Shown here piece after piece: positions 1 through 64,000 of a stretch of 64,000 nt of DNA (its first letter is position 1; each line of letters starts with the position of its first letter). The notes below the pieces were generated by a model, which saw only the letters and a program-made list of their open reading frames with translations, was not told where the DNA came from and ran no database searches. Both the position numbers and the translations under genes were made by a program. This DNA comes from Shimia sagamensis (lineage in GTDB: Bacteria; Pseudomonadota; Alphaproteobacteria; Rhodobacterales; Rhodobacteraceae), in contig NZ_FXTY01000007.1 in the NCBI RefSeq assembly GCF_900182745.1, forward strand, positions 62,001-126,000. The letters are read 5' to 3'.

Positions 1-871
1 ATGCCTCACCAATTTGGATGCTGTCACCGCCGACGGACAGGCTATCCAGAGTAACCGGTGCATCCGCATGGAACCCGAGTGCCGAGAGCGCGCCGGCATG
101 CCCGGCCTTGACCGCGGTGCGCAGGGAGTGACGGGTCATCCAGTCGAGTTCTTTGGATGCCTGTTTGCCGTGCTCCTTCCAATCTGCCAGTTGGCTGACC
201 ACTGTGTTGGTGGAGATTTTGGAAATGTCATTCAGGTGGTTGGACACCGAACGGGTCACGTAGCGCGTGGGATCGGCGTGCAGTTTTGCCAGCAGTGGCA
301 AAGGCGACATAGGATCAATCTCAATCTTCTTTGCCCAGGGCAGTTTAGGGCGCGTGCCTTCACTCACCAAACGGCGCACATGGTAGTTGTCATCCTCTGC
401 CCACGCGTGCAGGCGGGCAAAGGTCTCCTCCGGCCAGCGATTAAGGAAAGGACGGATGTAGAACTCCATAGAAAAGCGCTTGGTCGCTGCCTCCAGTAAG
501 TCCAATGCCCGTTCGCGATGCTGTTCTACACCATGGCGGGTGGCCAAGATGCCGGGCACAGCGTGAATGAAGCGGCCAAAATCATCATCCGTCAGGGTCG
601 GATCAAGCGCGGGCGGCATCGCTGCCTCCAGTTGATCCGCCATTTCAGGAAAGTCCGGCGCGAGGCGTTTTTCAATACAGTCCGCAATCCATTCCATCCG
701 CTCCATGAGCTCGCGCCCCTGAAGTCCAGCCACAACTTCTTGATGGAAACTCTCGCCGTCAAAGCCAGGCACGCCGGCGGAGAATTCCGCAGCCAAATCG
801 CCCATACTATCTACATTAAATAACTGATCTTTTAGAGAAAACCCTTGGGACACACCCACACCTCGCGCCAT
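1..871 (-). CDS. DNA alkylation repair protein (AlkC/AlkD-like), 3' end cut by window
   Basis: Reading the minus strand from ATG 871 gives 290 open codons that run off the window edge. It begins MARGVGVSQGFSLKDQLFN and carries the stretches RPFLNRWPEETFARLHAW and DNYHVRRLVSEGTRP, which I recognise from the COG4335 DNA alkylation repair family: HEAT-repeat glycosylases that excise 3-methyladenine-type lesions. The start is chosen because a GGAG lies about 10 bases upstream and the frame is open throughout. The gene starts 18 bases after the SDR stop codon on the same strand, so the two probably share a transcript. The C-terminus is outside the window, so later active-site residues cannot be checked. 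Confidence 0.85.
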   Translation of the reverse strand, partial: MARGVGVSQGFSLKDQLFNVDSMGDLAAEFSAGVPGFDGESFHQEVVAGLQGRELMERMEWIADCIEKRLAPDFPEMADQLEAAMPPALDPTLTDDDFGRFIHAVPGILATRHGVEQHRERALDLLEAATKRFSMEFYIRPFLNRWPEETFARLHAWAEDDNYHVRRLVSEGTRPKLPWAKKIEIDPMSPLPLLAKLHADPTRYVTRSVSNHLNDISKISTNTVVSQLADWKEHGKQASKELDWMTRHSLRTAVKAGHAGALSALGFHADAPVTLDSLSVGGDSIQIGEA

Positions 872-889
872 ATTCTTATTTGCTCCGGC

Positions 890-1669
890 CTACATTGCCG
901 ACGCAAAGGCGCCGCCGTCCAGCAGAACATTCTGCCCGACGATAAAGCCTGCGTGATCAGAGCAGAGGAACGCACATGTGGCGCCAAACTCATCCGGCGT
1001 TCCGTAGCGACCGGCGGGAATGGTGGCGGCACGTTGGGCCTGAGCCTCCTCCATGGAGATGCCCTGCTGCTTCGTCACGGCTGTGTCCAGGGATACAGCA
1101 CGATCTGTGGCATGGATGCCGGGCAGCAGGTTGTTGATGGTCACGCCTTTGCCCGCCACTTGACGCGCGGTGCCAGCGACATAGCCGGTCAAACCAGCGC
1201 GGGCGGCGTTTGAAAGGCCCAGTACCGGGATCGGAGACTTCACCGACACCGAGGTGATATTCACCACGCGGCCCCAGCCACGCTCCATCATGCCCGGCAC
1301 CAGCGCTTTTATCAGGGCAATTGGCGCCAACATGTTTGCATCCAGCGCGGCGATGAAATCATCCCGATTCCAATCGGTCCACATACCCGGAGGTGGACCA
1401 CCTGCGTTGTTGACGAGGATATCGACGCCTTTCGCGATCTCGACCAACTTGGCTTGGCCTTCCTCGGTGCTCACATCACAAGCTATTGTGGCCACCTCAA
1501 CGCCAAACTCGGCGCGAATGTCGGCGGCAGCAATTTCAAGCGCTTCGACGCCACGCGCATTCATAATCAAGTCCACGCCATCCGAAGCCAAAGCGCGCGC
1601 GCAACCTAGACCAAGACCTTTAGAGGACGCGCAAACCAGCGCGCGTTTACCCTTAATTCCCAATTCCAT
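890..1669 (-). CDS. Atypical short-chain dehydrogenase/reductase (FabG-like, catalytic Tyr/Lys missing)
   Basis: 259 residues of Rossmann fold. The nucleotide-binding loop reads ASSKGLG (residues 14-20) rather than the usual TGxxxGxG. NNAGG lies at 87-91 and the catalytic Ser in NITS at 140. Thirteen residues on, where YxxxK is expected, the sequence reads SNAAR, so Ser153 replaces Tyr and Arg157 replaces Lys. This matches a known SDR-like subgroup annotated as 3-oxoacyl-ACP-reductase-like without a perfect tetrad. ATG 1669 is preferred because GGGGAG precedes it; a longer upstream reading lacks this support. Redox activity is therefore doubtful and the substrate unknown. It lies upstream of the DNA alkylation repair gene. 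Confidence 0.85.
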   Translation of the reverse strand: MELGIKGKRALVCASSKGLGLGCARALASDGVDLIMNARGVEALEIAAADIRAEFGVEVATIACDVSTEEGQAKLVEIAKGVDILVNNAGGPPPGMWTDWNRDDFIAALDANMLAPIALIKALVPGMMERGWGRVVNITSVSVKSPIPVLGLSNAARAGLTGYVAGTARQVAGKGVTINNLLPGIHATDRAVSLDTAVTKQQGISMEEAQAQRAATIPAGRYGTPDEFGATCAFLCSDHAGFIVGQNVLLDGGAFASAM

Positions 1670-1816
1670 GCGATTCTCCCCGTTGTTGTGCGGGTAAGAA
1701 ATACCCAAATTAGGAAGGATGCCAGTATAATGCCGAAGCCAAGGCACTGTGCTGCCACATTTGCATGTCATTCAAATTGTCAAAGAACATGTACAGTACA
1801 CGGAAATAGGTAAGTT

Positions 1817-2839
1817 ATGACGTCTCAAGTCCAAGACAGCTCCCAGCCCTCCCAACGTCTGCCGGTGTATCCGGCGGATGCTTTGATTGTGACGGATGGC
1901 GCAAACCTTGGTGATTCTCTGTCGTTTGCGGAAGAATTGTTGCCAGACGATATCTATACGCTGAACCAAGATGCCGAGGAGAAGAGCCTCGCCTTGCGCA
2001 CGGACAGCGAAGGGCAGCACTTCATTGCCAGTGATTACAGCCTCGGCACCAAAGACGCACGTGTCTACCTTGATTGCGTGGCAACCTTTATGCCGCCCAG
2101 CGGCGACACCATCGAAGTTCTGGTGCTGGTTGAAGTGGATGACGAAGGCGGCGTGGTTGAAGTTTATGGCGCGCCTTTGGCGCCGCTGACACCAAAGGGC
2201 GACTATGTGCTGGTGGGTGTGGACCGAGGCGCAGCCTCGACAAAACTGGCACAGCTGGCCTGCGTGAGCTTCACCGGAGGCACACGGATAACTATGGCCA
2301 CAGGCGAACAGAGACGTGTCGAAGACGTACACGTAGGCGACCGGGTTCTGACGCGGGATGATGGCCCTCAGGAAGTGCGCTGGATTGGGCACGCGGTGCA
2401 ACGTGCCAGCGGTGAGTTTGCTCCAATTGTGATCACAGCCGGCACGTTGAACAACACTCTTGATCTGCGGGTGAGCCCCGATCACCGACTGTTTGTGTAT
2501 CAACGCCATGACCATATCGGCGTAGGACGCAGCGAGTTGCTGATCAAAGCGCGGCACCTGGTGAATGGCGATACCGTCTTTGCCGATGAAGGTGGATTTG
2601 TTGACTATTACCAGATCATGTTTGACACCCATCAGATCATTTTTGCCGAAGGCATTTCGGCAGAGACCATGCAGATGGACACGCGTACGCAACCGGCTGT
2701 TCCAGAAGACGTTAAAGAACGTCTTCAACCTGCGTCAAATGCGGCACGTGGCATGCCACAGGCGCATCTCGAGGTGCATGAAAGCTTGTTGGATCGTCCT
2801 GACGCGGTTGAGCTTCTAAAGCGCGCGTCGTCGAAGTAG
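1817..2839 (+). CDS. Hint-domain (Hedgehog/intein-like) protein
   Basis: 340 residues. The N-terminal ~145 residues are acidic and unrecognised. A Hint module starts at Cys149 (ACVSFTGGTRITMATGEQ), followed by VEDVHVGDRVLTRDDG, the SPDHRLFV block and FDTHQIIFAEG near residue 275. This order is typical of the Hint_2-type proteins common in Rhodobacteraceae, whose function is unknown; they lack the C-terminal Asn and extein nucleophile of true inteins. No signal peptide is visible. The gene is divergent from the SDR gene across ~147 bases. A second, shorter Hint protein is encoded at 47805-48503. Confidence 0.85.
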   Translation: MTSQVQDSSQPSQRLPVYPADALIVTDGANLGDSLSFAEELLPDDIYTLNQDAEEKSLALRTDSEGQHFIASDYSLGTKDARVYLDCVATFMPPSGDTIEVLVLVEVDDEGGVVEVYGAPLAPLTPKGDYVLVGVDRGAASTKLAQLACVSFTGGTRITMATGEQRRVEDVHVGDRVLTRDDGPQEVRWIGHAVQRASGEFAPIVITAGTLNNTLDLRVSPDHRLFVYQRHDHIGVGRSELLIKARHLVNGDTVFADEGGFVDYYQIMFDTHQIIFAEGISAETMQMDTRTQPAVPEDVKERLQPASNAARGMPQAHLEVHESLLDRPDAVELLKRASSK

Positions 2840-2891
2840 GACGCGCCGCTTTTCCTTGCGAAATGACGCTCTGCGACCTATACGCGCGAAC

Positions 2892-4499
2892 ATGTTGGAC
2901 ACGCAGACAAACCGCCCCGAATTGCCGCCCGAGATTGCGCGCCGTCGCACCTTTGCGATCATCTCGCACCCGGACGCAGGTAAGACCACGCTGACCGAAA
3001 AGTTCCTCCTCTATGGTGGCGCAATTCAGATGGCGGGTCAGGTGCGGGCCAAAGGCGAAGCCCGCCGGACCCGTTCGGACTTCATGCAAATGGAGAAAGA
3101 CCGCGGGATCTCGGTGTCTGCCTCCGCCATGTCGTTTGATTTTGGCAAGTTCCGTTTCAATCTGGTGGACACGCCCGGCCACAGTGATTTCTCTGAAGAC
3201 ACCTATCGTACTCTGACCGCGGTTGACGCCGCAGTCATGGTGGTTGACGGCGCCAAAGGGGTGGAAAGCCAGACGCAGAAGCTGTTTGAGGTTTGCCGTC
3301 TGCGCGACCTTCCGATCCTGACGTTTTGTAACAAGATGGACCGCGAAAGCCGCGACACCTTTGATATTATTGACGAGATTCAAGAGAACCTCGCAATTGA
3401 CGTGTCTCCGGCAAGCTGGCCAATTGGCGTGGGCCGTGAGTTCATGGGCACTTATGACATGCTCAATGATCGGCTGGAGCTGATGGATCGGGCTGATCGG
3501 AATGTGGTCGCTGAAAGTGTGCAGATTGAAAGCTTGGATGACCCAAAACTGGCTGATCACGTACCGGAGCATCTGCTGGAGCAGTTGCGTGAAGAAGTTG
3601 AGATGGCCAAAGAGCTGTTACCGAAACTGGATCCGCAGGCGGTGCTTGAAGGGCATATGACGCCGATCTGGTTTGGCTCTGCGATCAACTCTTTTGGCGT
3701 AAAAGAACTTATGGACGGCATTGGCACCTACGGGCCAGAACCGCAGATCCAGACGGCAGAGCCGCGCAAAATTGCGCCGGAAGAAAAAAAGGTCGCTGGG
3801 TTTGTGTTTAAGGTTCAAGCCAACATGGACCCAAAACACCGCGACCGCGTGGCGTTTGTGCGTATGGCGTCAGGTCACTTCAAACGCGGCATGAAACTGA
3901 CCCATGTGCGCACCAAGAAGCCAATGGCAATTTCCAACCCAGTGTTGTTTTTGGCATCAGACCGCGAATTGGCAGAAGAAGCTTGGGCCGGCGATATCAT
4001 TGGCATTCCAAACCACGGGCAATTGCGCATTGGCGACACATTGACCGAAGGGGAAGCACTGCGCGTGTCTGGCATCCCAAGCTTTGCGCCGGAACTGTTG
4101 CAAGGCGTACGTGCCGGCGATCCACTGAAAGCCAAACACCTTGAGAAGGCGCTGATGCAGTTTGCCGAAGAAGGTGCCGCGAAGGTGTTTAAGCCAATGA
4201 TTGGCTCAGGCTTCATTGTGGGCGTGGTGGGGCAGCTTCAGTTTGAAGTGCTCGCCAGCCGGATTGAGATGGAGTATGGCCTGCCCGTGCGTTTTGATCA
4301 GAGCCAGTTCACCTCCGCCCGCTGGGTGCATGGAGACCGGAAAGCCGTTGAAAAGTTTGCTGATATGAACAAGCAGCACATCAGCTATGACAACGATGGC
4401 GACGTGGTATTCCTGACACGCCTTCAGTGGGACATTGATCGTGTTGCGCGCGATTATCCTGATGTGACGCTGAGCGCGACCAAGGAAATGATGGTCTGA
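2892..4499 (+). CDS. prfC: Peptide chain release factor 3
   Basis: 535 residues, close to the family's ~530. This translational GTPase recycles RF1/RF2 from terminated ribosomes in the cytoplasm. The G-domain motifs are clear: G1 SHPDAGKTTLTEKFL near residue 23, G3 DTPGHSDF near residue 95, and NKMD near residue 150. The RF3-specific EARRTRSDFMQMEKDRGISV switch region is present. ATG 2892 (MLDTQTNRPELPPEIARRRT) is chosen because related proteins start there; a TTG 36 bases upstream is open but adds unconserved residues. No strong Shine-Dalgarno precedes the ATG, so the exact start is slightly uncertain. A hairpin follows the stop. Confidence 0.95.
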   Translation: MLDTQTNRPELPPEIARRRTFAIISHPDAGKTTLTEKFLLYGGAIQMAGQVRAKGEARRTRSDFMQMEKDRGISVSASAMSFDFGKFRFNLVDTPGHSDFSEDTYRTLTAVDAAVMVVDGAKGVESQTQKLFEVCRLRDLPILTFCNKMDRESRDTFDIIDEIQENLAIDVSPASWPIGVGREFMGTYDMLNDRLELMDRADRNVVAESVQIESLDDPKLADHVPEHLLEQLREEVEMAKELLPKLDPQAVLEGHMTPIWFGSAINSFGVKELMDGIGTYGPEPQIQTAEPRKIAPEEKKVAGFVFKVQANMDPKHRDRVAFVRMASGHFKRGMKLTHVRTKKPMAISNPVLFLASDRELAEEAWAGDIIGIPNHGQLRIGDTLTEGEALRVSGIPSFAPELLQGVRAGDPLKAKHLEKALMQFAEEGAAKVFKPMIGSGFIVGVVGQLQFEVLASRIEMEYGLPVRFDQSQFTSARWVHGDRKAVEKFADMNKQHISYDNDGDVVFLTRLQWDIDRVARDYPDVTLSATKEMMV

Positions 4500-4511
4500 T
4501 ACACTCTGCGA

Positions 4512-4536
4512 TTGCACGGGGTTTTCCCCCGTGCAA
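4512..4536 (+). terminator. Hairpin after prfC
   Basis: TTGCACGGGG (4512-4521) pairs with CCCCGTGCAA (4527-4536) around a five-base loop, 12 bases after the prfC stop. There is no following U-run, so it may act as a processing or weak termination site rather than a full intrinsic terminator. Confidence 0.55.
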
Positions 4537-4546
4537 ACATCGCGCT

Positions 4547-5302
4547 ATGTCAGAAAATACCCTCACCTATCCCGGCGGTTACGCCTATATGATGGAGCGC
4601 TACGACGGGCGGCGCGAGCCGTTTGATTTTGGCTCCGAAGACCTTCCGCCGCTTGATGTAAACCTCTCTGTTTTGAAGACTGTAGTGGTAACCGAGCAGG
4701 CTGCCAAAAAAGGACCAGCCGACCCCAAAACGAGCTGGGCGCGCAAGCGTCGGCAAATTGCTGAGGAATTTATTGGGCTAAGTGAGCTGGCTTTTCTGAA
4801 TGCACAGTTGATCTCAAACCTGCGCAAACGGGATTCTCCCCCCCAAACAACTGCGCTGTTTTGTCGACTATGGGCAGAGGAGTCCGAGCACCTAATAGCT
4901 GAGTTGAACCTGCGCTGGCTGGTGAGCTCGGCGCAAACTTTTGCGGACCATGGGGACACTCCCGCTCAGCGTGAGGCTGGTCAAGGGTTGCGCATGTTGT
5001 TTGGCATGATGAAACTTTACGAGTTTGAACGTACGTTTAGCGGGTTGGAGCCAAGCAAGGAGCATGGTTTTGGCAAACGTCTGAAAACACGATTGCCGCT
5101 GGACATGGAGTCATTCTCGCTGGTGCATGGCGGGCTGGACATCAACATTCTAGCGCCAATCTGGGAGATGGGTAAATCCGATCCGGTGATCGCCCCCCTC
5201 GTCGACCATCTGATGCAGGAGTTGATTGAAGAGCCCGGCGGCGTGTTTCGTCGATTGGCACAGATGCGCGCTAAAAAAGAACGCCAGCAGGCCCGCCAAT
5301 GA
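4547..5302 (+). CDS. Conserved-looking hypothetical protein, partner of the adjacent glycosyltransferase
   Basis: 251 residues, soluble, with no signal peptide or membrane segment. The middle (about 65-190) looks all-helical with many charged residues; notable stretches are SWARKRRQIAEEFIGLSEL and RLWAEESEHLIAELNLRWL. I do not recognise a family. The stop overlaps the start of the glycosyltransferase by four bases (ATGA), so the two are almost certainly translationally coupled and may act together. The ATG at 4547 follows the prfC hairpin by ten bases and has no obvious Shine-Dalgarno. Codon use looks like that of its neighbours. Confidence 0.75.
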   Translation: MSENTLTYPGGYAYMMERYDGRREPFDFGSEDLPPLDVNLSVLKTVVVTEQAAKKGPADPKTSWARKRRQIAEEFIGLSELAFLNAQLISNLRKRDSPPQTTALFCRLWAEESEHLIAELNLRWLVSSAQTFADHGDTPAQREAGQGLRMLFGMMKLYEFERTFSGLEPSKEHGFGKRLKTRLPLDMESFSLVHGGLDINILAPIWEMGKSDPVIAPLVDHLMQELIEEPGGVFRRLAQMRAKKERQQARQ

Positions 5303-6276
5303 CCAATGTGGCCCCCACGTGGGGGGTGGTCGCCACCATCAAAGCGCCTGCTGTCGATATATTGAATTTTGTGGCCCATCATTTGGAATTGGGCGCAGCG
5401 CATATCTGGATCTACCTGGACGCGGCAAATCCAGAGGCAAAAGCTCAACTTAAGCCTCATCCGCAGCTGACTGTTGTGCGCACCGGTGACAACTATTGGC
5501 TCAAAACGCGCGGGAAAAAGCCGCCGATGCATCAACCACGTCAATCGTTCAATGTGCGCCACGCCTATAACCGCGCCAAAAAGGTGGATTGGCTGCTGCA
5601 CATCGACGTAGATGAGTTTTTGTGGCCGTATCAACCAATCACACAGCAACTGGCTGCTTTGCCGGAAAGCTGCCTTGTGGCGCGCGTGCGTCCCGCGGAG
5701 GCAATGGCCTCGTTGGATGATGAGCAGGTGACCCACTTTAAAACGTTCATTGCTGACAAAACCAAACGTGACCAAATTGTCAGAGAGATCTACCCCAATT
5801 TTGCGCCCTACCTGAAAAACGGATTTGTGAGCCACGTGGCTGGCAAGATGTTCCTGCGCACCGGGCAAAAGGACATGACGATCAAGATCCATAATGTGGT
5901 TCAGAATGGTCGACACAACCCGGGGCAAGTTGAGCTTACTGACGCCGCGCTGCTACATCTACACACCACCAGCTGGGAGCATTGGAGCCAGAGTTTTGCC
6001 TACCGGCACCAGAAGGGCTCCTATCGCGATGAACTTGGTTCTGCGACGCCAGAGAATCAGGGTGGTTTGAACCTGCACAAGCTGTTTGCACATTTGGCAA
6101 ACGAGCCAGACGGGTTGCGACAGTTTTATGAAGAGGTCTGTGTTGCCTCCCCTGACCTGACAGACAAGCTCAAGGCCCATGGCTTGCTGCGCAGTCACGC
6201 ACTGGAGCTTGAACAAAAACGCCGGAAACACTTCCCGGATTTTGACGTTAGAGCCACAACTCGCATCAAGTCTTAG
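5299..6276 (+). CDS. Glycosyltransferase family 2-like protein
   Basis: 325 residues. The opening WGVVATIKAPAVDILNFVAHHLELG and the acidic metal-binding motif HIDVDEFLWP near residue 110 fit the Glyco_tranf_2_4-type family, nucleotide-sugar transferases frequent in roseobacters and often associated with surface or capsule polysaccharides. A later LLHLHTTSWEHWSQ block is also typical. There are no membrane segments. It overlaps the upstream hypothetical gene by four bases. The acceptor and sugar cannot be deduced, and no other polysaccharide genes lie in the window. Confidence 0.8.
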   Translation: MTNVAPTWGVVATIKAPAVDILNFVAHHLELGAAHIWIYLDAANPEAKAQLKPHPQLTVVRTGDNYWLKTRGKKPPMHQPRQSFNVRHAYNRAKKVDWLLHIDVDEFLWPYQPITQQLAALPESCLVARVRPAEAMASLDDEQVTHFKTFIADKTKRDQIVREIYPNFAPYLKNGFVSHVAGKMFLRTGQKDMTIKIHNVVQNGRHNPGQVELTDAALLHLHTTSWEHWSQSFAYRHQKGSYRDELGSATPENQGGLNLHKLFAHLANEPDGLRQFYEEVCVASPDLTDKLKAHGLLRSHALELEQKRRKHFPDFDVRATTRIKS

Positions 6277-6398
6277 ACACATACTCGGTTTCATTGACCT
6301 GAAGCCTCGGTTGCGATAGAAGGCCCCGTGGATCAAAAACGCCATCGACGCGGGGCCATACGGGCCCGATCCTAAACGCCGCTACGGGCCAAAGTGTG

Positions 6399-6413
6399 TC
6401 CGTAAATCACGGA
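6399..6413 (+). promoter_or_regulatory. Small hairpin covering the Shine-Dalgarno of the RNA helicase gene
   Basis: TCCGT (6399-6403) and ACGGA (6409-6413) can form a 5-bp stem; the GGA that must serve as ribosome-binding site for ATG 6419 lies in the 3' arm. A larger imperfect pairing, GGCCCCG with CGGGGCC, lies earlier in the 142-base leader. This suggests structured 5' UTR control, but there is no experimental support. Confidence 0.4.
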
Positions 6414-6418
6414 TACAT

Positions 6419-7870
6419 ATGACAAAATTTTCTGACCTGAACCTCAACCCGAAGGTACTCAAAGCGATTACCGAAGCGGGCTATGAAACCCCAACGCCAA
6501 TTCAAGCAGGGGCGATTCCTTCTGCTTTGGATGGCCGCGACGTGCTTGGCATTGCGCAAACCGGCACTGGCAAGACCGCAAGCTTCACGCTTCCGATGTT
6601 GTCTTTGCTGGCCCGTGGGCGCGCGCGCGCACGGATGCCGCGCAGCCTGGTCCTGTGCCCAACACGGGAATTGGCGGCGCAGGTTGCCGAGAACTTTGAC
6701 ACCTATTCCAAACATCTGAAGCTGACCAAAGCGCTGTTGATTGGCGGAGTGAGTTTCAAGGAGCAAGAAACGATCATCGACAAAGGGGTCGACGTTCTGA
6801 TTGCCACACCTGGCCGCCTGCTTGATCATTTTGAGCGCGGCAAGCTTATCCTGTCCGACGTGAAAGTCATGGTTGTGGACGAAGCTGACCGGATGCTGGA
6901 TATGGGCTTCATTCCTGATATCGAGCGGATCTTTGGGCTGACACCTTTCACCCGGCAAACCCTGTTTTTCTCCGCCACTATGGCGCCGGAAATCGAGCGC
7001 ATCACCAACACCTTCCTATCCAACCCTGAGCGTGTAGAAGTTGCCCGCCAGGCGACGGCCAGCGAGACCATTGAACAGAACGTTGTAATGTTTAAAGCGT
7101 CCCGTCGGGACCGGGAAGGCAGCGAAAAGCGCAAGGTTTTGCGGGCATTGATTGATGGCGAAGGTGACAAATGCACCAATGCGATCATTTTCTGTAACCG
7201 CAAGACGGACGTGGATATCACTGCGAAATCGTTGAAGAAGTACGGTTACGATGCCGCACCAATTCACGGCGATTTGGATCAATCCCAACGGACGCGTACA
7301 CTGGAATCATTCCGGGGCGGTGACTTACGCATTCTCGTCGCGTCCGACGTGGCCGCGCGCGGTCTGGATGTGCCAAGCGTCAGCCATGTGTTCAACTTTG
7401 ATGTTCCCGGTCATCCGGAAGACTATGTGCACCGCATTGGTCGAACGGGTCGTGCGGGCAGAGAGGGCAAAGCCATCACGATCTGCAGCTCCCGAGACGA
7501 GAAGCAGTTTGATGCGGTTGAGGCGTTGATCCAGAAAGAGATTGCGCGCCTTGAAAACCCAATAAAAGTTGAGCCGCGCAAACCTCGCAAACCTAAAGAA
7601 GACACCGCCAAGCCTGCGGAAGCCGTTGAGGCGCCGAAACCTGCCAAAGAGGACCGTCCTCAGCGTGAAGAGCGCACCAAGCAGGAAGCACGGCCACAAC
7701 GAGAAGAGCGCCAACAGCGCGATGATCGTGGTGATCGTAGTGACAAATCTGCACGTGGTCGTGGCCGTGGACGCAACGATCGCCGCGACAACGGCAACAA
7801 AGTTGTCGGCATGGGTGATCACATGCCCGGCTTTATTGCGATGAGCTTTGACGAGCGACGCGGTCAGTAA
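6419..7870 (+). CDS. rhlE: DEAD-box ATP-dependent RNA helicase, RhlE-like
   Basis: 483 residues. Helicase motifs appear in order: Q motif PTPIQAGAIP, Walker A AQTGTGKT near residue 44, PTRELAAQ, VDEADRMLDMGF near 153, FFSAT, then FCNRKTDVD, SDVAARGLDVP and HRIGRTGRAGREG in the second RecA domain. The tail after residue ~385 is low-complexity, Lys/Arg/Glu-rich with GRGRGR repeats, typical of RNA-binding tails of RhlE-type helicases acting in ribosome assembly and mRNA decay. The gene has its own leader with hairpins and a strong terminator after it, so it is probably monocistronic. The symbol is by family and the precise orthologue is uncertain. Confidence 0.93.
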   Translation: MTKFSDLNLNPKVLKAITEAGYETPTPIQAGAIPSALDGRDVLGIAQTGTGKTASFTLPMLSLLARGRARARMPRSLVLCPTRELAAQVAENFDTYSKHLKLTKALLIGGVSFKEQETIIDKGVDVLIATPGRLLDHFERGKLILSDVKVMVVDEADRMLDMGFIPDIERIFGLTPFTRQTLFFSATMAPEIERITNTFLSNPERVEVARQATASETIEQNVVMFKASRRDREGSEKRKVLRALIDGEGDKCTNAIIFCNRKTDVDITAKSLKKYGYDAAPIHGDLDQSQRTRTLESFRGGDLRILVASDVAARGLDVPSVSHVFNFDVPGHPEDYVHRIGRTGRAGREGKAITICSSRDEKQFDAVEALIQKEIARLENPIKVEPRKPRKPKEDTAKPAEAVEAPKPAKEDRPQREERTKQEARPQREERQQRDDRGDRSDKSARGRGRGRNDRRDNGNKVVGMGDHMPGFIAMSFDERRGQ

Positions 7871-7894
7871 CCGCCCAACATCTTACACTTAGTG

Positions 7895-7916
7895 GAAGGG
7901 CCCCTGTGGGCCCTTC
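7895..7916 (+). terminator. Intrinsic terminator after rhlE
   Basis: GAAGGGCCC (7895-7903) pairs perfectly with GGGCCCTTC (7908-7916) around a four-base loop, followed by TGTGTTT. It sits between convergent rhlE and fosX-like genes and could serve both. Confidence 0.75.
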
Positions 7917-7928
7917 TGTGTTTCCAGA

Positions 7929-8339
7929 TCACTCCGTGGTCTGTTTGTAGCGCCTCAACCGTTCTTGCAGTGTGCCACTGTGCAACTCGAACAAGTGGTT
8001 GTCGTGATCATAAAAATAGAGAGAGTGCCCTTCACCGGAAACGCGGGAGCGCCCTTCTTTCAACTCCAGCCCAAGAGCCCGAATGCACCGCAGTTTGCTG
8101 TCATACTCATCCGGCTCTATTTTGAAAGCGACATGGTTGTAGCTTTTCACTGGTAATGACTCACCTTGCATCGTCGCGACCCACACGCCTCCGATGTCGA
8201 AAAACCGCTCTTTGGACAGGGAAAAGGTGTCCTCCCCGCTGTCATAGATCCGCGTTGCATCCAAAACTTTTGTCAGCACCTCTTCCATCTTGTCGAGGTC
8301 CTGTACAATGAAGGTTATGTGGCTAAGTCCTTGTGCCAA
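7929..8339 (-). CDS. fosX: FosX-type fosfomycin hydrolase (vicinal oxygen chelate family)
   Basis: 136 residues, the usual FosX length. FosX enzymes are Mn-dependent epoxide hydrolases that open fosfomycin with water. The metal ligands His7 (LSHITF), His69 (SYNHVAF) and Glu118 (HLFELHSG) and the catalytic base Glu44 (SLSKERFF) fall at the positions I recall for Listeria FosX, and RVSGEGHSLYFYDHDNH is the family's signature block. The start is a TTG at 8339 with GGAG about 10 bases upstream. FosX homologues occur on chromosomes of environmental bacteria, where some have low resistance activity. Composition matches the neighbours, and no mobile element lies nearby. Confidence 0.88.
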   Translation of the reverse strand: MAQGLSHITFIVQDLDKMEEVLTKVLDATRIYDSGEDTFSLSKERFFDIGGVWVATMQGESLPVKSYNHVAFKIEPDEYDSKLRCIRALGLELKEGRSRVSGEGHSLYFYDHDNHLFELHSGTLQERLRRYKQTTE

Positions 8340-8384
8340 AATGTGCCCGCTCCAGATGCCTCACAAAGTACATGCCACCCTGCA

Positions 8385-8400
8385 CCGGAGACTACTCCGG
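8385..8400 (-). terminator. Hairpin beyond the RNase J gene
   Basis: CCGGAG (8385-8390) pairs with CTCCGG (8395-8400) around a four-base loop, 40 bases past the rnj stop on the minus strand and before fosX begins. There is no U-run, so its role is tentative. Confidence 0.4.
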
Positions 8401-8439
8401 CACAAGGCAGCTTCAATTTGGATCAAAGGTTGGGGGCGT

Positions 8440-10104
8440 TCAGCTTAGGCGGCTGACAATCACTGTGACTTCGGGCTTTTTGCCAATCTCATCGCGTGCG
8501 GAGTTGCGCACGATGCGACGGATATCACCCTCAATCTTATCATCATTTGACAACGTCTTCTCTTTGGCGCGGCCGAGGAACTGGGTAACGTCTGCTTCCA
8601 GCACGTCAACCAGCGGCGCCTGAGAGCGCCCGATTTCCAGTAACCCCATCAGCTCGCACCACGCATCGCCCAGTGGCTCGTCGTCTTCGTCCAACAGCAC
8701 GGTCACAATCACATGACCATTGAGGGCCATGCGGATGCGGTCTCGGATGATACCGTCCATGGCGCCAATCTGGGTGTTGCCATCCAGATAGGTTCGCCCG
8801 GTTTCGACATAGCCCGCAATCGACGGCTGCTCACCCGACAGGTCCAGCATGGTGCCGTTTACAGCCACGATCGACGCACGGCCAGCCTCATTGGCCAGCT
8901 TGGCGTGTTCGCGCAGATGGCGGTGCTCGCCATGATTAGGAACCACCATCTTTGGGTTCACAATTTCATGTAAACGCAACAAATCCGGACGGTTGGCGTG
9001 TCCAGACACGTGGTACTTGCCCGTGCTGTCATCCACCACATCAACACCCATTTCGGAAAATTGGTTGATGATGCGGAACACACCTTTTTCGTTGCCTGGA
9101 ATGGTTTTAGAGCTGAACAGGAACAGATCACCCTCTTTCAGGGTGATGCCGTTGTATTTGCCGCGTGCCAATTGCGCACTTGCGGCGCGACGTTCACCTT
9201 GAGAGCCGGTGACCAGCAACATGAGGTTTTCGCGAGGAATAGACGCGGCCTCTTCGGGGCTGACAACTTTGGGAAAGTCGGACAACACACCGGTTTGCAT
9301 GGCGGCTTCGATCATGCGGCGCATGGCCCGGCCCATCAGGCAAATGGATCGCCCTGCCCGCTCGCCCGCTTGTGCCAGGGTTTTTACGCGGGCCACGTTG
9401 GAGGCAAAGGTGGTGGCAACAACCATACTGGAGGCTTGAGAAACCAGTTTTTCGATCTCTGGACCAACGGAGGCTTCGGACCGACCAGCATGCGGAGAGA
9501 ACACATTGGTTGAGTCGCAAATCAACGCTTGCACACCGTCTTTGGAAACCTCTGCCCAAAGTTCCGGATCAAAGGCTTCGCCGACCAGCGGGGTTTCGTC
9601 CAGCTTGAAGTCCCCAGAGTGGATCACCCGCCCGGCAGGCGTGTCGATTACCAGCGCGGCGCTTTCCGGGATGGAGTGGCTGATTGGCAAGAACCCCACT
9701 TTGAACGGGCCAGCGTCGGTGGTTTCCGGCCACGCGGATACTGTCCGGATCATTTCTTCTGGCTGACCCCGGTCTGCCATTTTGTGGCGAGCCAGATTAG
9801 CGGTGAAGGCACGTGCGTAAACGGGCACGCCGAGGCGGTCCCAGTAGTGCCCTACTGCGCCAATGTGGTCTTCGTGGCCGTGGGTGATAAACACTGCTTC
9901 AAGCCGGTGTTTGTTCTCTTCCAACCAGCGAATGTCAGCAAAAATCAGGTCCACCCCCGGGCTGGTTTCCATGTCGGAAAATGCCACCCCGATGTCGACG
10001 AGGATGAGACGCTCATTGTCTACTGGCCCAAAGCCATAGACATAGGCGTTCATGCCAATTTCGCCGGAGCCGCCTAGCGGCAAATAGATCAAGCGGTCGC
10101 TCAT
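8440..10104 (-). CDS. rnj: Ribonuclease J
   Basis: 554 residues, the full family length. RNase J is a metallo-beta-lactamase/beta-CASP ribonuclease with 5'-3' exo- and endonuclease activity in RNA decay and rRNA processing. GGSGEIGMN lies at 11-19, the zinc motif HGHEDH has ligands His75, His77, Asp79 and His80, SGDFKLDETP follows later, and the C-terminal domain PNHGEHRHLREHAKLA is intact. The start overlaps the coaX stop by four bases. Placement in a birA-coaX-rnj unit after nuoN is common in alphaproteobacteria. Confidence 0.95.
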   Translation of the reverse strand: MSDRLIYLPLGGSGEIGMNAYVYGFGPVDNERLILVDIGVAFSDMETSPGVDLIFADIRWLEENKHRLEAVFITHGHEDHIGAVGHYWDRLGVPVYARAFTANLARHKMADRGQPEEMIRTVSAWPETTDAGPFKVGFLPISHSIPESAALVIDTPAGRVIHSGDFKLDETPLVGEAFDPELWAEVSKDGVQALICDSTNVFSPHAGRSEASVGPEIEKLVSQASSMVVATTFASNVARVKTLAQAGERAGRSICLMGRAMRRMIEAAMQTGVLSDFPKVVSPEEAASIPRENLMLLVTGSQGERRAASAQLARGKYNGITLKEGDLFLFSSKTIPGNEKGVFRIINQFSEMGVDVVDDSTGKYHVSGHANRPDLLRLHEIVNPKMVVPNHGEHRHLREHAKLANEAGRASIVAVNGTMLDLSGEQPSIAGYVETGRTYLDGNTQIGAMDGIIRDRIRMALNGHVIVTVLLDEDDEPLGDAWCELMGLLEIGRSQAPLVDVLEADVTQFLGRAKEKTLSNDDKIEGDIRRIVRNSARDEIGKKPEVTVIVSRLS

Positions 10105-10877
10105 GCGCCCTGCTCCTTATTGTGTTTATGGATCACGGTCAGCCCGTGCATCGTCAAATCGTCTTCGATGGTGTCAAACAGGCTGTCACCCTGCTCAAAG
10201 AGAGGCGCAAGTCCTCCTGTTCCCACCACTTTCATAGGTGCGCCGTATTCGGTTTTGATACGCGCGATGATACCTTCAATGAGGCCGGTGTAGCCCCAGA
10301 ACACCCCGGACTGGATACAGCCCACAGTGTTGGTTCCGATCACCTTTTCTGGCTGGCTGATGTCCACATGCGGCAAGGCGGCCGCACCGGAGTGCAGCGC
10401 TTCCAGCGACAGGTTCACACCAGGAGCAATCACGCCGCCCACGTAAGCGCCATCCTCGGCAACCACGTCAAAATTGGTCGCGGTGCCGAAGTCTACAACA
10501 ACTACATTGCCACCATGGCGTTCATATGCAGCAACGGCATTGGCCAATCGATCCGGCCCGGGTTGGGTGCCCTGGTCCACACGGGGCGTCACCGGTAGTT
10601 TGCAGTCAGGCTTACCAACCACCAGAGGCCGACAATTGAAGAAACGGTCTGCAAAGACGCGCAGGTTGAAAACCACTCGTGGTACCGTGGAGGAGATGAT
10701 CACATCGGTGATATCCGCGTCGATGCCATAGTGATTGATCAGCGTGGAATACCAGGTGAAATAGGCATCAGCCGTCCGCGCATGGTGGGTCGACGTCCGC
10801 AGGGTACAGAGAAACTTTTCCCCGTCCCAAATGGAGAACACGGTGTTGGTGTTGCCGCAGTCAATGGCCAGAAGCAT
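10101..10877 (-). CDS. coaX: Type III pantothenate kinase
   Basis: 258 residues. It phosphorylates pantothenate in the first step of coenzyme A synthesis. The N-terminal phosphate loop AIDCGNTNTVFSIWDG, the GPDRLANAVAAYE motif and VVVDFGTATNFDVV are diagnostic of CoaX rather than CoaA. ATG 10877 is preceded by GGGGGAT at good distance and begins directly with the conserved MLLAIDCGNTN; a longer open reading upstream overlaps birA and is rejected. The gene is translationally coupled to rnj by a four-base overlap. CoA supply fits the many acyl-CoA enzymes in the window, though it is a housekeeping function. Confidence 0.95.
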   Translation of the reverse strand: MLLAIDCGNTNTVFSIWDGEKFLCTLRTSTHHARTADAYFTWYSTLINHYGIDADITDVIISSTVPRVVFNLRVFADRFFNCRPLVVGKPDCKLPVTPRVDQGTQPGPDRLANAVAAYERHGGNVVVVDFGTATNFDVVAEDGAYVGGVIAPGVNLSLEALHSGAAALPHVDISQPEKVIGTNTVGCIQSGVFWGYTGLIEGIIARIKTEYGAPMKVVGTGGLAPLFEQGDSLFDTIEDDLTMHGLTVIHKHNKEQGA

Positions 10878-10903
10878 GGGTAAGATCCCCCTTCGCGCGC
10901 GGA

Positions 10904-11656
10904 TCAGAAAAATATGTCTGCCGCGGGAATGGCCACGCGGCCTTTTGCGGTCTTCAACACCAGATTGCCCTGCGTGTCCACCGTTTCGAAAGTTCCGGTC
11001 GTTTCGTCGCGGGTTGTGCGGGCAGTGATAACCTCGCCGATGCGCGCTGCGCGGGTCAGCCAAGCGGTGCGTATTGGTTCAAAACCATAGGTGACAAACT
11101 GCGTTTCCCATCGGGCGTAGGCAGCGGCAAGGACGTCGAGGAATTCTTCAGGAGTGACAGAAGCGCCTGTTTCACTGAGCAGAGAGACAGGGGGCGTCGC
11201 TTGAGTTTCCACGGCCTCGGTACCAGGCGCATGGGCCAAGTTTACACCAATACCGATGGCGATATGGCTGACGGTGCCACCTGCCATCCCCGCGCTTTCC
11301 AGAAGGATGCCTGCAACTTTGCCGCCGTTCAAAAGCACGTCATTGGGCCATTTCAGCGCAAGGCCTTCGCTCCGCCCCGAGACCGCGACAAAGGCGTCAT
11401 AGAGAGCCAAGGAAGCCACAAAAGAGCGCAAGGCCACTTGGTCTGGCGCTTCTGCTGGGCGCATCACCAGCGTTCCGGCAAAATTGCCCGTTGGATCAAC
11501 CCACGCCCTGCCCCGACGGCCCCGGCCTTGGGTTTGGCGCAGGCCCAAAATCCATTCAGGGCCAGCCAGCTCAGGCGCAATGCGGGCGGCTTCGGCGTTT
11601 GTGCTGTCCACTTTGGCCAAAACGCGGCGTCCGTATCCTTCAGGCCAGTTGATCAT
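10904..11656 (-). CDS. birA: Biotin--[acetyl-CoA-carboxylase] ligase
   Basis: 250 residues. It attaches biotin to carboxylase carrier domains, for example the AMKM site of mccA in this window. The biotinyl-AMP loop GRGRRGRAWVDP lies near residue 48 and the KWPNDVLLNGGKVAGIL core near residue 107. There is no N-terminal helix-turn-helix, so it is a class I ligase without repressor function. ATG 11656 (MINWPEG) is preferred over an in-frame TTG at 11674. An intrinsic terminator lies between nuoN and birA, so birA probably has its own promoter or depends on readthrough. Confidence 0.92.
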   Translation of the reverse strand: MINWPEGYGRRVLAKVDSTNAEAARIAPELAGPEWILGLRQTQGRGRRGRAWVDPTGNFAGTLVMRPAEAPDQVALRSFVASLALYDAFVAVSGRSEGLALKWPNDVLLNGGKVAGILLESAGMAGGTVSHIAIGIGVNLAHAPGTEAVETQATPPVSLLSETGASVTPEEFLDVLAAAYARWETQFVTYGFEPIRTAWLTRAARIGEVITARTTRDETTGTFETVDTQGNLVLKTAKGRVAIPAADIFF

Positions 11657-11685
11657 GTCAGGATTGTCTTTCAACAGTTGTCAAA

Positions 11686-11713
11686 AACAGCAACGCGCCC
11701 CGGTGGGGCGCGT
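11686..11713 (-). terminator. Intrinsic terminator of the nuo operon
   Basis: ACGCGCCCC (11693-11701) and GGGGCGCGT (11705-11713) form a 9-bp stem with a three-base loop. On the minus strand it is followed by TGCTGTTTTT. It lies 26 bases past the nuoN stop. Confidence 0.85.
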
Positions 11714-11738
11714 CACGTTCAATTGCTAATCTGTGCGA

Positions 11739-13181
11739 TCAATGTGGCATCAGAGCGGCCGCAGCAGCTTGAGCAGCCGTATCCACCCCAAAGAAGTTAA
11801 CGATGCCAAGCAGCATGATCGCTGCACTGGCCATCAACAACACTTGTTGCACCAAAGAGCGCGGTGCATCCAGCGCATCACCCTCTTCGCCAAAGTACAT
11901 GTAGAAAACGATGCGCAGGTAGTAGAAGGCGCCAATCACAGAGGCCACCACGCCAGCAATCGCGAGCCAAGCGAGCCCACCTTCGAAAGCAGCGCGCAGC
12001 ACGTAGAGCTTGCCAAAGAAGCCAAGGAACGGCGGCACACCGGCGAGAGAGAACATAAGGAACAGCAACGCCAGCGCGCGGCCGGAAGATTGCTTGCTAT
12101 ACATGTTCAGCGAGGCGATGTCTGTCACCGGCTGACCGTCTTTTTCCATGGACAGGATGAAGGCAAACGTACCGACGTTCATGGTGACGTAGATCGCCAT
12201 GTATACCAGCATCGCCTCGACACCCAGAGCCGTCCCAGCGGCCAGGCCCATCAGCGCATAGCCCATGTGGGCAATGGACGAGTAGGCCATCAGGCGTTTG
12301 ATGTTGGTTTGCCCAATTGCGGCAATCGCGCCGAGGAACATGGACAGCACAGACAACAGTGCAATGATCTGTTGCCAGTCCCCAACCACGCCGCCAAAGG
12401 CGTCAAACAGCACGCGGGCAAAGAGGCCCATCGCCGCCAGCTTAGGCGCCGTGGCAAAAAAGGCGGTGATCGGAGTTGGCGCACCTTCGTAGACGTCCGG
12501 CGTCCACATGTGGAACGGCACGGCGGACACTTTGAACGCCAGGCCAGAGATCACAAAGGTCAGGCCAAAGAGCAGACCCAATGGCGCGTGACCGTGGCCA
12601 ACCGCCTCGACGATCCCAGCGAAAGTGGTCGTGCCTGCAAAGCCGTAAACCAACGAAGACCCGTAGAGCAACAGACCAGAAGAGAGTGCGCCAAGCAGGA
12701 AGTATTTCATACCCGCTTCTGTGGATTTCACCCCGTCGCGGCGCAGCGTTGCGACCACATAGAGAGCCAAGGATTGCAGTTCGAGACCCATGTACAGCGT
12801 CATCAGGTCGCCAGCGGACACCATGGTCATCATCCCCACCATGGCGAGCGCCACGAGGATTGGATACTCAAACCGCAGCATGTTGCGGCGCTGCATGTAG
12901 TCCGCACCCATCACCAACACTGCTGCGCCTGCCAGCAACATGGCCGCTTTGGCGAAACGCGAGAAAGCGTCGTCATGGAACATGCCGTTGAAGGCAACAT
13001 TTTCTCCGGAACCGGACATGCCAATCCACACTGCGAGCAGCGCAAACACACCGGCAGTGAGCCAAGTCAGCATCGGCGCCATTTTGTCTTTGCCGGTATA
13101 GACCACCGCAAGCAGCGCCAGCATGGCGTAAATCGCCAGCAGGATTTCCGGCAAGATGATATTCAGGTCAGCCTGGATCAT
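11739..13181 (-). CDS. nuoN: NADH-quinone oxidoreductase subunit N
   Basis: 480 residues, a polytopic inner-membrane protein of the antiporter-like family and one of the proton-pumping subunits of complex I. Typical stretches are the conserved Lys-bearing helices [20 protein letters not shown] and [19 protein letters not shown]. It is the last gene of the operon, separated from nuoM by 14 bases and followed by a strong terminator. Confidence 0.97.
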
Positions 13182-13195
13182 ATCTCAAGCGCTCC

Positions 13196-14740
13196 TTAGT
13201 GCGATGCCGACTGGCTGGCGGAAGCGCCATGGGCCAGTGCGGTGTCATAGTTGGAAATCAGGTTCTCGACCGAGGGACCAATGATGTCGGTGACCAGCGA
13301 TGGGTACACACCCAAGATCAATGTCATCGCCACCAGCGGCGCAAAGATCATTTTCTCGCGGCGGGTCATGTCCTTGATGGTCTTCAGGCTTTCTTTGATC
13401 AGATCGCCCATCACCACGCGGCGGTAGAGCCACAGCGCGTACGCTGCCGACAAGATCACACCGGACGTGGCAATCAGAGCCACCCAGGTGTTGACCTGGA
13501 ACACGCCCATCAGGGTCAGGAATTCACCGACAAAACCGGAGGTGCCCGGCAGGCCGACGTTGGCCATGGTGAAGAACATGAAGATCAGCGCATAGGCTGG
13601 CATACGGTTCACAAGACCGCCATATGCGTCGATCTCGCGGGTGTGCATGCGGTCGTAAATCACGCCCACACAAAGGAAGAGCGCGCCGGAGATAAAGCCG
13701 TGGCTGATCATCTGGAAAATCGCGCCGTCGATGCCTTGTTGGTTGGCCGCAAAGATCCCCATGGTCACATAGCCCATGTGTGCGACCGAGGAGTAGGCAA
13801 TCAGCTTTTTCATGTCTTCTTGCACAAAGGCGACCAGCGACGTGTAGACAATCGCAATCGCGGACATCCACATCACCAGCGGCGTCATCACCTCAGCCCC
13901 AATGGGGAACATCGGCAGCGAGAAGCGCAGGAAGCCGTAGCCGCCCATCTTCAGCAAGATTGCCGCCAGAACCACAGAACCGGCAGTCGGCGCTTGGACG
14001 TGGGCATCCGGCAACCAGGTGTGTACTGGCCACATAGGCATCTTCACGGCAAACGACGCGAAGAAGGCCAGGAACATGATGGTTTGCATACCGCCGATCA
14101 CGGTGATGCCCATGACACTCATGGTTTCCGATGCAAACTCATGTGCCATCAGCGTTGGAATATCGGTGGTACCGGCGTTCACAAACATCGCCACCATCGC
14201 CACCAGCATCAGCACGGAGCCGAGGAACGTGTAGAGGAAGAACTTAAACGATGCATAGATGCGGTTGGCGCCGCCCCAGATGCCGATGATCAAGAACATC
14301 GGGATCAGGCCTGCTTCGAAGAACAGATAAAAGAGCACCAAGTCCAGCGCCATGAACACGCCAAGCATCAGCGTTTCCAGCAGCAGGAAAGCAATCATGT
14401 ATTCCTTCACGCGGGATTTCACATCCCAAGACGCCCAGATCACCAGCGGCATCATGAAGGTTGTGAGCATGACAAACAGCACAGAAATGCCATCCACGCC
14501 CATCTTATACTTCAGCCCCATCAGCCAGTCGCGTTCTTCAACAAACTGAAAGCCGGTGTTGTTCGGGTCAAACCCAGCCAGAACAAAGAGGGACACCAAG
14601 AAGGTGATGACGGTTGCGGTTAGGGCAACGCGTTTGGCGTTGCGCTGAGCCATTTCATCTTCGCCGCGCAGGAAGACCAGAAGGATCAAAGCTGCGAAGG
14701 TCGGGATAAACGTGACCAGGGAGAGCAAGCTGTCGTTCAT
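13196..14740 (-). CDS. nuoM: NADH-quinone oxidoreductase subunit M
   Basis: 514 residues with about 14 hydrophobic helices, an antiporter-like proton channel of complex I. Diagnostic blocks include [20 protein letters not shown] and [18 protein letters not shown]. The start [13 protein letters not shown] at 14740 is chosen because it overlaps the nuoL stop by one base (TAATG coupling); the longer open frame reaches into nuoL and is rejected. Confidence 0.97.
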
Positions 14741-16875
14741 TAGTGCGCTCCTCCGCTGAGCGTCATCAAGGTGATGAGGGCAACGATGCCGATCACCATG
14801 GCAAGGGCATAGGTAAAGACGTAGCCAGTCTGGGCGCGGCCTGCGAGACGGGTGACCCAAGGCACAAAGCCCATAGCCACACCATTTAGGGAGCCGTCGA
14901 TCACGTCACCGTCACCGCGTTTCCATAGGAAACGGCCGATGGCGGCTGCCGGGCGCACAAACAGGAAGTCATAGGCTTCATCAAAGTACCACTTGTTCAA
15001 CAAGAACAGGTAGAGGGGGCGCTGCGCAGCTGCCAGACGTGCCGGCATGGACGGGTTCCAAATGTAGAACCAGAGCGCAAAGACCAAACCGATGACCATC
15101 GCGATGAAGGGGCTGACCTTGACCCATTTTGGGGCATGGTGCGCGTCATCCATCACGTGGTTGTCAGGGTGCGTAAAGATCGCGCCTTTGGGGGCTGCGC
15201 CGTGATGCGCGGCTTTCACAGCAGCATGGCTTGGATCGTCATGCGTTGCGGCATGGTCGTCACCGTGTGCATCGTCTTTCGCGTGGCCCTCCCCGTGAGC
15301 AGCTTCTTCGCCGTGGCCTTCGCTGTTTTCCGCGTGGTGCGACGGCACGCCGTAGAATTTGTTCACGGTGTCGTGGTCACCAAAGAAGGAGCCAAACCAG
15401 ATCATTCCGGCAAAGATTGCGCCCAGCGAGAGTACGCCCAGCGGGATCAGCATGACCATAGGGCTTTCATGCGCGTGGTCATGGGTGTGCTTGTTGCCAC
15501 GGGCTTCGCCATAGAAGGTCAGGAAAATCAGGCGCCAGCTGTAGAAGCTGGTGAACAGCGCAGCGATGACCAACATCCAGAAGCCGTAACCGCCTGCGGT
15601 GCCTGCCCATGCGCTTTCGATGATCGCATCTTTCGAGAGGAAACCAGCAAAGCCAATGTGCGTGAGCGGGATGCCAACGCCGGTGATCGCCAGCGTACCA
15701 ATCATCATCGCCCAGTAGGTATAGGGTATCTTCTTACGCAGACCACCGTAGTTGCGCATGTCTTGTTCGTGGTGCATCGCGTGGATCACCGAGCCCGCGC
15801 CCAGGAAGAGCATCGCCTTGAAGAAGGCGTGGGTGAAGAGGTGGAACATCGCGGCGGAGTAAACGCCCACACCTGCCGCTACAAACATGTAGCCCAGCTG
15901 GGACATCGTTGAATAAGCGATCACACGTTTGATGTCATTTTGCACAAGGCCAATGGTGGCCGCGACAAAGGCCGTTGAGGCACCGATGAAAACGATAAAC
16001 GCTTTGGTATCGCCTGCGTATTCGATCAGCGGTGACATCCGGGACACAAGGAAAACACCCGCGGTTACCATGGTCGCGGCGTGGATCAGCGCGGACACGG
16101 GGGTCGGGCCTTCCATCGCGTCCGGCAACCAAGTGTGCAAGAAGAGCTGTGCCGATTTACCCATCGCGCCGATGAACAGCAGGAAGGCAACTAGGTTGGC
16201 CGCGTTCCAGTCGCGCCACAGGAAGTGTAGTTCCTTCTCTGCAAGTTTTGGCGCTTCCGCGAAGATGTCGTCAAACTTGATGCTGCCGTCGGTCAGAATG
16301 AAGATCGCGAAAATGCCGAGCAGGAAGCCGAAGTCCCCCACACGGTTGACCACAAATGCTTTGATCGCAGCAGCGTTGGCTGATGGCTTTTTGTAATAGA
16401 ACCCGATGAGCAGGTAAGACGCGACGCCCACACCTTCCCAGCCGAAGAACATCTGCAAGAGGTTGTCGGCGGTCACCAGCATCAACATGGTGAAGGTAAA
16501 GAACGACAAGTAGGCGAAGAAACGCGCCTTGTAATTTTCGTCTTCTGTCCAATGCTCGTCATGCGCCATGTAACCAATGGAGTAGAGGTGCACGAGGGCC
16601 GAGACCGAGGTCACCACAATCAACATGATCGCAGTCAGACGATCCACCCGGATCGACCACGCGGTGTCGAGGTGACCAGATTGAACAAAGTCCAGAATGG
16701 GGATTTGTTTGACTTGCGAGGCATCCAGGCCAAGAAACACAATCCAGCTCAGCAGACAGGCCCAGAACAGGATCGCCGTGGTCAGGTATTGCGCGGCTTT
16801 CTCGCCGATCAGTCGCCATCCGAACCCTGCGATCAGGGCGCCAACCAGCGGCCCAAAGAGAATAAACGTTTCCAT
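14740..16875 (-). CDS. nuoL: NADH-quinone oxidoreductase subunit L, with histidine-rich insertion
   Basis: 711 residues against about 610 in E. coli. This is the most distal antiporter-like subunit, with the long lateral helix at its C-terminus. The core blocks [20 protein letters not shown] and [19 protein letters not shown] are intact. Between roughly residues 510 and 585 there is a hydrophilic insertion with about 15 His plus many Asp, Glu, Gly and Ala (for example [19 protein letters not shown]), preceded by a shorter [10 protein letters not shown] loop near residue 470. Such loops can bind metal ions; here that is inference. The gene ends in a one-base overlap with nuoM. Confidence 0.96.
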
Positions 16876-16881
16876 GATCGC

Positions 16882-17187
16882 TTAGCCTTTCATCACGTTG
16901 ACGTCTTCGACCGCAATCGAACCACGGTTGCGGAAGAAGGAGACCAGGATCGCGAGGCCAATGGCGGCTTCTGCGGCCGCCACGGTCATCACAAACAGCG
17001 CGAAGACCTGTCCGGTGAGATCGCCCAGGAAGGACGAGAACGCCACCAGGTTGATGTTCACAGACAGCAGGATGAGTTCAATCGACATCAACAGAATGAT
17101 GATGTTCTTCCGGTTCAGGAAGAGGCCGAAAATGCCGATGACGAAAAGCGTCGCCGCCACGCCTAGGTAGTGTTCCAAACCAATCAT
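16882..17187 (-). CDS. nuoK: NADH-quinone oxidoreductase subunit K
   Basis: 101 residues, three transmembrane helices, with the two membrane Glu residues typical of NuoK in [13 protein letters not shown] and [13 protein letters not shown]. The start [11 protein letters not shown] at 17187 is preceded by GAGGGACC at the proper distance; the longer open frame upstream has no support. It lies between nuoJ and nuoL with short gaps. Confidence 0.97.
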
Positions 17188-17225
17188 ATTTGGTCCCTCG
17201 GTTCTTTTTATCTCTTCAGGCGGGC

Positions 17226-17834
17226 TTAGAGCCCCTGCCCCGGTTTTACGTCTTTCAATTCCATCGCGTCCGCTGGGTCGCGCCACATCTGCTCCAGCAC
17301 ATTCTGACGCTTCACGTCTTTGCGGTGGCGCAGGGTCAGTACAATTGCCCCAATCATCGCAACCAACAGGATCAGGCCGGACAGTTGGAACAGCAGGAAG
17401 TATTGATCATAGAGGATCAGGCCCAAAGCTGCGGTGTTGTGGGTGTCTTCAGGTGTAACCGCCGCACGCAGGCTTTGCGCACTGTCGGAGAATTCCCATG
17501 GGCCAAACACGATGCCGAGCTGCATCAGCAAAATCACACCAATCAGAAGCGAGAGTGGCAAATATTGCGCCATGCCCGCTTTCAATTCGGCAAAGTCGAC
17601 ATCCAGCATCATCACCACAAACAAGAACAACACGGCTACGGCACCGACGTAGACGATGATCAACAGCATCGCCACAAACTCGGCTCCCAGGAGCACGAAG
17701 AGCCCAGCAGCACTCAGGAATGCAAGGATCAACCAGAGCACAGAGTGCACCGGATTGCGGCTGATGACGGTGCAAAACCCGCCGACGATCACGCAGATCG
17801 AAAACAACCAAAATGCATAATCTGCGATGGTCAT
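17226..17834 (-). CDS. nuoJ: NADH-quinone oxidoreductase subunit J
   Basis: 202 residues with five predicted transmembrane helices. It contains the conserved [20 protein letters not shown] helix with the pi-bulge region typical of NuoJ, and begins [19 protein letters not shown]. Its start overlaps the stop of the inserted carboxymuconolactone-decarboxylase-like gene by four bases, so translation is coupled. It forms part of the membrane arm linking to the quinone site. Confidence 0.96.
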
Positions 17835-18238
17835 GTGTCACTTCCCTCTTTGTCCGCCAAGACCTCTTGCACCAATTCCATGGCGCGGGTGGTGGCGGGA
17901 ATACCGGCGAACATCGACATTTGCCCGATGGTCTCCACGATTTCTTGTTTTGTGGCCCCAACTTCCACCAGGTGGCGAAGTGTGAGGCGGATTTGCGCAT
18001 CAGCCTGAGCGCCCAACATAGTGAGTGCGCCAAGTGTCAGCAGCAGGCGGGTCTTGGCATCCAAGCCACCTTTGTTCATCGAATTGCCAAAGAACATCTC
18101 CATGACGTCTTTGGGCATGGTGGGCCAGAGCGTCTCAAACCCTTTTGGCGTGAACGATTCCAGCGCAGGATTGAAGGATTTCGCCATCTCCTGATACTGG
18201 GCGAACATCGCCTGATATGGGTTTTTGTTGTCGCTCAT
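17831..18238 (-). CDS. Carboxymuconolactone decarboxylase/AhpD-like protein inside the nuo operon
   Basis: 135 residues. The central [29 protein letters not shown] fits the CMD/AhpD-like all-helical fold, but the AhpD CxxC redox pair is absent (GAQADAQ in its place), so peroxidase-type chemistry is unlikely. The family includes decarboxylases and many uncharacterised proteins. It sits between nuoI (17 bases) and nuoJ (four-base overlap), so it is co-expressed with complex I. No role in complex I is established by sequence. Confidence 0.82.
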
Positions 18239-18255
18239 GGTCCTAGGTTCCTCAC

Positions 18256-18750
18256 TCAGCGATATGGCGCGTCAATTTCGAGATTACGCGCGATTTCGGC
18301 TTCCCAGCGGGCGCCGTTTTCCAAAAGCTTGTCTTTGTCGTAAAACAGCTCTTCGCGGGTCTCGGTGGCAAATTCGAAGTTTGGCCCTTCGACAATCGCA
18401 TCCACTGGGCAGGCCTCTTGGCAGAAACCGCAGTAGATGCATTTGGTCATGTCGATGTCATAGCGGGTGGTGCGGCGGGAGCCATCTTCGCGAGGTTCGG
18501 CGTCGATGGTGATCGCTTGTGCCGGGCAGATCGCTTCACACAGCTTACAGGCAATGCAACGCTCTTCGCCGTTTGGGTAGCGGCGCAGGGCGTGCTCGCC
18601 ACGGAAACGTGGAGACAGCGGGCCTTTTTCGTGTGGGTAGTTGATCGTCGCCTTGGGTTTGAAGAAATACTTCATGCCCAGTTTGAACCCGCCAAGGAAG
18701 TCTTTCAGCAGGAAGTAGCCAGCGGCGCGTTTGTAGTCGATTGCTGTCAT
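18256..18750 (-). CDS. nuoI: NADH-quinone oxidoreductase subunit I
   Basis: 164 residues. Two ferredoxin-type 4Fe-4S motifs are complete, [12 protein letters not shown] and [12 protein letters not shown], which carry clusters N6a and N6b of the peripheral arm. The start [13 protein letters not shown] at 18750 is preceded by GGAGG and lies next to the nuoH stop; a longer frame extending into nuoH is rejected. Confidence 0.97.
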
Positions 18751-18751
18751 A

Positions 18752-19792
18752 TCAGCCTCCGATGGCCCAGCGGGCATAGGCGCCGCCGAAAAGTTCGAAT
18801 TTTGCAAGGAACGACACCAGCACGACCCAAACGAGAGACATGGGCAAGAAGACTTTCCAACCGATGCGCATCAGCTGGTCGTAGCGGTAGCGCGGGGAGA
18901 TGGCTTTCACCATCGAGAAGATGAAGAACACAAAGCAGATCTTCAGCAGCATCCAGACGATGCCGTCAGGCAGACCCGGGATCGGGGAGAGCCAGCCGCC
19001 GAGGAACAGAAGCGATACCAGTGCGCACATCAGCACGATGGCGACATATTCACCAATCATGAAGAGCAGGAACGGTGTGGAGGAGTATTCCACCTGGTAG
19101 CCTGCGACGAGTTCGGATTCCGCTTCGGGAAGGTCAAACGGTGGGCGGTTGGTTTCCGCCATGGCCGAAATCAGAAAGAGGAACATCATCGGGAAGTGCG
19201 GCAGCCAGTACCAGCTGAAGATGCCGTATTTTCCATCCTGTGCCATGACGATGTCACCAAAGTTCATGGATCCGGTGGTGATGATAATACCGATGATGAT
19301 CAGGCCAAGGGAAACCTCGTAGGAAATCATCTGTGCCGCCGACCGCAACGAACCGAGGAACGGGTATTTCGAGTTGGAGGCCCAACCGCCCATGATCACG
19401 CCGTAAACTTCCAACGAGCTCACCGCCATCACATAGAGAATGGCAACGTTGATGTCAGACACGACCCAGCCGTCGTTGAACGGGATCACGGCCCAGGCAA
19501 TCAGTGCCATGACCAAACTGACCATAGGGGCCAGCAAGAAGACCACCTTGTCCGAGCCTGCCGGATACACAATCTCTTTCACCGCATATTTGATGAAGTC
19601 AGCAAAGCTTTGCAGCAGGCCAAACACGCCCACAACATTGGGGCCCCGGCGCAGCTGTACAGCGGCCCAGATTTTCCGGTCCGCATAAAGCAGGAATGCC
19701 AGCGCCACCAAAAGCGGCACGACAACCGCCAGCACCTGCCCCAAAGTCAGGAGCGTGATGCCGAGGTTCGTGGTGGTAAAGAATTCAGTCAT
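18752..19792 (-). CDS. nuoH: NADH-quinone oxidoreductase subunit H
   Basis: 346 residues, eight or nine transmembrane helices, forming part of the quinone-binding cavity. Recognised by [18 protein letters not shown] near residue 43 and [20 protein letters not shown] near 210, both invariant in the family. Its stop lies one base before the nuoI start. Confidence 0.97.
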
Positions 19793-19798
19793 GGGTCC

Positions 19799-20215
19799 TC
19801 ACACCGTAGGTATTCCGTTGTCTTCGCAGTTCGCGACAATGACTTCTGCATCGATTGTCTTGAGACCACGGGGCAATGCAGCGGAGATGGTGTAAACCGC
19901 ATCTCCTGTCCACAGGTCGCCCTGATTGTCAGTTGTTGTCCGTACATGCCGCGCAAAACCAAATCCACGGATCAACGCATATTGCGCCGCCGCACATTCG
20001 GCGTAGGCATGCACATCGTCTTCGTCTCGCGCGCCGGCCATGGCAACGTGAAAGTTCACCAAATCACCTTCCAGCAACCGCGTGTCTACGCCTGCATATT
20101 TGGGTTCAAAGGCAACCTTTTCGCGCATCACATCCGTGCCGGTCTGCGGAGCGCAGGCCGACAGCCCGGCCAAAGCGGCCGAAGCGATCAGGAAATGAGG
20201 GACGCGAAAGATCAT
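19799..20215 (-). CDS. Putative lipoprotein between nuoG and nuoH
   Basis: 138 residues. The N-terminus MIFRVPHFLIASAALAGLSAC is a lipoprotein signal with lipobox LSAC, so the mature protein should be a lipid-anchored periplasmic protein starting at that Cys. The rest is mixed, contains further Cys (YAECAAAQY, VANCEDNG) and is not recognised. It lies 8 bases past nuoG and 6 before nuoH, clearly in the operon. It is one of several non-core genes here; it could be an assembly factor or a bystander. Confidence 0.78.
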   Translation of the reverse strand: MIFRVPHFLIASAALAGLSACAPQTGTDVMREKVAFEPKYAGVDTRLLEGDLVNFHVAMAGARDEDDVHAYAECAAAQYALIRGFGFARHVRTTTDNQGDLWTGDAVYTISAALPRGLKTIDAEVIVANCEDNGIPTV

Positions 20216-20223
20216 CTGTTGGC

Positions 20224-22242
20224 TTATTCCGCTGCGATTTTGGCGTTACTGCGGGCTTTGGCAGCGGCGGAGAGTTCCGCCATCAAGCTGCTCGCACGCG
20301 CGATTGGGTTGGTTAGGTAGAAATCGGAGACCACGGACTTGAATGCCGCCTTGCCGAGAGGCCCAGCCTCAAGAGTTTCGCCTTCATTGACTGGCACCTG
20401 ATCGATTTTGGCAAGGTGAGGCACCTCGGCAATCATTACGGTGCGCAACTGCGCCAACGTATCATACCCGAGGGTCGCGTCGAGCTCTGCACTCAGAGCG
20501 CGTAAAATTGCCCAGTTTTCTTTGGCGTCGCCCGGTGCAAAACCCGCACGCATGGCCAATTGGGGACGCCCTTCAGTGTTTACAAACAGACCGTTTTCTT
20601 CCGTGTAAGCTGCCGCAGGCAGGATCACATCTGCACGGTGTGCACCACGATCCCCGTGGCTGCCTTGATAGATCACAAAGGCACCAGGATCGATTTCCAC
20701 CTCATCGGCACCAAGATTGTAGATGACCTCAGCCCCCTCAATCGCAGCTTCCATGCCACCCAAAGTCGTGGCGCCAATATCCATCGCGCCAACACGAGAG
20801 GCCGCGGTATGCAGCACCAGCAACTTCGACTTGGTTTCCTCGGCCAGCTTCTGAGCATGTGCCAACACCGAAAGGCCATCCGCCTCACGAAGGGCCCCCT
20901 GGCCAACGATAATGATCGAAGCCTGGTCGATGACATCCTTGTGTTCTTTGCCCAGCTGACCTTCCAACGCCGCACGGTCCGTGCCGACATGGACATAGTC
21001 ATAAGTCAGGTCGACCGCCTCACCAATCAGCCCAACAGTTGCGCCTTTGGACCATGCTGCGCGAATACGCGCATTCAGGACCGGAGCTTCTTCACGTGGG
21101 TTTGACCCAAGCATCATGATGAACTTCGCGTCATCAATGTCTTCGATTGAGGCTGTTCCAACATAGGCAGCCCGATTGTCCAAAGGCAGGCGAACATTGT
21201 CAGTGCGGCATTCCACGTTGCCGTCCAAGCCTTGAACCAATTGCTTGAGCGCATAGGCGGCCTCAACAGGAACCAAGTCCCCAATCAAGCCTGCAACTTT
21301 TTTGCCCTTCATTGCTTCCGCAGCGGTAGTCAGGGCTTCGCCCCATGTCGCGGGCTTCAGTTTGCCATCGACACGAACGTAAGGCTGATCCAAGCGCTGG
21401 CGACGCAGGCCGTCCCAGACAAAGCGGGTTTTGTCCGAAATCCACTCTTCGTTCACGCCGTCATGGTTGCGCGGCAGGATTCGCATCACTTCGCGACCTT
21501 TGGTGTCCACACGGATGCTCGCGCCAAGTGCGTCCATCACGTCGATGGTTTCAGTCTTGGTCAATTCCCATGGGCGGGCGGTGAAGCTGTAGGGCTTGGA
21601 CGTCAGCGCACCAACTGGGCAGAGATCAATGATGTTGCCCTGCAGGTTGCTGTCGAGTGTCTGGTTCAGATAGCTGGTGATCTCTGCGTCTTCGCCACGG
21701 CCAGTCTGGCCCATCTGGGTGATGCCCGCCACTTCGGTGGTGAAACGCACACAGCGGGTGCATGAGATGCAGCGTGTCATTGTGGTTGCGACCAGAGGAC
21801 CGAGGTCCAGGTCGTCCACTGCCCGTTTGCCTTCTTTGAAGCGGTTTTCGCTGATGCCATAAGCCATGGCCTGATCCTGCAGGTCACATTCGCCACCCTG
21901 ATCGCAAATCGGGCAATCCAGCGGGTGGTTGATCAGCATGAATTCCATCACACCTTCGCGAGCCTTTTTCACCATCGGCGAGTTGGTTTTTACAACTGGT
22001 GGCTGACCTTCCGGGCCAGGACGCAAATCCCGCACCTGCATGGCACAGGACGCCGCAGGCTTTGGTGGCCCACCGACAACTTCGACAAGGCACATGCGGC
22101 AGTTACCCGCAATCGACAGACGTTCGTGGTAGCAGAACCGCGGAATTTCCACGCCAGCTTCTTCGCAGGCTTGGATCAGGGTCATTGCGCCCTCTACCTC
22201 GACTTCTTGCTCGTCGATGATGATCTTGCGGAGGTCAGACAT
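20224..22242 (-). CDS. nuoG: NADH-quinone oxidoreductase subunit G
   Basis: 672 residues. The N-terminal 2Fe-2S domain has [19 protein letters not shown]; the His/Cys cluster ([17 protein letters not shown]) and the [10 protein letters not shown] 4Fe-4S motif follow; the remainder is the molybdopterin-oxidoreductase-like fold without a bound cofactor, as usual for NuoG. It carries clusters N1b, N4 and N5 of the electron path. Length is typical for the alphaproteobacterial/mitochondrial type and shorter than in E. coli. Confidence 0.96.
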
Positions 22243-22245
22243 CGC

Positions 22246-22650
22246 TTATTTCGCCCTCAAATACACGCCGATCGCGCTGTTTCGTTCGATTTCCGCGCGA
22301 CCAAGCGCACAGACAGATTTCGGATCGTCCAAAGAGGCACCTTTGTGCTTAAGATAAGCGTCACCACGCTGCCGCATGCGCTCTTTCTCTTCGTCCGATT
22401 TAATAAATGCTTTGATCTCGTCATCCGTGTAGCCAAGTTTGCGTGCTTTACGCACCAACCCCCAGCCATCCGCCACTCCTTTGAACTTACGTGGCTCAAT
22501 GCTGTCACACACTTCACTGATTTCAAAAGCCACTAGGGCCCAATACAGCGGATCGTAGATTTCTTTCACCTCACGCAGAGGTGGCTTGGCAACAGCGGAA
22601 CCACTCAAGGCGAGGGTTGCGGCAACAAATACAGATGTCAGACGGATCAT
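22246..22650 (-). CDS. DUF5333-type small periplasmic protein in the nuo operon
   Basis: 134 residues. MIRLTSVFVAATLALSGSAVAK is a Sec signal peptide with an AVA cleavage site, so the mature ~113 residues are periplasmic. The pattern LREVKEIYDPLYWALVAFEISEVCDS, two Cys and a Lys/Glu-rich helical middle fit what I know as DUF5333 proteins, found within Rhodobacteraceae nuo operons. The start 22650 is chosen because it gives the signal peptide and GGAG precedes it. Three bases separate it from nuoG. Function unknown. Confidence 0.8.
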   Translation of the reverse strand: MIRLTSVFVAATLALSGSAVAKPPLREVKEIYDPLYWALVAFEISEVCDSIEPRKFKGVADGWGLVRKARKLGYTDDEIKAFIKSDEEKERMRQRGDAYLKHKGASLDDPKSVCALGRAEIERNSAIGVYLRAK

Positions 22651-22753
22651 TTGCTCACTCCTTTGGCAACGGCAAAGACACCCTTTGCCAAGGAGGACAG
22701 AGGCAAAGGCCGCTGTGATAGGCAATAACAGCCGGGATATGTCGGATAACAAA

Positions 22754-23131
22754 TCACGGGCGGCAATATCCTTCGAGTCTGATTTTGTCATCCACAGGGA
22801 TGATGGTTTCGGTTTCGGGCCCAATCACCCAATCCATTTTGGACGTACCGTACTGTTTGATGCAGTATTTAACGGCCTCATATTCACCGGCCTGGCGTGC
22901 ACCTGGCAGGCTCTGATTGGCACGGGACACAACCACTTCGAAGTGTTCGCGCTCTTCTTTGGAGACTTGGCTAGATTTGGCTTTGTACTGATAGCCCTCA
23001 AACGCAATACGCTCGCGCTTACTCTTGAAGCTCGCACGCCAATTGCCGCTACAAGCCGACAGTGCCGTGGTTGCAATAAGCAACCCGGCAATGATGGCTG
23101 GCGTCTTCCGCTGGCAAGTGAACTTAGTCAT
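22754..23131 (-). CDS. Putative lipoprotein between nuoF and nuoG
   Basis: 125 residues. The N-terminus has a basic stretch, a hydrophobic core IIAGLLIATTALSAC and lipobox LSAC. The mature part has a basic SFKSKRERIAFEGYQYKAKSS stretch and two further Cys near the end, with no family recognised. ATG 23131 is preferred over 23137 because GAAGA is then correctly spaced. It starts 16 bases past the nuoF stop and is followed by a 103-base gap before the DUF5333 gene. Confidence 0.75.
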   Translation of the reverse strand: MTKFTCQRKTPAIIAGLLIATTALSACSGNWRASFKSKRERIAFEGYQYKAKSSQVSKEEREHFEVVVSRANQSLPGARQAGEYEAVKYCIKQYGTSKMDWVIGPETETIIPVDDKIRLEGYCRP

Positions 23132-23146
23132 GCGCATTCTTCGTTT

Positions 23147-24445
23147 TTACTCCGCTGCAAAGGCGCCCATGCGCCCCGTATTGTTGGCTTTGATGCGATC
23201 TTCGATTTCTTCGCGGAAGTTGCGGATCAGACCCTGGATAGGCCATGCCGCCGCATCACCCAAAGCACAGATGGTGTGGCCTTCGACCTGTTTGGTCACA
23301 TCCCACAGCATGTCGATCTCTTCAATCTCAGCTTCGCCGCGCACCAAACGGTCCATGACACGCATCATCCAGCCGGTCCCTTCGCGGCACGGAGTACACT
23401 GACCGCAGCTTTCGTGCTTATAGAATTTGGCCAGGCGCCAGATTGCTTTGATGATGTCGGTCTGCTTGTCCATGACAATCACCGCAGCTGTACCAAGGCC
23501 GGAACCCAGATCATTGCGCAGATAGTCAAAGTCCATAATCGCGTCGCGCATGTTCTCACCGCGCACACAAGGAACAGACGAACCGCCAGGGATCACAGCC
23601 AGCAGGTTGTCCCACCCGCCGCGAATGCCACCACAATGCTTGTCGATCAGCTCTTCAAAGGAGATCGACATTTCTTCTTCAACCACACAGGGATTATTCA
23701 CGTGACCGGAGATGCCAAACAGCTTGGTGCCCGCATTGTTTGGGCGGCCAAAGCCAGCAAACCATTCGCCGCCTCGGCGCAGAATGGTGGGCACCACAGC
23801 AATGGATTCCACATTGTTCACGGTGGTTGGACAGCCGTATAGACCTGCGCCCGCCGGGAACGGTGGCTTCATACGTGGCATGCCTTTTTTGCCTTCGAGG
23901 CTTTCCAGCAATGCGGTTTCTTCGCCGCAGATGTAAGCACCGGCGCCGTGATGTAGGAACAGATCAAAGTCCCAGCCCGAGCCAGCAGCGTTTTTACCAA
24001 GCATGCCTGCGTCATAGCATTCGTCGATCGCAGCCTGCAGCGCTTCACGCTCGCGGATGTATTCGCCGCGGATGTAGATGTAACAGGTGTGCGCGTTCAT
24101 CGCGAAAGAGGCAATCAACGCCCCTTCGATCAGCGTGTGCGGATCGTGGCGCATGATTTCGCGGTCTTTGCAGGTACCGGGCTCGGATTCATCCGCGTTG
24201 ATCACCAGATAGGCTGGGCGACCATCGCTTTCTTTGGGCATGAAGGACCACTTCAGACCGGTTGGGAAGCCCGCGCCACCACGCCCACGCAGGCCGGAGG
24301 CCTTCATGGTGTCGATGATCGAATCCCGCCCCTGCTGGATCAGCTTTGCGGTGCCATCCCAATGGCCGCGCGCCTTGGCGCCAGCCAGCGTACGGTCATG
24401 CATACCGTAGAGGTTGGTAAAGATACGGTCTTGATCTTTGAGCAT
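23147..24445 (-). CDS. nuoF: NADH-quinone oxidoreductase subunit F
   Basis: 432 residues. It binds NADH and FMN and cluster N3. The motifs are complete: [20 protein letters not shown] near residue 51, the FMN-binding [13 protein letters not shown] near 92, [15 protein letters not shown] near 172, and the 4Fe-4S motif [11 protein letters not shown] with the distal Cys in [10 protein letters not shown]. It lies four bases after the DUF5337 gene. Confidence 0.97.
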
Positions 24446-24449
24446 CCCG

Positions 24450-24677
24450 TTACCCTTTGTCTGCCTGACGCGCGCGCCAGATCTGATAGATGTTGACCAG
24501 CGCCCAGATCAGCGCAGCCATTGCAGCAAAATCAAACAGAAGCGCAAAGCGCCCTGGCAATCCTGCCATCTTTCCAATCACATTGAGCGCCAGCCAAATC
24601 AGGATGGTTCCGGCGATCACCACCGACACCATGCGGCTCTTGCGCGCCACGTCCTGAGCTGATTGTCCCTCAGTCAT
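24450..24677 (-). CDS. DUF5337-type small membrane protein in the nuo operon
   Basis: 75 residues, [16 protein letters not shown] then two transmembrane helices (about 18-38 and 44-65), ending in a basic tail. It matches the small DUF5337 proteins that sit between nuoE and nuoF in Rhodobacteraceae. It starts 3 bases after nuoE and ends 4 bases before nuoF, so expression with complex I is near certain; whether it is a subunit, assembly factor or neither is not known from sequence. Confidence 0.8.
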
Positions 24678-24680
24678 TCA

Positions 24681-25826
24681 TCAATCCTCGTAGACGTCGC
24701 CTTTGGCGACTTTCTTGGAGAATTCCGTTTCTTCACCCGCAGCCAGCAAATTGGCCTGGTCAACCCAGCCATCGCGCTCAATGCGACCTTTGAACGACAG
24801 TTTGTCGTCCATGTCTTCGATCTCTGCCGGACCCCACGCTGCGATTTGAGCAAAGGACGTCACACCGTTTTCGTGCAACTTCTTCTCCAGCGCAGGACCG
24901 ACACCCTTAAGCTGTTTCAGATCGTCAGCGGCGTCTGCTTTGGCAGCTTTCTTAGGCGCAGGTTTTTTGGCCTTAGGCTTGTCCGATTTGGTCTCGGCCT
25001 TCTCAGCTTTCGGCTTAGCAGCTTTTTGGGCCTCTTCCGCCTGCTTTACTGCCGGCTTGGGTGTCGGAGCGGGTTTGGGCGGCTGACCTTCGGCGGCGCG
25101 ACCTGCAACAACGCCATCTTTGCCCACCCAAGGGGTCAAAATTGGCACTTCGGTGCCGTCGATGCGCTTGATGGAGTCCCCAATGTCGGTCGCCAGCTGC
25201 ACGGACGCATTATACTGCGTTTTGCCGCTGTCATATTCTTTGAGGCTGGTCAGACCGGAAAGCGGCTCCGAGGAATAGCGGCCGTTTTGAGGGCCCGGAG
25301 TTGGCACCTTGCCAGCGGCCAATTCGTCCAGCATTTTGGCAAAACCGTCAGCTGTCAGGTCTTCGAAGTAGTCTTTGCCAATTTGCGCCATTGGCGCGTT
25401 GGTACACGCTCCGAGACATTCGACTTCTTCCCAGGAGAATTTGCCATCTGCGGAAAGCGCGTGTGGTTTGTCGGCGATCTTCTCGCGGCAGACCGCGATC
25501 AGGTCTTCGGCGCCACAGATCATGCAGGACGTGGTGCCACAGATCTGTATGTGCGCGACCGAGCCAACCGGCTGCATCTGGAACATAAAGTAGAACGAGG
25601 CCACTTCGAGCACGCGGATGTAGGCCATGTCGAGCATGTCGGCGACGGTCTCAAGTGCGGGCTTTGAAAGCCAACCTTCCTGCTCCTGTGCGCGCCACAA
25701 AAGTGGGATCACAGCGGAAGCCTGACGGCCTTCTGGGTATTTCGTGATCTGAGCCTCAGCCCAGGTCTGGTTTGCCGTGGTGAAAGCAAAGCTTTCCGGC
25801 TGGTCGTGATACAGGCGACGGAGCAT
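24681..25826 (-). CDS. nuoE: NADH-quinone oxidoreductase subunit E with C-terminal extension
   Basis: 381 residues, more than twice the E. coli subunit. The N-terminal ~200 residues are a normal thioredoxin-like NuoE with the 2Fe-2S ligands in [10 protein letters not shown] and CLGACTNAP (cluster N1a). After about residue 235 comes a Lys/Ala/Pro-rich linker, then a compact domain with [19 protein letters not shown], a helix-hairpin-helix-like motif otherwise seen in nucleic-acid-binding or 'predicted flap endonuclease-like' domains. Long NuoE tails are known in Rhodobacteraceae; the role of this tail is not. Confidence 0.95.
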
Positions 25827-26095
25827 TAGTTTTCGAACTCCTCAAGCGGAATACAGGTCGCGGAGGTCGCGCCCTCCGGAATGTTCTCGCCCGTCTCCTG
25901 GGCGTCAAAAGCTGCGTCTGTGACCGTCAAGCGGCACATGTAGCTGCCGTCATCGGTCTCGACGAGAACAACGTTGTCACGGATGTGCAGGTAGCCATTT
26001 GAATTGGCGACCATGTCCGGAAAAGAAGGATCAGCCGAGGCTGCTTGGCAGCTCAGTGCCAGAACAGTTGCCACAATAGAAACGCGCGTTTTCAT
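25826..26095 (-). CDS. Small periplasmic hypothetical protein between nuoD and nuoE
   Basis: 89 residues with a clear signal peptide ([21 protein letters not shown], cleavage after ASA), leaving a mature acidic protein of about 68 residues with two Cys (YMCRLTV and ATCIPLEE) that could form a disulphide. No family recognised. It overlaps the nuoD stop by four bases and shares one base with the nuoE start, so it is tightly coupled in the operon. Confidence 0.75.
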
Positions 26096-27318
26096 CGGTC
26101 GATCTCCCCGAACACGATATCCATGGTACCGATGATAGCGGCCACGTCGGCAAGCTGGTGGCCCGTAGTGATGTGATCCATGGCCTGCAGATGCAGATAA
26201 CCCGGTGCACGCAGCTTGGCGCGGTAAGGTTTGTTGGTGCCATCAGCGACCATGTAAACGCCAAATTCACCTTTGGGGGCTTCGACGGCGGCATAAACCT
26301 CACCAGCGGGCACGTGGAAGCCTTCGGTGTAGAGCTTGAAGTGGTGGATCAGGCTTTCCATCGAAGTTTTCATGTCGCCGCGTTTTGGCGGGGTCAGCTT
26401 GCCACGAGACAGCACGTCACCGGTGGCTTCGCGCAGTTTCACAATGGCCTGACGCATGATCGACAGCGACTGACGCATTTCTTCCATGCGCATCAGGTAA
26501 CGGTCATAGCAGTCGCCGTTTTTACCAACGGGAATTTGGAACTCAAACTCGTCGTAGCACTCATAAGGTTGTGCGCGACGCAAGTCCCACGCCATGCCCG
26601 CAGACCGCGCCATGACACCAGACATGCCCCACTGGAGCACATCTTCTTCGGTCACAACGCCAATGTCGACGTTACGTTGCTTGAACACGCGGTTCTCGGT
26701 CAGCAGCTCGTCGATGTCCGAAAGAGCCTGTGGGAACTCGATGGCCCACTCTTCGATATCATCAACCAGCTGATCCGGAAGATCTTGGTGCACACCGCCT
26801 GGGCGGAAGTAGTTGGCGTGCAGACGCGCGCCACAGGCCCGCTCATAGAACACCATCAGCTTTTCACGCTCTTCAAAGCCCCACAGTGGGGGCGTCAGCG
26901 CACCAACGTCCATCGCCTGTGTGGTGACGTTCATCAGGTGGTTCAGAATACGGCCGATTTCGCAGAACAGCACACGAATGAGCTGTGCGCGACGCGGTAC
27001 TTCGGTGCCGGTCAGCTTTTCAATTGCCAGACACCATGCGTGTTCCTGGTTCATCGGCGCCACATAATCGAGGCGGTCGAGATACGGCAGGTTTTGCAGG
27101 TAGGTGCGGCTTTCCATCAGCTTTTCGGTGCCACGGTGCAGCAAGCCTACGTGCGGGTCGCAACGCTCGACAATCTCGCCATCTAACTCCAGCACCAGAC
27201 GCAGCACGCCGTGGGCCGCAGGGTGTTGCGGGCCGAAGTTGATGTTGAAGTTGCGGATCTGCTGTTCGCCGCTCAGCGCATCCACGCTGCCGTCGTCAAA
27301 TTTGGAGCCGTCCATCAT
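26092..27318 (-). CDS. nuoD: NADH-quinone oxidoreductase subunit D
   Basis: 408 residues, the 49-kDa-type subunit related to NiFe hydrogenase large subunits and forming the quinone site with NuoB. Recognised by [23 protein letters not shown] near residue 26, [10 protein letters not shown] and [10 protein letters not shown]. It overlaps nuoC by four bases; it is separate from NuoC, unlike the fused NuoCD of E. coli. Confidence 0.97.
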
Positions 27319-27920
27319 TTCGCGTCCCCTTTTTCGTCGCCGGGCAGGATGTATTCAGCCCCTTCCCACGGAGACATGAAATCAAACTGGCGGTAGTCCT
27401 GTGTCAGCTGCACTGGTTCATAGACCACGCGTTTTTGCACTTCGTCGTAGCGCACTTCGGTATATCCGGTGGTCGGGAAGTCCTTGCGCAGCGGGTGGCC
27501 ACGGAAACCGTAGTCCGACAACAAGCGGCGCAGGTCCGGGTGATCTGAGAAGATGATGCCAAACATATCGAACACTTCGCGTTCAAACCAGTTGGCCGAT
27601 GGATGCACCGGCACAATGGACGGCACCATTTCATCTTCGCGCACCGACACGCGCAGGCGCACGCGGTGGTTCTGATACATGCTCAGGAAGTGGTAGACGA
27701 CATCAAAGCGCTTGGACCGCTCAGGATAATCCACGGCTGTGATATCCACGAGAGTGGAGAAGCGACAGGTCGGATCGTTGCGCAGGAATTCCACAAACGG
27801 CGCGATGTTGGCCGGAGCCACATCAATAGTCAGCTCATCAAACGCGATGCTCCAACCAATCACACAATCGGGGCGCTTGAGTTCGATATGGGCGCCAAGT
27901 TCGTTCAGGGCTTCGCTCAT
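27315..27920 (-). CDS. nuoC: NADH-quinone oxidoreductase subunit C
   Basis: 201 residues, the 30-kDa-type subunit. The signature block [23 protein letters not shown] and the later [24 protein letters not shown] and [12 protein letters not shown] are intact. It overlaps nuoB and nuoD by four bases each. Confidence 0.97.
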
Positions 27921-28450
27921 CGTTCAATTGTCCCCGTGCGGCGGATTTTGCGTTGCAGCTGCAGCAGACCATAAAGCAGCGCTTCGGCGGTCGGAGGGCA
28001 GCCCGGCACATAGATGTCGACCGGCACAATGCGGTCACAGCCGCGCACAACGGAATAGCTGTAGTGGTAATAACCGCCGCCATTGGCGCAGGACCCCATC
28101 GAGATCACATAGCGTGGCTCCGGCATTTGGTCGTAGACCTTGCGCAAAGCCGGCGCCATTTTGTTGGTCAGCGTGCCCGCCACAATCATCACGTCAGACT
28201 GTCGTGGGGAGGCGCGTGGAGCGATACCAAAACGCTCAGCATCATACCGCGGCATAGACGTGTGCATCATCTCAACTGCGCAGCAGGCCAGACCAAAGGT
28301 CATCCAGTGCAAAGAGCCGGTGCGGCCCCAGTTGATCAGGTCTTCTGCATTGGTCAGCAGGAAGCCTTTGTCCTGCAACTCGGAATTCAGCGCCTGGGTG
28401 ACAACTTCTTTGTCGACACCTGCGGTGTTTTGACCTGTCATCACTCCCAT
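27917..28450 (-). CDS. nuoB: NADH-quinone oxidoreductase subunit B
   Basis: 177 residues. It holds terminal cluster N2; the unusual tandem Cys pair is in [11 protein letters not shown], with the other ligands in [12 protein letters not shown] and [10 protein letters not shown]. Start alternatives are 28450 (MGVMTGQ), 28441 (MTGQ, one-base overlap with the nuoA stop) and 28471. I prefer 28450 from recall of related proteins, with 28441 almost as likely because GGGAG lies just before it. Confidence 0.93.
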
Positions 28451-28806
28451 TCCAGAGCTCCTTTTTTCCACTCATAGGCAAAGCCGATGGTCAGAACCGC
28501 GAGGAACACCATCATCGACCAGAACCCCACCATCGAAACATCCTTGAAAGCGACGGCCCAAGGGAAGAGGAAGGCAATTTCCAAATCAAAGATGATGAAG
28601 AGGATCGAGACGAGATAGAACCGAACGTCAAATTTCATACGCGCATCATCAAAGGCGTTGAAACCGCACTCATACGCAGAGACCTTTTCAGGGTCCGGAT
28701 TGCGCACCGCCAAAACCACGGCTGCGAGGATGAAAACAAGACCGAGACCGATGGCAACGGCAGCGAAGATGAGGATGGGAAAGTATTCCCGAAGCATCTC
28801 TTCCAA
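28441..28806 (-). CDS. nuoA: NADH-quinone oxidoreductase subunit A
   Basis: 121 residues with three transmembrane helices. The NuoA signature [20 protein letters not shown] is complete. The start is a TTG at 28806 ([12 protein letters not shown]): GGAG lies six bases upstream, whereas the next ATG (28797) is too far from it. This is the first gene of the operon. Confidence 0.95.
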
Positions 28807-28868
28807 GGGTAGCTCCTTTCATGCACGCCAGCACGGTGCAGTCAGATGGCTGTATAGACTCTCTGCGG

Positions 28869-28897
28869 GGTTTACCCCTGCCCTATGGCGGGGTCAA
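28869..28897 (-). promoter_or_regulatory. Candidate sigma-70 promoter of the nuo operon
   Basis: On the minus strand TTGACC (28897-28892) is followed after 17 bases by TAAACC (28874-28869), 63 bases upstream of the nuoA TTG. The -35 is good and the -10 weak. It is the best match I found by eye in the leader. Confidence 0.4.
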
Positions 28898-29173
28898 CAT
28901 TTAGCGCAAGTTTTGAGCTGGGCGTGATAATGTTGTTAATTAAAGAAAATCAATGTCTTAACTATGATCCTCATTGATGTGCGGCATTACGCCAACACCA
29001 TTTTTTCCAAGCCGTCTCTTGAAACTGGTCAAATTGACCCTTGATTCCAGAATCCCCCAGTATCCGACAAAAAAAATCAACTATATCCATCGACGCGGCT
29101 TCCCCCCCCATACCTCGAAAATGTCGTAAAAAGTGTTTTTCATCTATGCCTTAAAGGAAAGCTCCAAAGAAAA
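28898..29173. other. Intergenic stretch between nuoA promoter and liuC terminator
   Basis: About 275 bases with no convincing gene on either strand. It is AT-richer than its surroundings, with a TTAATTAA-containing stretch near 28937 and an 8-base C tract near 29102. I see no RNA gene or clear operator. Confidence 0.6.
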
Positions 29174-29199
29174 AGCTAAGCCGGGATCCCAGCTTAGCT
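29165..29199 (-). terminator. Intrinsic terminator of the liu operon
   Basis: AGCTAAGC (29174-29181) pairs with GCTTAGCT (29192-29199), enclosing GGGATCCC. On the minus strand it is followed by TTTTTCTTT. It lies about 60 bases past the liuC stop, directly after the 29-base tandem duplication. Confidence 0.8.
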
Positions 29200-29251
29200 C
29201 CAAATCCACTTCCTGTAACTAATTAGCTCCAAATCCACTTCCTGTAACTAA
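29194..29251. repeat. Perfect 29-bp tandem duplication next to the liuC terminator
   Basis: Bases 29194-29222 and 29223-29251 are identical and adjoin without a gap; the unit starts TTAGCTCCAAATCC and ends TGTAACTAA. Its left end overlaps one arm of the terminator stem (to 29199). It lies in the 3' untranslated region of liuC. Confidence 0.9.
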
Positions 29252-29258
29252 AGAGTAT

Positions 29259-30044
29259 TCAGGAGGCCCATTTTGGCTTTTCTTTTGAAAAAAAGGCACC
29301 AATACCGTCTTTGGCCTCTTGCCCTTCCCAACAGGCAACCAATTCGCCAATGGTGTGGTCGATAACAGCATCGTCAATTACCGGGCCTAGCTTGCGGGCA
29401 AGCGCCTTTGCCCTAGCAACTGCGCCCGGGGCACAGGCCAAGTAAGGTTTTATCTCTGCTTCAACTGCGGCATCCAGGTCATCAGAGGGCACGGCTTTGG
29501 CCAATAGTCCCAAAGTGACCGCCTCTGGCGCTTTGAACAACCGGGCCGACATAAACACCCGGCGCGCCATGGCCTCCCCCATGCGTGACAGAACGTAGGG
29601 ACCAATGGTGGCCGGAATCAGCCCCAGTTTGGTTTCCGTCAGCCCCATGGTCAGGCTGTCTACGCCAATGGCCACATCACACACGCTGGCCATGCCCACA
29701 CCACCACCAAAGGCATTGCCCTGCAAACGACCAATCAAGGGTTTGGGCATTGTGTTGAGCGCCTGAAGCGCCTCCGCCAATTTACGTGCCTCAACAAAAC
29801 GCGTGTCGGGATCCGCAGCCATCTGCTCCTGCATCCAGCCCAGATCGCCCCCCGCACAGAAGCTTTTGCCTGCACCGGTCAGTACCACAACGCGCACGCT
29901 TTCATCCGAACTCAGCGCCTCGGCGGCCTGTTTCAACTCGACAATCATCTGGCCCGACATTGCATTGTGCTTGTCCGGGCGGTTCAAAGTGAGCGTGGCA
30001 ACGCCGCGGTCATCCGTATCAATTCCCAAAGTTTCATAAGTCAT
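29259..30044 (-). CDS. liuC: Methylglutaconyl-CoA hydratase (enoyl-CoA hydratase family)
   Basis: 261 residues, crotonase fold. The oxyanion-hole stretches LTGAGKSFCAGGDLGWM near residue 60 and GNAFGGGVGMASVCDVAI near 110 are typical, as is LTETKLGLIPATIGPYV. The function is inferred from position: it follows isovaleryl-CoA dehydrogenase, methylcrotonyl-CoA carboxylase and HMG-CoA lyase genes in one operon, where the hydration of 3-methylglutaconyl-CoA is the missing step. ATG 30044 has GAGGGGG upstream; an in-frame GTG 15 bases earlier is rejected since it contains that site. Last gene of the operon. Confidence 0.88.
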   Translation of the reverse strand: MTYETLGIDTDDRGVATLTLNRPDKHNAMSGQMIVELKQAAEALSSDESVRVVVLTGAGKSFCAGGDLGWMQEQMAADPDTRFVEARKLAEALQALNTMPKPLIGRLQGNAFGGGVGMASVCDVAIGVDSLTMGLTETKLGLIPATIGPYVLSRMGEAMARRVFMSARLFKAPEAVTLGLLAKAVPSDDLDAAVEAEIKPYLACAPGAVARAKALARKLGPVIDDAVIDHTIGELVACWEGQEAKDGIGAFFSKEKPKWAS

Positions 30045-30055
30045 TTGAATCCCCC

Positions 30056-30919
30056 TCACTGTGCTTTAGATGAGCGCATGGCCCGCGCCATCTCTGCCGC
30101 TTGCGCCAGAACGGCGGTATCGAGGCCTGTCTCGTAGCCCAGCGCCTTAAGGCGCGCATCCACGGCTTCTGTGGCCACATTGCCTTTGGCCCCTGGCGCA
30201 TAGGGACAGCCGCCCAGACCACCAACGGCGGCATCAAACACCCGCACCCCAAGTTCCAGAGACGCTTCGATGTTCGCCAGGGCACGGCCAGCAGTGTCGT
30301 GATAATGGCCTGCCAGCTTGCCCGCAGGAACCACCTCTAAAACGGCTTTCAACATAGCTGAAATGCTCTCCGGCGTGCCTTGACCGATGGTGTCGCCCAA
30401 GCTGATCTCATAGCAGCCTGCATCAAACAAGTGCTTCGCAACCTCAGCCACCTTTTCCGGCGGCGTGGGGCCATCATAGGGACAATCGGTGACGCAGCTT
30501 ACATAGCCTCGGACAGGTAAGTCGATCTCTTTGGCAGCCGCCACCACCGGGGCGAAGCGTTCTAGGCTCTCCGCGATGGTGGCGTTGATGTTGGCTTTTG
30601 AAAAACCCTCAGAGGCAGAGCCGAAGATTGCAATTTCATCCGCCTTGGCGGCCACTGCCCCCGCAAAGCCGCGCATGTTGGGTGTGAGAGCTGCGTAGCT
30701 GATGCCTTCGGCGCGGGTAATTCCCCCAAGGACCTCCGCAGAGTCGGCCATCTGCGGCACCCATTTGGGACTGACAAAGCTGGCCACCTCGATGCGCTTG
30801 AACCCCGCCTTGGACAGGCAATCTACAAGCGCAATTTTCTCAGAAGTGGGAATTTGGCGCTTTTCGTTTTGCAGCCCGTCGCGCGGACCCATTTCGAAAA
30901 TTTCAACGGTGTTGGACAT
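30056..30919 (-). CDS. hmgL: Hydroxymethylglutaryl-CoA lyase
   Basis: 287 residues, TIM-barrel. It cleaves HMG-CoA to acetyl-CoA and acetoacetate, the last step of leucine degradation. The N-terminal GPRDGLQNEK motif, the metal ligands in HYHDTAGRALANIEASLELG and the signature GLGGCPYAPGAKGNVATE with the catalytic Cys are all present. It is two bases from the GST-like gene upstream and 11 from liuC downstream. Confidence 0.95.
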   Translation of the reverse strand: MSNTVEIFEMGPRDGLQNEKRQIPTSEKIALVDCLSKAGFKRIEVASFVSPKWVPQMADSAEVLGGITRAEGISYAALTPNMRGFAGAVAAKADEIAIFGSASEGFSKANINATIAESLERFAPVVAAAKEIDLPVRGYVSCVTDCPYDGPTPPEKVAEVAKHLFDAGCYEISLGDTIGQGTPESISAMLKAVLEVVPAGKLAGHYHDTAGRALANIEASLELGVRVFDAAVGGLGGCPYAPGAKGNVATEAVDARLKALGYETGLDTAVLAQAAEMARAMRSSKAQ

Positions 30920-30921
30920 GC

Positions 30922-31593
30922 TTACGCCCCCTGCTCCGGCAAGTCATAGAAGTCTTGTGTGTAAAACTGTTGCGGCCCCTCGGCGTCTTGAGCCGCCTTG
31001 TAGGCGGGGCGAGCTTGGATGCGCCGCAAGTAGGCGGCGGTCAAAGGGTAGCTGTCAAACCGCACATAGCGGCTGGCGCTTTCCAGCGTGAACCCCATCA
31101 TCACATCCGCAGCCGAAAACCCGCTCACCAACAGAAACTCCCGGCCATCAGACAGGGCACTTTCAACGGCCTTCAACGCAATTGCCAGCCGCTTGGTTTC
31201 GATGCCCATCACAGTGGGTGACTTCATCCAGTCTTTTGGCAAGAACAGATGCTGCATGTTGAGATTCTGAATCCCCGCTGCGATGGTCTCCGCGTAATGC
31301 AACCATTGAAGCCACTCTGCACGCTCCTCGCTGCCAACCTCAGGCATCAGGTTGTGATCGCCGCGCGTTTCACAGAGGTACTGCACAATCGCGCCGCTTT
31401 CATACAGCACGCGGCCGTCAATCTCCAACGCTGGCACGCGCCGAGCTGGCGACATGGACTTGAAGTCGGGCTTTTGCAGCGAACCGTCCATGATCTGGTA
31501 CGGCACAATCTCTACAGCCTCGCCCAATTCATGCAGTAGCCAGTTCACCCGAAAGGACCGACTGCCCGCAATGGAGTGCAGGACTGCGCTCAT
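30922..31593 (-). CDS. Glutathione S-transferase family protein in the liu operon
   Basis: 223 residues. The N-terminal thioredoxin-like domain opens with LHSIAGSRSFRVNWLLHELG, where Ser residues occupy the place of the catalytic Tyr/Ser, and RRVPALEIDGRVLYESGAIVQYL holds the cis-Pro and glutathione gamma-Glu site. The helical C-terminal domain follows. It overlaps the mccA stop by four bases and so is coupled to leucine catabolism. Substrate unknown; detoxification of reactive unsaturated acyl intermediates is a plausible inference. Confidence 0.85.
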   Translation of the reverse strand: MSAVLHSIAGSRSFRVNWLLHELGEAVEIVPYQIMDGSLQKPDFKSMSPARRVPALEIDGRVLYESGAIVQYLCETRGDHNLMPEVGSEERAEWLQWLHYAETIAAGIQNLNMQHLFLPKDWMKSPTVMGIETKRLAIALKAVESALSDGREFLLVSGFSAADVMMGFTLESASRYVRFDSYPLTAAYLRRIQARPAYKAAQDAEGPQQFYTQDFYDLPEQGA

Positions 31594-33539
31594 TCCTCTT
31601 CTTCTTCCAAAACAATCAGTGCGGTGCCGTCCTCAACCTGCGCACCTGCGCTTGCCAGAACATCCGCCACCACGCCATCCCGCGGCGCGAGAAGCGAGTG
31701 TTCCATCTTCATGGCTTCCAAAACAGCGAGACGATCGCCTTCGGAGACTTCTTGCCCAGCCTCAGCAAAGATCGCCTTCACAAGCCCAGGCATCGGTGCG
31801 GCAATCACGTTGCCACCTGCTCCAGCTTCATCTTCGCGGACCAAAGGATCAACAACGGTGAATCGGTACCCATTGCCCCAGAAAACCGTGAGGTCATCGC
31901 CGTTTTGGGCGGTACGAGCCAGAACTTTAACTGTGTCCACCCACCAGCTGCCGCCCTTGAAAGTGACAAGATGCTCAGCTTCACCGACGTAAACGCTGTA
32001 GTTGCCGGTGTCGTTGACACGTACGTCCACGTCAATGCGCTCTTCATTGTGGATCAGAGACATACTATGGGTCAGCGGGGACCACAGAACCAACGTTTCG
32101 GCCGGCGCAGATCCATCCAGTGGCCGCAATCCCAAAGCTGTCAGCGCCGCAACCGAACGGGCTTTGGTGCAGGCCGAGGGCTGTACGGCCAGCGCATTAA
32201 TGTGACGTTCGATCAGGCCTGTGTCCACGTCTCCTGCCACAAAGTTTGGCTGAGCCGCGAGCAAAGCAAGGAAACTCACGTTGGTCACCGTGCCGCCCAC
32301 GTCGGTCCAGCGCAAGGCGCGTTCCAACTGTTTCAGGGCAATGTCACGTGTCGCCCCATGCACCACCAGCTTCGCAATCATCGGATCATACCATGGGCTG
32401 ATGGTGTCCCCTGCCCTAACGCCACTATCGATGCGGGCTTGGGTCGGGAACTCCAGATGCGAGAGCGTGCCTGTAGCAGGCAAGAAGCCTTTGGGCACAT
32501 CCTCAGCATAGATGCGTGCCTCAAAAGAGTGGCCCGTGATGGTCAGCTCTTCCTGTTGTTTGGGCAGTGTCTCACCAGAGGCAACCCGCAGCTGCCATTC
32601 GACCAAATCAACGCCTGTGATCGCCTCAGTAACAGGATGTTCCACCTGCAAGCGGGTGTTCATTTCCATAAACCAGAAGCCATCCGCACGCAGGCCGTTG
32701 GAGCCATCCACGATAAACTCGATGGTGCCTGCACCTTTATAGTTGATCGCCTCGGCGGCACGCACAGCGGCATCGCCCATGGCAAACCGCATTTCATCGG
32801 TCATGCCGGGTGCTGGCGCTTCTTCGATGACTTTCTGGTGGCGGCGCTGCAGGGAGCAGTCGCGTTCAAACAAATGTACAGCGTTGGTGCCGTCGCCGAA
32901 AACCTGTACTTCGATGTGGCGCGGACTGGTGACGTATTTCTCGATCAAGACATCTGGGTTGCCAAAAGCCGTAGTCGCCTCACCTTGCGCGGAGGCCAAT
33001 GCATCAGAGAAATCGGCTGATTTCTCAACAAGACGCATACCTTTGCCACCGCCGCCAGCCACCGCTTTGATCAGAACCGGATAACCAATCACCTCAGCCT
33101 GCTCAGCCAAGAAAGTCCCATCCTGATTGTCGCCGTGATAACCTGGGACAACCGGCACGTTGGCCTCTTCCATCAGAACTTTGGCCGCGTCTTTGAGGCC
33201 CATGGCGCGGATCGCTTTGGCAGAGGGGCCGATAAAGGTCAGACCGGCCGCCTCTACTGCCTCAACAAACTCAGGATTTTCCGAGAGGAAGCCATAGCCC
33301 GGATGAATGCCCTGCGCACCGGTGTCGAGCGCGGCAGCAATGATCACGTCACCTTTGAGATAGCTGTCAGCCGGGGCCGCGCCACCAATGTGTACAGCTT
33401 GATCGGCCAGCTCAACGTGTTTCGCGTTGGCATCTGCATCAGAATACACTGCAACCGTTTTGACGCCCATTTCACGGGCCGTTTCCATCACGCGGCAGGC
33501 AATCTCGCCTCGGTTGGCTATCAGAATTTTTTCAAACAT
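31590..33539 (-). CDS. mccA: Methylcrotonoyl-CoA carboxylase, biotin-carboxylase/carrier (alpha) subunit
   Basis: 649 residues. The biotin carboxylase ATP-grasp region (MFEKILIANRGEIACRVME; AVAGGGGKGMRLV near 165; MEMNTRLQVEHPVTE near 285) is followed by a linker and a carrier domain with EAMKMEH, biotinyl Lys at 611. Together with MccB it carboxylates 3-methylcrotonyl-CoA. The neighbouring ivd, hmgL and liuC genes support methylcrotonyl- over propionyl- or geranyl-CoA as substrate. It ends in poly-Glu. Biotin would be added by BirA, also encoded here. Confidence 0.93.
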   Translation of the reverse strand: MFEKILIANRGEIACRVMETAREMGVKTVAVYSDADANAKHVELADQAVHIGGAAPADSYLKGDVIIAAALDTGAQGIHPGYGFLSENPEFVEAVEAAGLTFIGPSAKAIRAMGLKDAAKVLMEEANVPVVPGYHGDNQDGTFLAEQAEVIGYPVLIKAVAGGGGKGMRLVEKSADFSDALASAQGEATTAFGNPDVLIEKYVTSPRHIEVQVFGDGTNAVHLFERDCSLQRRHQKVIEEAPAPGMTDEMRFAMGDAAVRAAEAINYKGAGTIEFIVDGSNGLRADGFWFMEMNTRLQVEHPVTEAITGVDLVEWQLRVASGETLPKQQEELTITGHSFEARIYAEDVPKGFLPATGTLSHLEFPTQARIDSGVRAGDTISPWYDPMIAKLVVHGATRDIALKQLERALRWTDVGGTVTNVSFLALLAAQPNFVAGDVDTGLIERHINALAVQPSACTKARSVAALTALGLRPLDGSAPAETLVLWSPLTHSMSLIHNEERIDVDVRVNDTGNYSVYVGEAEHLVTFKGGSWWVDTVKVLARTAQNGDDLTVFWGNGYRFTVVDPLVREDEAGAGGNVIAAPMPGLVKAIFAEAGQEVSEGDRLAVLEAMKMEHSLLAPRDGVVADVLASAGAQVEDGTALIVLEEEEE

Positions 33540-33565
33540 CGGGTGGTCCTTTGCGTTGAGACGTC

Positions 33566-33592
33566 GGACCGGGGGCTGCCTGCCCCCGGTCC
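33566..33592 (-). promoter_or_regulatory. Strong intercistronic hairpin between mccB and mccA
   Basis: GGACCGGGGGC (33566-33576) pairs perfectly with GCCCCCGGTCC (33582-33592) around five bases, in the 81-base gap between the mccB stop and the mccA start. No U-run follows on the minus strand, so it more likely affects mRNA stability or stoichiometry than termination. Confidence 0.5.
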
Positions 33593-33620
33593 CCCGGGGA
33601 AATTTTGGGAAAGAGCAAGA

Positions 33621-35228
33621 TTACATCCGGAACACGCCGAACTTGGTCTCTTCTATCTTAGCGTTCAGGGACGCCGTGAGGCTCAGATGCAGCACATCAC
33701 GGGTTTTGCGCGGATCAACAATGCCGTCGTCCCAGAGGCGGGCGGAGGCGTAAAGCGGATGGCTTTGTTCCTCAAACATATCAAGCGTCGGCTGTTTGAA
33801 GGCGGCCTCTTCTGCTGCCGACCATTCCCCACCTTGGCGCTCGATTGCATCGCGTTTCACCGTGGCCAGCACGCCAGCGGCCTGCTCGCCGCCCATCACG
33901 GAAATCCGAGAGTTTGGCCAACTCCACAAGAACCGTGGTGAATACGCCCGACCGGCCATACCGTAGTTACCGGCCCCAAAAGATCCGCCAACCAGCATGG
34001 TGATTTTTGGCACTTTGGTGGTGGCCACAGCTGTCACCAGCTTGGCACCGTGCCGCGCGATACCTTCGGCTTCGTACTTCTGCCCCACCATAAAGCCGGT
34101 GATATTTTGCAAGAACACCAGCGGGATGCCACGTTGGGAGCAGAGTTCGACAAAATGCGCCCCTTTGGCCGCACTTTCGGAATAGAGCACACCGTTGTTG
34201 GCAATGATGCCAACGGGACAGCCTTTCACGTGCGCAAAACCGCAGACCAGCGTTTCGCCAAAGCGTTTTTTGAATTCATCAAAGCGGGAGCCGTCGACCA
34301 CGCGGGCAATGACTTCGCGGATGTCATATGGCGTGCGCAAGCCACCCGGCACCACACCGAGGATTTCCTCGGGGTCGTAAGCAGGCTCTTCCGGCGCTTG
34401 CCAGTCCACAGTCTGTGGCTTGGTGCGGTTGAGATGTTTCAAAGCATCCCGTGCCAGTGCCAAGGCGTGGGTGTCATCATCCGCCAGATAATCCGCCACA
34501 CCAGACAGGCGCGTGTGCACGTCGCCGCCACCCAGATCTTCGGCACTCACAACTTCGCCCGTAGCGGCTTTCACCAGTGGCGGACCTGCAAGGAAGATCG
34601 TGCCCTGCTCTTTTACAATGATCGTCACGTCGGACATGGCGGGCACATAGGCGCCGCCTGCAGTGCAGGACCCCATGACAACGGCAATCTGAGGAATGCC
34701 TTTGGCGGACATATTGGCTTGATTATAGAAGATGCGGCCAAAGTGATCACGATCTGGGAAGACTTCATCTTGTTGCGGCAGATTTGCACCGCCGCTGTCC
34801 ACCAAATAAACACAAGGCAGGTTGTTCTGCTCGGCAATCTCCTGCGCGCGCAGGTGTTTCTTGACGGTCATCGGATAATATGTGCCGCCTTTCACAGTGG
34901 CATCATTGCAGACCACCATGACCTCTTGACCGTGCACCCGACCGATCCCGGCAACCACACCGGCACAAGGTGCTGCACCATCATACATCTCATGCGCAGC
35001 TGTCGCGCCCACTTCCAAAAACGGTGAGCCCGGATCAAGCAAGCCAGCCACGCGACGACGTGGCAACATCTTGCCCCGACTTTCATGACGGGCGCGGGAT
35101 TTCTCGCCCCCCCCCATGCGGGCCGCTTCCGCAACCTCGCGCACTGTCTCGATCATCTCCAGATGTGCCACGCGATTGGCGGCAAAATCCTCAGACGCGG
35201 TGATGACCTTGGATTGCAATTTGCTCAT
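33621..35228 (-). CDS. mccB: Methylcrotonoyl-CoA carboxylase, carboxyltransferase (beta) subunit
   Basis: 535 residues, the typical length. The crotonase-like carboxyltransferase halves are present: [18 protein letters not shown] near residue 142, [14 protein letters not shown]-like [14 protein letters not shown] near 188, and [20 protein letters not shown] near 425. Gly-rich residues near 40 (RMGGGEKSR) are encoded by a run of nine G, an unusually slippery site. It lies between an LprI-like gene (16 bases) and mccA (81 bases with hairpin). Confidence 0.94.
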
Positions 35229-35244
35229 CGGTTCTTTCCGTTTC

Positions 35245-35733
35245 TCATTCGATCAAAGCCACAGCTTCGAGGTAAAAAGTCTGCTCAGCGGTGAGGTACA
35301 AGTGACAGCCTTGTGCCTCCGGGCTAGACGCCGCTCCCGTCTCCCACAGAGTTTGTTCAAAGGCGCATGTCGCCCTTCGGTAAGCCTGCCAGCTGTCTTG
35401 CGCGGTGCGCAGCGCGACAGCTTGATCTCGCGTCTCCAGTTCCAAACTGACCGCATCGCTGTCTTTCCCCTGCGCCCGATCAAGAGCCATGCCAAAGCCG
35501 ACGGTCAGCCGTGCCTCCCAATAGGCGATTTCCGCATCTAAGCAGGCACTGAGCTCTCCGGATTGAGCGCAATTTTGCGCAGCCAAACCCACACAAATCC
35601 GCTTATCCTTTTCGCGTTCTAGGCCCGAAAGACATGAACCTATCAAATCCGCAGAAACCGACACACCCTCAGCCTGCGCCAAGGGAACGCCACTTAGGAC
35701 GGTCAAGCCCAGTAAAAAACCCAACACCTTCAT
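35245..35733 (-). CDS. LprI/DUF1311-family secreted protein (copy 1)
   Basis: 162 residues with a signal peptide ([21 protein letters not shown]). The mature part ends with the LprI/DUF1311 core [21 protein letters not shown] followed by [15 protein letters not shown], and has six to seven Cys. Family members include the mycobacterial lysozyme inhibitor LprI and many uncharacterised periplasmic proteins. It directly abuts its paralogue upstream, both lying between ivd and mccB on the same strand. Confidence 0.85.
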
Positions 35734-36240
35734 TTAATCCACCAACCCGTCTGCTTCCAAGTAGAGCGCCTGTTCAGCCGTCAAATACATCAGGCAACTG
35801 ACTGTGGCAGGACCACCGCCAGTACCGCCGCCCCACAGGGAGCGCTCATAGTCACAAGTGGCGTCGCGATAAGCGATCCAGGCACGCTGCATTTTTTTGA
35901 GTGCATCCCCCTGCGACGGTGCGGCAGAACCGAGTTCAGCCATTTCCGTGTCCGTGGCTTTGCGTTTTGTGCGCACGTTTTTGTAGGCGGCATTGAGGCG
36001 GTCGTCCCAATATTGCCGCTCTTGATCAAGACAATGGCTCATGCCGTAGGTGGACCAGCCACCCTCAGTGGTTTCCATGCAGAGATTGGCCGAACTGCCA
36101 ATGCAAGAGGTCGGGTTCTGGTTTTCGGTCATTTCGGCGAGACACCGCTCCGTAGCTGCAGGGCTCAGGCTGGTTAATTCTTCGGCTGATACTGCAACGC
36201 CAGTGGCCACAGCAGCTGAAAAGGTCACGATCTTCCACAT
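35734..36240 (-). CDS. LprI/DUF1311-family secreted protein (copy 2)
   Basis: 168 residues with a short signal peptide (MWKIVTFSAAVATGVAVSA). The core MQRAWIAYRDATCDYERSLWG and CLMYLTAEQALYLEADGLVD matches copy 1 closely, with the same Cys spacing around the WxxYRxATC motif, so the pair arose by duplication. The last base precedes copy 1 without a gap. It lies 93 bases downstream of the ivd stop. Function in this context unknown; a periplasmic inhibitor or carbohydrate-associated role is only a family-level guess. Confidence 0.85.
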   Translation of the reverse strand: MWKIVTFSAAVATGVAVSAEELTSLSPAATERCLAEMTENQNPTSCIGSSANLCMETTEGGWSTYGMSHCLDQERQYWDDRLNAAYKNVRTKRKATDTEMAELGSAAPSQGDALKKMQRAWIAYRDATCDYERSLWGGGTGGGPATVSCLMYLTAEQALYLEADGLVD

Positions 36241-36333
36241 GATTTACCGCCTTTCAAACGTTTCATTCTGTCAGGATAAGCGGGAACGAGGTCGCCGCTC
36301 TACCCTGCAAAACAATCACGCCCATGAGAGCTC

Positions 36334-37497
36334 TTACGCCTGTGCCGCCATCAGCTCGCGACCGATCAGCATACGGCGGATTTCGCTGGTACCTGCGCCA
36401 ATTTCCATCAGCTTGGCATCACGAAAAATCCGACCCACCGGATTGTCGGACAGGTAGCCCGCACCTCCCATGGCCTGCACTGCTTGATGGGCTTGGGTCA
36501 TCGCGGCTTCTGATGCATAAAGGCAGCAAGCCGCCGCGTCCTGACGGGTGATGCGACCTTCGTCACAGGCCTTAGCGCATTCGTACACATAAGCGCGAGC
36601 CGAGTTCATCGCAGTATACATATCCGCAATTTTTCCCTGCATCAGTTGGAAGTTGCCGATGGATTGGCCGAACTGTTTGCGCTCAACCATGTAAGGCATA
36701 ATTTCATCCAGACAAGCCGCAATGATACCTGTGCCGATACCGGCAAGCACAACGCGCTCGTAATCCAAACCAGACATCAGCACGGCAACGCCCTTGCCTT
36801 CTTCGCCTAGGATGTTCTCAAACGGCACTTCAACATCTTCAAAGATAAGCTCGGCAGTATTGGATCCACGCATGCCCAATTTGTCAAAGTGAGGAGAGGT
36901 CGAGAAACCTTTCATCTCTTTTTCAATCAAGAAGGCCGTGATGCCGCGCGGGCCGGCATCTGGATCAGTTTTGGCATAGACCACCAGCGTGTCGGCATCT
37001 GGGCCGTTGGTGATCCAATATTTGTTGCCATTCAGCACAAAACGGTCGTTGCGCTTTTCCGCGCGCAACTTCATCGACACCACATCTGAGCCGGCAGAAG
37101 GCTCAGACATTGCCAACGCGCCAACATGCTCACCGGACAGCAGGCGCGGCAGGTATTTGGCGCGCTGCTCATCGGTGCCGTTGAGTTTAATTTGGTTCAC
37201 ACAAAGGTTGGAGTGCGCACCGTAGGACAGCGCGACGGAGGCCGACGCCCGAGTGATTTCTTCCACCACAATCACATGTGCCAGGTAGGACATGCCGGCC
37301 CCGCCAAATTCTTCCGGAACGGTGACCCCCAGCAAGCCCAATTCACCAAACTCTTTCCAAAGCTCGTTGGGGAACTCGTTTTTCAGATCTATGTCCGCCG
37401 CCATTGGCTTAATCCGCTCTTGCGAAAAGCGATGCACCATCTCGCGCAGTGCGTTGACGTCTTCACCCAGATCAAAATTCATCGTGTGCATGAACAT
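36334..37497 (-). CDS. ivd: Isovaleryl-CoA dehydrogenase
   Basis: 387 residues, FAD acyl-CoA dehydrogenase. It oxidises isovaleryl-CoA to 3-methylcrotonyl-CoA and passes electrons to ETF. Motifs: [20 protein letters not shown] near 127, [11 protein letters not shown] near 160, and the catalytic Glu at 247 in [11 protein letters not shown], the position that sets isovaleryl-CoA dehydrogenases apart from most acyl-CoA dehydrogenases. The start [11 protein letters not shown] is supported by GGAGGGG seven bases upstream. First gene of the liu operon, with a palindrome in its promoter. Confidence 0.93.
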
Positions 37498-37512
37498 GGG
37501 GCATCCCCTCCG

Positions 37513-37561
37513 GTTATTGAACAGTTGTTCAATAACTAGACCGAGTCGCTTTCTGGATCAA
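37513..37561 (-). promoter_or_regulatory. Candidate liu-operon promoter with 24-bp palindromic operator
   Basis: GTTATTGAACA (37513-37523) and TGTTCAATAAC (37526-37536) are perfect 11-base inverted arms with a two-base spacer, 16 bases upstream of the ivd ATG. On the minus strand TTGATC (37561-37556) and TAGTTA (37538-37533) with a 17-base spacer form a plausible promoter whose -10 overlaps the palindrome, so a bound dimeric regulator would block transcription. The arms look like a TetR-type site rather than the MerR-type site near 40570. Confidence 0.6.
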
Positions 37562-37654
37562 GAAATTTTCGCGATACACACAGCGCAGCAAAAAAGAGGC
37601 GACGCAAATCCGCGCCGCCTCTCATAGATTTCAATGGTTCTGGCGGGTTCCGTG

Positions 37655-38989
37655 CTAGCTTGCTGCGCGAGCCTCCAATGCCGGGTACCGCATGGCAAGC
37701 GTGGCACCCCTCGCTACAAAGCTGATCATCAAAGCAAGCCACAGCCCATGGTTCCCCCAAAGCGGCACACAAATTGCCAGAGAACAAAAATAGATCACTG
37801 TGGACAGCAACATCATGTTGCGCATGTCTTTTGTCTGCGTCGCACCGATAAAAACACCATCCAACATAAAAGGTGCAACGCCCAGAAGTGGGGACAGGAC
37901 AACCCAAAACAGGTACTCGCGCGCCAAAATGCGCAAGGCCTCTGACGTGGTCATTAAGTCGACGATCCATCCACCGGCAATCCAGTAGGTTATCGCAATC
38001 AAAAGAGACCCCAATACGGCCCAGAGCGAGGCCAGATAAGTTGCGCGACGTAACCCGGCGCGATCTTTCCCTCCAAAGGCCTGACCCGCGAGTGTTTCTA
38101 CCGCAAAAGCAAAGCCATCTAACGCATAAGCGGTGACATACAGAAACTGCAGCAGCACCTGATTGGCCGCCAAAGTGTCATCCCCAAAGTCTGCGCCAAA
38201 AAACAGAAAGGACATGAAAATTGCCTGCAACATCAGCGAACGCAGCAATATGTCGCCGTTGACCGACGCCATTTCGCGCAAGGCAATTGGATCAAACACC
38301 CGCGCTCTGTCTCTCCATGCCGGATTGCCAAAAACATCGCGACAGAGCCAAACCGCAAGGCCGCACCCCGTCAGCTCTGCGATCACAGTGGCGATAGCTA
38401 CCCCTTCCACACCCCAATCCAACCCCAATACAAACCACAGGTCCAACAGGATATTGACGCTGTTCATCCAGAGCTGAATGACAAGAACGGCTTTTGTGCG
38501 TTCCTGCGCAATCAACCAGCCAGTAAGACCAAATAAGGCGATCGCCGCTGGGGCGGACCAGATGCGGATTTGCAAATACCGGTGGGCAAGTATCTCAACT
38601 TCCGGAGACGCGGGAGACAACCAAAAGGCGGCACGGAAAAACCAAACCTGGCCAACGACAAGCAGAAGCCCCGCGGCCACACCAATCATCACAGCACGCG
38701 TGAGCATTGCCGCGACTTCGCCTTGCCGACCCTCACCTTTTGCGCGCGCGGTTAGGCCCGTGGTGCCCATCCGCAGGAACCCAAAAATCCAATAAAGCCC
38801 TGCCAGAACAACCGCACCAATGCCAACGGCGCCAATAGGGGCCGCTTCGCCCAACTGCCCCACAACACCGGTGTCCACAGCCCCAAGAATAGGAACCGTG
38901 GCGTTGGACAGCACAATCGGAAGGGCAGTGTGCAGGATACGCCGATGCGAGATCTCCCCAACGCCGGTCGCCGTGGATGTTTCACTCAT
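37655..38989 (-). CDS. MATE-family efflux transporter (DinF-like)
   Basis: 444 residues with twelve predicted transmembrane helices in two related halves. The opening ILHTALPIVLSNATVPILGAVDT and YWIFGFLRMGTTGLTA are typical of the DinF branch of MATE cation/drug antiporters. No signal peptide. Its start overlaps the PaaI-type thioesterase stop by eight bases, giving a three-gene unit with two thioesterases. Substrate cannot be told from sequence. Confidence 0.9.
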   Translation of the reverse strand: MSETSTATGVGEISHRRILHTALPIVLSNATVPILGAVDTGVVGQLGEAAPIGAVGIGAVVLAGLYWIFGFLRMGTTGLTARAKGEGRQGEVAAMLTRAVMIGVAAGLLLVVGQVWFFRAAFWLSPASPEVEILAHRYLQIRIWSAPAAIALFGLTGWLIAQERTKAVLVIQLWMNSVNILLDLWFVLGLDWGVEGVAIATVIAELTGCGLAVWLCRDVFGNPAWRDRARVFDPIALREMASVNGDILLRSLMLQAIFMSFLFFGADFGDDTLAANQVLLQFLYVTAYALDGFAFAVETLAGQAFGGKDRAGLRRATYLASLWAVLGSLLIAITYWIAGGWIVDLMTTSEALRILAREYLFWVVLSPLLGVAPFMLDGVFIGATQTKDMRNMMLLSTVIYFCSLAICVPLWGNHGLWLALMISFVARGATLAMRYPALEARAAS

Positions 38990-39497
38990 CTTTAGAGGGC
39001 ATCAGAAAATGGCCAGTGGCCTGCGCAAACAAAACAGCGCGTTGATCCTGCCAAGCCTCAACATGTACCGACGCGTAACGACGACCGGAGCGGTTCACAC
39101 GAGCGCGGGCATAGGCATCACGCGGCAAACCTGACCGAAGATAGTCCACTGTAAAATCAATGGTTTTGGGCAGACGTGGCAAATGGCCTTCAGTCAGGCT
39201 TTCCAGAGAAATACGGCCACTTTCGATGTCGCCCCAAAGGCCGGACCAAGCCAAACCAATGACGGCTGTAGTCTCAAGGAAACCGGCGGTCACCCCCCCA
39301 TGAATGGCGGGTAAAAGCGGATTGCCAATCAGCTTGTCATCAAATGGCAGAATGGCGGTGAGTTCGTCGCCACGGCGCTCAAACTCAATTCCCAGAAAAT
39401 TGATGTACGGCACCCCATGGACCAGGGCCGACATAGCGGCGTCACGGCGCTGTTTAACGACTTGAACGGGTTCTGGACGGTTACGCGACATACTCAT
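38982..39497 (-). CDS. PaaI-type thioesterase (hot-dog fold), copy A
   Basis: 171 residues. The central PAIHGGVTAGFLETTAVIGL is the HGGxxxxxxE/D-like active-site helix of PaaI/YdiI-type acyl-CoA thioesterases, followed by IDFTVDYLRSGLPRDAYARARVNRSGRRY typical of the fold. It overlaps copy B by four bases and the MATE gene by eight. ATG 39497 is used because of that coupling; an ATG two codons later is possible. Confidence 0.85.
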   Translation of the reverse strand: MSMSRNRPEPVQVVKQRRDAAMSALVHGVPYINFLGIEFERRGDELTAILPFDDKLIGNPLLPAIHGGVTAGFLETTAVIGLAWSGLWGDIESGRISLESLTEGHLPRLPKTIDFTVDYLRSGLPRDAYARARVNRSGRRYASVHVEAWQDQRAVLFAQATGHFLMPSKDE

Positions 39498-39916
39498 TTC
39501 CTTTGCACCGTGAAGGCGCCTGTCGCCGTGGCAACAGGACGGCTGTCGTCATCGTCAAAAGCGGTTGCACGTACAAAAGCCACTGACCGGGTGATATGAT
39601 AACACTCTGCTTTTGTGCGCACATTTTGGCCGGGTGTAGCAGCGCGCATATAGTCAATTCTCAAATCGATAGTCGCAGTGCCAGACGGGGACGACGGATG
39701 ACACATGGCGGCCGCACCGCAGCACGTATCCATCAGCGCAGACACAGCGCCACCGTGCAGCACACCCGTTTCCGGATCCCCCACAATACGTTTGTCGTAC
39801 GGCAGCTCCATTTCTGCGTGCCCAGCGCCAATGCCGGTCAGCCGCATATTCAGCGCCTTGCAATGGGGAATCGCATTGATGAAATGCTCCGCCATTTTTG
39901 CCTTGTCAGGTTCCAT
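39494..39916 (-). CDS. PaaI-type thioesterase (hot-dog fold), copy B
   Basis: 140 residues. VLHGGAVSALMDTCCGAAAM carries the hot-dog HGG...D active-site pattern, and IDLRIDYMRAATPGQNVRTKAE the beta-strand block. It is the first gene of the minus-strand trio (thioesterase B, thioesterase A, MATE) and is divergent from the first MerR gene with about 117 bases between, so it may be a regulatory target of that MerR protein. Confidence 0.87.
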   Translation of the reverse strand: MEPDKAKMAEHFINAIPHCKALNMRLTGIGAGHAEMELPYDKRIVGDPETGVLHGGAVSALMDTCCGAAAMCHPSSPSGTATIDLRIDYMRAATPGQNVRTKAECYHITRSVAFVRATAFDDDDSRPVATATGAFTVQRK

Positions 39917-40032
39917 GCCCTGCCTCCAACTGGATTTGGTCCTTTATGGGCGCCATTTGTCGCTGGCTTCAAGGGGGCGGTTGCTCTTGCTGCGGATGCA
40001 AACTAAGTTTCGCCTCCAAGGAGGCCCCGCAA

Positions 40033-40410
40033 ATGTCTGATACTCGCATGACTTTTAAGGAAATGTGCGCCCGTTTTGACGTCACGCCCAGAACGCTGCG
40101 TTACTATGAGTATATTGAGCTCTTGCAGCCGGAACGTGAAGGACGCAGCCGGTATTTTGGCCCCCGTGAGATCGCCCGTATGACCCTAATCATGCGTGGC
40201 CGACGTTTCGGCATTAAGCTGGAGGACATCCGCCAGTGGCTCATGATTTATGAGAACGATGGCACCTCGGCACAGATGCAAGCTTTTGTAGAAATGGCTG
40301 ACCGCCAAATGGCCGAGCTTGAGGAACAGCGCCAACAACTGGATGAGGCAATGCGGGAGCTGAAGGAGTTGAGAGACGAAACCGCCGGTTTTCTGACCAA
40401 AGCAACATAG
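40033..40410 (+). CDS. MerR-family transcriptional regulator, copy 1
   Basis: 125 residues. The winged helix reads MTFKEMCARFDVTPRTLRYYEYIELLQP, then RFGIKLEDIRQWLMIYE and a long coiled coil to the end, with no Cys-rich effector domain. Such short MerR proteins in proteobacteria include LiuR-type regulators of branched-chain amino acid and fatty-acid catabolism. ATG 40033 is chosen because GGAGG lies upstream; the longer frame is not supported. A strong terminator follows. The N-terminal half closely resembles copy 2. Confidence 0.88.
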   Translation: MSDTRMTFKEMCARFDVTPRTLRYYEYIELLQPEREGRSRYFGPREIARMTLIMRGRRFGIKLEDIRQWLMIYENDGTSAQMQAFVEMADRQMAELEEQRQQLDEAMRELKELRDETAGFLTKAT

Positions 40411-40450
40411 CCTGCAACCTATCGGCTGCAGAACTTTTCACCACCAGCTT

Positions 40451-40478
40451 GGGCGCCCATTGGGCGCCTTTTCCTTTG
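40451..40478 (+). terminator. Intrinsic terminator after MerR copy 1
   Basis: An eight-pair stem (40451-40458 with 40462-40469, one G-U) around a three-base loop is followed by TTTTCCTTT. It separates the two MerR genes into different transcripts. Confidence 0.8.
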
Positions 40479-40535
40479 CAAACGGTCAACTGCTTGAATG
40501 CGCAGGATGTCGCTTAAGCAGAAAAAACTGATCCT

Positions 40536-40592
40536 ACGTCACTTCAAATTGTGACGTGACGTCTTACTTACGTTAACGTCAAGCTGTATAGT
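40536..40592 (+). promoter_or_regulatory. Promoter/operator region of MerR copy 2 and the fad operon
   Basis: TTACTT (40564-40569) and TATAGT (40587-40592) with a 17-base spacer look like a promoter. Nearly the whole spacer is a 17-base palindrome (40567-40583, centred on ACGTTAACGT, one mismatched pair), the arrangement expected of a MerR-type operator. Upstream, ACGTCAC (40536-40542) and GTGACGT (40551-40557) form a second inverted repeat. The sites suggest autoregulation by the downstream MerR protein. Confidence 0.6.
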
Positions 40593-40647
40593 ATCTCAGT
40601 TCCCGAAGCCCATTTTGTTCCCAACTTCCGTGAGAAAGGACGCAACG

Positions 40648-41049
40648 ATGAGCGAAGAAACGATGACCATTCGCGAGATGTGTGACGTCTACGACGTGAC
40701 CCCTCGTACCCTGCGTTTTTACGAGTCCAAGGAACTCTTGTTCCCCGTTCGCGAGGGCCAGAAGCGTTTGTTCACCAAACGTGATCGAGCCCGGCTAAAA
40801 CTTATCTTACGCGGTAAGCGTTTTGGGTTTTCTCTCGAAGAAATCCGCCAACTGCTCGACCTATATGACATGGGTGACCAGCAGGCGACCCAAATGCAAC
40901 GCACCTATGAAGTGGCCAAGCACCGCCTCAAAGATATGGAAGAGCAACGCGACGAGCTGAACGAAGCGATCGACGATCTACGCGAACAGCTCAAATGGGG
41001 TGAACAGTTTCTCACCGATCTCACAACGCAAAAAGACGCTGCTCAGTAA
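40648..41049 (+). CDS. MerR-family transcriptional regulator, copy 2
   Basis: 133 residues. The DNA-binding part MTIREMCDVYDVTPRTLRFYESKELLFP and RFGFSLEEIRQLLDLYD parallels copy 1, and the C-terminal ~50 residues are a predicted coiled coil. Its stop lies 48 bases before the acyl-CoA dehydrogenase gene on the same strand with no terminator between, so it probably leads the beta-oxidation operon and controls it. The palindromic operator candidate lies ~65-80 bases upstream. Confidence 0.9.
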   Translation: MSEETMTIREMCDVYDVTPRTLRFYESKELLFPVREGQKRLFTKRDRARLKLILRGKRFGFSLEEIRQLLDLYDMGDQQATQMQRTYEVAKHRLKDMEEQRDELNEAIDDLREQLKWGEQFLTDLTTQKDAAQ

Positions 41050-41097
41050 GCGTCAAATACCAATTTCCGTCTCGGATCATCCAAAGGGAAAAGCTAT

Positions 41098-42873
41098 ATG
41101 CCGATCTATACCGCGCCCGTAAAAGACCTGCAGTTTGTACTGCATGACGTGCTGAACATCTCCAACTCCGACATCCCCGGCTATGACGAATTGGATGCCG
41201 ATTTCACCAACGCTGTGCTCGAAGAAGCCGGCAAGTTGACCGGCGAAGTTCTGGCTCCACTGAACGTTGTTGGCGACCAAGAAGGCTGTCGTTTGGAAAA
41301 TGGTGTTGTGTATACGCCAACCGGCTTTAAGGCCGCGTTTGACCAAGTAAAAGAAGGTGGCTGGCCCGGATTGGACATGCCCGAAGAGTACGGCGGCCAG
41401 AACATGCCCCAAGTACTTGGCACCGCGGTGGGTGAGATGTTCTCTTCCTCCAACCAGGCCTTCACAATGTATCAGGGTCTAACCCATGGTGCAGCCGCTG
41501 CCATCCTCGCGCACGGCACCGATGAGCAGAAAAACAAGTGGCTGCCAAACATGGTTTCTTGTGAGTGGACCGGCACCATGAACCTGACCGAGCCTCACTG
41601 CGGCACGGATCTAGGCCTGATGCGTACCAAAGCGGAGCCGCAGGACAACGGCAGCTACAAAATCACGGGTCAGAAAATCTTTATCTCTGCCGGCGATCAC
41701 GACATGGCCGATAACATTGTCCACCTTGTGTTGGCCAAAGTGCCCGGTGGCCCTGAAGGTATCAAAGGAGTCTCCCTCTTCATCGTGCCCAAGTTCCTCG
41801 TGGATGACGCAGGCACCATTGGCGCGCGCAATGGCGTGTCTGTGGGCAGCATCGAAGAGAAGATGGGCATCCACGGCAACTCAACCTGTGTGCTGAATTA
41901 CGATGAAGCCGAAGGCTACCTGCTGGGTGACCTGAACAAAGGCATGCGTGCCATGTTCACCATGATGAACGAAGCGCGTCTGGGTGTGGGCATGCAAGGT
42001 CTATCCGCAGCTGAAGTGGCGTATCAGAACGCCGTTGATTACGCGAAAGACCGCCTGCAAGGCCGGGCTGTGACTGGCGTGGAAAACCCTGACGGTCCAG
42101 CTGATCCGCTAATCGTACACCCAGACATCCGTCGCTCGCTGATGGATCAGAAATCTTTTGTGGAAGCTGGCCGTGCGTTCATCCTGTGGGGTGCAAAACT
42201 GCTCGATGAATCCCACCGCAAAGGTGACAAAGACGCCGACGGTCTGGTCTCGCTAATGACCCCGGTCATCAAAGGTTTCCTGACCGATGAAGGCTACGAC
42301 ATGACAGTCAAAGCCCAGCAGGTTTATGGCGGCCACGGGTACATCGAAGAGCACGGCATGAGCCAGTTCACCCGCGACGCGCGGATTGCGATGATTTATG
42401 AGGGCGCCAACGGCGTTCAGGCCCTGGACCTCGTAGGCCGCAAGCTTGCTACCGATGGTGGCAAGCATGTGATGGCGTTCTTTGAGTTGGTCAAAACCTT
42501 CTGCAAAGAAAACGGCGAAGACGAAGCGCTGAAAGATTTTGTTGGCCCACTCAAGCAAGCCTCCAAGGATCTGCAAGCCGCTGGCATGTACTTCATGCAG
42601 GCTGGCATGAAGAACCCGAACGATGCTCTGTCTGGTTCCAACGACTTCATGCATCTCTTCGGTCATGTTTGCCTGGGCCTGATGTGGGCCCAGATGGCCA
42701 AAGCCGCAAACGCAGCATTGGCCTCTGGTGCCGAAGACAAAACCTTCTACGAGACCAAGCTGACCACCGGCCGCTACTACATGGCACGTCGCCTGCCAGC
42801 GACCGGCATGCACCTGGCGCGCATCCAGTCCGGTGGCGACACCGTGATGGCATTGGCCGCAGACCAGTTCTGA
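41098..42873 (+). CDS. Acyl-CoA dehydrogenase, DmdC/long FadE-like family
   Basis: 591 residues, longer than classic acyl-CoA dehydrogenases because of a C-terminal extension. [20 protein letters not shown] and the catalytic-Glu motif [17 protein letters not shown] are present. This family includes DmdC, the methylmercaptopropionyl-CoA dehydrogenase of DMSP degradation, as well as fatty acyl-CoA dehydrogenases. The following thiolase and FadB-type genes favour fatty-acid beta-oxidation here. RBS AAAGGGAAAA precedes the ATG. Confidence 0.9.
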
Positions 42874-42880
42874 TCCGGTT

Positions 42881-42900
42881 GGGCGGGGGCTTCCCCGCCC
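42881..42900 (+). terminator. Hairpin after the acyl-CoA dehydrogenase gene
   Basis: GGGCGGGG (42881-42888) pairs with CCCCGCCC (42893-42900) around four bases, eight bases after the stop; a weak T-rich stretch (TTGTTTATT) follows after a few bases. It could partly terminate or stabilise the upstream transcript within the operon. Confidence 0.55.
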
Positions 42901-42934
42901 TGCCCTTGTTTATTGGCGTGACTGTGGAGGACAG

Positions 42935-43147
42935 ATGCCCAAACGTTTCAAACTGACCCGTCGTTTCCCTGTTGCAATGACAGAGGATGGTTACCGGAAA
43001 CTCCGCAGTTTTGCGTCAGAAGCCGGTCTGGACGAAGGCGAAGCGCTGTCGTTTCTGTTTGAGAACTTTGACGCTGTGACCGATGACGAACAGCTGGCGC
43101 ATCGCTTGCGCCAGTTCAACGCTACTTTGGATGCCCGAAAGCGGTGA
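42935..43147 (+). CDS. Small hypothetical protein, possibly ribbon-helix-helix-like
   Basis: 70 residues. A basic, hydrophobic-alternating strand (KRFKLTRRFPVAMTEDGYRK) is followed by two predicted helices (LRSFASEAGLDEGEALSFL and DEQLAHRLRQFNATLDA), an order reminiscent of ribbon-helix-helix DNA-binding proteins. I cannot assign a family. GGAGGA precedes the ATG, and it lies between the acyl-CoA dehydrogenase and GST genes on the same strand. Confidence 0.65.
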   Translation: MPKRFKLTRRFPVAMTEDGYRKLRSFASEAGLDEGEALSFLFENFDAVTDDEQLAHRLRQFNATLDARKR

Positions 43148-43184
43148 TCTTTTGCGTGACCAGAATTGCCAAGGGGAGGACGGC

Positions 43185-43823
43185 ATGACAATCAAACTCT
43201 ACTGTTTTGGGGAAAGTGGCCATTCCTACAAGGCCGCGCTGGCTTTGGAATTGTCCGGCCTCGACTGGGAGCCGGTGAAGGTGGATTTCTTTGCTGGCGA
43301 AACTCGATCTGACGCATACCGGCAAAACGTCAACGAGATGGGAGAAGCGCCAGTGCTTGTCGACGGTGACTTTAGCCTGACACAATCCTCCGTGATCCAA
43401 GACTACGTGTCGGAGAAGTCCGGCAAATTTGGTGGCAAAGACGCAGACGAACGCCGTGAAATTCTGCGCTGGCAGTTCTGGGACAATCACAAGCTCAGTG
43501 CCGTCGCTGGCATGACTCGTTTCTTGATGCATTTCCTGCCACCTGAAAAACAGCCCAAAGAGGTGATTGCCTTTCATCAGGCGCGCCTCAAAGCCGCCTA
43601 TGATGTGCTCAACAAGCATCTGGAAGGACGCGATTGGATTGTGGGCGACAGCCTGACCAACGCCGATCTGACCTGTTGTGGCTATCTCTATTACCCAGAG
43701 CCCTTTGGTTTTGACCGTGCTGACTGGCCAAACATTGACCGTTGGCTGACCAATATTTCGCAAACGCCGGGGTGGAAACACCCCTACGACCTGATGCCCG
43801 GCTCCCCCGCGGACCGCGCTTGA
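43185..43823 (+). CDS. Glutathione S-transferase family protein in the fad operon
   Basis: 212 residues. The thioredoxin-like domain starts MTIKLYCFGESGHSYKAALALELSG, and GEAPVLVDGDFSLTQSSVIQDYV holds the cis-Pro and the glutathione-contacting Gln-Ser. The helical domain includes WIVGDSLTNADLTCCGYLYY, the typical N-capping box. The start is set by AAGGGGAGGA seven bases upstream; a longer frame overlapping the small gene is rejected. It lies 25 bases before the thiolase gene. Substrate unknown. Confidence 0.87.
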   Translation: MTIKLYCFGESGHSYKAALALELSGLDWEPVKVDFFAGETRSDAYRQNVNEMGEAPVLVDGDFSLTQSSVIQDYVSEKSGKFGGKDADERREILRWQFWDNHKLSAVAGMTRFLMHFLPPEKQPKEVIAFHQARLKAAYDVLNKHLEGRDWIVGDSLTNADLTCCGYLYYPEPFGFDRADWPNIDRWLTNISQTPGWKHPYDLMPGSPADRA

Positions 43824-43848
43824 TCTCGCCTGATAATAGGAGACCACA

Positions 43849-45060
43849 ATGACCGAAGCCTATATCTATGACGCCGTGCGTACACCGCGTGGCAAAGGCC
43901 GCAAAGACGGCAGCCTGCACGAGGTGACTTCCGTTGCGCTGTCTGCAACCGTGCTCAACAGCCTCAAAGAACGTAATGGCCTAGAGGGCCACGCCGTCGA
44001 AGACGTGATTTGGGGCAACGTGACCCAGGTAAAAGAACAAGGCGGCTGCCTCGCGCGAACGGCTGTTTTGGCCTCAGACCTGGACGAAATGATCCCCGGC
44101 CTGGCGATCAACCGCTTCTGCGCGTCCGGCATGGAAGCTGTGAACCTAGCCGCCAATCAAATCAAAGGCGGTGCAGGGGATGCCTATATCGCCGGTGGTG
44201 TGGAAATGATGGGCCGCGTGCCAATGGGCTCTGACGGAGCCGCGATTGCGGTGGATCCGTCTGTCGCTATGGACATGTATTTTGTACCGCAGGGTATTTC
44301 GGCAGACATCATCGCAACCGAATACGGTTTCACCCGTGATCAGGCGGACCAGTTGGCGGTAGAATCCCAGCGCCGCGCTGCAATGGCGTGGGACGAAGGC
44401 CGGTTTGATAAGTCCATCGTGGCGGTCAAGGACATCAACGGCCTGACCATTCTGGACCGCGACGAATACATGCGTCCGGGCACCGACATGCAATCCCTCG
44501 GTGGCCTGAAGCCTGCGTTTAAGGAACAGGGCGAAGTGATGCCCGGCTTCGACAAGTTGGCGATCATGAAGTACCCGCATCTTGAGAAGATCAACCACAT
44601 CCACCACGCGGGGAACTCCTCCGGCATCGTGGACGGCTCTGCTGGCGTGCTGATCGGCAACAAAGAGTTTGGTGAGAAATACGGTATCAAGCCACGTGCC
44701 AAGATCCGTCAGACCTGCAAAATTGGCCTCGACCCAACCATCATGCTGACCGGTCCGGTGCCTGCAACGCAAAAGATCCTGAAAGATGCTGGCATGGCAA
44801 TCAGCGACATCGACCTGTTCGAAGTCAACGAAGCCTTTGCCTCTGTTGTGATGCGTTTCCAGCAGGCGTTTGACGTCGACTCCGACGTAATCAACGTCAA
44901 CGGCGGTTCCATCGCGATGGGTCACCCACTGGGCGCAACCGGCGCGATCATCATTGGCACCTTGCTGGATGAGCTGGAGCGTCAGGACAAAGAAACCGGT
45001 CTGGCCACGCTGTGCATCGCCTCAGGCATGGGCGCCGCAACCATCATCGAGCGCGTGTAA
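43849..45060 (+). CDS. fadA: Acetyl-CoA acyltransferase (thiolase)
   Basis: 403 residues. Catalytic residues are evident: nucleophile Cys91 in INRFCASGMEAVNLAA, the His in GGSIAMGHPLGATG near 359, and Cys389 in TLCIASGMGAATI. The neighbouring FadB-type gene suggests 3-ketoacyl-CoA thiolase activity in beta-oxidation. RBS AGGAG lies upstream. The stop shares one base with the cupin start (TAATG). Confidence 0.92.
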   Translation: MTEAYIYDAVRTPRGKGRKDGSLHEVTSVALSATVLNSLKERNGLEGHAVEDVIWGNVTQVKEQGGCLARTAVLASDLDEMIPGLAINRFCASGMEAVNLAANQIKGGAGDAYIAGGVEMMGRVPMGSDGAAIAVDPSVAMDMYFVPQGISADIIATEYGFTRDQADQLAVESQRRAAMAWDEGRFDKSIVAVKDINGLTILDRDEYMRPGTDMQSLGGLKPAFKEQGEVMPGFDKLAIMKYPHLEKINHIHHAGNSSGIVDGSAGVLIGNKEFGEKYGIKPRAKIRQTCKIGLDPTIMLTGPVPATQKILKDAGMAISDIDLFEVNEAFASVVMRFQQAFDVDSDVINVNGGSIAMGHPLGATGAIIIGTLLDELERQDKETGLATLCIASGMGAATIIERV

Positions 45061-45548
45061 TGCCCAAGCTGGACCTTTCGCAACTTCCGAGCCATTCGAA
45101 TTGCTCCTACCCGGGCAAGTTGTCGGACGGCTTTGAAGGCCGTTCCGCCCAAGCCCTGGGAGATCCAAGCGGTATCACGCAGTTTGGCGTCAACATCGTC
45201 ACTCTGCAGCCGGGCGCGCAATCTTCGCTACGCCACTACCACATCCAACAGGACGAGTTCCTGATGATGACGGAAGGCGAATTGGTCCTGATTGACGATG
45301 ACGGTGAGCATGTGATGCGCCCCGGCGATTGCGCCGCCTTCCCGGCGGGCGACGCCAATGGCCATCACCTGATCAACAAATCCGACGTGCCTGCTGCCTT
45401 CTTGGTGGTTGGCACGCGCACCCCGACAGAGACCGCTATCTACAGCGATATCGACATGAAGGTGGAAGTGGATGCCGACGGCTATTCCTTCACCCGAAAA
45501 GACGGCAGCCCGCTGACGGCTGACCAGATCGGAGACAAAAATGACTGA
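45060..45548 (+). CDS. Cupin-domain protein between fadA and fadB
   Basis: 162 residues. A single cupin barrel with LRHYHIQQDEFLMMTEGELVLID (metal-type HxH..E spacing) and PAGDANGHHLINKSD (second motif His). No further family is recognised; related proteins are often called cupin 2 conserved barrel proteins. It shares one base with the fadA stop and overlaps the fadB start by eight bases, so it is translated in step with the beta-oxidation enzymes. Either an isomerase/lyase-like side activity or a sensor role is possible. Confidence 0.87.
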   Translation: MPKLDLSQLPSHSNCSYPGKLSDGFEGRSAQALGDPSGITQFGVNIVTLQPGAQSSLRHYHIQQDEFLMMTEGELVLIDDDGEHVMRPGDCAAFPAGDANGHHLINKSDVPAAFLVVGTRTPTETAIYSDIDMKVEVDADGYSFTRKDGSPLTADQIGDKND

Positions 45549-47739
45549 TTTCACAATGAACGTCGGCGACAACGGTGTCGCCATCATCACCTGGGACGTG
45601 GTTGGCAAGTCCATGAACGTGCTGAGCCGCGAAGCTTTTGGCGACTTGGAAGCCTGCATCGACGAAGTGCTGAGCAATGACGATATCAAAGGCGCGGTGA
45701 TCACGTCCGGCAAAGACACATTTGCCGGTGGGATGGACCTGAATGTGCTTGGTTCCATCCGCGCAGACGCTGGTGATGAACCTGCGCAGGCCCTGTTTGA
45801 CTTCACCATGATGGGCCACAAGTTCCTGCGCAAAATTGAGCGCGCGGGCATGGACCCCAAAACCAACAAGGGCGGCAAGCCAATTGCGTCCGCCCTGCCC
45901 GGCACCGCGCTTGGCATTGGTCTGGAACTGCCGTTGGCAACCCACCGCATCTTTGCGGCTGACAACCCAAAGGCCAAAATCGGCCTGCCGGAAATCATGG
46001 TTGGCATCTTCCCGGGCATGGGCGGCACCACGCGTTTCATCCGCATGATGGGCGCCATGGCGGCCTCGCCGTTCCTGCTGCAAGGCAAGATGGTCGATCC
46101 GAAGAAAGCCAAATCCGCGGGCATCATCCACGAGGTGGTGGACGATCCGGTAGCTGCGGCAACCGAATGGGTACTGTCCGCAACTGACAAAGACATCCTG
46201 AAACCATGGGATGCCAAGGGCTACAAGATGCCGGGCGGTGAGCCGTATCACCCTGCCGGCTTCATGACCTACGCTGGTGCGTCTGCCATGGTCAATGGAA
46301 ACACGTGGGGCGTTTATCCAGCTGCCAAGGCGCTGCTGTCTGCCGCCTACGAAGGCGCGCAGGTTCCATTCGACACCGCACTCAAGATCGAAGCCCGTTG
46401 GTTTGTGAACGTGCTGATGAACCCGTCCTCCTCTGCGATGATCCAGTCTTTGTTCATCAACAAGGAAGCACTGGAAAAAGGCGCAAACCGTCCTGACGTA
46501 CCGGATCAGACCGTCAAAAAGGTTGGCGTTCTAGGCGCGGGTATGATGGGTGCAGGCATTGCTCTGGTATCCGCTCAAGCGGGCATGGATGTTGTGCTGA
46601 TCGACACCAACCAGGAGGCGGCCGACCGCGGCAAGTCCTACTCCGAGACCTATCTCGACAAAGGCATCAAGCGCGGCAAAGTCACGGCGGAGAAAAAAGA
46701 GGCCATGTTGGGCCGCATCACCGCCACCACCGACCTGGATACCTTGTCTGACGTCGATCTGATCATCGAAGCCGTGTTCGAAGATGTGGGCGTGAAAGCC
46801 GAGATGACCAAAAAGGTCGAGGCAATCATTCCTGAGGACGCGATCTTTGCCTCAAACACTTCGACCCTGCCAATCACCGGTCTGGCCGAAGCTTCTGTAC
46901 GCAAAGAGCAATTCATCGGCATCCACTTCTTCTCCCCAGTTGAAAAAATGGCGCTGGTGGAAATCATCAAAGGCAAAGAAACCGGCGACCGTGCGGTGGC
47001 GAAAGCGCTCGACTATGTGCGTCAGATCCGCAAGACACCGATTGTTGTGAACGACGAGCGCTTCTTCTACGCCAACCGTTGCATCATCCCCTACATCAAC
47101 GAAGGTGTGATGATGGCGGGCGAAGGTGTGGGGCGTCCACTTCTGGACCATGCCGCGCAGCTGCTGGGCTTCCCGGTGGGGCCAATCCAACTGGTGGATG
47201 AGACCTCTCTGGATCTTGGCGCTAAAATTGCCAAAGCCACCAAAGCCGCCATGGGTGATGCCTATCCAGCGTCTGTCGCGGATGATGTGACGTTCTGGAT
47301 GGTCGAAGAAGGTCGCTTGGGCCGCAAAGCCAAGGCTGGCTTCTTTGACTATGATGAGAAGGGGAAACGCGGCGACTACTGGACCGGCTTCAACGAGAAG
47401 TTCCCGCTTCTGGAAGACCAGCCTGACCTGATCGAAGTGCAGCACCGTCTGATTTTTGCGCAGGTTCTTGAAGCCGTGCGCGCGCTGGAAGCGGGCGTTC
47501 TGGAAGACATCCGTGAAGGTGACGTGGGCGCGATCCTGGGGTGGGGCTTCATGCCGTGGTCCGGTGGCCCGTTTAGCTGGCTCGACATCGTCGGCGCAGC
47601 TTGGGCGGCGGAACGCTGTGACCAACTGGCGGAGAAGTTTGGCGATCGCTTTGCTTGTCCACCGCTGCTGCGTGAGATGGCGGACCGAGGTGAGACCTTC
47701 TATGGCCGCTTTGGTCCAAACGCCAAGGCCGCTGCGTAA
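45541..47739 (+). CDS. fadB: Fatty-acid oxidation multifunctional enzyme (enoyl-CoA hydratase / 3-hydroxyacyl-CoA dehydrogenase)
   Basis: 732 residues. The N-terminal ~300 residues are a crotonase domain (GKDTFAGGMDLNVLG near 59; PGTALGIGLELPLATHRIFA near 120). The NAD-binding Rossmann fold starts at about 328 (GVLGAGMMGAGIALVSAQAG), followed by NTSTLPI, GIHFFSPVEKMALVEII and the C-terminal dehydrogenase domains. It performs two steps of the beta-oxidation spiral with the thiolase. FadJ would be an equally good name. It is the last gene before a terminator. Confidence 0.93.
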   Translation: MTDFTMNVGDNGVAIITWDVVGKSMNVLSREAFGDLEACIDEVLSNDDIKGAVITSGKDTFAGGMDLNVLGSIRADAGDEPAQALFDFTMMGHKFLRKIERAGMDPKTNKGGKPIASALPGTALGIGLELPLATHRIFAADNPKAKIGLPEIMVGIFPGMGGTTRFIRMMGAMAASPFLLQGKMVDPKKAKSAGIIHEVVDDPVAAATEWVLSATDKDILKPWDAKGYKMPGGEPYHPAGFMTYAGASAMVNGNTWGVYPAAKALLSAAYEGAQVPFDTALKIEARWFVNVLMNPSSSAMIQSLFINKEALEKGANRPDVPDQTVKKVGVLGAGMMGAGIALVSAQAGMDVVLIDTNQEAADRGKSYSETYLDKGIKRGKVTAEKKEAMLGRITATTDLDTLSDVDLIIEAVFEDVGVKAEMTKKVEAIIPEDAIFASNTSTLPITGLAEASVRKEQFIGIHFFSPVEKMALVEIIKGKETGDRAVAKALDYVRQIRKTPIVVNDERFFYANRCIIPYINEGVMMAGEGVGRPLLDHAAQLLGFPVGPIQLVDETSLDLGAKIAKATKAAMGDAYPASVADDVTFWMVEEGRLGRKAKAGFFDYDEKGKRGDYWTGFNEKFPLLEDQPDLIEVQHRLIFAQVLEAVRALEAGVLEDIREGDVGAILGWGFMPWSGGPFSWLDIVGAAWAAERCDQLAEKFGDRFACPPLLREMADRGETFYGRFGPNAKAAA

Positions 47740-47757
47740 ACGCCTCGACTAAAAATG

Positions 47758-47795
47758 AAACGCCCGGAAGCTTTGGTTGCCGGGTGTTTTCTTTT
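47758..47795 (+). terminator. Intrinsic terminator of the fad operon
   Basis: AAACGCCCGG pairs with CCGGGTGTTT (one G-U), followed by TCTTTT. It ends 10 bases before the convergent Hint-domain gene's stop and could serve both. Confidence 0.75.
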
Positions 47796-47804
47796 GGGCG
47801 CAGG

Positions 47805-48503
47805 CTATGCCGCTGCCAACATCATCTCAGGCTTCACAGTCACATTCCGAATGGCGCCGGTTTCCAGCATGGTCATCGCCCGTTCCACAGGCACCATATT
47901 GTAGTTAGCCGCAGCGCCAAACCGAGGGCGCACTCCGGCGCGCACGCCCCAAATACACTGTGAAAACAACAGCGCCCCGCCGTTCACAAAGACCATCTGA
48001 TCTTCGGCGAAAACCGGCAGGATGGCCTTGAGCGGCGTCGCGGGCTCTACACGGTAGGTTCCGTCAATCACGTCTAAAGCAGCGCCAGGAATGACCGAAA
48101 AGGGATCCCCCCATTTGTCGCGCACCTGTGGGCTTTCCACCAAGACGCCCTCTCCCGGTTGCACCAGAAGATCACGCCGATTTTCCAGCGCCCCGACAGG
48201 GACAAACAATGGCCAAAGCTTACGTGGTGCCATATGATCATGGCTGAAGATCGGGTCAGACACCAATGCGGTGATGCGCTGAAACCCTGCGTCAAAGGTG
48301 AGCACCTCATCGCCAACATGAAGGCTGTCCACCGTGGCCCAGCCCCCCGGTGTCACCACGCGGGTGCCCGACACAAAACCGCACCCTGTGGTTGTGATCA
48401 CTGGCCGTAGATTGGATTGGCGACGCCTGGCCGCCAAAGCCATCCGGGCCTTGTCGCGAATTGTTCCCACCATGTGTACCACCGAAAACTCGGCCCCATC
48501 CAA
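47805..48503 (-). CDS. Hint-domain (Hedgehog/intein-like) protein, short type
   Basis: 232 residues. The Hint module begins at Cys41 (TTTGCGFVSGTRVVTPGG), continues with VDSLHVGDEVLTFD, and the later part QPGEGVLVE and LFSQCIWGVRAG completes the fold to the C-terminus. Compared with the protein at 1817-2839 it has a much shorter N-terminal region, rich in Arg. The start could also be the ATG ten codons later (MVGTIRDKA). Convergent with fadB and divergent from the acyl-CoA synthetase gene. Function unknown. Confidence 0.8.
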   Translation of the reverse strand: MDGAEFSVVHMVGTIRDKARMALAARRRQSNLRPVITTTGCGFVSGTRVVTPGGWATVDSLHVGDEVLTFDAGFQRITALVSDPIFSHDHMAPRKLWPLFVPVGALENRRDLLVQPGEGVLVESPQVRDKWGDPFSVIPGAALDVIDGTYRVEPATPLKAILPVFAEDQMVFVNGGALLFSQCIWGVRAGVRPRFGAAANYNMVPVERAMTMLETGAIRNVTVKPEMMLAAA

Positions 48504-48829
48504 ATACTCCGCCGGATCACATGCCCCACGTCAGGGAAGCATTTATCCGCAAGACCGATTGTTTGGCGCGCGCCTCTATAATTCGTAAACAATCCCAGCG
48601 CGCTATCGGGCATTTAGCTCAACTGCAAGAATGTGCAAAATAAATGAAATTTGAGACAGGTTTCCCACACGACATCAAGCCACGCGCATGATTGTCATGC
48701 TTCAAAAAATCAAAGCTCAGCGCACCAATATTTCATGGAGCGCGCATTTGACGTGCGTATTATTACCGACTTCCCTTTTCAAACGACATCCGCAAGATTG
48801 CATCCAGCATTATTTGAGAGGGTTCGCCG
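48504..48829. other. Intergenic region between Hint-protein and acyl-CoA synthetase genes
   Basis: 326 bases, divergent promoters expected on both sides. I see no convincing small gene. GAGAGGG directly before 48830 serves as ribosome-binding site. No clear operator palindrome was found by eye. Confidence 0.6.
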
Positions 48830-50458
48830 ATGGGTTGGATGTCTGATGAAACTGGTTTGGAAAAATGCGCGGCAAATTATGTGCCCTTGTCCCCCCTGTC
48901 GGGGCTGAAGCGTGCGGCAAAAATCTTTCCTGATCGACTAGCCCTGGTCGATGGAGAGATTCGCCGAACCTATCGGGAGTATCACGCACGGTGCAGCCAG
49001 CTGGCCAGCGGCCTTGTTGAATTGGGTGTGAAACCCGGCGACGTGGTTGCTGCGCTTCTGCCCAACACGCCAGCTGCCTGCGAGGCGCACTTTGGCGTGC
49101 CCGCCTGTGGCGCGGTGTTGAACGCCATTAACATCCGCTTGGATGTGGCTACCGTCACCTACATCTTTGAACATGGCGAAGCCAAAGTGGTGCTTGTGGA
49201 CAGCGCGTTTTTGGGTCTGGCAGAAGCGGTCTGCGCAGCCATGAGCACGCCAGCGCCAAAGCTGATTGAAGTGGCGGCACCGGAGGCTGGCCATCCGGCC
49301 TCCGGACGCCATCAGACTTATGAAGAGCTTTTGGCACAAGGCGATCCCGCATTTGAGTGGATCATGCCACAGGACGAATGGGAGAGCATTGCGCTAAACT
49401 ACACCTCCGGCACCACAGGCCAACCCAAAGGCGTGGTGTATCACCACCGTGGTGCCTACCTTAATGCGATGGGGCAGGTTCTGAGCTGGCGCATGACGCT
49501 GCACCCGGTCTATTTGACCATTGTGCCGCTGTTTCACTGCAACGGCTGGTGCCACACGTGGATGATGCCGATGGTGGGCGGCACCATTGTGTGCTGCCGG
49601 GACATCACCGCACCGGCGATTTTCGATGCGATTGCCAACGAAGGTGTGACCCATTTTGGCGGCGCACCTATCGTATTGAATATGCTGGTCAATGCACCGG
49701 AAGACCAGCGCCGGGGGTTTGATCATGTGGTTGAGGTCTTCACCGCCGGTGCCCCTCCAGCCCCAGCCACGTTGGCCAAGATCGAGCCGATGGGCTTTCA
49801 TATTACGCAGGTTTACGGCCTGACAGAGGTTTACGGTCCCGCCACCGAATGCTTGTGGGACGACACGCGTTGGAGTGCGCTTGAAGGGCACGATCGCGCC
49901 GCCATTAAGGCCCGCCAAGGCGTGGCGATGCCGTTTATGGACGACATCACAGTGCTGAACGACAAGATGCAGCAGATCACCATGGATGGTGCGGCGGATG
50001 GCGAGATCATGATCCGAGGTAACGCGGTGATGAAAGGGTATCTGAAGAACCCCAAAGCCACTAAAGAAGCCTTTGAAGGGGGATACTTCCACTCCGGTGA
50101 CATCGCAATTCAGCATCCGGACAGCTACGTGCAGATCACGGATCGCGCCAAAGATATCATTGTCTCCGGCGGAGAGAACATCAGTTCGGTTGAAGTGGAA
50201 GGCGTGTTGATGCATCACCCCGCAGTGAATTTGGCCGCAGTGGTGGCAAAACCGGATGAGAAATGGGGCGAAATTCCCTGTGCCTTTGTTGAGCTTCTGG
50301 ACGGGCAAGCCGCAGAGGAGAAAGAAGTAATTTCCTTTGCGCGTGAACAGCTTGCGGGATTCAAAACACCCAAGAAGGTGGTGTTTGGCGAGCTGCCCAA
50401 AACCTCGACCGGCAAGATTCAGAAGTTTGCTTTGCGTGAAAGAGCCAAGAGCCTGTGA
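48830..50458 (+). CDS. Acyl-CoA synthetase, DmdB-like / FadD-type
   Basis: 542 residues, AMP-forming ligase. Motifs: YTSGTTGQPKGVVYHHRG near 195, the PLFHCNGWCHTWMMPM block, QVYGLTEVYGPATE, YFHSGDIAIQ and the C-terminal catalytic Lys in LPKTSTGKIQKF. The overall pattern is that of the roseobacter methylmercaptopropionate-CoA ligase (DmdB) group, which also accepts short and medium fatty acids. With the DmdC-like dehydrogenase at 41098 it could act on DMSP-derived methylmercaptopropionate or simply on fatty acids. Monocistronic or with the DUF484 gene 186 bases downstream. Confidence 0.9.
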   Translation: MGWMSDETGLEKCAANYVPLSPLSGLKRAAKIFPDRLALVDGEIRRTYREYHARCSQLASGLVELGVKPGDVVAALLPNTPAACEAHFGVPACGAVLNAINIRLDVATVTYIFEHGEAKVVLVDSAFLGLAEAVCAAMSTPAPKLIEVAAPEAGHPASGRHQTYEELLAQGDPAFEWIMPQDEWESIALNYTSGTTGQPKGVVYHHRGAYLNAMGQVLSWRMTLHPVYLTIVPLFHCNGWCHTWMMPMVGGTIVCCRDITAPAIFDAIANEGVTHFGGAPIVLNMLVNAPEDQRRGFDHVVEVFTAGAPPAPATLAKIEPMGFHITQVYGLTEVYGPATECLWDDTRWSALEGHDRAAIKARQGVAMPFMDDITVLNDKMQQITMDGAADGEIMIRGNAVMKGYLKNPKATKEAFEGGYFHSGDIAIQHPDSYVQITDRAKDIIVSGGENISSVEVEGVLMHHPAVNLAAVVAKPDEKWGEIPCAFVELLDGQAAEEKEVISFAREQLAGFKTPKKVVFGELPKTSTGKIQKFALRERAKSL

Positions 50459-50644
50459 CCTGACACAAACCGGAAGAGGGAGGCGCGTCCCATCCCGCAC
50501 GGACCGGGCCTCCCACCAGAATGCTTGGAACCAAATGAGGCCGCTGGCAAAAGCCCGCAAGCTTGGCGCTGCGGTGCAAAAAAGTTGCGGCATTTGTTGA
50601 AACGCTCTGATAAGGTTGGCGCAACGACCAAAAATGGCGACGAC

Positions 50645-51355
50645 ATGAGCAGCACTCCAAAAATCGAAGATGACATGCGCGAGAAAATCATCTCGCAACC
50701 CGATGTAATTCTGGAAGACCGCGACCTGATGCGCGCCTTGATTGCCGCCAATGAGAAAACCATGGGCGGCAACATCGTGGACTTGCGCGGCATCGCCATG
50801 GAGCGGCTGGAATCGCGTCTGGATCGCCTGGAAGACACCCATCGCAGCGTGATCGCGGCAGCCTATGACAATCTTGCCGGCACCAATCAAGTGCACCGTG
50901 CGATCCTGCGAATGCTTGACCCTGTTGAATTTGAAGGCTTTCTGCGCGATTTGGGCGGTGAAGTGGCCGATATTTTGCGCGTGGACGCGGTGCGACTGGT
51001 TCTGGAAACCGAGGCGGAAACCGATGGCGACGCCAATATCGCGCGGTTGGGAGATGTTTTGTCGACGGCGGCTCCTGGATTTGTGGAAGACTATCTGACC
51101 GGTGGACGTAATATACCACAGCGGCAGGTGACGTTGCGCCAAATGCAGGGTGGGGGTTCGGTGGTCTACGGTGACGACGCCGATTGGATCCGCTCTGAAG
51201 CCTGTTTGAAATTGGATTTTGGCTCCGGGCGGTTGCCAGGGCTTCTGGTGATGGGCGCAGAAGATCCACATCAGTTCACGCCACAGCAAGGCACTGATCT
51301 GTTGACGTTTTTTGCTGGTGTATTTGAGCGTGCCATGCGCCGCTGGCTGGCGTGA
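50645..51355 (+). CDS. DUF484 family protein
   Basis: 236 residues, predicted helical N-terminus (ILEDRDLMRALIAANE) followed by a GAF-like domain. DUF484 genes lie directly before xerC in many proteobacteria, and here the stop overlaps the xerC GTG by four bases, which supports the call. ATG 50645 (MSSTPKIEDDMRE) is preferred over a longer frame; its Shine-Dalgarno is weak. No enzymatic function is established for the family. Confidence 0.87.
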   Translation: MSSTPKIEDDMREKIISQPDVILEDRDLMRALIAANEKTMGGNIVDLRGIAMERLESRLDRLEDTHRSVIAAAYDNLAGTNQVHRAILRMLDPVEFEGFLRDLGGEVADILRVDAVRLVLETEAETDGDANIARLGDVLSTAAPGFVEDYLTGGRNIPQRQVTLRQMQGGGSVVYGDDADWIRSEACLKLDFGSGRLPGLLVMGAEDPHQFTPQQGTDLLTFFAGVFERAMRRWLA

Positions 51356-52266
51356 TAAGCGCTGCGGCCAGTGACGCGGTTGCGCGGTTTCTGGCCCACA
51401 AATCGGCGTTGCAGGCAATCTCTGAGAACACCGTTACAGCTTATCAGACTGACCTGATTGAATTTCTGACCTTTATGACACTGCACAAAGGGGAGCCGCA
51501 GGGGTTGGCGCCTTTGATGGAGCTGGGTGTGCCGGACATGCGCAGCTGGATGGCGAGTGCTCGATCCGGCGGCATTGCGCCACGGTCGTTGGCGCGTAAG
51601 CTCTCGTCCGTAAAGAGTTTTTACCGCTGGCTGGCCGACAAAGAGGGCTGTGATCCGACGGCTGTTCTGGCCACACGCGCGCCGAAATTTCAGGCCAAAC
51701 TGCCACGTCCTTTGAGTGAAGATGCCGCCAAGGATGTGATTGAAACCGTGGAGTTTCAATCACAGGAAGACTGGGTTGGCGCGCGGGATATCGCCGTGGT
51801 TACAATGCTTTATGGATGTGGGTTGCGCATCTCTGAGGCGCTTGGCCTTACCGGTGCGGATGTGCCGTTGCCCAATGCGCTGCGCATTGTTGGGAAAGGT
51901 GGCAAAGAGCGTGTGGTGCCGGTGATCGATGCGGCACGCGATGCGGTGGCGCGGTATATTCGTCTTTGCCCTCATACACTTAGCGAAGACCTTCCCTTGT
52001 TTCGCGGGGTGCGTGGGCGAGCGCTTAACCCACGTCAGGTACAAAAGGTGATGCAGCAGACACGGCAGCAATTGGGCCTGCCTGCGAGTGCAACGCCACA
52101 TGCGATGCGACACAGCTTTGCCACACATTTGTTAAGCGCTGGCGGGGACTTACGGGCGATCCAAGAGCTTTTGGGCCATGCGTCATTGTCCACCACACAG
52201 GCTTATACGCAGGTCGATGCGGCGCGGTTGATGGAAGTCTACAACAAGACCCATCCGAAGGCGTGA
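51352..52266 (+). CDS. xerC: Tyrosine recombinase XerC
   Basis: 304 residues. With XerD it resolves chromosome dimers at dif. N-terminal SAM-like domain (ENTVTAYQTDLIEFLTFM), then the catalytic set: Arg in GCGLRISEAL, Lys in GKGGKERVVP, HxxR in TPHAMRHSFATHLLSAG, His in LLGHASLSTTQAY and the nucleophile Tyr in that same block. The start is a GTG overlapping the DUF484 stop. This is the housekeeping recombinase, not a mobile-element integrase: synteny with DUF484 and neighbours' composition both fit. Confidence 0.93.
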   Translation: MISAAASDAVARFLAHKSALQAISENTVTAYQTDLIEFLTFMTLHKGEPQGLAPLMELGVPDMRSWMASARSGGIAPRSLARKLSSVKSFYRWLADKEGCDPTAVLATRAPKFQAKLPRPLSEDAAKDVIETVEFQSQEDWVGARDIAVVTMLYGCGLRISEALGLTGADVPLPNALRIVGKGGKERVVPVIDAARDAVARYIRLCPHTLSEDLPLFRGVRGRALNPRQVQKVMQQTRQQLGLPASATPHAMRHSFATHLLSAGGDLRAIQELLGHASLSTTQAYTQVDAARLMEVYNKTHPKA

Positions 52267-52357
52267 GTTAACCTCTCTATTTTGGCGCAAAATTCATGTC
52301 GGTATCTTGTCAGTATCACGACTGTTTTGCGGAGGTGCGTTTTGTTGCGTGCAAAGG

Positions 52358-53320
52358 TTAAGTCTGCGGGCGTTGCGTACCAGTCGGGATCACCTCGTAG
52401 CCAGGTTCCTCGGGTTCATCATCGACCATCTCCGGCGGGAAGCCGGGGGCGAGGACGGAGAGGCCTGTGGCCTCTTCCAGGCGTTTGATGATGTTGGGGC
52501 TGAGCTCGCGCGCGCCAAAGCGGGCGATGGCGTCGTCAAACATCGAGATCATCAGCGGATTAAGCTCAAGTGGCACCCCTGCCCTGTCGGCGACCTCCTG
52601 AAAGAGACCGATGTCCTTTTTGACCAGATCCATAGTGAAGGAGATGTCACGCGAGCCATTGAGAATGACCTGACTTTCGGTTTCGTGGCTGAAGGAGTTG
52701 CCGGAGCTGATGCGGATCGCCTCGTAAGCGGTGTTGAGATCCATGCCTGCCGCGGCACAGGTGGTGAGCGCTTCGGCGGAGGCCACGAGATGCGCAGTGG
52801 CGAGGTAGTTGGTGACCACCTTGAGCACAGAGGCGGAGCCAAGTGGGCCGGTGTGCAGGATGCGGCGGCCCATGGTGGTCAACAGCGGCAGGATGCGCTC
52901 AAAAGTGTCGCGATCACAGCCTGCGAAGATCGCGATATTGCCGGTGTCAGCACGGTGGCAGCCGCCAGACACAGGGCAATCCACCGCCGCGCCGCCGCGT
53001 GCGATCACCAGCGCGCCGAGGCGTTTGGCTTCTGCTTCATCCGTGGTGGACATCTCCATCCAGATTTTACCGGCTGTGACCTCGGGCAGCATCTCTTGCA
53101 TGACTGCATCGGAGGCGGCGGGAGATGGCAGGCAGGTGATGACGGCATCACAGAGGCGCATCATTTCTGCGGGACCGGAGACAGGCTTGGCCCCTGCCGC
53201 GGTTTTCTCCGCCACCAGATCGGGGTTGAGGTCATGCACGTAAAGGTCTTTGCCGTTGCGCAGCAGGCTGCCGGAGAGTTTGCCGCCGACATTGCCCAAT
53301 CCGATGAAGCCGATTTTCAT
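52358..53320 (-). CDS. NAD(P)-dependent beta-hydroxyacid dehydrogenase (3-hydroxyisobutyrate dehydrogenase family)
   Basis: 320 residues. The Rossmann motif GFIGLGNVGGKLSGSLLRNG starts at residue 4, and the catalytic Lys lies in ASVLKVVTNYLATAHLVASAEAL near 168. The substrate motif, usually GPVSGGxxGAxxG, reads CPVSGGCHRADTGN, a departure that suggests an unusual substrate. Family members oxidise 3-hydroxyisobutyrate, tartronate semialdehyde and related acids. It is probably the last gene of the minus-strand cluster, 84 bases after the racemase-like gene. Confidence 0.87.
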   Translation of the reverse strand: MKIGFIGLGNVGGKLSGSLLRNGKDLYVHDLNPDLVAEKTAAGAKPVSGPAEMMRLCDAVITCLPSPAASDAVMQEMLPEVTAGKIWMEMSTTDEAEAKRLGALVIARGGAAVDCPVSGGCHRADTGNIAIFAGCDRDTFERILPLLTTMGRRILHTGPLGSASVLKVVTNYLATAHLVASAEALTTCAAAGMDLNTAYEAIRISSGNSFSHETESQVILNGSRDISFTMDLVKKDIGLFQEVADRAGVPLELNPLMISMFDDAIARFGARELSPNIIKRLEEATGLSVLAPGFPPEMVDDEPEEPGYEVIPTGTQRPQT

Positions 53321-53404
53321 GAGGCCTTACTCCCAGTTGTTGCGTTCAGACTGCGCAGCGTGTGGTGCACGGGCAGGTCTGATACCGACAAGCAGGGGAC
53401 GTTT

Positions 53405-54148
53405 TTAGGAGTTGAGCAGTATTCCCGGCGCGGTGGTCGCGAGTTTCGCGCCAGAGAGCTGCGCCATGTGCCATGCCAAAGCAAGGTTGCTGCCAAACAC
53501 CGGTTTGTCGAGGTCAGCTTCCAGACTGTCGATCACATTTAGGGTTTGCAGGTTGGTGCAACTAAGGAAGACCGCATCGACGTTTTGATGACCAACTTGC
53601 AGCGCGGCGGCTTTTACAGAAGCGCCATCAATGCGGGCGACGTTTTCTTCGCCGGCTTCGCCAAAAGACACCAGATGTGGCACGGCAATGCCTGCGGCCT
53701 CAAACGCCTGTTTGACGGGAAGAGAAACGCTTTCGACATAAGGCGTGACCATGCCAAGGCGGGTGATGTCCAAGGCTTTGCAGGCAGCGATTGACGCGGT
53801 GAGAGGATCGGTTACGGCGGGAGTTTGCACGCCTTGTTTGACGAGATTTGCAACTTTCTCGGCACCAATCATGGTGGTGCCGGAGGTGCAGCCATAGCCG
53901 ACAACGTCGAAGCGGGCTGCAGGCGGGAAAAGGGATGCGCTGGCAGGCAGGGTTTTGGACATTTCCAGCAGCGTGTCCTGGGTGACTTCGGGGTCAGAAG
54001 GCACGCGGCTGGTATAGATGGAGAGATCGTCGGACGGGAAGAGACGGCGGAAGTCTTGCTCCAGTGTTTCGTCGAACTTGAGCACGATGAGGCCAAGGGT
54101 GGTTAAACCAGAAGCCGGGGTGCCGAGGGTGAAAGGAACAGTTTCCAT
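53405..54148 (-). CDS. Asp/Glu racemase-like protein (EutA / maleate isomerase / arylmalonate decarboxylase type)
   Basis: 247 residues. Both Cys of the racemase-type active site are present, Cys87 in GYGCTSGT and Cys197 in FLSCTNLQTL, as in maleate cis-trans isomerases and EutA-like proteins; arylmalonate decarboxylases proper have only one. ITRLGMVTPYVESVSLPVKQAFE is also typical. In ectoine-utilisation clusters EutA occurs with an M24 hydrolase and a threonine-dehydratase-like enzyme, the same combination as here. Five bases separate it from the M24 gene. Confidence 0.82.
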   Translation of the reverse strand: METVPFTLGTPASGLTTLGLIVLKFDETLEQDFRRLFPSDDLSIYTSRVPSDPEVTQDTLLEMSKTLPASASLFPPAARFDVVGYGCTSGTTMIGAEKVANLVKQGVQTPAVTDPLTASIAACKALDITRLGMVTPYVESVSLPVKQAFEAAGIAVPHLVSFGEAGEENVARIDGASVKAAALQVGHQNVDAVFLSCTNLQTLNVIDSLEADLDKPVFGSNLALAWHMAQLSGAKLATTAPGILLNS

Positions 54149-54153
54149 AAGCG

Positions 54154-55311
54154 TTACCTCAGAATGGGCAGGGTCGCTGCGGCGCGGGTGGACAGGAGTT
54201 CCGGGCCGTTGTCGCGCAGGACGATGTTTTCTTCGTGCACCTGAAACAGGCCGGGGGCGATTTCGACGCCGGGCTCCAGGGTGAGCACCATGCCCGCGCG
54301 AAGCTCTGTGTGGTCATATGGTGTGAAACTCGGCCATTCGGTGAGCGTGACGCCAAGACCGTGGCCAAGACGGCCGCCGCCGGGCGTCGCACCTTGCTTG
54401 GTCAGGCTATCCACAAACATGGCGTGCACATCACTGGCTTTGTGGCCGGGACGCAGGGTGGCAAGCACGTGATCGGTGGCTTGATAGAGCTGATCGTAGG
54501 CGCGTTTGGCGGCGTCGTCAGCACGAGTGATGGCGAAGTTGCGGTCAAAGTCACAGAAGTAGCCGTCCAGCACCGCGCCAGTGTCGAGCATGAGGACGTC
54601 GCCAGCAGTGAGGCGTTCATCACCTGCCGGAGAGATCACATCGCCGTAGCCGCCCTGCCCGGCGCCGCCTGCGGTGTAGCTGACCCAATCGGCGCCCTCC
54701 TCTAAGAGAATACGCTGAAAGTCCCGGAAGACTTGACCGTGAGTGGTGTTTTCAGAGGCGTATTCAGTGATGCGGGAGAAGGCGCGGTCTGCAATGGCGC
54801 AGGCGGCGCGGATTTTGGCGACTTCGCCATCGGATTTGATTTCCCGGGTGCGTTGCACGGTGTTGGTGGCGTCGACGAAGCGGCGCGGGGCGAGGTTTTG
54901 TGTGAGCTGGTGGTAATCTGCAAGCGGCATGCGCAGGTGAGTTTCGAGGCCCATGGGCAGGCCGATGGTGCCGGTCTCCGGCACGAGGTCAGCCAGGGTT
55001 TGAGAGAGCAGGCTAAGGCCATCGTCGCCGGGAAAAGGCGCGTCCCAGGTGCGGATGTCGGTCAGCCAGGTTTTGGACATCAGGTCCGCGCCGATGGAAG
55101 GGATCACCGCGATCGGGTCGCCCTGCACCGGGATGATGACAAACCATGGGCGGGCGGGGCTTTCCCAGAAGCGGGTGAGGAAGCCCGTGGTGTAGAAGAT
55201 GTCTGCCTGTGAGGTCAGCAACAGCGCGGTTTCGCCTGCCTCTGCCATGGCAGCTTGCAGGCGGGTGATGCGGGTGCGGAACTCCTCGGATGGGAAGCCA
55301 CGGTCAGGCAT
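54154..55311 (-). CDS. M24 family (Xaa-Pro dipeptidase/creatinase-like) metallohydrolase
   Basis: 385 residues, creatinase N-terminal domain plus pita-bread domain. The five metal ligands can be placed: two Asp in VLMLDTGAVLDGYFCDFDRN, His in LGHGLGVTL, Glu in LTLEPGVEI and Glu in VHEENIVL. So it is probably an active di-metal hydrolase of a peptide-like C-N bond. It does not resemble the ectoine hydrolase DoeA/EutD closely in the sequence I recall. ATG 55311 is chosen: it overlaps the lyase stop by eight bases and GAAGG precedes it; the longer frame adds unrelated residues. Confidence 0.85.
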   Translation of the reverse strand: MPDRGFPSEEFRTRITRLQAAMAEAGETALLLTSQADIFYTTGFLTRFWESPARPWFVIIPVQGDPIAVIPSIGADLMSKTWLTDIRTWDAPFPGDDGLSLLSQTLADLVPETGTIGLPMGLETHLRMPLADYHQLTQNLAPRRFVDATNTVQRTREIKSDGEVAKIRAACAIADRAFSRITEYASENTTHGQVFRDFQRILLEEGADWVSYTAGGAGQGGYGDVISPAGDERLTAGDVLMLDTGAVLDGYFCDFDRNFAITRADDAAKRAYDQLYQATDHVLATLRPGHKASDVHAMFVDSLTKQGATPGGGRLGHGLGVTLTEWPSFTPYDHTELRAGMVLTLEPGVEIAPGLFQVHEENIVLRDNGPELLSTRAAATLPILR

Positions 55312-56356
55312 CTTCGGGACCTTCGGAGACAAAACACAAAACGCGGGCGTCGGCGGGCAGATCAGGGCGTTTGAGGAGAGCGGCGGCGACACCGGCTACG
55401 CCGGAGGGCGTGCTGGCGATGCCTTGGGACTTGAGGGTTTCCACCGTGTCATACGCCTCCTGCTCGGAGATGGTGACAAAGCTGTCAGCATCCATCGCAA
55501 GCCCGTTGAGCGCCACCATGGAGGCCGTTTTGCAATCCAGCCGCCCCATGTCGGACACAGGTCCAGTGGTGTCGACCAATTGGCCTGCGCGGATCGACTC
55601 AATCAGCGCCGGGGCGGCTTCGGGTTCCACCACGGTGATATGTGGCGCGTCGCCCCAAGTGGCACGTGCAAAGGCCGCGACGGCTGCGGCGAGGCCTCCA
55701 ACGCCAGCTTGCAGGAAAATGTGGGTTGGTGTGTCTGGGAGTTGCGCGGCGGCCTCTGAGGCCATTTGCAAATAGCCCTCCATGACGCGGTAGCCGCTGT
55801 CTTCATAACCGTTCCATGTGCTGTCAGAGAGCAAGGTCCAGCCGTTGTCTTGCGCGGCGTTTTGCGCGGCGACCATGCTGGCCTCGTAGTCATCCCCGGC
55901 CCAAGCCACCGTGGCCCCTTGGGCTTCCAAGCGTTTGCCAAAGGCTTGCGGGACGGTGTGGGACAGGTAGATCACGGCTTTGGCGCCGAAGATGCGCGCG
56001 CCAGCGGCGACGGACATGCCGTGGTTGCCCGCCGAAGCGGTGACATAGGTGCGGCCCGTCAAGGCTGTGGCCCAGTCGGTCGGTTCCGTGCGGGCCGCAT
56101 CATAAGCGATGGCGTAGGCGGCACCGAGGGCTTTGAAGGAGCCAAGCCCCATGCGGGAGCGTTCGTCTTTGATGTGGAAGCTTTGCACGCCCAAAGTGGC
56201 GGCGAGGTCGGCCATGTCACACAGTGGCGTGTCTGCGTGGGCGGGGCATAGCGCGAGCAGCTTGGCAACGGCGGTGGCGTCGCGGCTCGGGAGGGTTTCG
56301 GATTGGCGGGTCGGCAGGCCGGTGCCGCGATGGGGGTTTTGCAGGGTTTCGGTCAT
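55304..56356 (-). CDS. PLP-dependent ammonia-lyase (threonine dehydratase / diaminopropionate ammonia-lyase-like)
   Basis: 350 residues, fold type II PLP enzyme. The Schiff-base Lys is Lys75 in GLGSFKALGAAYA, the substrate loop is TASAGNHGMSVAAGARIFGAK near 112, and the phosphate-binding loop is LQAGVGGLAAAV. SFKALG and GRLDCKTAS resemble diaminopropionate ammonia-lyases more than plain threonine dehydratases, but the protein is shorter than DpaL. It would release ammonia from a hydroxy- or diamino acid. It overlaps the thioesterase by four bases and the M24 gene by eight. Confidence 0.83.
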   Translation of the reverse strand: MTETLQNPHRGTGLPTRQSETLPSRDATAVAKLLALCPAHADTPLCDMADLAATLGVQSFHIKDERSRMGLGSFKALGAAYAIAYDAARTEPTDWATALTGRTYVTASAGNHGMSVAAGARIFGAKAVIYLSHTVPQAFGKRLEAQGATVAWAGDDYEASMVAAQNAAQDNGWTLLSDSTWNGYEDSGYRVMEGYLQMASEAAAQLPDTPTHIFLQAGVGGLAAAVAAFARATWGDAPHITVVEPEAAPALIESIRAGQLVDTTGPVSDMGRLDCKTASMVALNGLAMDADSFVTISEQEAYDTVETLKSQGIASTPSGVAGVAAALLKRPDLPADARVLCFVSEGPEDA

Positions 56357-56769
56357 GGCTCAGAGTGGCTTTCGAGTAAGGTTTTCAAACGGGAGACCTC
56401 TCCTGCCCGCATGCGGCCGTCGCGGTTTTCAAACAACGCGCGGACCTCGGAGCCTTCAAACGCCAGATCATCGCCAACATAGCCACGATGGATCAGCCGA
56501 TAAGATTTGGCGGACCACTCGACGATCTCCATGCGGATGGTGAGCGCGTCACCATCTTTGAGCGGGCGGCGGTATTTGGCGTGGGTTTCCATCAGGCCCA
56601 ACCCCACGGCGTCGAGTTGTTCACAGACAGCGGCGTGACCGCCATATTGCTGCAAGAAGCGCTGAAAGGTGCCGTCCATCCAACGGTAGATATTGGGGTA
56701 GTAGACAATGCCCGCCGGATCACAGTCGCCAAAGACAACATTGTGGTGGTTTTCGAAACTAAAAGGCAT
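56353..56769 (-). CDS. 4-hydroxybenzoyl-CoA thioesterase-type hot-dog protein
   Basis: 138 residues. VVFGDCDPAGIVYYPNIYRWMDG near residue 11-33 is the 4HBT signature with the active-site Asp17. It has the usual length. It heads the minus-strand catabolic cluster and is divergent from the Lrp/AsnC gene. In this context it may hydrolyse an acyl-CoA product of the pathway; the specific acyl group is unknown. Confidence 0.87.
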   Translation of the reverse strand: MPFSFENHHNVVFGDCDPAGIVYYPNIYRWMDGTFQRFLQQYGGHAAVCEQLDAVGLGLMETHAKYRRPLKDGDALTIRMEIVEWSAKSYRLIHRGYVGDDLAFEGSEVRALFENRDGRMRAGEVSRLKTLLESHSEP

Positions 56770-56955
56770 GGCATGAGTCCGACTGAGATTTCTTTGACGG
56801 CCAGAGTGGGCGGGGTTGCGGGGAAAGGCAATGGGCTGCGCGGGGTTGACAGGAGAGGGTTCAGACCCAAAGGCTAGCGCAAAGATGTGGGCAGAATGTT
56901 CCGAAACCTGCCTCAGGTGGGCTTTTTGCCTTCAATTCCTCAGGGAGACCCGCAA
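56770..56955. promoter_or_regulatory. Divergent promoter region between thioesterase and Lrp/AsnC genes
   Basis: 186 bases. A TTGACA lies on the plus strand at 56846-56851 without a convincing -10 at standard spacing. The region must hold promoters for both directions and is where an AsnC-type regulator would be expected to bind. No clear palindrome was found by eye. Confidence 0.4.
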
Positions 56956-57420
56956 ATGGCCGCAAATCTCGATGACATTGACCGTCGCCTGCTGACAGCG
57001 GTGCAGAAGAACAATCGGCTAACGGCGGATGAGCTGGGTGAGATTGCCGGTGTGTCACGCTCGGCAGTGCAGCGCCGGCTTAAGCGCTTTCGCGATGAGG
57101 GTATTGTGGAGGCGGATATCTCGGTGGTCTCGGCCAAAGCTGTGGGGCGGCCAATGACCTTTGTGGTGGAGGTTGAGATGGAGCGGGAGCGCACGGATCT
57201 GCTTGATGAATTCCGCCGCTCGATGCTCAAGCTCGATGATGTACAGCAATGCTACTACGTCACCGGACAGGCGGATTTTATTCTGGTGGTGACCGCGCCT
57301 GACATGACCGCCTATGAGGAGTTCAGCCGCCACGTGTTCAATGACAACCCAAACATTCGCCGGTTTCACAGCAATGTGGTGATTGATCGGGTGAAAGCTG
57401 GGTTACAGGTGCCGGTGTGA
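56956..57420 (+). CDS. Lrp/AsnC-family transcriptional regulator
   Basis: 154 residues. Helix-turn-helix in the first 55 residues (DDIDRRLLTAVQKNNRLTADELGEIAGVSRSAVQRRLKRF), then the RAM ligand domain with VVEVEMERERTDLLDEF and YYVTGQADFILVV. ATG 56956 is supported by GGGAG upstream. It is divergent from the catabolic cluster, so the amino acid or derivative handled there is the likely effector. Ectoine clusters also carry an AsnC-type gene, which adds to the resemblance. Confidence 0.92.
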   Translation: MAANLDDIDRRLLTAVQKNNRLTADELGEIAGVSRSAVQRRLKRFRDEGIVEADISVVSAKAVGRPMTFVVEVEMERERTDLLDEFRRSMLKLDDVQQCYYVTGQADFILVVTAPDMTAYEEFSRHVFNDNPNIRRFHSNVVIDRVKAGLQVPV

Positions 57421-57460
57421 GCGCTGCGCCACGTCGGTAGCCACGCGCTGGACGTCAGTA

Positions 57461-57598
57461 TCAGGGGCCAATCACAGGTGTTGGAAAGGCCTGTATCACC
57501 ACAAAGGCAACAATGGCTGAGAGAATAAGGAAGAGGGCTGCAACTTTCAAATCGCCGCACCAAGAGTGCCGACGGCAGTAGGCGGTTATGTGTTTCAT
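57461..57598 (-). CDS. CxxHxxC membrane microprotein, copy 1
   Basis: 45 residues: a short N-terminal part with Cys8, His11 and Cys14 (CRRHSWC), a single transmembrane helix (about 18-36, VAALFLILSAIVAFVVIQA) and the tail FPTPVIGP. GAGAA lies a few bases before the ATG. It shares length, motif positions and Pro-rich tail with the second small gene at 57736-57876 on the same strand, which is the main evidence that both are real. No known family. A longer open frame upstream exists but lacks this pattern. Confidence 0.6.
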   Translation of the reverse strand: MKHITAYCRRHSWCGDLKVAALFLILSAIVAFVVIQAFPTPVIGP

Positions 57599-57685
57599 GT
57601 CTGTTCTCGCGTGTTGATGACACGCTACAGGTGGTAGCGCCAACAGAGACTGCATTCAGAAATCGCGACAGTGATTAGGGATGTG

Positions 57686-57705
57686 GTGCCAAAAGCAATT
57701 GGCAC
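57686..57705 (-). promoter_or_regulatory. Hairpin between the two microprotein genes
   Basis: GTGCCAA (57686-57692) and TTGGCAC (57699-57705) form a 7-bp stem with a six-base loop. It lies between the stop of copy 2 and the start of copy 1 and has no U-run. Confidence 0.45.
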
Positions 57706-57735
57706 TCAAAACTAAAGTAAGCTCTCCAATGGGCT

Positions 57736-57876
57736 TCAGGGTGCGGGATCAATTGTGTTTGGCACCGTGTAAATCACCAAAGAGGCCACGCCATAGGCGA
57801 TACCAAGAAACATGGCAGCCAGCATGATGTTTCGGCAGAAATCGTGTTTTTCACAGAATTTTTGAAAACGCCCCAT
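57736..57876 (-). CDS. CxxHxxC membrane microprotein, copy 2
   Basis: 46 residues: Cys8, His11 and Cys14 (CEKHDFC), then a transmembrane helix (about 17-38, MLAAMFLGIAYGVASLVIY) and the tail PNTIDPAP. AGGA lies seven bases before the ATG. The C-x2-H-x2-C motif falls at exactly the same residue numbers as in copy 1, and both helices are preceded by a charged pair and followed by a P-rich tail. The pair could bind a metal or haem at the cytoplasmic membrane face; this is inference. Confidence 0.62.
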   Translation of the reverse strand: MGRFQKFCEKHDFCRNIMLAAMFLGIAYGVASLVIYTVPNTIDPAP

Positions 57877-58616
57877 AGTCGTTCCTAGTGCCAAGGTCCC
57901 GTTTGACGTCAGGCCCTCCCCAAAAAGGCGCAGAACTCACAAACCAGACAAGTTACGGGGGAACCGTGCCGGTTTTGGGTGGGAAGCGACATGGGAATGG
58001 GGGGGAAGTGATCCCCAGAACCGGAGGTTGAGGGGGACAGAATCCCTTCGCGCATGTCGCAATTCAGTGGGACAAAAATCGAAAACTCACGCCTCCAACA
58101 GTCTGCGCATCTAAATAGGCACAAGTATCAAAAGCCAATTTTCGCTGTGCGCTGCAGCCGTTTTCGTCGCGCTACACATCTAGAACTCTCCTCTTGCAGA
58201 AACCGTTGACGTTTTAGCAACCCTAAGGATATAATTCGACTTGCAAAAGATATATCTACCATACATCTTTAAGCGCAGATTTCAGTGGGCGAGGTTTGAC
58301 ATGAGTAAGCAAATTCAATCCTACGTTGTCGAAAACGGATGGTTTTTATGGAGCCACCGATCAGTCTAACCAGCCCTTTTTTCCACGGTGCGTATGCCGA
58401 CCAATGCAATCGAAAAGCGATCGCGTAGCAACTGGCTGGCATGAGTGGCAAGCCGCACCCGGAAAATCAAAGTTTCGCGCATTTCATACAGAAAGGAGAG
58501 CGTCGGCGCTCCGCGTTTGCACTTGACCAATGCAAACACAACAGATTTCGCGCCTTTTGTATTATATTTCATATGCTTGTGTGTTTAAATCGATACTTGC
58601 CAAGGACGAGGTACCA
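57877..58616. other. Gene-poor, AT-richer stretch
   Basis: 740 bases with only short unsupported frames on either strand. It contains a TGACGTCA palindrome (57904-57911) upstream of microprotein copy 2 and AT-rich runs near 58225-58262. A fragment on the minus strand (58366-58572) may be coding debris, but I cannot identify it. I see no tRNA or other RNA gene. Confidence 0.5.
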
Positions 58617-59045
58617 ATGTCCAAAGAACTATTAAAAGAATGGATTGAAGATGGTTGGCTCACGGGAGACCAGGCCACAATAGATAGAATACTCCCAGCG
58701 AGTTTTTCCGTCTCAGGCTTCTCGAGCGCCGAAAATTTTCCCAAATCAGATTTTTCAGAACTCGTAGACCTGTTTAGAAAAATTACCGGCCCAGGCCGGA
58801 TCAATCTAACAAACTTGATTGAGAATCCCCCCTGGTTTGCCGCGAAGTTCCTCTTAACCGCACGCCCTCCTGCACAGTCAGGCAATGTAGAAATCGACGT
58901 CATGCTGTTGGCCAAGTTCGAAGATGGCGTAATGACAGAACATCACACTGCAATTGACTACTTTTCCCTGTTTTCACAACTGGGACAATTACCGCCAAAC
59001 GCATTGGAGCACTGCCTTACAGGGGAACGCCTAACTTGGAGTTGA
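58617..59045 (+). CDS. NTF2/SnoaL-like protein
   Basis: 142 residues. The N-terminal helices LKEWIEDGWLTGDQATIDRIL and the C-terminal VMTEHHTAIDYFSLFSQLGQLP match the pattern of SnoaL-like (NTF2 superfamily) proteins, a cone-shaped fold used by isomerases, hydrolases and binding proteins. No catalytic residues can be assigned. ATG 58617 has AAGGACGAGG upstream. It overlaps the PilZ-like gene by ten bases. AT content is higher than in most of the window, possibly signalling later acquisition. Confidence 0.75.
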   Translation: MSKELLKEWIEDGWLTGDQATIDRILPASFSVSGFSSAENFPKSDFSELVDLFRKITGPGRINLTNLIENPPWFAAKFLLTARPPAQSGNVEIDVMLLAKFEDGVMTEHHTAIDYFSLFSQLGQLPPNALEHCLTGERLTWS

Positions 59046-59350
59046 TTGGAAATCGGCGGCATCTAGACAACCGTAAATCCGGAAAACGACATGAAAAACA
59101 ATTGGCTTGCGAAATTCAATTTGAGAACCATTCCTTGGGCGCCGAGACTGTGGACATAGGCGCTCATGGTGCATGCATCGAAGCCAGCCTCAATGTTCAC
59201 AGAGTGGTCTTTCAGAGCGAAATTCGAATAGTCCTCCCTGGGCCTGTATCTCGAAAAGCAAAAATTGTTTGGAGTTCCGGCACCCGAATGGGGTTAAATT
59301 TTGCCATTCCCCTTAGGACGTCGCAGCTTGAGGCTCTCCTCAGAAAGTGA
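59036..59350 (+). CDS. PilZ-like domain protein, TTG start
   Basis: 104 residues. PilZ-type features are the basic N-terminus (NRRHLDNRKSGKRHEKQL), ETVDIGAHGACIEA in place of the D/NxSxxG motif, and a final KIVWSSGTRMGLNFA strand. PilZ domains bind cyclic di-GMP; here DIGAHG only partly matches the binding motif, so binding is uncertain. No ATG is usable: the frame starts with TTG at 59036, with GGGGAA about eight bases upstream, overlapping the NTF2-like gene; TTG 59042 is an alternative. Confidence 0.65.
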   Translation: MELIGNRRHLDNRKSGKRHEKQLACEIQFENHSLGAETVDIGAHGACIEASLNVHRVVFQSEIRIVLPGPVSRKAKIVWSSGTRMGLNFAIPLRTSQLEALLRK

Positions 59351-59390
59351 TCCTTCGCAGCCAAACCTCGAATTGAAGCAATGAAAATAC

Positions 59391-59416
59391 AAAAAAGCCG
59401 CCCCTCTCAGGGCGGC
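59391..59416 (-). terminator. Intrinsic terminator of the isocitrate dehydrogenase gene
   Basis: GCCGCCC (59397-59403) and GGGCGGC (59410-59416) form a perfect stem around six bases; on the minus strand it is followed by TTTTTTGT. It may also act on the convergent PilZ transcript. Confidence 0.85.
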
Positions 59417-59445
59417 TTCCTTGTTTCAAAGGATCTCACTCAGCC

Positions 59446-61662
59446 TTAGCCGATGATCGCGTTCAACGTTGTAGATGGACGCATCACTTTGGCTTTCAGC
59501 TCCACCGATGGGCGGAAGTAGCCGCCAATATCAGCCGCTGGGCCTTGGGCCGCTGCGAGCTCGGCCAGGATGGCCTCTTCGCCGTCGGCCAGAGCTTTGG
59601 CAACACCTGCGAACTCAGCTGCGAGATCGGCGTCGTCAGATTGGGCTGCCAGGGCTTCGGCCCAGTAGCGAGCGAACCAGTAGTGGCTGTCGCGGTTGTC
59701 TGGCTGACCCACTTTGCGCGATGGGCTGCGGTTGTCGTCCAGAATGCCTTGGGTGGCAGCTTCGGCTGCGACACCGAGAACACCGGCTTTGGCGTTGCCT
59801 TTGACGTCCGCGAGGAAGTTCAGACTTTCCCCAAGGGCACAGAATTCCCCCATGGAGTCCCAGCGCAGGTGGTTTTCTTCGACCAACTGCTGCACGTGCT
59901 TTGGTGCGGAACCACCAGCGCCGGTTTCAAACAACCCGCCACCTTTCATCAGCTTCACGATGGAGAGCATTTTGGCAGAGGTGCCCAGCTCGAGGATCGG
60001 GAAGAGGTCAGTCAGGTAGTCACGCAGCACGTTGCCGGTGATGGCGATGCTGTCGTTGCCGGCAGTGATGGTTTTCAGGGACTGCGCGGTGGCCTCACGA
60101 GGCGCCATGATCTGGAACAGGTCAGCTTTGCCAGCCGCTTCCAGCGCAGGGGTCACGTATTTGATCAGCTCGGCATCGTGGGCGCGGTTTGCGTCCAGCC
60201 AGAAGATCGCCTCAGAGCCGGTCAGGCGCTGACGGTCCAGTGCCAGTTCGATCCAGTTCTCGATTGGCGCCTGCTTCACGGTGCAGGAGCGCCAGATGTC
60301 GCCAGTTTCCACGTCGTGGGAGTGCAGCACGTCGCCGTTTTCCAGAACGATGCGGATGGAGCCCGCCGCTGGGGCTTCAAACGTGGTTGGGTGCGAGCCG
60401 TACTCTTCGGCTTTCTGCGCCATCAGGCCGACGTTGGCGACGGAGCCTGCGGTGGTTACGTCGAGCGCGCCGTTGGCTTTGAAGAAGTTGATGCTCTCGT
60501 CATAGATCGTGGCATAGCAGCGATCCGGGATCACACAGTTGGTGTCACCCTTGTTGCCAGCTTCGTCCCAGCCTTTGCCGCCTGCGCGGATCACAGCTGG
60601 CATGGAGGCGTCGATGATAACATCGGAGGGCACGTGCAGGTTGGTGATGCCTTTGTCGCTGTCGACCATATACATGGACGGACGGGACAGCGCGGCGATC
60701 TCTGCTTTGATGGCATCCGCGTTACCCAGCGTGTCGATGGCGGCCAGAACCGCACCCAGACCGGAGTTCGGGGAACCACCAGCGGCTGCGATGGCGTCGC
60801 CGTGGGCGTCCCATACTGGGCCAAGCCAGGCTTTTACCGCGTGGCCAAAGATGATTGGGTCGGAGACCTTCATCATGGTGGCTTTCATGTGCAGCGAGAA
60901 CATGGTGCCGTCGGCTTTGGTGTCTTCGATCGCGTCTGCGAGGAAGGCGCCCAGTGCCGCGGCGGACATGAAGGTGGCGTCTGCGATGGTGCCAGCGGCC
61001 AGCGGGTAGCTGTCTTTCAGCACGGTCACGGCGCCGTCTTTGCCAACAAATTCGATCTTCGCGTCACCGGCTTGCGCCTCAGAGATGGTCGCGGATTTTT
61101 CGTTGGCGTAAAAGTCGTTGCCCGGCATGGAGCTGACTTTGGTTTTGGAAGAGCTTTCCCAGGTGCCCATAGAGTGTGGGTTGTTCTGAGCGTAGTTTTT
61201 CACGGCACGGGCGGCGCGGCGGTCAGAGTTGCCTTCGCGCAGAACCGGGTTCACAGCGGAACCTTTGATGCCATCAAAACGCGCGCGGATCGCCTTATCT
61301 TCGTCGGTCTGTGGGTCTTCAGGGTAAGACGGGATGTTGTAGCCCTGGCTTTGCAGCTCTTCGATGGCCGCGACCAACTGAGGCACAGAGGCAGAGATGT
61401 TTGGCAGCTTGATGACGTTGGCGTCCGGTGTTTTCACCAGTTCGCCCAGCGCGGCCAGCTCGTCGGACTGACGCTGATCTGCGGACAGGTTCTCCGGGAA
61501 GGTGGCAATGATGCGACCGGCAAGGGAAATGTCCGGCGTTCCAACGGTGATACCAGCGGCGGACACAAACTTGCGAATGATCGGCAGGAAGGAGGCGGAG
61601 GCCAGCTCAGGCGCTTCGTCTACAATGGTATACAATATGTCGGGCGATTTTTTATCAGCCAT
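59446..61662 (-). CDS. icd: Isocitrate dehydrogenase, NADP-dependent, monomeric type
   Basis: 738 residues, the length of the monomeric enzyme (about 740) rather than the ~420 of the dimeric one. It decarboxylates isocitrate to 2-oxoglutarate with NADPH formation in the TCA cycle. Diagnostic stretches are [26 protein letters not shown] near 115, [14 protein letters not shown] near 170, and [22 protein letters not shown] 61662 ([18 protein letters not shown]) is preferred over a GTG nine bases upstream. Monocistronic, with a clear terminator. Confidence 0.95.
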
Positions 61663-61766
61663 GTTTCTCACTACCTTTTTTGCGTCAGGGGTGTTCTGTG
61701 ACTTGCGGGATCAGGTCGGGATGACCTGACAAAATCCGTGTGGTTCTCCTCCGCCCTCATGCAGAC

Positions 61767-61799
61767 TCAAAAGCCCGCACAACAGCAGCGTGCGGGCTT
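61767..61799 (-). terminator. Intrinsic terminator of glpD
   Basis: AAGCCCGCAC (61771-61780) pairs perfectly with GTGCGGGCTT (61790-61799) around nine bases, followed on the minus strand by TTG. It lies 43 bases past the glpD stop and before the icd promoter region. Confidence 0.8.
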
Positions 61800-61842
61800 C
61801 GTATAGGCCGATGGGGCGCAAAGATCAATTCTCGGTTGCCGC

Positions 61843-63426
61843 TTAGGCAGAGGCTTTTTGCCGCGCTGCAGCCATGTAGCTGTCGATGGCGGCAATTTGC
61901 TGCTCATTGAGGCGCAGACCCAGCTTGGAACGGCGCCAGGCCACGTCGTCGGCGGCGCGGGCGTATTCCTTAGCCATGAGCCAATCGACCTCTGCGGCGG
62001 TGAGCGTGGCGCCAAAGTCTGCGCCCAGATCAGCGGCAGATTTTGCGGCCCCGAGCATCTCCGGTGCTTCGGTGCCATAGGCGCGGATCAGGCGTTTGGC
62101 CCAGGCATCGGTCAGGAAAGGGTAATCGCGTTGTAGCTCTGCAATCTTATCGCCCACCTGATGCACTTCGAAGTCACCGCCGGGCATTGCCACACCGGCC
62201 GTCCAAGGGGCTGTCGCCTGCGGGAAGAACGGCGTGAGCTTCTCCATCGCCGCCTCAGCCAGTTTGCGGTAGGTGGTGATTTTTCCGCCAAAGATGTTGA
62301 GCACCGGTGCGCCTGCATCATCCAGCTTCAGCACATAGTCGCGCGTGGCGGCCTGGGCTGAGGATGCGCCGTCGTCATAGAGCGGGCGCACACCTGAGTA
62401 GCGCCAGACGATATCGTCCATCACAACCGGCTTTTTAAAATAGTTAGAGGCAAAATCACACAGATACTGCGCTTCCTCATCAGTACAGGTTGGGGCCACA
62501 TCGGCGTGAGTGTGCTCCTGGTCGGTGGTGCCGATGAGGGTGAAGTCTTCCTGATACGGAATGGCAAAAATAATGCGGCCATCGGTGCCCTGGAAGAAAT
62601 AGCAGCGGTCGTGATCAAACAGGCGTTTGGTCACAATATGGCTGCCGCGCACAAGGCGCACACCGGCGGTAGTATCCTGCTGAATCACACCACGAATAAC
62701 GTCAGCGACCCAAGGCCCCCCTGCATTCACCAGAGCCTTGGCGCGGGTGATGCGGCGCACGCCGGTGTCGATGTCTTCCATCTCGATGTGCCAGAGGTTA
62801 TCGCCGCGCTGGGCCGAGATCACCTTGGTGCGGGTGCGAATGGTGGCACCTCGCGCTTCGGCATCGCGGGCGTTGAGCACCACAAGACGGCTGTCTTCGA
62901 CCCAGCAGTCGGAATATTCAAAAGCTTTGACAAACTTCTCCTGCAACGGTGCACCAGCATCGTCGATTTGAAGGTCCACGCTGCGGGTGCCAGGTAAGAT
63001 TTTGCGCCCGCCAAGATGGTCATACATAAACAGACCCATGCGGATCAGCCAGCTTGGCCGGCGGCCTTTCATCCAAGGCATGACCACATTCAGCAGCTTG
63101 GATGTGGGTGTATCATTTTCAAAGCGCATGTCCTTGTGCATCGGCAGCACAAAGCGCATCGGCCAGCTGATGTGCGGCATCGCGCGCAACAGGGTTTCGC
63201 GTTCAATCAGAGCTTCGCGCACGAGGCGAACTTCGAAATATTCAAGGTAGCGCAGGCCGCCATGGAACAGTTTGGTTGAAGCTGACGAGGTTGCAGAGGC
63301 CAAATCACTCATTTCGGCCAGCTCCACAGAGAGCCCCCGCCCTGCCGCATCACGCGCGATGCCACAGCCATTGATGCCGCCGCCAATAACAAAAAGATCC
63401 ACCGGATTTTCGGTTTGCGCTTCCAT
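61843..63426 (-). CDS. glpD: Glycerol-3-phosphate dehydrogenase (aerobic, FAD)
   Basis: 527 residues. It oxidises sn-glycerol 3-phosphate to dihydroxyacetone phosphate at the inner membrane, reducing quinone. FAD-binding motif DLFVIGGGINGCGIARDAAGRG near residue 10, SSASTKLFHGGLRYLE near 50, and the GIGG-like IFGGKITTYRKLAE near 345 are present. ATG 63426 (MEAQTENPVD) has GAAGGTG at good spacing; ATG 63444 is a close alternative with AAGGGTG. It is divergent from a DeoR-type regulator gene that is probably its repressor. Confidence 0.95.
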   Translation of the reverse strand: MEAQTENPVDLFVIGGGINGCGIARDAAGRGLSVELAEMSDLASATSSASTKLFHGGLRYLEYFEVRLVREALIERETLLRAMPHISWPMRFVLPMHKDMRFENDTPTSKLLNVVMPWMKGRRPSWLIRMGLFMYDHLGGRKILPGTRSVDLQIDDAGAPLQEKFVKAFEYSDCWVEDSRLVVLNARDAEARGATIRTRTKVISAQRGDNLWHIEMEDIDTGVRRITRAKALVNAGGPWVADVIRGVIQQDTTAGVRLVRGSHIVTKRLFDHDRCYFFQGTDGRIIFAIPYQEDFTLIGTTDQEHTHADVAPTCTDEEAQYLCDFASNYFKKPVVMDDIVWRYSGVRPLYDDGASSAQAATRDYVLKLDDAGAPVLNIFGGKITTYRKLAEAAMEKLTPFFPQATAPWTAGVAMPGGDFEVHQVGDKIAELQRDYPFLTDAWAKRLIRAYGTEAPEMLGAAKSAADLGADFGATLTAAEVDWLMAKEYARAADDVAWRRSKLGLRLNEQQIAAIDSYMAAARQKASA

Positions 63427-63571
63427 AAGAACACCTTCGAACATTTTCGCACCCTTACGAACCCAAAACGCGCATGTCGTCAAGGAAATTCCGTGTGATC
63501 GCGTGGAATTTCATTGAAAATTTGCATAACGCCTGCCACTGAAGACGGAACGCAAACGAAAAGTAACGAAC
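63427..63571. promoter_or_regulatory. glpD / glpR divergent promoter region
   Basis: 145 bases. Near the right edge AACGAAAAGTAACGAA (63566 region) holds two AACGAA half-sites, a pattern suggestive of a DeoR/GlpR-type repeat. Both genes could be controlled from here. No strong promoter was singled out by eye. Confidence 0.4.
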
Positions 63572-64000
63572 ATGTTGAGCAGTTTTCGCGAGAGAGAGAT
63601 CCTCGATATCGCCCGCAGTGAGGGTAAAGTCACCGTGGAAGGGCTGGCCGCACATTTTGATGTGACGGTGCAGACCATTCGCCGGGACCTCAATGAAATG
63701 GCCAATGCTGGCCGGTTGGAGCGGGTACATGGCGGCGCGGTTCTGCCGTCCGGCGTACGCAACATCGCGTATGAGGAGCGGGGGCGTGTGAATGCGGATG
63801 CAAAATCTGCCATGGCAGCCCGTTGCGCGACTGAAATCCCCAATGGATCCGCGCTGTTCATCAACATCGGCACCAGTACGGAAGCCTTGGCCAGCGCGCT
63901 ATTGGGGCATGACGGGTTGCTCGTGGTGACCAACAACCTCAACGTGGCGCGGATTTTGTCGGGCAATGCTCGCTGCAACGTGCTTTTGACCGGTGGACGA
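63572..64000 (+). CDS. glpR: DeoR-family regulator, probably GlpR (3' end cut by window)
   Basis: 143 open codons from ATG 63572 to the window end. The DeoR helix-turn-helix is clear: REREILDIARSEGKVTVEGLAAHFDVTVQTIRRDLNEM, followed by RLERVHGGAVLPSG, the standard linker, and the start of the sugar-phosphate-isomerase-like effector domain (INIGTSTEALASALLG; VTNNLNVARIL). The position next to glpD identifies it as the likely glycerol-3-phosphate repressor. The C-terminal ~110 residues lie beyond the window. Confidence 0.9.
   Translation, partial: MLSSFREREILDIARSEGKVTVEGLAAHFDVTVQTIRRDLNEMANAGRLERVHGGAVLPSGVRNIAYEERGRVNADAKSAMAARCATEIPNGSALFINIGTSTEALASALLGHDGLLVVTNNLNVARILSGNARCNVLLTGGR

Follow-up and report, generated by a model that had tools for sequence, protein, structure and literature searches.

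Tandem predicted membrane microproteins in Shimia sagamensis and the evidence for a Shimia-restricted family

Can two adjacent reading frames of fewer than 50 codons in Shimia sagamensis be real genes, and if so, what might their products do at the membrane? The window (the whole stretch of 64,000 nucleotides that was analysed) contains, between an lrp regulator gene and SnoaL-like, PilZ and icd genes, an array of two such frames (Table 1). The original prediction described tandem genes for membrane microproteins that share Cys8, His11 and Cys14, and offered a metal, haem or redox function at the membrane as a guess. We found that the two genes are almost certainly real and belong to a family restricted to Shimia. 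The Cys-His-Cys cluster does not define this family.

Table 1. Features of the array and its flanks in the window
Feature	Position	Strand	Remark
Lrp/AsnC-type regulator (lrp)	56956..57420	plus	convergent with the array
Subfamily A microprotein	57461..57598	minus	45 aa: MKHITAYCRRHSWCGDLK + membrane helix + FPTPVIGP
A-gene leader	57599..57668	minus	partly common to A/C copies elsewhere; foldable over the ribosome-binding site
Subfamily B microprotein	57736..57876	minus	46 aa: MGRFQKFCEKHDFCRNIM + membrane helix + PNTIDPAP
Monomeric isocitrate dehydrogenase (icd)	59446..61671	minus	far flank of the block in 7/7 carriers

Reading frames, coding evidence and family census

The description of two tandem minus-strand genes holds for the frames and their lengths, for Cys8, His11 and Cys14 at the same residue numbers in both proteins, and for the Pro-containing tails. 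The full proteins are MKHITAYCRRHSWCGDLKVAALFLILSAIVAFVVIQAFPTPVIGP (A) and MGRFQKFCEKHDFCRNIMLAAMFLGIAYGVASLVIYTVPNTIDPAP (B). Each has a single hydrophobic span at residues 17-35, which is also the best 19-residue hydrophobic span in all 15 copies of the family described below. Purine-rich sites precede both genes as claimed, AGGA 6 nt 5' of the ATG of the upstream gene (B) and GCGAG 7 nt 5' of the ATG of the downstream gene (A), and a site of this kind lies 4-7 nt before the start in 15 of 15 copies; these calls come from a permissive motif list drawn up with the sequences already in view. Alignment places the start at an ATG in 12 copies, a TTG in two and a GTG in one. Longer frames from earlier starts are available in the window (64 aa from an ATG at 57655 and 52 aa from a TTG at 57894), and an 85-aa minus-strand frame (57366-57623) overlaps the array. 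Two points favour the shorter starts: the purine-rich sites, and the subfamily A copy of one genome (G018), which lacks any ATG, GTG or TTG between its aligned ATG and the preceding stop. An in-frame upstream extension, suggested by a common 'ARTD' before the Met, was rejected, as this same G018 copy has no start codon there.

The two window proteins align end to end with 31% identity and retrieve each other weakly in single-protein searches (E 0.002 and 0.003). A family profile finds 15 copies in seven of 25 Shimia genomes, with no E-value above 1.9e-20; these strong values arise by construction because the profile was made from the same copies (14 rows, the 15th copy being identical to one row). 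No copy was found by the family profile at E <= 0.01 in the remaining 18 Shimia genomes. Within the genus, single queries at E <= 0.1 recover the same seven genomes; their best matches range from E 7e-27 to E 0.002, the latter for the divergent copy of G024. The members have 41-46 residues and one hydrophobic helix; the A copy of G016 stops four codons before the end of the window copy. Subfamily A is found in G000 (the window genome), G010, G016, G021 and G018, and subfamily B in these five genomes and G009. Subfamily C, with one copy in G009 and two in G016, is an offshoot of subfamily A, and G024 has its single divergent copy. In the gene tree two of the 11 inner branches are well supported, and the C branch has support of 97/96; most other branches are weak, and G024, G000a and G018b form long branches.

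The nucleotide changes between copies are those expected of coding sequence under purifying selection. For subfamily A, dN/dS (or pN/pS where dS is saturated; Nei-Gojobori, as for the B and C pairs below) is 0.15-0.28 over nine pairs, and the tenth pair (G000-G010) has no amino-acid and three synonymous differences. The values are 0.05-0.42 over 15 pairs of subfamily B and 0.22, 0.26 and 0.64 over three pairs of subfamily C, so that the 24 A and B pairs with amino-acid differences span 0.05-0.42. Synonymous changes thus far outnumber amino-acid changes in A and B. Changes at codon positions 1/2/3 number 63/22/126 in A, 169/124/367 in B and 10/8/20 in C. By segment (residues 2-6, 7-21, 22-36 and 37-end), pN/pS is 1.83, 0.05, 0.27 and 0.97 in A, 0.60, 0.27, 0.25 and 0.37 in B, and 0.12, 2.84, 0.13 and 0.29 in C, where the value of 2.84 is based on very few changes. 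The segment and codon-position figures for A use four of its five copies, G010 being left out as its protein equals that of the window. Residues 7-21 are the most constrained part of A (pN/pS 0.05, with pS 0.57), and residues 2-6 and 37-end of A show no constraint.

It is very improbable that the frames are non-coding chance ORFs. They are short and in none of the searched libraries, and the +2 frame is likewise stop-free in nine of 15 copies, but the third-position bias and the low pN/pS are found in this very frame, which stays open in each of the 15 copies; every copy has a stop in the +1 frame. Neither outcome that would have refuted the original prediction of genes, a lack of homologues or broken frames, was seen, and motif-bearing homologues with an intact frame exist in Shimia. 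The matching motif positions of the two window proteins are also not due to chance, since A and B are homologous and the homologues of both are under purifying selection.

The suggestion that the family is unannotated stands for the profile libraries searched (Pfam, NCBIfam, PHROGs and PADLOC). We found nothing over the cut-off in Pfam (14 alignment rows) or NCBIfam (the two window proteins), no match in PADLOC (the two window proteins), only matches at E 0.04-0.09 in PHROGs (four copies), and no match at E <= 1 among PDB sequences. Two Pfam families, DUF7396 (PF24129) and Jiraiya (PF15038), match the query P0002 weakly (residues 17-35 and 2-39; E 0.04 and 0.011; 14.5 and 15.8 bits, where the cut-offs are 27), and match four and three of 14 members, respectively, at E <= 0.1. 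These matches were read as hydrophobic-helix noise. No paper on this family was found among open-licence papers.

The proposed search for homologues across the Rhodobacteraceae succeeded within Shimia, but beyond the genus only marginal partial matches were found. Among 60 relatives, every match to the P0002 query at E <= 0.1 lies within Shimia, and the P0001 query gives partial matches in five non-Shimia genomes (E 0.02-0.10), two of them with stops. Profile searches return partial matches in six genomes outside Shimia among 394 genomes of the family, and in five outside the genus among 390 genomes of the order (139 genera), two of these being the same as in the family search. All of these profile matches are partial (E 0.001-0.01, 18-20 bits) and are taken as noise, a reading based on the sequences of the six from the family search; at most 18 candidates were scored per genome in overlapping samples, so that rare relatives could be missed. 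One of the six family-search matches (L036) shares a short SWCG/MVF-like stretch and was rejected as it is antisense to a longer frame, and the other five lie in longer frames without the pattern. G248 is the only other genome of the family with the regulator at E <= 1e-78; no small hydrophobic ORF lies beside this regulator, and the genus of G248 (three genomes) gives one marginal partial match. A scan of genome contigs with A-type patterns detected seven loci, four of them in the family; at the other three (Halomonas, Dyadobacter and Sporichthya) 14-30 residues are matched. No relative was found in viral contigs (A type), plasmids (P0001) or phages (P0002).

Genomic block, cassette exchange and leader

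Synteny is found for 14 of 15 copies, which lie inside the same lrp-icd block. The ammonia-lyase, lrp, array, icd and glpD are present in the blocks of all seven carriers and the thioesterase in six of seven; lrp adjoins the array in all seven, with an HTH gene intervening in G024. The lrp orthologue (E <= 1e-70) is detected in 11 of 25 Shimia genomes, including all seven carriers, and in the four lrp-positive non-carriers no small ORF within the 1.5 kb beyond lrp passes the hydrophobicity filter.

Other genes of the block vary. The window has a weak SnoaL-like frame (58617-59045, E 0.0097) that overlaps a PilZ-domain frame (59036-59350) by 10 bases; both frames also occur in G009 and G021, and neither was detected in the remaining stretches that were compared. 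The blocks of G016, G018, G021 and G024 contain a small Cro/C1-type HTH gene, which also adjoins lrp in G011 and G003; around the array of G000, G009 or G010 no such gene was found. The Pfam HTH match is over the cut-off for the gene of G016 and under it for that of G024. These two genes (L100 8244-8516 and L105 9091-9372, respectively) encode a Cys-containing tail, with SGCCG in G016.

The A genes of G000 and G010 are far more similar than their surroundings: dS is 0.10 in A (three of 33 synonymous sites), 0.71 in B and 0.62 in lrp. Over four 50-base steps, 197 of 200 bases of the A leader and gene agree, compared with 45-48 of 50 bases at the lrp end and 44-45 of 50 in the B gene. The sequence comparison, although a small sample, suggests that the A cassette was recently exchanged between the two lineages; the stretch concerned would be window 57461-57668 and L104 11218-11422 (G010). 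The fourth copy of G016, of C type, is on another contig (L098 12243-12513, G016:C15) beside the last 34 codons of lrp, and looks like a segmental duplication. A DJ-1/PfpI-AraC regulator gene, repeated there in truncated form, and a phage-lysozyme gene (10913-11608, Pfam E 1.7e-39) are located near this displaced copy.

The A and C genes have a leader that B genes lack. The sequence GCGAG(A/G)ACAGAC lies directly 5' of the ATG in all eight A/C copies; across the genus this pattern has eight exact matches, which are these eight copies, and 24 matches with one mismatch, compared with nine matches in all for the reversed pattern used as a control. The 47-base leader pieces fold better than the shuffle mean in eight of eight cases (z -1.3 to -5.05 in seven, -0.67 in G016d). 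A seven-pair helix is complete in four of the eight leaders and has four to five pairs in the rest (four of seven in the window), and none of the seven pairs changes on both sides among the eight leaders. The hairpin is thus a weak lead only, and the conservation of the leader is equally well accounted for by a common promoter or common descent.

The Cys-His-Cys cluster and possible functions

AlphaFold2 models of A and B (15-row alignments) consist of a helix at residues 2-10, a break at 11-12 and a helix at 13-37, with mean pLDDT of 80.0 and 80.8 and pTM of 0.43 and 0.44; these are single-chain models, which cannot show partners, of a lone hydrophobic helix, an easy prediction. Across the 15 copies, residues 1-18 carry a net charge of 0 to +5 and the tail one of 0 or -1, so that the N-terminus with the Cys-His cluster is probably cytoplasmic and the short Pro-containing tail periplasmic. 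This charge-based orientation is weakened for the B protein of G021, whose N-terminal net charge is zero.

Not every family member has the C-x2-H-x2-C motif. All three residues are present in 10 of 15 copies (C8 in 10, H11 in 11, C14 in 12), namely five of five A and five of six B copies. All three C copies have lost the whole trio (M or L at 8, Q11, W14), and it is also incomplete in the B copy of G018 (L8) and in G024 (L8 and N11). The columns that are invariant across the family are A31, V34 and P39, and every copy has aromatic residues at positions 7 and 13. The motif as a mark of the family, from which metal, haem or redox work had been proposed, was not upheld. We therefore consider it unlikely that these are metal- or haem-binding or redox microproteins with Cys8-His11-Cys14 as their defining centre, even though the trio persists in most A and B copies, at least one intact copy is kept by six of seven carrier genomes, the trio sits around the predicted helix hinge, and block 7-21 is under the tightest constraint in A. 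That block is not ligand-specific, as it also covers R9, R10, W13, G15, D16, L17 and K18, and the copies that lost the motif keep the alignment and, except for the displaced G016 copy, the neighbours.

CydX and aa3 subunit IV-type subunits are small proteins with a single N-in span. Their size and topology fit the Shimia proteins, which could in principle be additional small subunits of a large complex, respiratory or other. This is rather improbable given that nothing matches over the Pfam and NCBIfam cut-offs, that the genes were not found in 18 of 25 Shimia genomes, which is odd for a core complex, and that there are several diverging copies. The main rival, although itself doubtful, is that the genes encode type I toxin-like membrane peptides silenced by the leader hairpin and/or an antisense RNA. 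The genes are tandem and Shimia-restricted, their products contain cysteines and are small hydrophobic peptides (45-46 aa, span 17-35, predicted helix 13-37) as in this class, and the folding of all eight A/C leaders points the same way. According to the excerpt of PMC8309996, ZorO emerged from a search that looked for small hydrophobic proteins occurring in tandem, and a 5'-UTR structure that covers its ribosome-binding site represses it; HokB has a positive cytoplasmic N-terminus and a periplasmic C-terminus. The tandem genes and a possible leader structure would parallel ZorO, and the inferred orientation of the Shimia peptides is that of HokB (PMC8309996, same excerpt); as portrayed there, HokB, LdrA and ZorO are likewise small and hydrophobic, can be tandem, can carry cysteines and may have leader structure. 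However, most toxins listed in that excerpt have a positively charged C-terminus, unlike the Shimia tail, and the leader lacks covariation, forms an incomplete helix in half of the A/C copies, the window's among them, and is absent from B. A sigma-70 consensus scan for an antisense promoter gives four sites versus 1.2 expected, but the sole plus-strand promoter-like site in the array (57850-57879, 9/12) covers the B start instead of the A leader. Scanning the window with Rfam gives one match, below its cut-off and outside the array. The strong amino-acid constraint on residues 7-21 of A also argues against a toxin; the fast ends of A (2-6 and 37-end) and the restriction to one genus fit a toxin-like or conflict role as well.

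The reading that we prefer, tentatively, is that A and B are a pair of membrane peptides with an accessory or regulatory role for a larger membrane protein. The peptides would bind a transporter, sensor or respiratory enzyme of the inner membrane and alter its activity or stability, in the manner of AcrZ, MgtS and MgtR, and A (or C) and B would probably act together as partners. Cys8-His11-Cys14 would lie at the junction of the predicted helix 2-10 and the membrane helix 13-37, where in the copies with the trio it probably serves for contact or for redox/metal tuning and not as an obligatory fold centre. In line with pairing, six of six multi-copy genomes have exactly one B and at least one A or C; against universal pairing, G024 keeps a single copy, and the pairing may reflect shared descent of a few lineages. 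No partner membrane protein was seen among the neighbours searched, which are a regulator and metabolic enzymes.

AcrZ, MgtS and MgtR are precedents for single-span regulatory microproteins in the excerpt of PMC10710835, and are similar to the Shimia proteins, as far as that excerpt goes, in being membrane peptides of under about 50 aa with a plausible action on a bigger membrane protein. In contrast to them, the Shimia family comes as an A/B pair whose Cys-His cluster is probably cytoplasmic, and it is confined to part of one genus; no relation to the three was found via Pfam or NCBIfam. A long shot is that A and B form an obligate hetero-oligomer that uses its cytoplasmic Cys-His cluster to sense redox state or metal at the membrane, with C as a motif-less partner that gives an insensitive version. 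If true, the hetero-oligomer would be a membrane sensor newly arisen at the level of a genus.

The array represents a lineage-restricted membrane microprotein family that is unlisted in the profile libraries searched. Duplication, motif loss in one branch and a probable cassette exchange can be read directly from its copies, and the family is thus a small natural experiment in the retention and diversification of new membrane peptides.
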